DNA of 39,753 nt from NCBI GenBank assembly GCA_021769035.1, contig JAETTP010000019.1, positions 1 through 39,753 on the forward strand. Reading direction: 5' to 3'. The notes beneath the pieces are model-generated. The model saw only the letters and a program-made list of their open reading frames with translations, had not been told where the DNA came from and searched no databases. Numbering within the stretch: position 1 is the stretch's first letter; every line of letters starts with the position of its first letter. The stretch comes from Bacillota bacterium (GTDB taxonomy: Bacteria > Bacillota > Dehalobacteriia > UBA4068 > UBA4997). Shown here piece by piece: positions 1 to 39,753 of the stretch. The translations under genes and the position numbers were made by a program.

Positions 1-114
1 ATTGAAGCCATAGCCAGAAGTTTGCTGCCAATAATTCAAACATACTACGAAAGCGATGCAGGTAAGCGAGATTTTGCAGAATGGCAATCTAAACAAACAA
101 AAAAGTGCAGATAG
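1..114 (+). CDS. C-terminal fragment of a hypothetical protein (IEAIARSLLPIIQTYYESDAGKRDFAEWQSKQTKKCR*), 5' end outside window
   Basis: Open frame from base 1 to TAG at 112-114; no start in window. Confidence 0.5.
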   Translation: MEAIARSLLPIIQTYYESDAGKRDFAEWQSKQTKKCR

Positions 115-199
115 CGTAAAATAAGCGCCAGAAAACAGTTGAATAAGGGTTTTCTGAAGCTTATAGTTTTAGTAATTTTTCAAATCTTCCATATAGGTT

Positions 200-245
200 A
201 AAAATCCGAACCCACCGCCGATTGGCGTTAGGTTCGGATTTTCGT
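200..245. terminator. Inverted repeat / terminator next to the partial tRNA-Ala copy
   Basis: AAAATCCGAAC...GTTCGGATTTT flanking a short loop region. Confidence 0.55.
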
Positions 246-249
246 GTTT

Positions 250-310
<61 letters not shown>

Positions 311-415
311 ACAACCGCCTATGCACCCCAAATTTGCACCATACATTAAGGACATCTTCAGCTGATTTAACTATATTTGTCCCAAGCTCTTATAGATTCT
401 TGTTTTATTAAACTT

Positions 416-2044
416 TCATTGAGCTATTGGCAATTCTTCAGTTTCATTTTCAGTTACTGAATCTATGCCGTTTAAGAACTGTTCAACATTGATATTGAAC
501 TTAACCTCAAGCTGATAATCTCTATGCACTGTAACTCTCTCTATGATATAGCTACATATCATCTTCTTGACAGCCATATCACTTTGGTCAAATATTTCTG
601 ACCAAGAGGCAATGCGGTCATATTCAGCTTTCATATCCGCTATTATAGCATGCTTTTGCTCTAATTGCAAGGTTAGGTCAGTTACCCTTTTACTGCTGTC
701 TAAAACCTTATTTCGGGTTTCTTCCAGCATTTCCGATAACACATCTTTAGGCAGTTCACTTTTACCTTGAATAGCTTTTAACAGCTCAGATTTCAAGGCT
801 TCATATTACTTATTAGTCTTGCAATTTTCAGTTTTTACTTTATGCAAATCTGCCTGCAAATCATTCATTTGTTGCTGTAATGCTAATCCAACAACCTGCT
901 CACAAGACACCGCTTTCATTTTATCGAAAACCTGATGTAAAATCTCGGTAATCATACTATCTAATATGTGCATAGTGTAGCCGGTTTGGCCGTTGCATTC
1001 CTGCCTGCGGCGAGTTTTGTTGTAGCAAACATATCTGATACGCTTTCTCTGAATTGGCGTACCGTCTGCCCGTCTGGTTACCGTACCGTTGGTTGTTAGT
1101 ACTAGCCTGCCGCCGCAGTGTCCGCAGAACACATTACCGGAGAGTAGGGATTGACCTGTGGTGTTCAAGGGCACTGTTCTATGTTCCTTGCGTTCATTGC
1201 TGCGCTCTAGCATTAAGCGTTGAGCCATATCGAACAGCTCCGGATTAATTATCTGCAATTCCTCAAATGGTTCGGAGTAGGTTTCACCGCTCCTTAATAT
1301 GCCTTTATACATTGGGTTATGGAGTATACCGCCAATGCTGGCGTCGTGCCAATTCTGCCCTTTGCGGTTTTTGATACCTTGCTCATTTAAGAAGTTGGAT
1401 AACCGCCAACGGCCAAAGCCTGATGATACGCACAGGTCAAACATCATTCTCACAACTCTGGCTTCATCTTCATCAATAACCAGCTTGTAGACTTCGTGCT
1501 TACGCTTGTTGAGAATGCCGCTTTTCTCCAGTCTATAACCATAAGGAGCGTTGCCGCCTCTAAAGCGACCTTCCTCAACCATCTGGCCTAGCGCAGTTTT
1601 TGTGCGAATTGAGGTTTTCTGGCTTTCACCGTCAGCCTGCCAAAAGCGTATGTAGTTGGTGAGCCTGTCGGTATGGGATTCAAAACGCTGCTCGCCCTCA
1701 TTAACGCTCCAAACACGGATTCCTTTCTTAACAAACCATTCTACTACGAATGGGGTTTCATCAGATTTGCGGCCAAGCCTATCGAACATAAATACCAGCA
1801 ATATATCAAATTTGCCTTGTTCGGCATATTTCTTGATGAGCTGCAATTTATCTCTGTCATTGGCGCTAACTTTATAACCGGACACCCCGGTTTCCTGCTC
1901 CTCGCCTACAATCTCCCAGCCCATACGACTAGCGAATTCGTGGCAGGCTTTACGCTGTATAGGAATATCTGCGTTGTTCTTATCGTCGTGATCTACCTGT
2001 TTGGCGGTAGAAACTCTGTATAAACAATATACTCTTTCAGCCAT
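416..2044 (-). pseudogene. Large serine recombinase (resolvase/invertase + recombinase + zinc ribbon + coiled coil), interrupted by in-frame TAA at 806-808
   Basis: ORFs 806-2068 and 416-796 lie in the same frame; N-terminus MAERVYCLYRVSTAKQ with catalytic-Ser-type motif, FDRLGR, zinc ribbon CGHCGG...CYNKTRRRQEC; reading continues ..CKTNK*YEALKSELL.. Confidence 0.85.
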
Positions 2045-2191
2045 TTTATCCGTCCTCTCTATTCTCAAATTTAGCTTATATGAGAGGGCGGACTTCCATA
2101 TTCACTTGTCAAAGATCTCGACTTTCAAGGTCAAGCATATTATGCCACATCTTCCTCTCAAAAGCTATTACAATTCCCAAACAGTTGGCAT

Positions 2192-2335
2192 TTAAGCAAC
2201 ATGAGTTGGTTGGGTATATGTGTTTAACAGAGTTTGTTTAATCTGTTCTGCCACTGAAAGATTTGCTTTATCCGCAAAGATAAGCACAACCTTGTGGCCT
2301 TGAATCGTGGTTGTGATTTTTTGTGTTTTCTCCAT
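2192..2335 (-). CDS. Small recombinase-associated protein (47 aa), TnpW-like in size and position
   Basis: MEKTQKITTTIQGHKVVLIFADKANLSVAEQIKQTLLNTYTQPTHVA* preceded by AAGGAGGTG; just upstream of the serine recombinase. Confidence 0.6.
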   Translation of the reverse strand: MEKTQKITTTIQGHKVVLIFADKANLSVAEQIKQTLLNTYTQPTHVA

Positions 2336-2603
2336 AGACACCTCCTTAATTTATTTCAATATACTCAAGCACAGCCATAACCCAGAGTTTTTGCCGGTTT
2401 ATCCTAAATCAGTTCCTGCCCCTCGAAGATATTTCAGCGGCGTTTTCTTGTTCTTGGCAGGCTCGTCCAGCAAAGCTGAGGTCTTGGTCTACTTACCCGA
2501 ATAAGAATGTATCACTTTAGGCCGTTCATTAAATTGTCAAAGAGCAAGAGTGGGAGAGGTTTCAAAAAATGCTCATACCCCTCCTATACTCCCTCCCAAA
2601 TAT
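2213..2603. repeat. ~390-bp imperfect direct repeat, copy 1
   Basis: Colinear similarity with 5668-6060 (e.g. CCGGTTTATCCTAAATCAGTTCCTG, CAGCGGCGTTTTCTT, CACCTCCTTAATTTATTTCAATA). Confidence 0.85.
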
Positions 2604-2778
2604 TTAGCAGATGGATACCAAAAAGACGCAAAAAAACTGAGAACCTTTCTTGTTGTTTTATATTGATTATGATATACTATTACACAAGCAGAACAGTAGA
2701 GTAATCCCGTAAGTCCAATGACACATATTCTCAAGGAACGTTAAAAGTAATTGAGGATTTCTTTGTTGAAGCAAGGAG

Positions 2779-3786
2779 GTGGATAAGCCAATGCCAAAAT
2801 CGTCAAACGCAACTTCATCAGCCTTTGGGTGGGAGTTTCAGAGCAATGCCGCAATTATGCTGATGTTGGATAATATTAAAGAAGCGTCTAAAGTTAAAGT
2901 CGAAGGAGAGAACGAGGACGTTGAAATTACTTTTTCTAACGGAAAAACTTTGATGGCGCAAGCAAAAGCCGTTGAAGATCCCAACGACTTTAGTAACGTA
3001 AAAACGAAACTGGAAGAAGCTTTGCGAACTTTGAACGCTGCGTCTAAGATTATCGGTGTTGAACATCTTGTTTACATTACAAATTCTCCCAATCCCTTCA
3101 ACAGCATACAGACTATGCATAAGTTTAGCGGCCCTATTAATAGGGTGCCGTTTTCTGAGTTGCCGCCAATCTGCCAAAACAAAATAAACGATATCTGTTC
3201 AAAAAACGGGTATAATATTGACAGATCTATGTTGATGGTTTGCGTTATGCAATTTCATGGCGAATCCGAAGACGAGCGTTACAAGGTGTTGCATTCATCG
3301 ATTATGGAATTTTTTAATAGAATTGAAGTTTATAAAGTGTCTGTAAACAAAATACTGTCGTTATGGCAAACTGCCTTTAGGGTAAACTCCTCACAAAGAA
3401 CTTACGTAATAACCAAGGAAAGTATGATGTGGCCAATTATCGCAATTCAATGCGAGGTGCACGAAACAGACTTGGAGGATGATGATTACGACGAAGCCGA
3501 CGTAACAGAGATATTACGAAAGTATAAGGCTATAATAAACAATTATAGCGAGCGGTTTGAGTTTGTTTCAACGGTTCTCAGCGATTTTAGCGACTTCTAT
3601 CCCGCTACGAAATCAAAGGAAAGGGTTAAGCGGTTTATATCTGAAAGATGGGAACAATACAAAAGGGACTTCGACTTGAAAAATACAGATACAGATATAG
3701 AGAAAATTGTAATCCAGCTCACTCTTTCAAAAATCCTTAAAAGCCGCAGGGAAATTGTCAGGATAAAAGGAAGGGTGAAATTATGA
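2779..3786 (+). CDS. Cap4/DUF4297-like PD-(D/E)xK nuclease-type protein, candidate LmuA-like effector
   Basis: N-terminus FGWEFQSNAAIMLMLDNI...VEGENEDVEITFSNGKTLMAQAKAVED resembles the (E)..D-VEI..QxK arrangement of Cap4/DUF4297; overlaps next ORF by ATGA. Confidence 0.6.
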   Translation: MDKPMPKSSNATSSAFGWEFQSNAAIMLMLDNIKEASKVKVEGENEDVEITFSNGKTLMAQAKAVEDPNDFSNVKTKLEEALRTLNAASKIIGVEHLVYITNSPNPFNSIQTMHKFSGPINRVPFSELPPICQNKINDICSKNGYNIDRSMLMVCVMQFHGESEDERYKVLHSSIMEFFNRIEVYKVSVNKILSLWQTAFRVNSSQRTYVITKESMMWPIIAIQCEVHETDLEDDDYDEADVTEILRKYKAIINNYSERFEFVSTVLSDFSDFYPATKSKERVKRFISERWEQYKRDFDLKNTDTDIEKIVIQLTLSKILKSRREIVRIKGRVKL

Positions 3787-5243
3787 GAATAGTTTCATTG
3801 CAAGTTAATATAATGCAGCAAACGCTTTTTGGTGATAATCAAAAAACTTTTGAGTTTACTTCTGGAGTGAACATTGTTTATAGCAAAAAAAACAGTGCTG
3901 GTAAAACCACTTTACTACGGCTGCTTGCGTACGCCTTGGGTTATCAAATCCCAAGTACGCGTGGTATTCGTTTCTCCGACTATGAAACTATACTTACGGT
4001 AATAGGCGACAATGATAACGAAATTGTTTTAACTAGAAATCGCAACTATATAGAGGTTGTTTACGATGGAATGGAAAAGGGATATTCTCTTCCCGCCGAT
4101 CAGAACGAACTGCATGCTTTCGTTTTTGGGATTGAAAATCTGGAGGTGATTGATAATCTTCTTGGTGCGTTCTATGTTGATCAGGAAAAAGGGTGGACTC
4201 TGTTAAATCGTGGAAAGGTTATCGGTAATATTCATTTTTCTCTTGAATCACTGCTCAGGGGATTATCGAATAAAACAGACAATGCATTAACGCAAAGACT
4301 CGCCATGGTTAAACGAGAGCTTCGGAAGTATAGACACATGCTTGATGTCGCTAGATATAAGGCGGAGATAAATAAACTTGGAGAAATCGCTTATTTAGAT
4401 TCTACAGCCGATGAAATCGAAGTCGCTTTAGAGCTGTTGTATTGTGAAAGAAAACCGCTTGAAAAAGAACTTCGTCGTATAAAGAACGTAGTCAGAAAAA
4501 ACAATAGTTTTGAAAAGTATATTACATCTTTTAGACTTCGGGTAAGAACACCGAATGGCAATGAAATTCCCGTTAACAAGGATACCCTAGTCGGCTATGC
4601 TGATACGGCTCATCTTCTCGTTGCAAAACAGAATATAATTTGTGAACAAATCTCGGAAATTGACCGAAAAATACATCGGCTAAAGACAGAGCAAGACAGA
4701 GAGGCAATGCTGTTTGACGTAAAAAGCAGATTAGAACAATTTGATATTGAAATATCAAAAATAGACGTTGACGCTTTGGCTACGCAGCGGATTATTGCAA
4801 GTCTGGAAAAAGAGCGGAAAGGTTTAGAGGAACAAGTTATTGCAAGTGTTAAACAGAACAATCCTCTTGTTGCTGAATTGCATGGTCTTATTTCACAATA
4901 TGCTACTCGTCTTGGTTTAAACGAGAAGTATGTGAGTGCACGAAACGATTACGTTTTTACAACCGATCTAAAATCCTTATCAGGTGCAATATTTCATAAG
5001 GTAGTATTCGCTTTCAAAATATCGTATGTGGCGCTGATTAGAAATCACGTTGGCGTGTATCTCCCGATTATTTTAGATTCGCCAAACGGACGTGAGGTGA
5101 GCGAGGAAATTGTAAATGAAATGATGGCGATATTGGCGGAAGATTATGCTGAACACCAAATCATAATCGCCTCCATTTACAATAGTTATGACTTTGCTGA
5201 TAAAAACGTAATTGAATTACAGGATCGACTTTTGCCGTTTTGA
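3783..5243 (+). CDS. SMC/RecN/ABC-like ATPase, candidate LmuB-like partner
   Basis: P-loop region YSKKNSAGKTTLLRLLAYALGY, coiled-coil centre, Walker-B-like LPIILDSPNGREVSEE, C-terminal QIIIASI. Confidence 0.7.
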   Translation: MRIVSLQVNIMQQTLFGDNQKTFEFTSGVNIVYSKKNSAGKTTLLRLLAYALGYQIPSTRGIRFSDYETILTVIGDNDNEIVLTRNRNYIEVVYDGMEKGYSLPADQNELHAFVFGIENLEVIDNLLGAFYVDQEKGWTLLNRGKVIGNIHFSLESLLRGLSNKTDNALTQRLAMVKRELRKYRHMLDVARYKAEINKLGEIAYLDSTADEIEVALELLYCERKPLEKELRRIKNVVRKNNSFEKYITSFRLRVRTPNGNEIPVNKDTLVGYADTAHLLVAKQNIICEQISEIDRKIHRLKTEQDREAMLFDVKSRLEQFDIEISKIDVDALATQRIIASLEKERKGLEEQVIASVKQNNPLVAELHGLISQYATRLGLNEKYVSARNDYVFTTDLKSLSGAIFHKVVFAFKISYVALIRNHVGVYLPIILDSPNGREVSEEIVNEMMAILAEDYAEHQIIIASIYNSYDFADKNVIELQDRLLPF

Positions 5244-5379
5244 TGCGTGTCTGTTATATGCGTCCAACCAAATTGATTTAGATTGATGATGAAAAAAAGG
5301 TCTAGCAACATTTGGTGCAGCTATTTTTCATACCAATTCCAAATTTCCGTGCTATACCGTTATGCAAGGAGGTGAGCCA

Positions 5380-5628
5380 ATGGCAATGTTACTAATATTT
5401 TAGAATGATCGCAGAGCAAACGAGGCAATCTGCGAATATCTAAAATCCGCATTTTCCATAGTTATACCATCTTACAACGATAACAAAGCTATACGGCTTT
5501 TCCAGCAGAACAATATCGACCTTATGGTTTTAGATGTTATGTTATCTCACATTAGCAGACTTTTCGTTCTACATGAGATACTGCAACTTAGCACGATTCC
5601 TGTTCTGTCCATTTTTTTGAATGGCTAA
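5380..5628 (+). pseudogene. Degenerate truncated response-regulator receiver domain
   Basis: MAMLLIF*NDRRANEAICEYLKSAFSIVIPSYNDNKAIRLFQQNNIDLMVLDVMLSHISRLFVLHEILQLSTIPVLS: receiver-domain pattern with in-frame TAG and a truncated end. Confidence 0.75.
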
Positions 5629-5646
5629 TCCCAAATATTCAGCTGT

Positions 5647-5796
5647 TTAACCAACTGCAATTGATTTGGTATATGTGTTTAACAGCGTTTGTTTAATCTG
5701 TTCTGGCACATAAGGATTTGCTTTATCTGCAAAGATAAGCACAACCTTATGGCCTTGGATTGATGTTGTAATTCTCTGTGTTTTCTTTTTTTCTAT
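5647..5796 (-). pseudogene. Second copy of the small recombinase-associated ORF; start codon reads ATA
   Basis: IEKKKTQRITTSIQGHKVVLIFADKANPYVPEQIKQTLLNTYTKSIAVG*; similar to 2192-2335, same GGAGGTG leader. Confidence 0.6.
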
Positions 5797-6060
5797 TGGC
5801 ACCTCCTTAATTTATTTCAATACATTCAAGCACAGCAATAGCCTATAGTTTTTCCGGTTTATCCTAAATCAGTTCCTGGCCCAATTATTCCAGCGGCGTT
5901 TTCTTCCTCTGACTAGCTTGCTCAGATATTCTGGAGTCATTGCCTGCTCCAGATAGGAGTATCACTTTAAGATGGTCATTTAGATTTCAAAGATCGGAAT
6001 AGGGGCGAGTGGTCTTTCCAAAAAAATGCTCATATCTCCTCTATAACTCACTTCCAAATA
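5668..6060. repeat. ~390-bp imperfect direct repeat, copy 2
   Basis: See copy 1 at 2213-2603. Confidence 0.85.
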
Positions 6061-6084
6061 CCTGGGGTGAATATCCATAAATAA

Positions 6085-6121
6085 AAGAGTTCTACAGATT
6101 TCTATTACCTGTAGAACTCTT
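6085..6121. terminator. Strong hairpin, probably bidirectional terminator
   Basis: AAGAGTTCTACAG N11 CTGTAGAACTCTT, 13-bp perfect stem. Confidence 0.75.
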
Positions 6122-6244
6122 AAATTAATTTTGCATTAATTTTAATCTATTTTTCAAGCTCAATTAAATCTAATTCTTGTAGTAGTTCATCTTCAGTGGG
6201 CATATAAGGTAAATATTTGAAAAGGTTAAATAAAACTTACGCAG

Positions 6245-7078
6245 CTACATTATTTTTTTCTGCCATATATGTAAAATTCTATCGGCATTTTCTTGAATTT
6301 CCATATTAATCTGTTCAAAAGTTGATCCTTTAAGTTGTAATAAAGAACAATACTGATCATTATATTGTTCTATCATCTTTTTGTTAAGTTGACCAATGGT
6401 ATGTAAAATATCTTGCATTCTAATATTATTTGTTTTATTAAGTATTTCTTCACAAAATTCCAAATCTTCTTTAGAAAATGTATTTGGTATATTTTTTTCT
6501 ATCTCAATTGTTTCTTTTGCTTTGATTTTATGATTGAAATATCTTATTAGTGAATATGCCTCCAATTCTTCTTGACAAATAGGCTCTATTTCTTTTGTAA
6601 AATTGCCTATTGCATTAATTAAGAATTTTATTTTTGGATAATCGTTAATATTCAAGTGCGCATTCAACTTATCAATAGCAGTACGACAATATATTTGATA
6701 TTTTTGAATTTTTTGTATGGCAGTATTAGGGTCAACAAATCCCGTGTCCATCGTATCTAACCAAGGTTGCATAGGATTGATATTGTCAAGTGCGTCTGCT
6801 AAAATAGCTTCAATTTTTTCCCACTTTTCTTTTTCATTTTTAAGATAACTATCTCTGTAAATTTGTTTTCGTGTAAAAAAAATCGTAACGACCATTGCAG
6901 TTGCTGTGGCAGTTGCACCAAGAATTGTTCCGTAATATGAAATAACATCTGCGGCCCCCCACATTGTTACATAGATAACTTCATGTTTATATGCTTCGTT
7001 AATTATTATGGGAATTATAATAATCGCAAATATTAAAATTAAAAATACCAGTCCAAATTTTTGAAAAAATTTTGTCAT
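6245..7078 (-). CDS. Membrane protein with two N-terminal TM helices and a long cytoplasmic helical domain, unknown function
   Basis: 277 aa; hydrophobic 8-30 and ~50-68 (ISYYGTILGATATATAMVVTIFFTRKQI). Confidence 0.7.
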   Translation of the reverse strand: MTKFFQKFGLVFLILIFAIIIIPIIINEAYKHEVIYVTMWGAADVISYYGTILGATATATAMVVTIFFTRKQIYRDSYLKNEKEKWEKIEAILADALDNINPMQPWLDTMDTGFVDPNTAIQKIQKYQIYCRTAIDKLNAHLNINDYPKIKFLINAIGNFTKEIEPICQEELEAYSLIRYFNHKIKAKETIEIEKNIPNTFSKEDLEFCEEILNKTNNIRMQDILHTIGQLNKKMIEQYNDQYCSLLQLKGSTFEQINMEIQENADRILHIWQKKIM

Positions 7079-7187
7079 AATATTCCTTTCTTTTGTTTAT
7101 TTGAAATCTTTATAACAGTATTTTATATTGTTAATTATAACATTTTATATATAGAAATACAACATTTTTGAAGTAATCATTTTTATA

Positions 7188-9977
7188 TTATAAGCTTAAA
7201 AAACCTTGCATGAATGCACCCGGAAACTGAAACTTTTTCTTAACTTTACCAAAAGCCACTTCTATAATATCATCGTAAATATTACTCACAATTCCATCGC
7301 CAAATGCCTTATGCCAAACAACTGTACCAACTTCAATATCAGAATAATTAGCCTCAACCGGTCTTCCTTCAATAACTGTCGAAACATTATCAGCCTTAGT
7401 CACTTCTTCAACAACAGGTTTCGACACAATATCTGGCATTATTGCTGCTGTAAAATCCAACATTGATTCTTGCTGCATAGCAAACAACCTTTGATAATCC
7501 TCACTGGAGATAACCGTATCCCAGCCGCCCTTGTTTTCATCTCCATAGCGGTCAATGCCGGTATAGGTTAGGCTGGAATCCTCATACCGCTTGAATTTAT
7601 AAACAGCGTCATTCATTAAAGCATCATTAAACAGTCCAAGCGAAACCAGCAATTCAAAATCATTAGTATCAAGGCCGGTTACTTTTTTGAACAGTTTAGG
7701 CTCAAGCTGGGTGATGACATCTTTCAAACAACATTCCCGATAATCGCTCAGATACATAAAAATCGGTATGCGAGTGGCAAATTTAATCAGCTTTTCCTGT
7801 ATCTGCTTACGCTTGGATTTATAATCCTTTTCTTCCTCGCTCAGCTCCTTTTTCTCCGCTGCCGACAGCTTGTCCACATTTTCCTTTTTTGCCTTTTTAA
7901 CAGCCTCCGACTTATTGATAATCGTTTTAATATCCTCGTTAAGGCTGCGGAAACCCTCAATCTTCATCAATGCTTCCATTGCCGCTGGGTTCTGCATTAG
8001 CCTAGCCAGTGTTTCATTATCCACATTCACCAGCAAGGCGCTCTCCCAGCGTTTGGCCAGCAGGGTGGAGGAAGTTCCGGCCATCGCAATATCCAGCACC
8101 TCGCCGGCATTTATCTGCCGCATTGTGCTGCCGTCATAGGCAATCACCGGCAGAAAGCTGATAAACTCCGCCACTCTCTTCTCCGGGTTGCTCTCGTTGA
8201 TATTCAAACGGCAGCTATAATCGGCAATCTGCTTTAAGGCTCTGTCCAGCGCAAAATCGAACACATAACACTCCTGCTTGATAATCTCCTTTTGGCCGTT
8301 ATCCGCCGCCACCTCCCAGGGGCTTTGCACCCGAAAGGCCGCCTGAAAGTAGGTTTCCGGGCTGGATAAATTGCGCAGCATAAATATGCCCGTCCAAGGG
8401 CGCACCGTAACGCCGGTGGTCAGTTTGCCACAGGATAGAGTAATACTTTTGCTGCTTAGCGGATCGCTCATTGCTTGCAGTACCGGCTGCAATGCCGCTG
8501 CACCTATGCCCGCCGCTGCTCCGGCGCACACATTCACCGTATAATCGTGATAAAAAACATTCTGCCGCTGCGTCAGCAAATTACGCATAGCATAACAAGC
8601 CGCTACATTGGGCAAAAACCACAGGGTATGCTGCAACACATTTAGCAGCCGCACGTCAGCGTAGGGCATAGCCGGTTTTCTGGCGCCCAATTTCAGCTCG
8701 TCCACCGTTGTTTCCAGATATGCGCCTCTGATTAAGTCCAGCCATTTCTGGACCTCGTTTTGATGTATAAAATACGCCTCGCTGCCGCTGCCTTTGGCGG
8801 CAAAAAACACATTCAAATCAAACTCGTTAAACTCGCCTTGTTGGGCAATCCGCTGAATACTGTCCGGCAAGCGATAAGTCAGCATAACCATTCTAGGCAG
8901 GGCAGCGTAAGGGTTGTTATCACCCTGCCAATTCGCCTTGGCCTGCTGTTCATCGGAATATGTCCAGTTATAGATTTGCTCCTCGATAAACTCGCCGGAG
9001 TTCAACGCCCGAAACGGCGTGCCGGAAAGATAGAGATAATAATTGGCAGTTATGGGCAGCCAAGTTTCATCACAGGCATTGCCTCGCTCATACTGCTCCA
9101 GATTTTCGTTGTCGTAAGCGTCCTCGTCCTCTTGCTCAAAGAGCTTTTTGGCGTTATCTTTCCAAGCGCCGAAGTGGTATTCGTCAAAAATCACTAAATC
9201 CCAGTTGGTGGTATGCACCCATTCATTTTTTGCCTTAATGCCACCTGTGGCTTTGTTCACGCCTAAATAATCCTGAAACGAACCGAAACAGACAATCGGC
9301 CAAGATTTATCCGCCGTATCATAGGTCAACTCCGTATCACGAGAAATGAACTGCCAGCCCTCAAAATCCAAATGACTTGCCAAATCCTCCTGCCAAGCGC
9401 TGATTACCGCCGGTTTGAATGTCAGTATCAATATGCGCTGCAAATTCATTCGTTTAGCCAACTGGTAGGCGGCAAAGGTTTTGCCAAAGCGCATTTTGCA
9501 GTTCCATAAGAATTTTGGGCAAATACCTGGCTGTCTGGCTTTAATATTGGCAAAATAAGCAGCAGTTTTGTTGACCGCCGCCAACTGCTCCGGACGCATA
9601 GCAAAGCTTTGGGTGCGGTTTTCGGCGTTGTCGGTGTGGTTTTTAAACGCCAGCACTGCCGCCTGCACATCAGCCACAGTGCAGCGGAACCATTTGCCAG
9701 CGGGATTGGCAATATTGCGTTTGCGCAAGGCTTTATGTATATCGTGGTCGGTGAAAGAGGAGCCGTCCGGGTACATTGCCGATTCCTGATAAACAATGCG
9801 ATATGGGACGCTGCCGTACGGTCGTTTGGTAGGATATTGCTGGGCTACTCGCTTTTCAACATCAATGGCGGTGTAGCCTATTTTTAGCAAGCCCTTATAT
9901 TGTGGGTTGGTGTCCTCATAAGCGTAAATGGTTGGGTGAGCCTTAGGGCGCTGGGGAAAGAAATTTTGAGTTGACAT
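7188..9977 (-). CDS. GIY-YIG/T5orf172-like nuclease-SF2 helicase fusion, restriction-type, with small Tudor/KOW-like C-terminus
   Basis: N-term IYAYEDTNPQYKGLLKIGYTAIDVEKRV...DIHKALRKRN..GKWFRC; motif I CKMRFGKTF; DEYH box; YLSGTPFRA; C-term VGTVVWHKAFGDGIVSNIYDDIIEVAFGKVKKKF. RBS GAGGTG supports start at 9977 rather than 9989. Confidence 0.75.
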   Translation of the reverse strand: MSTQNFFPQRPKAHPTIYAYEDTNPQYKGLLKIGYTAIDVEKRVAQQYPTKRPYGSVPYRIVYQESAMYPDGSSFTDHDIHKALRKRNIANPAGKWFRCTVADVQAAVLAFKNHTDNAENRTQSFAMRPEQLAAVNKTAAYFANIKARQPGICPKFLWNCKMRFGKTFAAYQLAKRMNLQRILILTFKPAVISAWQEDLASHLDFEGWQFISRDTELTYDTADKSWPIVCFGSFQDYLGVNKATGGIKAKNEWVHTTNWDLVIFDEYHFGAWKDNAKKLFEQEDEDAYDNENLEQYERGNACDETWLPITANYYLYLSGTPFRALNSGEFIEEQIYNWTYSDEQQAKANWQGDNNPYAALPRMVMLTYRLPDSIQRIAQQGEFNEFDLNVFFAAKGSGSEAYFIHQNEVQKWLDLIRGAYLETTVDELKLGARKPAMPYADVRLLNVLQHTLWFLPNVAACYAMRNLLTQRQNVFYHDYTVNVCAGAAAGIGAAALQPVLQAMSDPLSSKSITLSCGKLTTGVTVRPWTGIFMLRNLSSPETYFQAAFRVQSPWEVAADNGQKEIIKQECYVFDFALDRALKQIADYSCRLNINESNPEKRVAEFISFLPVIAYDGSTMRQINAGEVLDIAMAGTSSTLLAKRWESALLVNVDNETLARLMQNPAAMEALMKIEGFRSLNEDIKTIINKSEAVKKAKKENVDKLSAAEKKELSEEEKDYKSKRKQIQEKLIKFATRIPIFMYLSDYRECCLKDVITQLEPKLFKKVTGLDTNDFELLVSLGLFNDALMNDAVYKFKRYEDSSLTYTGIDRYGDENKGGWDTVISSEDYQRLFAMQQESMLDFTAAIMPDIVSKPVVEEVTKADNVSTVIEGRPVEANYSDIEVGTVVWHKAFGDGIVSNIYDDIIEVAFGKVKKKFQFPGAFMQGFLSL

Positions 9978-10011
9978 AAAATATCTCACCTCTTAAAATA
10001 TGCGTATTCTG

Positions 10012-10040
10012 TTGACAACACGCACATAATAGACTATAAT
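10012..10040 (+). promoter_or_regulatory. Consensus sigma-A promoter for dinJ-yafQ
   Basis: TTGACA (10012-10017), 17-nt spacer, TATAAT (10035-10040). Confidence 0.85.
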
Positions 10041-10063
10041 AAAAACGAAAGGAGCTGTTTTTT

Positions 10064-10345
10064 ATGGCAAAAGTTAGTACAAATATCAGTCTTGACCCTG
10101 CCTTGAAGAAATCGGCACAGGAGTTGTTTTCCGATTTGGGCATGGACCTCACCACAGCGGTTACGCTGTTTTTGAAACAGTCTGTTCGTGAACAAGGTAT
10201 GCCATTTGTCATCACCCGTGCAGTGCCAAATGCAGAAACTCGTGCCGCACTGGACGAGTATGCCGCTATGCGTAACAACCCAGAGCAGTACAAGCGTTAC
10301 GATTCGTTCAGCGATTTGATGGGCGAGGTGCTTGGCGATGCTTAA
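10064..10345 (+). CDS. dinJ: RelB/DinJ family antitoxin
   Basis: MAKVSTNISLDPALKKSAQELFSDLGMDLTTAVTLFLKQSVREQGMPF: RHH antitoxin pattern. Confidence 0.9.
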   Translation: MAKVSTNISLDPALKKSAQELFSDLGMDLTTAVTLFLKQSVREQGMPFVITRAVPNAETRAALDEYAAMRNNPEQYKRYDSFSDLMGEVLGDA

Positions 10346-10610
10346 AATCGTAGCGTCTAATCGTTTTAAGAAAGACCTAAAGTTGGCCGCTAAGCGCAAT
10401 CTCGACCTAAAAAAACTTAATAATGTGGTTGATATACTTGCCCGGCAAGAACCTCTGCCAGTCGAGCTGAGGGACCACAGCCTCATTGGAGATTATGCCG
10501 GCTTTCGAGAGTGCCACATTGAACCTGACTGGTTACTGGTTTACCGCATAGAGAACGACGCTTTAGAGCTGTATTTGTTCCGCACCGGTACTCACTCGGA
10601 TTTGTTTTGA
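10338..10610 (+). CDS. yafQ: YafQ family type II toxin (mRNA interferase)
   Basis: LKIVASNRFKKDLKLAAKRN...LRDHSLIGDYAGFRECHIEPDWLLVYRIE..LYLFRTGTHSDLF; overlaps antitoxin stop. Confidence 0.92.
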   Translation: MLKIVASNRFKKDLKLAAKRNLDLKKLNNVVDILARQEPLPVELRDHSLIGDYAGFRECHIEPDWLLVYRIENDALELYLFRTGTHSDLF

Positions 10611-10623
10611 ATCTTCTTATTTT

Positions 10624-10650
10624 ACTCCATCGAAAGGTGGAGTTTTTTTA
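10624..10650 (+). terminator. Intrinsic terminator of dinJ-yafQ
   Basis: ACTCCA N8 TGGAGT followed by T7. Confidence 0.8.
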
Positions 10651-10683
10651 CCGCAAGATGTTACTTGGCATTGTTAAGATCTT

Positions 10684-11427
10684 TTAAAATGATATATTAG
10701 ATACAAAATCCTGTAATTTATCTATCCAAGCTTGAAATATATGTATACTGCTTGTAACTGTTACTAATCGTGCTAAAATGTTGTCAATTCCTTGTTTTAT
10801 TATGTTATTTTTAGGCAATGTATTTCTTAAATTTTCTCTCAACTCAATTGTACTCTGTTTTAAATTATTGATTTCGTTCACCAAAGCATTATTGGACACT
10901 GTAACATTGTTATCTATTGCATTTAACAAATTATCTAATATATTTTCTAATTCCGCACAATCTTTATGAGATAAAAATTCATTTTCTTGTCTGGAATTTT
11001 GATTGCCTTGCTGTATAGCTAAATTACCATTAAAATTGTTAACATTTATAGCGTTATTCATTATTGCTCTCTCCTTGTATGGTTCCAACAAGTCATATTT
11101 CTGAAAATCCATTCTAATATAACGATTTACAGCATCTAAAAAGCCCTCTGATAAAAGAATATAATATATTTTATCATTCTCCCGTTCTTCAAAATCCTTA
11201 ATTAGATTTTCTTTATTTTTATAATAGGTAAGACGTTCAAATAAATGTGAAAATACTGCAGTTTCTTGAAGTTTTTGCGGCACTGTACTTTTATTAATTT
11301 GAGTTTCCATTCCATATGACTTAGCTGACATATGCCAAATGTAAATAAGCCAATCCATATCTTGTCCATCTAATGGACTATTAAAAAAATCAAATTCGTC
11401 TAGTAAATTCTCAAAATAATCGCTCAT
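10684..11427 (-). CDS. Unknown protein, 247 aa, with Asn-rich NVNNFNGNLAIQQGNQNSRQ segment between two helical halves
   Basis: Long ORF in same direction as MTase operon; segment recalls the linker motif of some AbiTii-type proteins (by eye only). Confidence 0.55.
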   Translation of the reverse strand: MSDYFENLLDEFDFFNSPLDGQDMDWLIYIWHMSAKSYGMETQINKSTVPQKLQETAVFSHLFERLTYYKNKENLIKDFEERENDKIYYILLSEGFLDAVNRYIRMDFQKYDLLEPYKERAIMNNAINVNNFNGNLAIQQGNQNSRQENEFLSHKDCAELENILDNLLNAIDNNVTVSNNALVNEINNLKQSTIELRENLRNTLPKNNIIKQGIDNILARLVTVTSSIHIFQAWIDKLQDFVSNISF

Positions 11428-11465
11428 AATAACACTCCTTTTAATATTTTTTATGCTAATAAATA

Positions 11466-13031
11466 TTATTCCATAGGCTTTATCATTGATTCAATAAAGT
11501 TTATTTCTTCATCTGTTAAGCCATATTTAGCATACAGTTCTTCGTCTGTCCAAGGTTTGGTGAAGTCCTGTAATGGGACGAATTGATAAACCCCACGAGT
11601 GCCATTTTGTGTTTTCTTTTTTATGCTTACAAGGTATCTGAAAAATCTTGTTTTAATATATGTAATAATATTCTTGCATTCTTTTTCTGTGAAATTATGT
11701 TTTGTTGCGTCATAACCAATAACAAGAAATGTTTGAGAGCAAACACTGTTTGGTTCTCCATAAAAGGGTTTGCCTAAAACTTGGTCATCATTGCCACTGC
11801 CTCCTGCTGCTGGAATATATACTTTATGTAGATTTTTAGTTGCTTTATTTTTAGGTAACTGCACATTGCTTATCCACTTAAATGTTCTGTTACGCTCAAT
11901 GTTCAAATAATATTTTATTGTGTGTATATCATCTTGTTCAGAAGCATATCCAGTCCAATTTGAAGTTAATAGTTTACTGTCATTGAAGAAATGTTTTGCG
12001 CTTACAAGTCCAGAGAACTTAGTGTCTAAATTTTTATAATATTCACCCTATATAGACTCTATTTTTTCTATGATAGAATACACAGACGGATCTCTAACAA
12101 CTATTCCGGCAGTTTTTGCATCTAAATAATCAAAACGCTCCAATACTTGTCCTTGCAGACTATGGAAATAATATTGACATTTTCCACTATATTTTCTTTG
12201 CCACAGGAAGTAATTTACACCGCCTTTTATTTCAACACCAGGAAAACAATCTGAGGCATTTTCAAAATCATGAATAATCTTGAATTTATTGCAGTGTAAC
12301 ATTTCATCAATCCATTTTTCAGGAATACCTTGCGCTGTTTTAGTCATCCAACGGCTTGGCGTAATCATACATAAATAGCGAGGATTGAGTTTTATTGTAT
12401 TTTCGATAAACTCATTATAAATTGATTTTGCATTTGCGCTATTAGTACCTTTTATGCCAAAACTTAGCTGATAGGGCGGATTGCTAATAATCACATCAAA
12501 TTTCATTCCAAAAATATCCTCCGGTGTTAGCGTATGTATCCATTCATAAGCATGGCTTTCCAAATCATCTCCACGCTCATATTCGCTTTGCGACGCACCG
12601 CAAAAAGCACATTTACCGTTATACCAGTTATGCTTTAAGCGCTTAAAACGAATATTGCCGCTAATATCATTAAAGTGGGTAATAGCATAAGGACTGTTGG
12701 CGTATTTGGCACAGTAAACGCTGCGCCGAGCCAGCAGACTGGTTAGCTCGGTGATGGCAATACCATAAAGCTGTTTGTGAAAAATATGGTCAATGCGTTG
12801 CTGCAAGTCAGGGAACTCATCAGCCAACCCGACAATCAGCCGCTTGGCAATCTCTCGCAGAAACACACCCGACTTGCAGGCCGGGTCAAGAAAAGTAGCG
12901 TTGCTATCCTGCCAAATCTCGGCCGGCAATAAATCTAACATCTGGTTAGCAATTTCCGGTGGTGTAAAAACCTCGTCATTAGAAAGATTGGCCAGGCAAG
13001 TCAGCACATCGGGATTATACAAATTATTCAT
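11466..13031 (-). pseudogene. Eco57I-like N6-adenine DNA methyltransferase interrupted by in-frame TAG at 12048-12050
   Basis: Motif [13 protein letters not shown], motif IV SNPPYQ; ORFs 12048-13109 and 11466-11906 share the frame and the 11907-12047 stretch is open (GEYYKNLDTKFSGLVSAKHFFNDSKLL...). [10 protein letters not shown] gives start 13031. Confidence 0.85.
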
Positions 13032-13689
13032 AATCGCCCAACCTCCTGTAATCCACCAGAGGATATTCCCGCACCGGCGGCGGAATAAACGCTTGCACTT
13101 CCTCATCAAATTCCCAGTTCAGCATATCCAGACTTAGCTGCTGACGGTGTCCGTTAAGCAATTCGTGCAGAGTAAAATCCCGGCGTTTAACCAAACCGCT
13201 GGCCGTTACCATAGACCACTCCGCAAACACAATCGGGCTGCCGTCAGCTTGTAGCAGCGTTAATGCATCGCCACAAAGAATATTTTTACGCAGAATAAAA
13301 TGCACCACTGTCTGGCACTGCTTGTCCGCAGGCTGATGTAAAGCGTTATGATAGGCATTTTCCCAAAGCGCAAACAAACGTTGCTGACATTCCTGCACAT
13401 TATCCGGCAGAATATCCACTCCATAAAGACTACTGATTGCCAGCACAGCATATTTTTCATATTCGGCCGGGCTTTTGGCATAGCGTTTGGCAACAACCGC
13501 CAATTTGCGAGTTAGAACCTCGGCCAAAAAATTACCATTGCCGCAGGCAGGCTCTAAAAAGCGGCTCTCGATACGCTCTGTTTCCTGCTTAACCAAATCG
13601 CACATAGCTTTGACTTCTCGCTCTGCTGTAAATACCTCGCCGTGTTCGGTTACTCGCTGTTTGGATTTAACTTGTTTATCCTCTGACAT
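13024..13689 (-). CDS. Companion SAM-dependent methyltransferase-fold protein
   Basis: Motif [18 protein letters not shown]; no [30 protein letters not shown]; overlaps next gene by 8 nt. Confidence 0.75.
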
Positions 13690-13837
13690 ATCTCACCATA
13701 AAAGTAATAATATTTTTACTACTAATTAAATTAACTAATAATTATAATATCACTTTTTGCTAAAACTATCAATAGAAATCATAGAAAAACTTAAAAGTAA
13801 TATTTTGAGTTATACTAATAGATGAGGTGAGAACAAG

Positions 13838-14149
13838 ATGGTTGGCGAGATTTTAGCAGAGGTCAGAAAAGACCATGGTGATACTCAAGAAACTTTGGCA
13901 AAAAAATTGCACGTTACTGTTTCAGCTGTGCGCACATGGGAACAAGAAAAAAGCTCGCCATCACAAGAAATGCTGGTGGCGATATGCAGGCTTTATAAGG
14001 TGTCGGCTGATTACCTGCTGGGCCTATCTAATGTTGATCCGGCTTATGTGCAGCGCCGCAGGTTGAATAGATTTTCCGAAAAGGAGTTAGAGGAAATACA
14101 ACTGTTTGAAGAATATTTGCTTTGGCGGAAAGCAAAGGCACAAAAATAG
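13838..14149 (+). CDS. XRE-family HTH regulator
   Basis: VRKDHGDTQETLAKKLHVTVSAVRTWEQEKSSPSQEMLVAICRLYKVSADYLLGL. Confidence 0.92.
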   Translation: MVGEILAEVRKDHGDTQETLAKKLHVTVSAVRTWEQEKSSPSQEMLVAICRLYKVSADYLLGLSNVDPAYVQRRRLNRFSEKELEEIQLFEEYLLWRKAKAQK

Positions 14150-14185
14150 CCCCTAGTGAGGATGGTTTCACTGGTGGCTTATTTT
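14147..14185 (+). terminator. Probable terminator after XRE gene
   Basis: AGCC..AGTGA...TCACT..GGCT followed by TATTTTAT. Confidence 0.55.
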
Positions 14186-14339
14186 ATATCTTTTCTAGTA
14201 ATAGTTTATAATATAAACTTGAGAGTTAAGTTAGAATATCATGTGAATCATTTTGTTGAAAAAAATGTTGTTATATGATATAATTTAATTGTATTACAAT
14301 ATTATTTAGAAAAAATCATAATTAAGAAAGGATAAAAAA

Positions 14340-16370
14340 ATGAACCAATATCAGCATATTAATTCTAAAACCTTAACAAGTCTAGCATTAATGGAAGTAA
14401 ATGTGTTAGCATCAGATTATATTTCTTCATTTTTACCTTTTATAGCAACTTTGATATTAAAAAAAGATTATAATAAAATCGAAATAGGTATAATAATAAA
14501 AGATTTCAAAGAAGAATTTGGTATTAGCATTACTCGTGCTCCTATGCAATCAATTCTATCGAAAGCTGTAGCCAAGAGTTTGATATTAGCTGCTCAAGAT
14601 GGAACATATAAGCCAATAATTTCAGAATTACAGAAATTTTCTTTTTTGAGTGTTCAAGAGGAACATCAGAAAAAAATTGATATTCTTTTGAATAATTTTA
14701 TCTCTTATGTGAATACTCAACATAATATTATTGTAAGCAATGATGAAGCTATTGATATATTTATGGGTTTTTTAGATGAATATTCACCTAGAACTGTATC
14801 CGGAAAATATATAGATAGTGAATATCGTCAAGGAACTTCAAATAAAAATTTATATTTAATGGGAGATTTCATTAAAACAATTTCACATAATGATACTAAT
14901 TTGTTTAATATTGTACAGCAATTATCCATGTCTTATCTGATTGCAAGCGCATTGACCTTTGACGAACCGACAAAATCTGGCTCACAAGAATTTCAAAATA
15001 TGACATTTTATCTTGATACACCTATTGTTTTACGTTTGTTAGGATTGCAAACTCAAGAATTAAAAGAATCATATGTAGAAATGTTTAGAAATTTCACTGA
15101 AACTCTTAATCCTCAATATATGATTTTCCAACATACATTAGAAGAAATATCTGGAATAATACACGATTGTGCCGAATGGATTGATAATCCTCAATATAAT
15201 CCTATGTATGCTAATCCTGCCTTGTTGAGTTTTGTTGAGAAACATTTTAACAAAATTCAAATAGAACTTTTTGCACAAAAACTTGAACAAACCTTATTAG
15301 ATATGAATATATCTATTGATGATATGGAATACTATAATATTGTAAATCATAAATCTCAAATAGATTTGCGTAAATTAAAAAATAAACTTGTTGAAACATA
15401 TAAAAAAAATAATCCTCAATATGACGAAGAAAAACACCGTAATGCCCTTGATTATGATATAAGTTCTATAGAAAAGATTGTTAAGCTATGGGGTGAAAAG
15501 AGCACACACTCATATACAAGACTTAAATATTTGTTTATTACAAATAATAATACTTTAGCTTATGTATGTCGTAAATATACTAGTGAATATTGGTGGAATA
15601 ATAAAAGCAATAAATCACCCTGTGTAACAGATTATTATTTAGGAACTATGGTTTGGTTAAGTACACCAGCTCCGAAGATGCAAAACATAGTAAAATTAAA
15701 ATTATTGGCAGATTGCAGTGCTGCAACATCTTTATCTCGTGAAGTTATGGAAAAATTTATATACGAACTTAATCGTATGCAAAAGGAACAAACTATTTCT
15801 GATAACGATTTTTTGTTGTTACGTCAGAGTGCATATGATAACAATTATATACAAAAAATTACATTGAATGAAGAAACTGCATTTAAAGACGATACGATTG
15901 AACAAATACTTGAAGAAATAAAAACAGATATACAAAGACCTATGTTTGAACAAATAAAAGAAAAAGAAAAACAAATAGAATTGTTGAAACAAGAAAAAAC
16001 GATGTTAGAAAATGAAAATAGATGCAATAAGGAAAAAATAGATAAAATTAACATTGAAAAAGAAATTAAAAAAGAAATTAAACAAAAATGTTTGGAACGA
16101 GAAAAATATCAAATAGAAAAACAAGCAAATAAAAAAGCGGATTCGTTATATAAATTGTATTTTCCAAGTATATGCGCCATATGTACGTTAATTTTGGTAA
16201 TACTGAATTTTGCACTATCTCCTTTCAAATTTGATAAAATTGTAAAAATTTTTTTGGGAGTTATAGCATTTATACTTGCTATTTTTATAGCAATGATGAA
16301 TAATAACACTTTTTCTTTACGTGATAAACTTTGTAATTTTTTATGCCAGTATTATAAAAGAAAAAAATAA
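14340..16370 (+). CDS. PIN-like domain protein with coiled coil and C-terminal pair of TM helices
   Basis: FYLDTPIVLRLLG, MIFQHTLEEI, LFITNNNTLAYVCRKY...PCVTDYYLGTMVWL arranged as in PIN nucleases; coiled coil ~545-610; two hydrophobic segments ~617-660. Confidence 0.6.
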   Translation: MNQYQHINSKTLTSLALMEVNVLASDYISSFLPFIATLILKKDYNKIEIGIIIKDFKEEFGISITRAPMQSILSKAVAKSLILAAQDGTYKPIISELQKFSFLSVQEEHQKKIDILLNNFISYVNTQHNIIVSNDEAIDIFMGFLDEYSPRTVSGKYIDSEYRQGTSNKNLYLMGDFIKTISHNDTNLFNIVQQLSMSYLIASALTFDEPTKSGSQEFQNMTFYLDTPIVLRLLGLQTQELKESYVEMFRNFTETLNPQYMIFQHTLEEISGIIHDCAEWIDNPQYNPMYANPALLSFVEKHFNKIQIELFAQKLEQTLLDMNISIDDMEYYNIVNHKSQIDLRKLKNKLVETYKKNNPQYDEEKHRNALDYDISSIEKIVKLWGEKSTHSYTRLKYLFITNNNTLAYVCRKYTSEYWWNNKSNKSPCVTDYYLGTMVWLSTPAPKMQNIVKLKLLADCSAATSLSREVMEKFIYELNRMQKEQTISDNDFLLLRQSAYDNNYIQKITLNEETAFKDDTIEQILEEIKTDIQRPMFEQIKEKEKQIELLKQEKTMLENENRCNKEKIDKINIEKEIKKEIKQKCLEREKYQIEKQANKKADSLYKLYFPSICAICTLILVILNFALSPFKFDKIVKIFLGVIAFILAIFIAMMNNNTFSLRDKLCNFLCQYYKRKK

Positions 16371-16483
16371 AAAAACTGAACCATAATAAATAATTATATA
16401 TTGAATAATAGATATTTCTTAACAATTCTGTATATTATGTTTTATAGTTTGTCAAGTAAAAATAACTCTTATTAGGCTAGTTC

Positions 16484-16725
16484 CTATGAACCTTGTCCCG
16501 CATTGATACTGTGAGCAATCTGATTTATATTTGAACCTATCTTATGTACCTCAGCACGCAGTTCTCTAATCTCTGCGCTCGGCTTAGCCTTAACCGGCGT
16601 TCCCATATCAACTGCCGCAAATATACACTTTTGGATAAACCGCACTTATAAGCATTTGTTTCTAACTGTTCTTTCTCTGCCTGACTTAAACGCAGGTACA
16701 ATTCGTATCTGTCGTTATTCTTCAT
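16484..16725 (-). pseudogene. mobC: MobC-like mobilization protein, frameshifted
   Basis: MKNNDRYELYLRLSQAEKEQLETNAYKCGLSKSVYLRQLI in one frame continues as MGTPVKAKPSAEIRELRAEVHKIGSNINQIAHSINAGQGS* in the next. Confidence 0.75.
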
Positions 16726-17015
16726 TTTCTATTCATCTCTTTCTTTCAATACTTCCCTCGTCAACCGGCGAGGGATATCTGGGGATTGGGGAGCCTTACT
16801 CTCCAACAAGCGCCTGGAGATATCTTCAGGCTATGCTTGCGACACCTTGGCAGGCTTAAAACCTAGCTAGAAGTATAAATCTGCTCTTTCAATTTACTTT
16901 CGCTATCGGATGGAACACCATATATAGTGGTTTATCAAATAAACAGACATCAATATATGACTGCAATACTGTGCGAAAAGTCTTCAAAATGTCTGTTCCC
17001 AAACAAAAGTTTCAA

Positions 17016-17055
17016 AAAGGTTTAGGGGTTCAAGGAACCCCCTAAACCTTTTTTC
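17016..17055. terminator. Strong hairpin with T tract
   Basis: AAAGGTTTAGGGG...CCCCTAAACCTTTTTT. Confidence 0.75.
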
Positions 17056-17152
17056 CAGCCAAACAACGGGTTCATTGAACCCCCAATTAAGAAAAAATTG
17101 CTTAAATATAAAAATTGGCTTATGTTTTGTATCTGCTTTTTTGAACGGCAAA

Positions 17153-17210
17153 GGTGAATGAATGCGCATTGACTTGCTAAATTGCCGAAATGGATGCGCA
17201 ATCATTCACC
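17153..17210. repeat. 17-bp inverted repeat, candidate oriT/replication-type structure
   Basis: GGTGAATGAATGCGCAT (17153-17169) / ATGCGCAATCATTCACC (17194-17210), one mismatch. Confidence 0.7.
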
Positions 17211-17821
17211 CAATTAACAAGAAAAACCCCAGCTAAACATAGTGATTGCTGCTGGTTTTACTTTCCGGCAATGTTGCCTAAATGTTTGTTGATTTGTTAA
17301 ATATATCGGTTCGTCTTAATTCAGACGCATCGGTTTATAATAATTAAACCACTTTTGGCAATCTTGCAAAGCCGATATTTTGTGGACATTCGTCCTTATC
17401 GTAAGAGCGCTTTGTACCATTTCGTCCAAGCCGGTCTAATTGCAGTAAACCGTTTTTTATACCTAAAAAATCACTTGCAAAGTCTTATAATTAGTTGCTT
17501 TCAGGCAATAAGCTATTTTGGCAATATTGCCGAAGATCCACTTTATCAAAGGTAAAGTAGGGGAGTACGGTGTTCTATCTCCCTGACACTTCTGTCAAAA
17601 GGTTGGACGAAATCGTACAAGCATTCTTTTCTAAACATTTGGTATGAATTCGCCCAAAAGTGTCAGCAGATGTTTTGCCGAAGCCTTTGGCAATTTTGCC
17701 AACCCTTTAAATTAAAAAAGCAGGAATGCAATTCCTTAATCACATTCCTGCTTAACATTTCAGTTTTGGATCTTTGGAGTAGGTGGAAGTCCGTCCTCAC
17801 TTTTAATTCTTGCCTATAGTA

Positions 17822-17854
17822 AAAGCTCTTACAGTTTAGACTGTAAGAGCTTTA
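17822..17854 (-). terminator. Terminator downstream of tRNA-Ala
   Basis: AAGCTCTTACAG TTTAGA CTGTAAGAGCTT. Confidence 0.75.
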
Positions 17855-17856
17855 TC

Positions 17857-18144
<288 letters not shown>

Positions 18145-18274
18145 AAGACTTTTATTATTCTATCATAAAGTTTTAATAAAATCAATAGCTAAAATAAAAA
18201 AATCTCAAATTTTTGCAAACAAATTATTTATAGCGGCATTTGCAAAAGGAAACGCTACTATGAATTAAACGCTT

Positions 18275-18967
18275 TTAATGATTGTGCCAATCGCAGGAGG
18301 CGAAGTTTTCGTCAAAACGGTCGTAGGCGCATTCGTAAAGCTCTGCGCCCCAGGCATCAGAAAATTGGAACTCAATAAAACGGCCTTGAAAAACCAATCC
18401 TTCTGGGATTATCGACTGGAAAAGCTCATCAAAATTAAACATCGGGTAAGCTGCACGCAAACGTGCCTCTACATCCGGTTTGGGTACGGTGCCATTGTTG
18501 GGCTGGTCGTAAAAAGCGCTGGCCCAATGGTAGATGTATTCCGGTTGGTCGTAGATAAGGCTTTCCAGTTCGTCAGGGTCGCAGGCGGCGAGGGAGCCGG
18601 GAACGACGGCTTCTGGAATTTCCCAAAATGTGTAGGCGCAATTCTCCAGATTTTCAAAAAGATGGTAAAGTAGACAATCGTTAATTTCCTTAATATGCTG
18701 CTGAGCCTCTCGCTCCTTTTGATTGTAGTAGGCAGCCAACCCGGCAGCAATCAGCTGCGGGGTTGGATTATCCGCCTTTAGATAGGGAAAAAGCGGTTGG
18801 TAGTCCCAGGACTTCGGTTTTGCTAATTCTTGGCAGATATAGTCGTAATCGTCGCTGATTTCCAGCATTGTATCATCAAAGGTTTGGTTGGTGAAGATGC
18901 CGGCCAGGCCTAGGGCAAAGCTTCCCTTGACTAAAAAACGGTCGTCTTGGTAAGTTACTTCAATCAT
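18275..18967 (-). CDS. Hypothetical protein, 230 aa, acidic
   Basis: Single long ORF MIEVTYQDDRFLVKGSFALGLAG... Confidence 0.65.
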   Translation of the reverse strand: MIEVTYQDDRFLVKGSFALGLAGIFTNQTFDDTMLEISDDYDYICQELAKPKSWDYQPLFPYLKADNPTPQLIAAGLAAYYNQKEREAQQHIKEINDCLLYHLFENLENCAYTFWEIPEAVVPGSLAACDPDELESLIYDQPEYIYHWASAFYDQPNNGTVPKPDVEARLRAAYPMFNFDELFQSIIPEGLVFQGRFIEFQFSDAWGAELYECAYDRFDENFASCDWHNH

Positions 18968-18978
18968 TTTCGCTCCTC

Positions 18979-19790
18979 CTACTCTAATCCTATATGACTT
19001 TTTCTTTGAAAGATTTTTTCTTCCACGATAGAAACAACAAAATGAAATACCATGCCAAATCCAAACATTAGAATAATGGTGTTCATATCAAAATCAATGA
19101 GATGAGTCAAGGTCAACAGATAAAAAATGCCGTAATATCCCAAGTTAATAATCAGGGAATTTACCATAGTATATACTGTTTTCCCCAATCCGATAAAAAT
19201 ATTATCAATGATCGCACTGCCTGCGTAAGCTATGTAAAAGGGAACAAGTTTTATGGTTAATAGAAATATCTCGTCCGCATTGTACAGGTTTTCGACAAAA
19301 CTATAGAACGGTTTCCAAACAGGAATAGAAAGCGCCCAAAAAGCGATAACAGCGCAGGCAATAAAATAATAATTAAACCGTTTCAACTTTGCATATCCGT
19401 TTTTACAGTCAGAACGAATGACCTCTGTAAGCGCCGATATGGGGATAAGCAGCCAGCCCCAAATAAAATTGTTGGCAAGCCAATAGTTGTCTTCTTCCGC
19501 CACCATATTGATCATTTTGCAAACCATAACGGCATAGATAAAGTTGTCCAAAAATTGATTCAATCCTGAAAAGAGGCCAATTCTACACCATTCTTTAAAA
19601 GGAGTTAGGTCAGACCTTCGGAATCGACAGAATGTGAAATATTTTTGATGGTTTGATACACAGCAGGAACCAATGCAAGTAAACACAACGCGATCCATAA
19701 ATGCCAATTAAAGCTCTTAAACTGTAAATATTTTTCTTTCAAAACGTTTCTGATGTACCGTTTAAATTGTTTATGTATGGAATTCCCTCC
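18979..19790 (-). pseudogene. MATE-family efflux transporter remnant, N-terminally truncated and frameshifted
   Basis: SDLTPFKEWCRIGLFSGLNQFLDNFIYAVMVCKM... in one frame; upstream HKQFKRYIRNVLKEKYLQFKSFNWHLWIALCLLALVPAVYQTIKNISHSVDSEG in another. Confidence 0.75.
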
Positions 19791-19944
19791 ATTGTTTTTT
19801 CCAATTCACTTTTGGGTTACTGCCAGCGAAAAGTTTCCTGCATTACAAAGCTTGCTGAATATGATAGGTCCCGCTTTTCGATAAAAATGTTCGAAAAGCG
19901 GGACTCATTCGATATGGTCGGGATCATCCCGTCTAGCTATCAAA

Positions 19945-19977
19945 AATACAATACCCTAAAAGGTATTGTATTTTTTC
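19945..19977 (-). terminator. Terminator of tRNA-Pro
   Basis: AAATACAATACC CTAAAA GGTATTGTATTTTTT. Confidence 0.8.
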
Positions 19978-19983
19978 AGCTAT

Positions 19984-20060
19984 TGGTCGGGATGACAGGA
20001 TTCGAACCTGCGGCCCTCTGGTCCCAAACCAGATGCGCTACCAAACTGCGCTACATCCCG
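19984..20060 (-). tRNA. tRNA-Pro(TGG), CCA encoded
   Basis: CGGGATGTAGCGCAGTTTGGTAGCGCATCTGGTTTGGGACCAGAGGGCCGCAGGTTCGAATCCTGTCATCCCGACCA. Confidence 0.97.
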
Positions 20061-20221
20061 GCAAGCTCAATTTAATATTATAGGCAAAAAAATGCGGTTT
20101 GTCAATCTGCTACGGTAGATTTTTTCAAATTTTTTTGCGCCAGCATATTGTTTAATGTCAGTTTATGCTATATAATAAATACATTACCTATTGAATTGTA
20201 TAAAAGCAGGAGTTGAAGCAA

Positions 20222-21406
20222 ATGAATATGCAAAAATATCTTAAACCACAGGTGGCGGCGATTCAGCCGTCGGTTATCCGTAAGTTTTTTGATTTGGCCG
20301 CCAAAATGGAGGGCGTGGTTTCGCTGGGCATTGGCGAGCCTGATTTTAGCACGCCGCTGGCCTTTTGCGAGGCGGGCTGGCGGAGTATGCAGCAAGGCAA
20401 AACCGGCTACAGTCCCAACCCCGGCCTGTTGGAGCTGCGCCAGGCTATCAGCGCCTACTTGCAGCGGTTGCTGGGCCTCACCTATCGGCCGGAGGACCAA
20501 ATCGTGGTGACGGTGGGCGGTTCCGAGGCTATTGACGCCACCTGCCGGGCTCTGCTTTGCCCAGGCGACGAGGTACTGATTCCGGAGCCCACCTTTGTAT
20601 CTTATGCGCCGTGTGTGGAACTTTGTGGCGCGACGGCGGTGCCTGTGCCCACCGATGCTGCGGACGGCTTCAAGCTGACCCCGCAGCAGTTGGAAGCGGC
20701 TATAACGCCCAAAACCAAGGCGGTGGTGCTCAATTTTCCTAGCAATCCCACCGGCGTGGTGATGAGCCAGGCCGAGCTGGACGCGCTGGCCGAGGTGCTG
20801 CTGCGCCACGACGTGCTGGCGATTTCCGACGAAATATACGCAGAACTGATTTATGACGGCCTCAGCCACGCCTCCATTGCCAAAGCGCCTGGTATGCAGG
20901 ATATGACTATCCTAATCAGCGGCTGCTCCAAATCGCTGGCGATGACCGGCTGGCGCATTGGCTATGTTTGCGCTCACCCAGATATTTTGAGCGGCATCTA
21001 CAAAATTCATCAATTCTCTCTGTCCTGCGCCAGCACCACGGGGCAGTATGTGGCGATTGAGGGTTTGCAAAACGGCCAGGCGGAAACTCGCCGTATGGTG
21101 GCGGAATACGACCGGCGGCGGCAGTTTATCGTGCGGCGGTTTGCGGAAATCGGCCTGCCGCTGTGCAAGCCGCAGGGCGCTTTTTATGCTTTCCCCAGCA
21201 TTGCGGGCACCGGCCTTTCCTCCACCCAGTTCTGCGAGCAGCTGTTGCAGGAGGAAAAGGTGGCCTGCGTGCCGGGCAATGCCTTTGGGGCCAGCGGCGA
21301 GGGCTTCATTCGCTGCTCCTACGCCACTTCAATGGAGAACATCGCCAAGGCCTGCGAGGGCATTGAACGCTTTGTAAATCGACACGCCGGGAGGTGCGGG
21401 GAATGA
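20222..21406 (+). CDS. PLP-dependent class I/II aminotransferase
   Basis: GEPDFSTP, FPSNPTGVV, SDEIYAELIY, SGCSKSLAMTGWRIGY. Confidence 0.92.
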   Translation: MNMQKYLKPQVAAIQPSVIRKFFDLAAKMEGVVSLGIGEPDFSTPLAFCEAGWRSMQQGKTGYSPNPGLLELRQAISAYLQRLLGLTYRPEDQIVVTVGGSEAIDATCRALLCPGDEVLIPEPTFVSYAPCVELCGATAVPVPTDAADGFKLTPQQLEAAITPKTKAVVLNFPSNPTGVVMSQAELDALAEVLLRHDVLAISDEIYAELIYDGLSHASIAKAPGMQDMTILISGCSKSLAMTGWRIGYVCAHPDILSGIYKIHQFSLSCASTTGQYVAIEGLQNGQAETRRMVAEYDRRRQFIVRRFAEIGLPLCKPQGAFYAFPSIAGTGLSSTQFCEQLLQEEKVACVPGNAFGASGEGFIRCSYATSMENIAKACEGIERFVNRHAGRCGE

Positions 21407-22161
21407 TTATTGAAACAGAGGAGGACTTGCTCAAGCTGCAACGGATTGGCCGCATTTGCGCCAATGTGCTGCGGGATATGCGGGCTGCCGCCCGGCCCGG
21501 CGTCACCACCGGGGAGCTGGACGAGCTGGGCGCCCGTTTGCTTAAAGCCTACGGCGCTAATTCCGGCCCGATGGCCGAGGGCTTTCCGGCCTACACCTGT
21601 ATCAGCGTTAATGAGGAGATTGCCCACGGGATTCCCGGCAGCCGGATTTTACAGAGCGGCGATTTGGTGAATATTGATGTTTCGGCGGAGCTGGACGGTT
21701 ATTATGGCGACACCGGGGCCTCGTTTCTGCTGGGCAAAGGGGACAAAATGGCCCAACGCTTGCTGAAAGCCTCCAAGGAGGCGCTGGCCAACGCTATCAC
21801 GGCGGCGGTGGCCGGGCGGCCGATAAATCATATTGGCCGGGCGGTGGAGAACACGGCCCGCCGACACGGGCTGCGGATTATTAAAAACCTGTGCGGCCAC
21901 GGTGTGGGCCACACCCTGCACGACGAGCCGGAAACGATTGATAACAATTACGAGCCGCAAAACCGCCAGCGGCTGGAAAAGGGCATGGTGATTGCCATTG
22001 AACCTTTCATCAGCGAAGCGGAAATGGTGGTGATCCAAAGCAAGCGCGACGGCTGGACGCTTTACACTCCGCACCGCACGCGGGCGGCCCAGTTTGAGCA
22101 CACGCTGGTGGTGACGGATAAGCGGCCGCTGATTTTGACGACGCCCGGCCCGGATATTTAA
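21403..22161 (+). CDS. map: Methionine aminopeptidase type I
   Basis: EEIAHGIPGSR, VNIDVSAELDGYYGDTGAS, CGHGVGHTLHDEP, AIEPF. Confidence 0.95.
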   Translation: MIIETEEDLLKLQRIGRICANVLRDMRAAARPGVTTGELDELGARLLKAYGANSGPMAEGFPAYTCISVNEEIAHGIPGSRILQSGDLVNIDVSAELDGYYGDTGASFLLGKGDKMAQRLLKASKEALANAITAAVAGRPINHIGRAVENTARRHGLRIIKNLCGHGVGHTLHDEPETIDNNYEPQNRQRLEKGMVIAIEPFISEAEMVVIQSKRDGWTLYTPHRTRAAQFEHTLVVTDKRPLILTTPGPDI

Positions 22162-22229
22162 GCCGGTTTCTACATATTGTAATATAGCAGAGTGTAAGTA
22201 GCGCAAACGATGAGGAGGTTTTGGTTTTT

Positions 22230-22733
22230 ATGAGCTTTAAGCAAGTTAAAATTGAGGATTTGCAGTTGAACCCCTGGCATGCTATCGGCCAGGATTGGAT
22301 GTTGGTGACGGCGGGCGACGAGCAAAAGGCCAACACGATGACGGCCAGCTGGGGCGGCCTGGGCGTGCTTTGGCACGAGAACGTGGCCTTTGTGTTCCTG
22401 CGGCCGCAACGATACACCAAGGAGTTTGTCGACGCGCAGCCCCGCTTTTCCCTTTCCTTTTTTGAGGGCCACAAAAAGGAGCTGAGCCTGCTGGGCTCCG
22501 TTTCCGGGCGGGAGCGGGATAAGATTGCGGAGGCCGGTCTGCACCTGACCTTTTTAGACGGCGTGCCCACCTTTGAGGAGGCCCGGCTGGTGTTGCTGGT
22601 GCAAAAGCTTTACGCCGACGAGCTGCGTCCGCAGGGTTTTATCCTGCCGGAGCTGGACGGCAAAAATTACGCCCAAAAGGATTATCACACAATGTATGTG
22701 GCTAAAATCGAAAAGGTTTACACGGCGGATTAG
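22230..22733 (+). CDS. Flavin reductase-like (FMN-binding split barrel) protein
   Basis: NPWHAIGQDWMLVTAGDEQKANTMTASWGGLGVLW. Confidence 0.85.
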   Translation: MSFKQVKIEDLQLNPWHAIGQDWMLVTAGDEQKANTMTASWGGLGVLWHENVAFVFLRPQRYTKEFVDAQPRFSLSFFEGHKKELSLLGSVSGRERDKIAEAGLHLTFLDGVPTFEEARLVLLVQKLYADELRPQGFILPELDGKNYAQKDYHTMYVAKIEKVYTAD

Positions 22734-22745
22734 AGCCGGACAATA

Positions 22746-22783
22746 GCAAAGGCATAGCCGGGGGAGGATGGCTATGCCTTTGC
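22746..22783. terminator. Convergent terminator
   Basis: GCAAAGGCATAGCC / GGCTATGCCTTTGC, 14-bp stem. Confidence 0.85.
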
Positions 22784-22804
22784 CTTAAAAGCTAAAAAAT
22801 GAAT

Positions 22805-23602
22805 TTAGGGCCGAAAACGTTGGCGCGCCCGGCGGGCCAACTCTTGCTCTAACTCCCGCTGCTGCTGCATCAGCTGGCGGTGCGCCAGCTGGCGCTGGCG
22901 GCGTTGCTCTTGCGCCTGGCGTTTTTGCTTGATTGATTTGTTAATCAAATAAGGCACCAAGGAGAGCACAAAACCGCAGGCGGCCGCTGCCAGGGTGAGC
23001 AAAATTTTCAGCAGGAGCATTTTGAGCTTAATCTCCTGCCAGGAAAACAGCTGTAGGGAAACCAACAGGCTGAGGCCTAAAAACACGCCGCAGATAATCA
23101 GGCTGGGCTTCAGACTGCGCCGCTTAACCACGGCCGCCGCCCAAAAGCTGCCCGCAAAAACAGCCAGGCAGTACATAAAAGTGCTGGCTTGCACGTTGGT
23201 GTCGCCGGGGAGCGTGCGGGAATAGCAGTAAAAACCCCACAGGCCGGTTTCCGCCAGCAGCACAATGGCCGCAAAAATCAGGCCGGAGATGGTGGCGGAG
23301 ATGACCTTTGGCTGTTTGGCCTTGCCAGAGCTTTTGCCGGCCCTCGCCGTGCCTGACCGAGTTTTGGGCCGGGTTGGCCCAGGCGCGTCAGGTTGGTTTT
23401 GGGGCCGGTTCGGCTCGGTTGGCTGGGTTTGCCGCTTGCCGCCGATTTTGGGCAACTGAAAGCGCCGCCGGGGGCGGTTTGAGCTTGACCGCGGCCCGTT
23501 GGGGCGTTGCCGCCGGCCGGTGGGCATTTCCCCGCCATTAGTCAGCCATTGGTCAACTTCCTGGGTTGTTTTAAAATTTTTTGGGGCATTATTCATAGGC
23601 AA
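22805..23602 (-). CDS. Hypothetical membrane protein with basic/Pro-rich N-terminus and Gln/Arg-rich C-terminal coiled coil
   Basis: 265 aa, about four hydrophobic segments in the centre. Confidence 0.65.
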   Translation of the reverse strand: MPMNNAPKNFKTTQEVDQWLTNGGEMPTGRRQRPNGPRSSSNRPRRRFQLPKIGGKRQTQPTEPNRPQNQPDAPGPTRPKTRSGTARAGKSSGKAKQPKVISATISGLIFAAIVLLAETGLWGFYCYSRTLPGDTNVQASTFMYCLAVFAGSFWAAAVVKRRSLKPSLIICGVFLGLSLLVSLQLFSWQEIKLKMLLLKILLTLAAAACGFVLSLVPYLINKSIKQKRQAQEQRRQRQLAHRQLMQQQRELEQELARRARQRFRP

Positions 23603-23759
23603 AATCCGTTTCTTTAGCTTATAACCTTTTTTTATTCTATTTTAATAGCCGTTTTTCCTGCCAATCAGACAAATATTGGCGGGAAGTTGCCCGGAGTTTT
23701 TCTGTTGAACACTATGGTTTGGATTATGTTGTGGACAAGTTTGGAGGTAGATTAAGACT

Positions 23760-24965
23760 ATGAGCAATACGTTGGTTTTGTTGGAGCCTTTGCTGAAAGA
23801 TGAGGTTTTGCTGGCTCTGCACTTTTGGGAGCAGGAGGCGCGGGTTAGCCTGCTTTTGGCCCCAAGGCTGGCTGATGTGACGCTGCGGCCGGGGGAAAAT
23901 GCGGCGGCGGTTTATCTGCTGCCTAAAATTTTGGCCTGCGACGGCTTTTTTAGCCGGCGGGCTGCGGCCGGCCGGCTAACGGAGCCGCTTTTGCAGGCGA
24001 TGGCGGCGGAAATTCAGCTGCTGCAAAACTGGGTTTCGGCTTACCAAACGCCGGAATGGATGTACTCCCCGGCGGAGTTGGGGCCGGACTCGGCTGAGCA
24101 GGCCCCGGAGCTGGCGGAGTTTGCGGATTGGCTGAACCGGCCGGCGGCGGAGCTGGCGGTGGCCTGGGGGGAATTTCACCGCCGAAAGGGCTTTGGCCCG
24201 CTGGCCCTGCACCGGGTTTGGCGCTGGGAGGGCCGCCTGCTGCCGGTCACTCAGTACGACTCGATTTGCCTGGACGATTTGGTGGGTTACCAAAGCCAAA
24301 AGGACGAGGTGCTGGCCAACCTGCGCCTGTTTGCGCGGGAGGGCCGGGGCAACAATATGCTGCTTTACGGCGCGCGGGGCACAGGCAAATCCTCCTTGGT
24401 GAAAGCGGCGGCCAACGCCCTGGCGGCGGAGGGCCTCTGCCTGGTGGAACTGCCTTTGGAGCAGATGACCAGCCTGCCACAGCTGTTGGCCCTGTTGCAG
24501 CCGCAGCCTCGGCGTTATTTGCTGTTTGTGGACGACCTCTCCTTTGAGAGGGCCGACCAAACTTACAAGATTACCAAGGCGGTGTTGGAGGGCAGCGTCA
24601 CCACGCTGGGGGGCAACGTGCTGATTTGCGCCACCTCCAACCGGCGGCATTTGATTGTGGAAAATTGGCAGGACAGGGAGGGAACCGAGCACCTGGGCGG
24701 CGAGGTGCGGGCCAGCGACAGCATGAGCGAGAAGCTCTCTCTGGCTGACCGCTTTGGCCTGACGGTGCTGTTCAGCGTGCCCCGGCAGGAGGAATATTTG
24801 CAAATTGTGCAGGCCTTGGCCCAAGCCGACGGCGTGAGCCTGCCGGAGGCGGAACTGCGCCGCCGGGCCCTGCAATGGGCGATGTGGCAGAAGCATAACG
24901 GGCAATCCGGCCGCACGGCCCGCCAGTTTGTAAACAGCCTTTCCGCGCCGGAGGTGCCGCGATGA
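23760..24965 (+). CDS. DUF815-type ATP-binding protein
   Basis: DSICLDDLVGYQSQKDEVLANLRLF...MLLYGARGTGKSSLVKA. Confidence 0.9.
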   Translation: MSNTLVLLEPLLKDEVLLALHFWEQEARVSLLLAPRLADVTLRPGENAAAVYLLPKILACDGFFSRRAAAGRLTEPLLQAMAAEIQLLQNWVSAYQTPEWMYSPAELGPDSAEQAPELAEFADWLNRPAAELAVAWGEFHRRKGFGPLALHRVWRWEGRLLPVTQYDSICLDDLVGYQSQKDEVLANLRLFAREGRGNNMLLYGARGTGKSSLVKAAANALAAEGLCLVELPLEQMTSLPQLLALLQPQPRRYLLFVDDLSFERADQTYKITKAVLEGSVTTLGGNVLICATSNRRHLIVENWQDREGTEHLGGEVRASDSMSEKLSLADRFGLTVLFSVPRQEEYLQIVQALAQADGVSLPEAELRRRALQWAMWQKHNGQSGRTARQFVNSLSAPEVPR

Positions 24966-25258
24966 TGAATTTAAATTGGGACGCCCTGCTGCTGGGCGCG
25001 GCCAGCTTTTTGATTATCGGCCTGTTTCATCCGCTGGTTATCAAGGGAGAATATTATTTTGGCAAGGGTATTTGGCCCTGGTTTTTGGCGGCCGGCTTGG
25101 CTTTTTTGCTGGCGGCGGCGGTTTGCCCCTGGCCTTTTGCCGCGGTGCTGCTGGCGCTGGTGGCCTTTTCCTGCTTTTGGAGCATTAAGGAGCTTTTTGA
25201 GCAGGAGCAGCGCGTGAAGCGCGGCTGGTTTCCGGCCAACCCCAAACGCCGCCTCTAA
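24962..25258 (+). CDS. DUF4491-like membrane protein
   Basis: FLIIGLFHPLVIKGEYYFGKGIWPWFLAAGL. Confidence 0.8.
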   Translation: MMNLNWDALLLGAASFLIIGLFHPLVIKGEYYFGKGIWPWFLAAGLAFLLAAAVCPWPFAAVLLALVAFSCFWSIKELFEQEQRVKRGWFPANPKRRL

Positions 25259-25276
25259 AGCGGCATAAAATCCTTT

Positions 25277-25316
25277 AAGCTCTCATAAGCATAGTTGATA
25301 GCTTGTGAGAGCTTTT
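25277..25316 (+). terminator. Intrinsic terminator
   Basis: AAGCTCTCA...TGAGAGCTTTT. Confidence 0.7.
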
Positions 25317-25342
25317 GCGGTTTTAAAAGGGGGCTTTGCGGT

Positions 25343-26122
25343 ATGCGGATTTTGTTTATCAGCCGGCGAATGTTGGTTAGTTTGTCCCTGTTTGGGGTGG
25401 TGGCCTGCCTGGTGGGCGTGTTGAAGCTGTTGGGCGGCAGCCCCACGGTGACGGCCTGGGTGAGCGCCGGGCTGGAGGTTGGGCAGGCGCCGCTGTTTTT
25501 GGCCGGCAACCCGCAGCACCAGGCGGTCAGCCTGCTGGTGCAGCTGGGCGAGGAATGTGACGAGCAACAGTTGGGCCAAATGCTGCATATTTTGGCGGAC
25601 AATTCGGCTAAGGCCACCTTTTTTGTGCCGGGCCGGCTGGCGGAGCAGCAGCCGGAGCTGCTTAAATCCATTTTGGCGGGCGGGCACCAGCTGGGCTGCT
25701 GCGGCTGGGACGAAACCAGCCCGGCGGAGCTTTCGTTGGCGGAAAATCGGGCGGCCTTGGAGCGGGCCTGCGCCCAGATTGAGCAGGCCGGCGGCGTGCG
25801 GCCGGCGGTTTATCTGCCGCCTTTTGGGGTGACGGAGGCGGATATTCGGCGGGCGGCGGCGGAGGCCGGCCTGGTTTTTGTGCTGGGCGGGGTGGACTCC
25901 GGTGATTGGCAGGCGGCCGCGCCGGAGGAAATCATCGCCGCCGTGCTGGCCGAGGCGGAGGCTGGCAGCTTCGTCAGCCTGCACCTGGCGGAAAACACTC
26001 TGACCGCGCTGGATACGCTGCTTTGCGAGTTAGCCGCGCAGGATTTGAACTTTTGCACGGTTTCCGAAAATCTGCTGGGCGTGGAAGCCGAACCGGAAGA
26101 GGCGGAGGCGCAGGCTAAATGA
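25343..26122 (+). CDS. YlxY-like polysaccharide deacetylase (NodB) homologue, apparently lacking catalytic residues
   Basis: SAKATFFVPGRLAEQQPELLKSILAGGHQLGCCGW...YLPPFGV; located upstream of dac and M16 peptidase. Confidence 0.8.
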   Translation: MRILFISRRMLVSLSLFGVVACLVGVLKLLGGSPTVTAWVSAGLEVGQAPLFLAGNPQHQAVSLLVQLGEECDEQQLGQMLHILADNSAKATFFVPGRLAEQQPELLKSILAGGHQLGCCGWDETSPAELSLAENRAALERACAQIEQAGGVRPAVYLPPFGVTEADIRRAAAEAGLVFVLGGVDSGDWQAAAPEEIIAAVLAEAEAGSFVSLHLAENTLTALDTLLCELAAQDLNFCTVSENLLGVEAEPEEAEAQAK

Positions 26123-27300
26123 ACATATTTAATCTGAAGAGGCGGCTGTGGCTGGCGTTGTGCCTATGCTTGTTTTTATGTGGCAGACCGTCCCCTGCTT
26201 GGGCGGAGCCCAGCGTTTCCGCCCAGGGCGCTTTGCTGTTGGACGCGCAGACCGGTCAGGTGCTTTGGCAGCATAACGGCGAGGCTCCTTTGCCGCCGGC
26301 CAGTACTACCAAAATTTTGACGGCTCTGTTGTGCCTGGATTTGGCCCCTTTGGAGCGGGAATGTGAGGTTTCGCCGCAGGCCGCGGCGGTGGGCGAGAGC
26401 AGCGCCGGCCTGCTGGCGGGCGAACGCTTTGCCCTGGGCGAGCTTTTGGACGCCGTCCTGCTGAAATCCGCCAACGACGCTTGTTTTGCTATCGCCGAGG
26501 GCGCCGTGGGCAGCGAGCCTTATTTTGTGCGTCTGATGAATGTTAAGGCGCAGGCCTTGGGCGCGACGGCGGCCAGCCTGCAAAATACCAACGGATTGCC
26601 GGACGACGCGCATTTGCTGAGCTGCCGGGATTTGGCCCTGTTGACGCGGGAGGCTATGCGCCGGCCGGAATTTGCCGGCCGGGTGAGCAGCCGGCAGGCC
26701 ACAATGGAGGGCGGCAGCTACAACCGCAGCCTGAAGAACACCAACCGCCTGCTGACGATGGACGAACACGTGACCGGGGTGAAAACCGGCACCACCAAGG
26801 CGGCCGGGGCTTGTCTGGTGAGCTCTATGGAGCGGGACGGCCGCAGCGTAATTGCCGTGGTGCTGCACAGCGGCGACCGCTATCGGGAAAGCCTGGAGCT
26901 GCTTAATTACGGCATAGACGGCTTTTGTAACGTACGGCTGGCGGCGGCCGGCCAGCCTTTGGCATACTGGCCAACCGAGGGGGAAAATGAGGAGAGAAGC
27001 GGTGTTTGGCTACGGGCGGCGGCGGATTTGTGGCTGACTTTGCCTAAGGAGGAGACCGCGGCCGGGGCGGCCGGCCTGCGGGCGGAATATCACTTTAAGC
27101 AGCTGCCGCCGGGCTCCAGCGTGGCGGCGGGCGATTGTTTGGGCACGCTGGATTTCTGCTCTCCAGCGGGCGAGGTGCTGGGCCGGGTTAATCTGCTGAG
27201 CGAGGCGGCGGTGCAACTGCCTGGCGGCTCCGGACTGGGTCAGGCTTTGGGCCGGCTGGGGCAGGAATGGCGGCATATTTTGCAAATCCTGTTTGAATAG
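26119..27300 (+). CDS. D-alanyl-D-alanine carboxypeptidase (DacF/DacB type)
   Basis: PASTTKILTALL (SxxK), SAN, VKTGTTKAAG. Confidence 0.94.
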   Translation: MNIFNLKRRLWLALCLCLFLCGRPSPAWAEPSVSAQGALLLDAQTGQVLWQHNGEAPLPPASTTKILTALLCLDLAPLERECEVSPQAAAVGESSAGLLAGERFALGELLDAVLLKSANDACFAIAEGAVGSEPYFVRLMNVKAQALGATAASLQNTNGLPDDAHLLSCRDLALLTREAMRRPEFAGRVSSRQATMEGGSYNRSLKNTNRLLTMDEHVTGVKTGTTKAAGACLVSSMERDGRSVIAVVLHSGDRYRESLELLNYGIDGFCNVRLAAAGQPLAYWPTEGENEERSGVWLRAAADLWLTLPKEETAAGAAGLRAEYHFKQLPPGSSVAAGDCLGTLDFCSPAGEVLGRVNLLSEAAVQLPGGSGLGQALGRLGQEWRHILQILFE

Positions 27301-27365
27301 AGGATTTTGCCGGTTTGGGGCGAATATAAAAAATATTCTAAAATAAAAAATTGGGGAGTATCAAT

Positions 27366-28643
27366 ATGACGATTTATAAAGACACTTTGCCCAACGGCGT
27401 GCGCGTTATCACGCAGGAGCTGCCCGACGTTTATTCCGTGACCACCTCTATTTGGGCGGGCACCGGTTCCGCCTACGAGGCGGCCGACGAGGGCGGCCTT
27501 TCCCATGTGCTGGAGCATATGCTGTTTAAGGGCACCGGCCGGCGCAATTATCAGCAGATTGCTCAGCTGCTGGAGGACGTGGGCGGCCAGATGAACGCTT
27601 TTACCTCGCGGGAATACACCTGCTACTACACCCGTTCGCTTGGCGAGAGCTTTGAGCTGTGCCTGGATTTGCTTTCGGATATGTATTTGGATTCGCAGTT
27701 TCCGGCGGCGGAATGGGCCAAGGAGCAGGGCGTGATTTTGGAGGAAATTAATATGTATGAGGATGAGCCGGACGATTTGGTGGGCGAGCTTTTTAACCGC
27801 ACCCTGTACGCCGGCCACCCCTACGGCCTGCCGGTTATCGGCACCACGGCTTCCGTCAGCGGCTTTGAGCGGCGGCATATCGACGCTTACTGCCGGGCGC
27901 ATTACGCCCCGGCGCATACGGTGCTGGCGGTGGCCGGCAACGTGAAGCGGCAGCAGGTTTTGGAGCTGGCCGCCAAGTATCTGGGGCATAACTGGGCGGA
28001 GGAGGCCGGCCGGCCGCATTGGGACAAGCCGGAGCTGGCTCAGCCGGAATATGCCGCCGGGCGCGTTTTCACCCACAAGGATATTGAACAGGTGCATGTG
28101 ACGCTGGGCGTGCCGGGACTTGCCGGCGACGCGCCGGATTTTTACACCCTGAACATATTGAACGGCATTTTGGGCGGCGGCGTTAGCTCTCGCCTGTTCC
28201 AGGAGGTGCGCGAAAAGCGCGGCCTGACCTACAGCGTTTGTTCCAACGTGGCGCCGCAGGCCTTTGGCGGCTCCTTTTCCGCCTACGCCTCCACCAGCCC
28301 GCAAAAGGCGGCGGAGCTGCTGCGGGTGCTGGGCTGCGAGATGGCTAAGATGGCGGCCTACGGCGTGACGGAGGAGGAACTGACCCGGGCCCAAATGCAG
28401 TTTAAGGCGGGCATGCTGATGTCGCTGGAGAATTCCGCCAACGTGATGCTGCGGCTGGGCCGTTCGGAAATTCTCTATCAGAAAGTACGCAACATCGAGG
28501 AGCTGGTGGCCGAGGTGATGGCGGTGACGCCGCAGGCCGTGCAGCAGATGGCCGAGCGCCTGATTAAGCCGGAGAAGCTGGTGCTTTCTCTGGTGGGGCC
28601 GGAGGAGCCAAATGTGCCGCTGGAGGGTTTGCTGGCATGCTAG
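27366..28643 (+). CDS. M16 family zinc peptidase (MlpA/YmxG-like)
   Basis: [11 protein letters not shown] (HxxEH), [22 protein letters not shown]. Confidence 0.95.
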
Positions 28644-29095
28644 AGCAGCTGACGGTTAAGGTGAAAACATCCCCGGCTTACGCTGGCCTACCCTTGCCGG
28701 AATATGCCAGCGAGTCGGCGGCCGGCCTGGATTTGCTGGCTTGCCTGCCCGCGGAGGCGGAGCTGGTTTTGCAGCCGGGCCAGCGGGCCTTGGTGCCCAC
28801 CGGCCTGTTTTTGGAGCTGCCGCCGGATTGCGAGGCCCAGGTGCGCCCGCGCAGCGGCCTGGCCCTGCGCCACGGCCTGACCCTGTTGAACTCGCCGGGC
28901 ACTATCGATGCGGATTACCGCGGCGAGGTTTGCGTTATCCTGGTCAATTTGGGGCAGGAGTCTTTTGTGGTGCGGCGCGGTATGCGTATTGCCCAGCTGG
29001 TTTTTGCCCGCTACCTGCGGGCCTGCTGGCAGCCGGCCGTAGAGCTTTCCGCAAGCGAGCGCGGCGCGGGCGGCTTTGGCCATTCCGGCCTTTAG
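28637..29095 (+). CDS. dut: dUTP diphosphatase
   Basis: [58 protein letters not shown]. Confidence 0.95.
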
Positions 29096-29147
29096 TAGGC
29101 ATATAATAAGGCTTGGCTGCATATCCTGAACCGATGGAGGTGATGGT

Positions 29148-29408
29148 ATGCGTTTAAGTCAGCTTTTGGGCAAACGGATTATTAACATTTACGACGGCGA
29201 GATTATGGGCCTGGTGGGGGATTCCGATTTGGTGGTGAACCCGGAAACCGGGGTTATCGAGGGCATAATTTTGCCCTTTCGCCCGGCGGGCGGCAATGCT
29301 GGCAGCCGGCTGCTGAGGGGTGAGAATAAACATATTTTGAATATCCCCTGGGAGAAGGTCTGCAAAATTGGCAGCGAGGTGATTGTGGTGGATATTGACT
29401 ACAGCTGA
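29148..29408 (+). CDS. YlmC/YmxH family sporulation protein
   Basis: MRLSQLLGKRIINIYDGEIMGLVGDSDLVVNPETGVIEGIILP. Confidence 0.92.
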   Translation: MRLSQLLGKRIINIYDGEIMGLVGDSDLVVNPETGVIEGIILPFRPAGGNAGSRLLRGENKHILNIPWEKVCKIGSEVIVVDIDYS

Positions 29409-29443
29409 GGCCTTGGGGGGAATTATGAGGGAGAGAAGCTTTG

Positions 29444-30250
29444 ATGCAGAAGATTAGTTTTTTGATGAACGGCGCGGCCGGCAAGATGGGACGGGCCTTG
29501 GCTTTGGGCCTGGGCAGCCGGGAGAATATGCGCCTGGCCGCGGCGGTGGACACCAAGCCGGCCGAGGTGGATTACGGCCTGCTTTGCGGCCTGGGGCAGC
29601 TGGGCTTGCAGCAGGAGCTGGATTTGGCGGCGGCTATCCGGCGCGAGCAGCCTGACGTGGTGGTGGATTTCACCAGTCCGGCTGCGGTGATGAAGAATAT
29701 CCGCACCTGCCTGGAGCTGCACACGCCGGCGGTGGTGGGCACCACCGGCTTTACGCAGGCCGATTACAAGCAGGTTAGCAAATGGTGCGCGGAGTTTAAC
29801 ACGCCGGTTTTTATCGCTGCCAACTTTGCCCTGGGGGCGGTGCTGCTGATGCGCTTTGCTCGTGAGGCGGTGAAATATCTGCCGCATGTGGAGGTGATTG
29901 AACGCCACCACGACCAAAAGCTGGACGCGCCCAGCGGCACGGCGGTGACGACCTTGGAAATGCTGGCGGCGGAGCGGCAGCCCCTGGCCCAGGGCAGCAC
30001 GCAGGAGTTTGAACGCCTGCCGGGCAGCCGCGGCGGCGAGCTGGACGGTATGCGCGTGCACAGCGTGCGCCTGCCGGGCTACGTGGCTACGCAGGAGGTG
30101 GTTTTCGGCGCGGAGGGGCAGGTGCTTTGCCTGCGGCACGACGCGCTTTCCCGCGAGGCTTACGTGCCCGGCGTGGCGATGGCGATGGAGAAGATTGTCA
30201 CCGTTAAAGAGGGCGTTTTGATGCAGGGGCTGGAAAGTTTGCTGGACTGA
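29444..30250 (+). CDS. dapB: 4-hydroxy-tetrahydrodipicolinate reductase
   Basis: NGAAGKMGRALA, VVGTTGF, ERHHDQKLDAPSGTA. Confidence 0.95.
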   Translation: MQKISFLMNGAAGKMGRALALGLGSRENMRLAAAVDTKPAEVDYGLLCGLGQLGLQQELDLAAAIRREQPDVVVDFTSPAAVMKNIRTCLELHTPAVVGTTGFTQADYKQVSKWCAEFNTPVFIAANFALGAVLLMRFAREAVKYLPHVEVIERHHDQKLDAPSGTAVTTLEMLAAERQPLAQGSTQEFERLPGSRGGELDGMRVHSVRLPGYVATQEVVFGAEGQVLCLRHDALSREAYVPGVAMAMEKIVTVKEGVLMQGLESLLD

Positions 30251-30273
30251 AAACTGAATATAGATGAAATTAA

Positions 30274-30325
30274 AGTAGCAGGAGCGCCAACTGGCGCTTC
30301 TGCTACTTTGTAGGCTTTTTTTGTT
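30274..30325 (+). terminator. Terminator after dapB
   Basis: AGTAGCAGGAGCGCCAACTGGCGCTTCTGCTACT then GGCTTTTTTT. Confidence 0.8.
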
Positions 30326-30352
30326 GACATTTTTTTACAAATAGGCTAAAAT
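30324..30352 (+). promoter_or_regulatory. Sigma-A promoter of peptide-coding RNA
   Basis: TTGACA (30324-30329), 17 nt, TAAAAT (30347-30352). Confidence 0.8.
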
Positions 30353-30435
30353 ATAAACAGGCTCCCCAAGCGAGGGGGCAGGTGAAGTTAATGATGGCAG
30401 GTGGTTCGTCAATCCTCCAGAAAGGAGGTGAGACT

Positions 30436-30528
30436 ATGCCTATACGTATAACGTTTCATATCGGCAATTTTACAATTACGATAATAGTTAAACGCATGCA
30501 TAAAAAGAACCGCCACTCTGCACAGTAG
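30436..30528 (+). CDS. 30-aa peptide MPIRITFHIGNFTITIIVKRMHKKNRHSAQ, candidate type I toxin-like ORF
   Basis: SD GGAGG inside hairpin CCTCC-AGAAA-GGAGG directly upstream; stop codon inside terminator-like hairpin. Confidence 0.65.
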   Translation: MPIRITFHIGNFTITIIVKRMHKKNRHSAQ

Positions 30529-30595
30529 CGGTTCTTAGCACTTAAATTTAAACCGTTATTGGCGAACCGCCGTTTATCGGCTTCACCTATACATA
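30505..30595 (-). ncRNA. Putative convergent antisense RNA from the minus-strand promoter to the shared hairpin
   Basis: Promoter at 30595-30623; ends at AAGAACCGC...GCGGTTCTTTTT in minus direction. Confidence 0.6.
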
Positions 30596-30623
30596 TTATA
30601 AAGCACCCGCAGGCTTTTGTCAA
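30595..30623 (-). promoter_or_regulatory. Consensus sigma-A promoter on minus strand
   Basis: Reverse complement reads TTGACA-17 nt-TATAAT. Confidence 0.85.
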
Positions 30624-30646
30624 GCTTGTGGGTGCTTTTGTTTTTA
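30600..30646 (+). terminator. Plus-strand terminator overlapping the antisense promoter
   Basis: AAGCACCCGCAGGCTT TTGTC AAGCTTGTGGGTGCTTTTGTTTTT. Confidence 0.7.
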
Positions 30647-30738
30647 AAAATATTTTGACCGCCCGCCTCTTTGCCGCATAAGCTGTAGCGTAAATGAAAA
30701 TCAAGCGATATACAAGCAATAAAGAGTGGTGAAAACGA

Positions 30739-31659
30739 ATGGCTGAAAAGATTGTGGCCTTGTTGGGCGGCGACCAGCGGGAGCTGCTGGTAGCGCCGGC
30801 TTTGCTGGACGCCGGGTTTGGCCTGCGCACCTTTGGCCTGCCGGCGGCGGAACTGCCTGCGGAGGCCAAGGCCTGCACCAGCCTGAACGAAGCGGCGCAG
30901 GGCGCGGATTTGCTGCTGCTGCCTCTGCCGGGAGTGCGGGAAAACGGTCGTTTGCATACGGCCTTTTTATCGCCGCCGTTGGTGACGACCAGCGATTTGG
31001 CCGGGACGGCGGCGGGAACTCCAGTGATGGTGGGCGTGGCCTCCAAATATCTGCGCGGCTTGTGCCAGGCCTTGCAGCTGCCGCTTTATGAGATTGCCGA
31101 GGCGGACGAGGTGGCGGTGCCAAACGCTATCCCCACGGCGGAGGGCGCTTTGCAGCTGGCTATGCAGCAGCTGCCGGTGACAATTCAGGACTTGCCGGCT
31201 TTGGTGCTGGGCTTTGGCCGGGTGGGCGCGGCCCTGGCGGAGCGTTTGCGGGCCTTGGGGGCTGAGGTTTGGGTGGCCAACCGGGGCGCGGAGCGTCTGC
31301 AAAAGGCCCGGCAGCAGGGCTATGCCGTGTGCGCCTGGGAGCAGCTGGCGGCGGAATTGGGCCGTTTTGCGGCGGTTTTTAACACGGTGCCGGCGTTGGT
31401 GCTGCCGGAAGAGCGTTTGCAGGCCATGCGGCCTGGGGCGTTGATTATTGATTTGGCTTCCGGCAGCGGCGGCACGGATTTTGCGGCAGCGGAAAAGCTG
31501 GGCCTGGCCGCCGTGCACGCGCTGAGTCTGCCGGGCAAGGTGGCTCCGCAGACGGCAGGCCAGCTGCTGGCCCGCGCTTATCCGCGGTTGATTAAACAGG
31601 TTTTGGCCTCCGAGCAGGAGGAAAGAAGCGAATTTTGGGGAAGGGCGGTGAAATTATGA
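30739..31659 (+). CDS. dpaA: Dipicolinate synthase subunit A
   Basis: NAD-binding VLGFGRVGAALAERLRALGAEVWVANRG; followed by subunit B and asd as in spoVF operons. Confidence 0.92.
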   Translation: MAEKIVALLGGDQRELLVAPALLDAGFGLRTFGLPAAELPAEAKACTSLNEAAQGADLLLLPLPGVRENGRLHTAFLSPPLVTTSDLAGTAAGTPVMVGVASKYLRGLCQALQLPLYEIAEADEVAVPNAIPTAEGALQLAMQQLPVTIQDLPALVLGFGRVGAALAERLRALGAEVWVANRGAERLQKARQQGYAVCAWEQLAAELGRFAAVFNTVPALVLPEERLQAMRPGALIIDLASGSGGTDFAAAEKLGLAAVHALSLPGKVAPQTAGQLLARAYPRLIKQVLASEQEERSEFWGRAVKL

Positions 31660-32312
31660 CGGAAAAGAAATTTACGGAAAATAAACTGGCGGAAATTGAT
31701 TATATGCAGGAATGGCCGCAGCTTTTGGCGCATAAAACTATTGGTGTGGGGCTGACCGGTTCCTTTTGCACAATGCGCAAGGTGCTGAACCAGCTAGCCC
31801 GGCTGGCGGAGCTGCCGGGAGTGGATATTTGGCCGGTGCTTTCCGGCAATGTGCAGCAGTTGGACAGCAAATTCGGCCGGGCGGCGGAATGGCGGCAGGC
31901 CTTGGCTGATTTGGCTCCTGCTGTGCGTGCGCCGATTTGCACCATTCCAGAGGCGGAGCCGATTGGGCCGCAAAGCCCGCTGGACGTGATGGTTTTGGCT
32001 CCCTGCACGGGCAACACGCTGGCCCGGCTGGCCTGGGGCCTGACGGACGGGCCGGTGCTGATGGCGGCCAAAGCCCACCTGCGCAATGAAAAACCGCTAC
32101 TGATTGCCTTGGCTTCCAACGATGCGCTGGGCTTGAACGCCAAAAATCTGGGTCTGCTGCTGGCGGCCAAGCAGATTTACTTTGTGCCTTTGGGCCAGGA
32201 TGACCCGCTGAAAAAGCCAAATTCGCTGATATTTGACGATAAATTGCTGCTGCCGGCAGCGGCGGCAGCCTTGCAGCGGCGGCAGCTGCAACCGGTTCTG
32301 CGCGAATTTTGA
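31656..32312 (+). CDS. dpaB: Dipicolinate synthase subunit B (flavoprotein)
   Basis: IGVGLTGSFCTMRKVL, VMVLAPCTGNTLARLAWGLTDGPVLMAAKAHLRN. Confidence 0.93.
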   Translation: MTEKKFTENKLAEIDYMQEWPQLLAHKTIGVGLTGSFCTMRKVLNQLARLAELPGVDIWPVLSGNVQQLDSKFGRAAEWRQALADLAPAVRAPICTIPEAEPIGPQSPLDVMVLAPCTGNTLARLAWGLTDGPVLMAAKAHLRNEKPLLIALASNDALGLNAKNLGLLLAAKQIYFVPLGQDDPLKKPNSLIFDDKLLLPAAAAALQRRQLQPVLREF

Positions 32313-32366
32313 GGTTATCTGTCGAAGATGAATTGACGCTTTTCGGAAATTACTGAAAAAATATAG

Positions 32367-32395
32367 TTGCAATATTTACTGAAAAATGGTAAAAT
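32367..32395 (+). promoter_or_regulatory. Possible sigma-A promoter upstream of asd
   Basis: TTGCAA-17 nt-TAAAAT. Confidence 0.5.
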
Positions 32396-32463
32396 AACCA
32401 GTAAAGAAAAAAATCAACAGCTTAAAAACTGTTTAATTTGTAATATATCGGAGGTTGTTAATT

Positions 32464-33474
32464 TTGAAGCAATATAATGTGGCAATCGTTGGGGCGACCG
32501 GCGCAGTCGGTCAGCAGCTGCTAAAGGTTTTGGCGGAACGTAAATTCCCAGTGGGGCAGCTGACTTTGCTGGCCTCGGCCCGCTCGGAGGGCAAGCAGAT
32601 TGAGTGGCAGGGGCAGGCCTACACCGTGCATGAGGTCCGGCCGGAGGCCTTTGAGGGCGTGGATATTGTGCTTTTTGCCGGCGGCAGTATCAGCAAAACC
32701 TTGGCCCCGGAGGCCGTGAAGCGCGGCGCGGTGTGCATTGATAACAGCAGCACTTTCCGCTACGACCCTGAGGTGCCGCTGGTGGTGCCGGAGGTGAACC
32801 CGGAGGATGTGCGCTGGCACAAGGGGATCATCGCCAACCCAAACTGCTCCACCATTCAGATGGTGGTGGCCTTGAAGCCGCTTTACGACAAATTCGGCCT
32901 AAAGAGGGTTGTTGTGGCCACTTATCAGGCGGTTTCCGGGGCCGGCAAGGAGGGCCTGGATGAATTGGAGGCCCAAATTAAGGCGGTGGCTGCCGGCGAG
33001 GAACCGCAAATTGCTACATTTCAGCACCAAATTGCCTGTAATTTAATTCCGCATATTGACATTTTCCTTGAAAACGATTACACTAAAGAGGAAATGAAAA
33101 TGACCTGGGAAACTCAGAAGATGCTGCATGACGAAAGCATTTGCCTTTCCGCCACGGCGGTTAGGGTGCCGGTGTTCCGCAGCCACGCGGAGGCTATTCA
33201 TATCGAAACGGAAAAGCCGGTGACGGCGGCGGAGGCGCGCGCCGTGCTGGCGGCGGCTCCGGGCATTGTTATTCAGGACGATCCGGCTCAAAATCTGTAT
33301 CCCATGCCTCTTTACACCTCAGACACCGACGAGGTTTATGTTGGGCGTATACGCAAGGATATTGCGGTGGAAAATGGCCTTTCCCTGTTTGTGGTAGCCG
33401 ACCAAATTCGCAAGGGTGCCGCCACCAATGCCGTGCAGATTGCGCAGCTGCTGGTGGCAGAAGGGTTAGTTTAA
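32464..33474 (+). CDS. asd: Aspartate-semialdehyde dehydrogenase
   Basis: VAIVGATGAVGQQLLKVL, IANPNCSTIQMVVALKPL. Confidence 0.96.
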   Translation: MKQYNVAIVGATGAVGQQLLKVLAERKFPVGQLTLLASARSEGKQIEWQGQAYTVHEVRPEAFEGVDIVLFAGGSISKTLAPEAVKRGAVCIDNSSTFRYDPEVPLVVPEVNPEDVRWHKGIIANPNCSTIQMVVALKPLYDKFGLKRVVVATYQAVSGAGKEGLDELEAQIKAVAAGEEPQIATFQHQIACNLIPHIDIFLENDYTKEEMKMTWETQKMLHDESICLSATAVRVPVFRSHAEAIHIETEKPVTAAEARAVLAAAPGIVIQDDPAQNLYPMPLYTSDTDEVYVGRIRKDIAVENGLSLFVVADQIRKGAATNAVQIAQLLVAEGLV

Positions 33475-33496
33475 GCTAAATACGACAAAGGAGCTG

Positions 33497-34414
33497 ATGA
33501 CTGTGTTCTTTGGCAAGCTTGTGACGGCTATGGTTACGCCTTATAACAATGTGGGAGAGGTTGACTATAAAAAAGTGCAGGAGCTGGTTGAGCACTTGGA
33601 GAAAACAGGCTCCGATGGGGTGCTGGTTTGCGGCACCACTGGAGAGAGCCCTTGCCTGACTCCGGCTGAGCGCGCTAATATCTGGGCGGCAGCTAAGGAG
33701 GCGATTTCGGACGAGGGCAACCTGATTGTGGGAACCACGGATAATGAAACGGCCTACTCCTGCGAGGTGGCCAAAAAGGCGCAACAGCTTGGCGCCGCCG
33801 GCTTGCTGGCCGTGGTGCCTTATTACAACAAACCCTCGCAGGAGGGCTTGTATCGCCATTTTGCGGCAATCGCCGCCAGCTGTGATCTGCCGGTTATTCT
33901 CTATAATATTCCCGGACGTACCGGGGTGAATTTGCTGCCGGAAACGGTGCTGCGGCTGGCCCAGGATTGCCCGAACATTACGGCAATCAAGGATGCTAGT
34001 GGCAATGTGGACACCGTCAGCCAGCTGGTTTCAATTTTGCCCAGCAATTTTTACGTCTACTGTGGCGACGACGCTTTGCTGCTGCCCAGCTTGGCCTTGG
34101 GCGCCAGCGGGGTTATCAGCGTGGCCTCGCATTTGGTGGGGCGGGAAATGAACCGAATGATTGAGCTTTACCAGATGGGACGCACCACCCAGGCCTTGCA
34201 AATTCATTTGAGGTGCTATGAGCTGTTCAAAAAGCTCTTTATCACCACCAACCCGGTGCCGGTTAAGGCCTGCCTGAACCTGTTGGGCTGGGAGATGGGC
34301 GATTGCCGCCTGCCTTTGGCGCCGCCCAGCGAGGCGGAGCTGCAAATTCTGCGGGAAACCCTGCAAAAATATGACTTGCCCAGGTATGGCGAGCTGCTGA
34401 CTGAGGCAAAATAA
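33497..34414 (+). CDS. dapA: 4-hydroxy-tetrahydrodipicolinate synthase
   Basis: VCGTTGESPCLT, VVPYYNKPSQEGLYRHF, ILYNIPGRTGVN, AIKDASGN. Confidence 0.96.
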   Translation: MTVFFGKLVTAMVTPYNNVGEVDYKKVQELVEHLEKTGSDGVLVCGTTGESPCLTPAERANIWAAAKEAISDEGNLIVGTTDNETAYSCEVAKKAQQLGAAGLLAVVPYYNKPSQEGLYRHFAAIAASCDLPVILYNIPGRTGVNLLPETVLRLAQDCPNITAIKDASGNVDTVSQLVSILPSNFYVYCGDDALLLPSLALGASGVISVASHLVGREMNRMIELYQMGRTTQALQIHLRCYELFKKLFITTNPVPVKACLNLLGWEMGDCRLPLAPPSEAELQILRETLQKYDLPRYGELLTEAK

Positions 34415-34581
34415 AAACAGCAATTTATTTAACTGAATTTACAGGCCGGTTCATTCAGGAACGTGAGAAATAATTTAAGAGCTTTTAAGCCGCAGAAATG
34501 GCTAGGGCCTGTTCTGCGGCTTGTATATATAAGCTTATTGTCTATAGCAATAAAAAAATAAAACAAAAAAGGAGTGTGATT

Positions 34582-36612
34582 ATGGACAAGGATAATTTTG
34601 AGGCCAACGGGCAAAGCCCCAGCCTGCGCAGCACTGCGGCTGACGTGATTAAAAGCCTGGCGCGCAGCGCCAAGCGGGCCGTCGGCAAGGAAACAGTGGA
34701 CGAGCCTGCCGCAACTGCCACCGTCGCCTCGGAGGCGGCGCCTGGGGCTAGCGAGCAGCCTCGTCGGGCGGGCAGCCGTGGGCGACAGGCCAGCCGGCCT
34801 CGGCCGGAGGAGCGCAAAAAATCGACAAAATCTGCTGCGTCGAACAAGCCGGCGGCCAAAAGTATGGTTGGCAAGGCGGCAATGAGCAAATCAGCCGCCG
34901 CCAAATCACAGGCGGCTGGCAAAACGGCTGCGGCGACCAAAAGTGTGGGGCCTAAGCTTTCCAACCAAAAGCTGACGATTATTCCCCTGGGCGGTTTGGG
35001 GGAAGTGGGCAAAAATATGACCGCTTTTAAGTATGGCAACAACATTGTGGTGGTTGACGGCGGCATGACCTTTCCCGACGAGGAGCAGCTGGGCATCGAT
35101 TTGGTAATTCCGGATTACAGCTATCTGCTGGAAAACAAGAGTATGGTGCGGGGTATTTTTGTTACCCACGGCCACGAGGACCACATTGGCGCCCTGCCTT
35201 ACGTGATGAAGGATTTGAAGGTGCCGATTTACGGCAGCCGCCTGACTTTGGGCCTGCTGCGGGGCAAGCTGAAGGAGCATAACCTGAGCGCGGCCAACCT
35301 GCACGAGGTGAGTGCCGGCGATACTATCACGGCGGGCCCGTTTAAGGTGGAGTTTATCCACGTATCGCATAGTATTCCAGATTCTATGGCTCTGGCGTTG
35401 CACACCCCGGTGGGGGTTTGCCTGCACACCGGCGATTTCAAAATTGATATGTCGCCGATTGACAACCAGTTTATGGACTTAAACCGCATTTCCGAATTGG
35501 GCCAGCAGGGCGTTTTGCTGCTGATGGCCGACAGCACCAACGTGGAGCGGCCGGGTTTTACGGCCTCGGAAAAATCAGTGGGGCCGGCTTTGGACAACAT
35601 CTTTCTGAACGCTACCGGTCGGGTGATTGTGACTACCTTTGCCAGCAACGTGCACCGTATCCAGCAGACTATCTGGGCCGCTGAACGCACCGGGCGCAAG
35701 GTGGCCGTGGTGGGCCGCGGCATGAACAACGTGGTGGGCATTGCCAGCGAGCTTGGCTATTTGAAGGTTAAGGCCAACACATTTATTGATATTAATGATA
35801 TTCGCAAATTTCCCGACCGCAAGCTGGCGATTTTGACCACCGGCAGCCAGGGCGAAACCCTGGCCGGCCTGACCAGAATGTCGCAGGGGGAGCACCGCCA
35901 GGTGCAGCTGCGCACCGGCGATTTGGTGGTTATTTCCGCCAATCCAATCCCCGGCAATGAAAAAATGATTTCTAAAACGGTGGACAACCTCTATCATCAA
36001 GGGGTGGACGTGGCTTACGGCCGCGGTATGGGCCTGCATGTGTCTGGCCACGCTAGCCAGGAGGATTTGAAGCTGATCTTCAATCTGGTGCGCCCGCGCT
36101 TTTTTATGCCGGTGCACGGCGAATATCGCATGCTTTGCGAGCACGGCAAGCTGGCCGCCAGCATGGGCGTGCCGGCCAAAAACGTTTTTATTATGGAAAA
36201 CGGCCAGGTGCTGGAGCTTTCCGCCCGCAGCGGCCGCATTGCCGGAGCGGTGCACGCCGGCCAAACCCTGATTGACGGCCGCGGCATCGGCGATGTGGGC
36301 ACCACGGTGCTGAAAGACCGCAAGCAGCTTTCCAACGACGGCATTGTGATTGCCAGCATTGTCATCAATCGCGATACCTGCCGCCTGCATAGCATGCCCT
36401 ATATCTTCTCCCGTGGTTTTGTTTACGAAAAGGGCAACGATACGATTTTCCGCGAAGTGGAAAAGCGCATTGTGCGCGTGGTGGAAGCGATGAGCGAGCG
36501 CGACTACAATCAGGCGGCGCTGAAAACCAACATTAAAAACACTATTGCCCGCGTGTGCTCGGAGCGCACCGGCCGCCGGCCGATTGTGGTGCCGATTATT
36601 AACGAAATTTAG
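34582..36612 (+). CDS. rnj: Ribonuclease J with ~130-aa basic/Ala-rich N-terminal extension
   Basis: IIPLGGLGEVGKNMT, VTHGHEDHIGALPY, HTGDFKID; start ATG 34582 after GGAG. Confidence 0.94.
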   Translation: MDKDNFEANGQSPSLRSTAADVIKSLARSAKRAVGKETVDEPAATATVASEAAPGASEQPRRAGSRGRQASRPRPEERKKSTKSAASNKPAAKSMVGKAAMSKSAAAKSQAAGKTAAATKSVGPKLSNQKLTIIPLGGLGEVGKNMTAFKYGNNIVVVDGGMTFPDEEQLGIDLVIPDYSYLLENKSMVRGIFVTHGHEDHIGALPYVMKDLKVPIYGSRLTLGLLRGKLKEHNLSAANLHEVSAGDTITAGPFKVEFIHVSHSIPDSMALALHTPVGVCLHTGDFKIDMSPIDNQFMDLNRISELGQQGVLLLMADSTNVERPGFTASEKSVGPALDNIFLNATGRVIVTTFASNVHRIQQTIWAAERTGRKVAVVGRGMNNVVGIASELGYLKVKANTFIDINDIRKFPDRKLAILTTGSQGETLAGLTRMSQGEHRQVQLRTGDLVVISANPIPGNEKMISKTVDNLYHQGVDVAYGRGMGLHVSGHASQEDLKLIFNLVRPRFFMPVHGEYRMLCEHGKLAASMGVPAKNVFIMENGQVLELSARSGRIAGAVHAGQTLIDGRGIGDVGTTVLKDRKQLSNDGIVIASIVINRDTCRLHSMPYIFSRGFVYEKGNDTIFREVEKRIVRVVEAMSERDYNQAALKTNIKNTIARVCSERTGRRPIVVPIINEI

Positions 36613-36666
36613 GCTGAAATTTAAGATTAAGCCAGCTCTGCTATCGGAATTGGCAGAAAACATTTT

Positions 36667-36698
36667 ATAGCGGCGTTCAATTTTGCAAACGCCGCTAT
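36667..36698. terminator. Terminator after rnj
   Basis: ATAGCGGCGTT / AACGCCGCTAT then AATTTTTG. Confidence 0.75.
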
Positions 36699-36749
36699 AA
36701 TTTTTGCCTTTTTGGGGCACTCTATTGCTAAAAAAGGAGAGTGCTTTTG

Positions 36750-37502
36750 ATGACGAAACAGGAAAAACGGGCGCGGGATATTATGCCCAGCGACCCAACC
36801 GACCCCAACGAGGCGGAGCACCAGAGCGAGGGCGGGCCGGAGGCCGACAATGTTGACCGCTCCAAGGTGCTGGACGAGTTGGGCACCACTGATGTGCCCG
36901 ATATGCAGAGCGACATCCACGTGCTGACGATTATTGGCCAGGTGGAGGGCCATTTGGTGATGCCCGCCCAGAACAAAACCACCAAATATGAGCATGTTAT
37001 TCCGCAGCTGGTGGCGGTGGAGGAAAGCCCGGAAATTAAGGGCCTGCTGGTGGTGCTGAACACCGTGGGCGGCGATGTGGAGGCCGGCCTGGCGATTGCC
37101 GAGCTGATGGCCAGCATGCGCAAGCCGGTGGTTTCTCTGGTTTTGGGCGGCGGCCACAGCATTGGCGTGCCGATTGCCGTGGCGGCCCGCAAGTCGCTGA
37201 TTGCTTCCACCGCCACGATGACGATTCACCCAATCCGTATGACCGGCCCGGTTTTGGGCGTGCAGCAAAGCTTTGATTATCTGGAGCGTATGCAGGACCG
37301 GGTGATTGGTTTTGTGACGGCCCACTCCGGCATTTCCGACCGGCAAATGCGCCAGTATATGATGAATACGGGCGAGCTGGCCCGCGATATTGGTACTGTT
37401 TTGGCCGGCGACGAGGCGGTGAAGTGCGGCCTGATTGACGAGGTGGGCGGCCTGGCGGAGGCTTTGGCGGCCCTGCATAAGATGATTGATGAGGAAGCCT
37501 AA
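36750..37502 (+). CDS. tepA: ClpP-like serine protease, TepA/YmfB type
   Basis: [49 protein letters not shown]; syntenic between rnj and spoIIIE. Confidence 0.88.
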
Positions 37503-37551
37503 GGCGGGAAGCTGAGAGGCTTGAATGAAAAGCGCAGAGGAGGGAGCTTAA

Positions 37552-37749
37552 ATGTTGTGGAGCATTATCCCGGAGGACGTGGTTTTTAACGGTTGGGCGG
37601 AGGAAGCGGCAAATATGAGCGCGGAACCAAGCGCCGAGCCGGACGCTTGCCGTTGCTGCAACCCGAAATATTTTCTGCAATCTCAGCGGCAGAATTTTGC
37701 TGCGGAAATAAAGGATTATCGCCATTTTTGCCGAATTAAAAACAGTTAA
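37552..37749 (+). CDS. YlzJ-like small protein
   Basis: MLWSIIPEDVVFNG at the ylzJ position between tepA and spoIIIE. Confidence 0.65.
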   Translation: MLWSIIPEDVVFNGWAEEAANMSAEPSAEPDACRCCNPKYFLQSQRQNFAAEIKDYRHFCRIKNS

Positions 37750-37859
37750 GATAAAAGAAAACAGGCGGAAGAAAAAATTTGGCTTAAAGTGAATTTGAGC
37801 TGTTTAATTTGTTAAAATATAGTGAATTGAAAAAATTTTGATGAGGAAGAAGAAAGGTA

Positions 37860-39753
37860 ATGGCAACGGCAAAAAAAGCAACAAGCCGCACCAGCGGAGC
37901 AGGGAAAAAAGCTTCAGCCAGTAAAAGCAGCAGCAAAAAGGCGACTGCCGCTAAAAATGCTGGCGTAAAGAAATCACAAAAGGGCGGCTCTGAGCCGGTG
38001 GAGGCCAGCCAGAACCAAACCCGGCTGGTTGGCGTGGGCCTGATGTTGGCCGGCTTGATGCTGAGCCTGTGGTTTGCCCTGATTGGCCTGGGCGTTTTCG
38101 GCGCGGAGGCCACGCCGGGCCAAAAGCTGCTGGCGGTGCCGGCCGGGCTGGCTAACATTGCCCTGGCCCTATCTGCCGTTTATTTGGGCTATACCCTCTA
38201 TAGCGACCGCAAGGGGCGGTTTGGCGCTTGGCAGGTGGCCGGGGCCTGCTTTTTCCTGCTGGCTTTGGTGGGGCTGTTCCATTTGCCCTATTTTGCGGTG
38301 ACAGAGGGGGCGGCTGTTTCCGGCTTGCAGCAGGCCTGGCAGGCCGGCTTGCAGGGCTTGGGCGGCAGTGTGTGCGGCTTTTTGGTAGCCCTGCTGGTTT
38401 GCTGGCTGCCGGGAAAGACCGCGCCCTACATAGTTCTGCTGGCCTTTTTGCTGCTGGGCATTATGCTGGCGACGGATATGCGGATTTTTGGCGCAGCGGC
38501 CAAGGGTTGGCAGAAATCGCGCCAGGCGGCGCGGGAGAAGCGGCAGGCCGCGGCGGCGGCCAAGGAGCAGGCGGCGGCAGAGGCCGCCTTGCAGGGGCCG
38601 CCCAAACGACCGACCAGAAGCAGCTTTGAGGCGGATGACGACACGGGCCAGCCCTGGCATACAGAGAAGCTGGAGATTACTCTGCCGCCGGTGATTACGG
38701 AATACAGTGGTAGCCGCTTTGCCGAGGTGCCGCGCGAGGCCTACGACCAAGTGACGGTGGCCCAAATGCTGGGCGACGATTTGGATTACGGCCTGCCGGA
38801 AAGCAGCCCGGTGGACGAAGACGGCAATATTCACGCCGGTTTTACCACAATTGTGAAAAATCCGCCCGCCCAGCCGCGGCCGGCTATCCCCGCCCAGCGG
38901 GAGCGGCCGCAGCCTGCGGTTTCGGCTGCAAACCTGCGGGAAACCTTTGCCCAACTGGCGCACGAGCGTTTTGTGGAGGACCAGGCGGAGGAGTTTAGCG
39001 AAACGGAAGCGGCGGCCTTTCCGTTGGCGGCGGTGGAAACCTATGCCGAAAACGGCGCGGAGCTGACAGATAATGTGGCCGCCTTTGACGAGGAATATCT
39101 GCCCTTTGCGGAGCGGCGGGAGGCGGCGGCCTCGGCTTACATGCAGGAGCTTGACGAGGAAATCGCCGATTTGACGCAGCGGCACAATGCCGATAGTAAT
39201 ATAATTGCTTTTCCCTCGCGCAATGTGGCGGATAGGGCGGAAATAGAAGAAAATACGACAGACGAGCCTGTTGTAGAGGAAAATGCGGCGGCGGAAGCAG
39301 AGGCCGATAATAGCGAAGAAGATATTATCGAAGAAGATATTATAATAGAAGAAACGGAACCGAAGCCGCCTGACGCTCAGCTGCCTGCCTATCCCAAGGG
39401 CGGCGCGGTACATACGAGGCTGGAGCGGGTGGTGGATTATCAGCTGCCGCCGCTTTCGCTGATGAAGGGCGGCATTGTGGTGAAAAACCCGCGCATCAAC
39501 CAGCGCATTATGGACGATAGTGTGCGCCTGGAGCAGGTTTTGGCCAGCTTTGGCGTGAAAACCAAGGTGGTGGAGGTGGTTTGCGGGCCCTCCATTATCC
39601 GCTACGAATTGCAGCCGGCCCCTGGGGTGAAGATTTCCCGCATTGTCAATTTGGCGGACGATATTGCTCTGGCTTTGGCGGCGCGCGGTCTGCGTATTGA
39701 GGCCCCTGTGCCCGGCAAGCCGGTGGTGGGCATTGAGGTGGCGCGCGAGCAGA
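37860..39753 (+). CDS. ftsK: FtsK/SpoIIIE DNA translocase, 3' end outside window
   Basis: Lys/Ala-rich N-terminus, four TM segments, acidic linker, then VRLEQVLASFGVKTKVVEVVCGPSIIRYELQPAPGVKISRIVNLADDIALALAARGLRIEAPVPGKPVVGIE. Confidence 0.93.
   Translation, partial: MATAKKATSRTSGAGKKASASKSSSKKATAAKNAGVKKSQKGGSEPVEASQNQTRLVGVGLMLAGLMLSLWFALIGLGVFGAEATPGQKLLAVPAGLANIALALSAVYLGYTLYSDRKGRFGAWQVAGACFFLLALVGLFHLPYFAVTEGAAVSGLQQAWQAGLQGLGGSVCGFLVALLVCWLPGKTAPYIVLLAFLLLGIMLATDMRIFGAAAKGWQKSRQAAREKRQAAAAAKEQAAAEAALQGPPKRPTRSSFEADDDTGQPWHTEKLEITLPPVITEYSGSRFAEVPREAYDQVTVAQMLGDDLDYGLPESSPVDEDGNIHAGFTTIVKNPPAQPRPAIPAQRERPQPAVSAANLRETFAQLAHERFVEDQAEEFSETEAAAFPLAAVETYAENGAELTDNVAAFDEEYLPFAERREAAASAYMQELDEEIADLTQRHNADSNIIAFPSRNVADRAEIEENTTDEPVVEENAAAEAEADNSEEDIIEEDIIIEETEPKPPDAQLPAYPKGGAVHTRLERVVDYQLPPLSLMKGGIVVKNPRINQRIMDDSVRLEQVLASFGVKTKVVEVVCGPSIIRYELQPAPGVKISRIVNLADDIALALAARGLRIEAPVPGKPVVGIEVAREQ

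Follow-up and report, generated by a model that had tools for sequence, protein, structure and literature searches.

A probable type I toxin–antitoxin module between dapB and spoVFA, with a predicted β-hairpin peptide and an RNA frame shared by unrelated peptides

The par/Fst system has direct 5' repeats, which make the two RNAs complementary there; in aapA/IsoA of Helicobacter and hok/Sok, the target of the antisense RNA is the mRNA's 5' region. The Hol_Tox family includes known type I toxins, namely TxpA, BsrG, and their relatives. The full-length aapA3 toxin mRNA combines long-distance 5'–3' pairing with local hairpins that sequester the Shine–Dalgarno (SD) sequence (PMC6733600). The bsrG/SR4 system has a 3' overlap and SD sequestration (PMC8309996), and antitoxin-only loci without a toxin have been reported for zor/orz orphans in E. 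coli (PMC11264685).

The window, which is the whole stretch of 39,753 nucleotides analysed here, contains a module of about 320 bases (30324-30640) between dapB (29441-30250) and spoVFA (30739-31659). Like bsrG/SR4 and txpA/RatA of Bacillus subtilis, it has convergent genes that overlap at their 3' ends, with an antisense RNA as the candidate antitoxin. It differs from them in its peptide, a predicted β-hairpin without a match to Hol_Tox (PF16935), and in the complementary end arms. An end-to-end mRNA lock and SD hairpins are common to aapA/IsoA, hok/Sok, and the module, where they are seen by folding and comparison, whereas in the module the antisense RNA lies over the mRNA 3' end and itself includes a copy of the 5' arm of the mRNA, and the peptide is unrelated. 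Antitoxin-only loci are shared with zor/orz, although sequences and architecture are unrelated. In mechanism, the module is closer to bsrG/SR4 and txpA/RatA (for the 3' overlap), combined with a 5'–3' lock of the hok or aapA type, than to par/Fst. The features of the module are as follows, each with its evidence.

30324-30352, plus strand: toxin mRNA promoter, TTGACA (30324-30329), 17 nt, TAAAAT (30347-30352); sequence
about 30362-30379, plus strand: mRNA 5' stem-loop GCTCCCC..GGGGGC; sequence, fold, comparison
30380-30412, plus strand: L arm, the 5' pairing arm, AGGTGAAG..GGTTCGTCA, whose predicted partner is the R' arm of the same mRNA; fold, arm comparison
30414-30428, plus strand: SD-sequestering hairpin CCTCC-AGAAA-GGAGG (CCTCC 30414-30418, GGAGG 30424-30428); folding, compensated stems
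30436-30528, plus strand: ORF MPIRITFHIGNFTITIIVKRMHKKNRHSAQ, 30 aa, putative β-hairpin toxin; conservation, pN/pS, AlphaFold
30505-30536, minus strand: stop-codon hairpin AAGAACCGC..GCGGTTCTT over TAG, intrinsic terminator of the antisense RNA; sequence, compensatory changes
30500-30588, minus strand: candidate antisense (antitoxin) RNA, ~90 nt, 5' end near 30588; fold, covariance model R1, identity in sister genome G005
30558-30588, plus strand: R' arm, the 3' pairing arm of the mRNA and, on the minus strand, the 5' arm of the antitoxin; folds
30595-30623, minus strand: antitoxin promoter, TTGACA (30623-30618), 17 nt, TATAAT (30600-30595), perfect consensus; sequence
30600-30640, plus strand: intrinsic terminator of the toxin mRNA, overlapping the antitoxin promoter; sequence, fold

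A sequence-only reading of the window had named both promoters, the hairpin covering the SD of the 30-aa ORF, the stop-codon hairpin with T5 in the minus direction, and the plus-strand terminator overlapping the minus-strand promoter, and all of these are present as described. The 5' stem-loop, also named, is present in the window, but comparison of copies indicates that it is optional, many copies being without it. The sequence AGGTGAAG..GGTTCGYCAAT does stand at the 5' ends of both RNAs. The repeats had been called direct; because both RNAs carry the same sense sequence at their 5' ends, the repeat is in fact inverted in the DNA. The predicted antisense RNA is complementary to the toxin mRNA over the 3' UTR and the final codons of the ORF. 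The T-run (T5) of the antisense terminator lies opposite 30502-30506. In the window the stop-codon hairpin has such a run on the minus side only, and would there end the antisense RNA alone, while some copies have T-runs on both sides.

The ORF is a small ORF (<60 aa) that has its own SD and promoter and bears signs of selection. Specifically, the core [M(P)x]RITxHIGxFTVTIxVK is conserved, including in A1/A3, third codon positions vary most (entropy of 1.0, 0.5, and 1.5 at the three positions), and pN/pS of the core is 0.27 over 597 pairs, which are non-independent and have pS near saturation. Judged by these sequence comparisons, purifying selection acts on the peptide. For the C-terminal NRH(SAK), whose codons lie in the stop-codon hairpin, conservation may therefore stem from the RNA, not from the peptide. 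AlphaFold models a β-hairpin with strands E3-9 and E12-18, with pLDDT of 87 and 86 over residues 1-20 and 59 in the tail. The peptide is thus predicted to be a cationic amphipathic β-hairpin, in line with its earlier description as β-like and basic. It had also been set apart from Fst, and neither Pfam nor NCBIfam gives an Fst/Ldr match at E up to 10. No match to the peptide was found in Pfam, NCBIfam, PHROGs, PADLOC, or PDB. Its motifs were not found in a literature search that covered mainly papers outside subscription journals, so that an earlier description is possible.

Other copies, a search for which had been proposed with the original description, recur in the same genome and in other taxa, and the ORF, the SD hairpin, and the repeats are conserved in homologous loci. 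The genome of the window has 8 places by DNA search and 17 by protein search; a peptide alignment search finds 19 ORFs there and 3, 4, and 6 in three of eight congeners (13 in total). In a wider sample of the phylum, the peptide is present in just 4/399 genomes and 2/267 genera. Modules recur in Peptococcaceae relatives, Oscillospiraceae, Lachnospiraceae, Gemmiger, Anaerotruncus, Vescimonas, and phages, and more than 100 whole modules were collected from gut Firmicutes and phage contigs. Most of these were found with a pattern confined to the 5' UTR and SD, GGCGGTTNGCC-N5-20-AAGGNGGTGAG, which matches in Oscillospiraceae, Lachnospiraceae, Gemmiger formicilis, Anaerotruncus colihominis, Clostridium porci, others, and viral contigs. 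The modules found in this way also share the position of the ORF, its length of 25-30 aa, the stop hairpin, the R arm, and the antisense promoter. Many other matches of the pattern are without a module (for example ATCCAAACAGGCGGTT..., Streptomyces, Shewanella) and are unrelated. A Vescimonas fastidiosa plasmid has four places and a faecal phage one, whereas a distant DNA search of phage records gave no match. Some modules lie in unannotated gaps of common gut bacteria, for example Vescimonas. Anaerotruncus colihominis DSM 17241 and Gemmiger formicilis ATCC 27749 are among the strains that have modules. L117 and L163 share assemblies with G005 and G008 (identical coordinates). So scattered an occurrence suggests that the modules have spread horizontally between gut bacteria.

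The full plus-strand RNA folds with -108.9 kcal/mol (z = -8.0), a value reached by none of 200 shuffles. The fold shows end-to-end pairing of L with R' together with the SD hairpin and the stop-codon hairpin, while the minus-strand RNA folds into a 5' hairpin and the terminator. Within the plus RNA, the L arm is thus complementary to the 3' arm, R', and a copy of L stands at the start of the antisense RNA. Across modules, the L anchor pairs with R' in the full-length fold of 93 of 100, and local folding pairs the SD in 113 of 113. The SD stems are compensated across modules (CCTCC/GGAGG, CCACC/GGTGG, CTTAC/GTGAG); this and all other pair counts are phylogenetically non-independent and inflated by relatedness. 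L and R arms of the same module score 33.9 on average against 26.2 when swapped between modules, and the own R ranks at the 86th percentile. Among 32 distinct arm haplotypes, 40 of the differences between L and R are compatible with G-U pairing in the plus RNA and 16 are incompatible (p = 0.002, which ignores relatedness); the count was made at the level of haplotypes, as a single substitution type (L=G/R=A) dominates the raw L/R asymmetry. Alternatively, the arms could be similar because inverted repeats undergo conversion. The stop hairpin has a wobble asymmetry of 219 versus 59, which was set aside as strand-specific evidence because the stop codon sits in the 3' arm of that hairpin and confounds it. 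Separately, L012, L014, L017, L018, L021, L025, and L036 have ~100 bp of additional structured sequence (GCACCTGCGGTATTTGTTCGCACTAAGCTC...GCTAAGTGCTCAC) inside the L arm, in the 5' UTR. Contigs C12, C58, C100, and C101 break at this sequence, which is therefore possibly a separate repeat.

For the promoters, we used 104 modules picked by peptide class, without a promoter filter. An inward antisense promoter with at most one mismatch is found in 95 of them and a perfect one in 69 (mean in shuffles, 0.15); the plus promoter reaches the same limit in 45/104, compared with 0.1 in shuffles. In the alignment of the antisense RNA, 10 of 17 pairs are changed on both sides. Anatomy of promoter and terminator, the covariance model, and conservation together point to a cis antisense gene overlapping the toxin mRNA. 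Rfam gives no match at threshold, including none to fst antitoxin RNA, BsrG, or RatA, and the sub-threshold matches (best E 0.04; a BsrG fragment at E 1.4) were judged to be chance.

Modules of the same build encode Hol_Tox peptides, and most of those with a YE/FE motif score above the Pfam cut-off of PF16935. Because Hol_Tox holds known type I toxins, its presence on this frame is the strongest homology-based pointer to function. Further short hydrophobic peptides on the frame are of the MGDKRWMKVLRFVLC... type, of the VEYLIVLY... type, and, in congener G006, MAELLQMLLMLFNK.... The 104 modules listed divide into 80 with the β peptide, 14 Hol_Tox-like, and 10 others, a sample biased by the search pattern and by the copies of the window's own genome. 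The exchange is best seen at L165, in a Candidatus Pseudobutyricicoccus MAG, where four modules stand in tandem, two with a TM-type peptide (M[IV]TYSELF...) and two with the β peptide. Between promoter and start codon, modules 2 and 3 of this array share 95% identity, whereas the ORFs themselves are unrelated (53% when a gapped alignment is forced). Elsewhere, a frame at G006:C19:10400-11150 (L234) has a different 26-aa peptide, MAELLQMLLMLFNKDVSEIRITIKKK, with no Pfam family match. Two loci in Oscillibacter, L126:-966 and L138:-82, have good antisense promoters and odd TTG-start peptides (LCGRDGCTLYSGFWCVW..., LWERNSCTSYSGFWCVW...), and are either another toxin class or decayed copies.

Losses fall on the toxin side. 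In the genus, the antitoxin, recognised by covariance model R1, lies beside 31 of 31 toxin ORFs with sufficient downstream sequence; a 32nd, on C90, was left out as it ends at a contig edge. At least eight clear antitoxin-only loci (G000 C21, C3:9999, C102, and C91; G005 C48, C5, and C9; G004 C6:96146) keep the antisense promoter, RNA, and terminator and have lost the toxin promoter, SD, and start, some of them retaining stubs of the final ORF codons. Three more antitoxin loci, in G004 and G001, are degraded. One of the eight is the site of the module itself in the sister genome G005, where dapB is 97% identical: the toxin half has been lost there, and the antisense RNA shows full-length identity. 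Other copies combine a damaged toxin with an intact antitoxin (G004:C16; C25:31297, with an ATG-to-ACG change). Loss of the toxin first, with the antitoxin kept, is what a toxin–antitoxin system predicts. R1 matches at L225 and L232 (E 0.004-0.005) were dismissed as chance upon reading. In the dapB-spoVFA gap of G004:C16 (L183), a terminator-like remnant, GCACCAACGCGG...GCGTTGGTG, resembles the end of another module type and suggests a lost module.

The module is probably a type I toxin–antitoxin system, to which we give a probability of roughly 0.8 on comparative grounds. This reading is supported by the Hol_Tox peptides on the same frame and the polarity of loss. The original proposal of a distinct type I toxin–antitoxin or RNA-regulated peptide module has thereby gained strong comparative support, from conservation of the ORF, the SD lock, and the antisense gene, from Hol_Tox on the same frame, and from copies in which the toxin is deleted and the antitoxin retained. 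We infer that both RNAs are transcribed. The plus strand would give a ~280-nt mRNA for the 30-aa cationic amphipathic β-hairpin toxin, with the SD buried in its local hairpin as the mRNA is made and, at full length, with L paired to R' so that the ends are locked together. The stronger inward promoter would give the ~90-nt antisense RNA against the final codons and the 3' UTR. The 5' arm of this RNA, a copy of L, would displace L from R' and lead to a duplex that may be degraded (by RNase III, as in bsrG/SR4) or left untranslated. When the antisense supply falls, 3'-trimmed mRNA would open and the peptide would be made, to harm the cell, probably at the membrane.

The inverted arms near both ends would also suit a non-autonomous, MITE-like mobile repeat, in which the arms are transposition ends and the peptide and the antisense RNA are passengers or minor in role. 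Numerous dispersed and tandem copies, presence or absence among congeners, and several copies at contig ends fit such a repeat, but it leaves the toxin-specific losses, in which the antisense gene stays, without explanation, and it sits poorly with a peptide under purifying selection and with unrelated peptides at the same reading position. Moreover, the arms lie within the transcripts, behind both promoters, and a target-site duplication is not established. We regard a mobile repeat of this kind as improbable in place of a toxin–antitoxin system, although the module may be both.

The predicted cationic amphipathic β-hairpin could instead be an antimicrobial peptide or belong to a peptide-encoding regulatory RNA (e.g., a secreted or signalling β-hairpin), the antisense RNA being an expression switch and not an antitoxin; tight RNA control would be fitting for a costly peptide. 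This too is unlikely, since the genes flanking the copies examined are unrelated ones, with no recognisable exporter among them, Hol_Tox peptides take the place of the peptide on the same frame, and antisense-only survivors fit neutralisation better. Finally, the sequence-only reading had seen an Fst/par-like architecture, and the convergent short RNAs, the small peptide, the SD-blocking fold, and the hairpin at the toxin stop codon are indeed as in par/Fst. True membership of that family is nevertheless very improbable, being contradicted by repeats that are inverted and not direct, by a peptide that is not Fst/Ldr, and by the lack of an Rfam fst antitoxin RNA.

Beyond this locus, the copies, relatives, and antisense-only loci point to a widespread toxin–antitoxin family that has been overlooked and that exchanges unrelated toxins on a common RNA frame. 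With less assurance than for the module itself, we favour the view that it is an unannotated type I superfamily of gut Firmicutes and phages, with one RNA frame (end-locked mRNA, 3' antisense) and interchangeable non-homologous toxins, including a new β-hairpin class that replaces the usual transmembrane helix. A widespread β-hairpin toxin class, if true, would broaden the type I kind. The exchange of toxins while the RNA frame stays constant indicates that RNA control can be a heritable cassette apart from the toxin, and thus the origin and spread of such systems become testable. Because some carriers are cultured type strains, experiments could readily begin.

Two observations concern the settings of the copies. 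A frame with a Hol_Tox peptide is found at L071:4117, in a MAG labelled Synergistaceae, and reflects either transfer between phyla or an error of binning. Copies often have a small regulator gene beside them, of ribbon-helix-helix-like (M[SP]xxGRPxxDNP...) or XRE type, as in the flanks of L002, L013, L014, L017, and L023.
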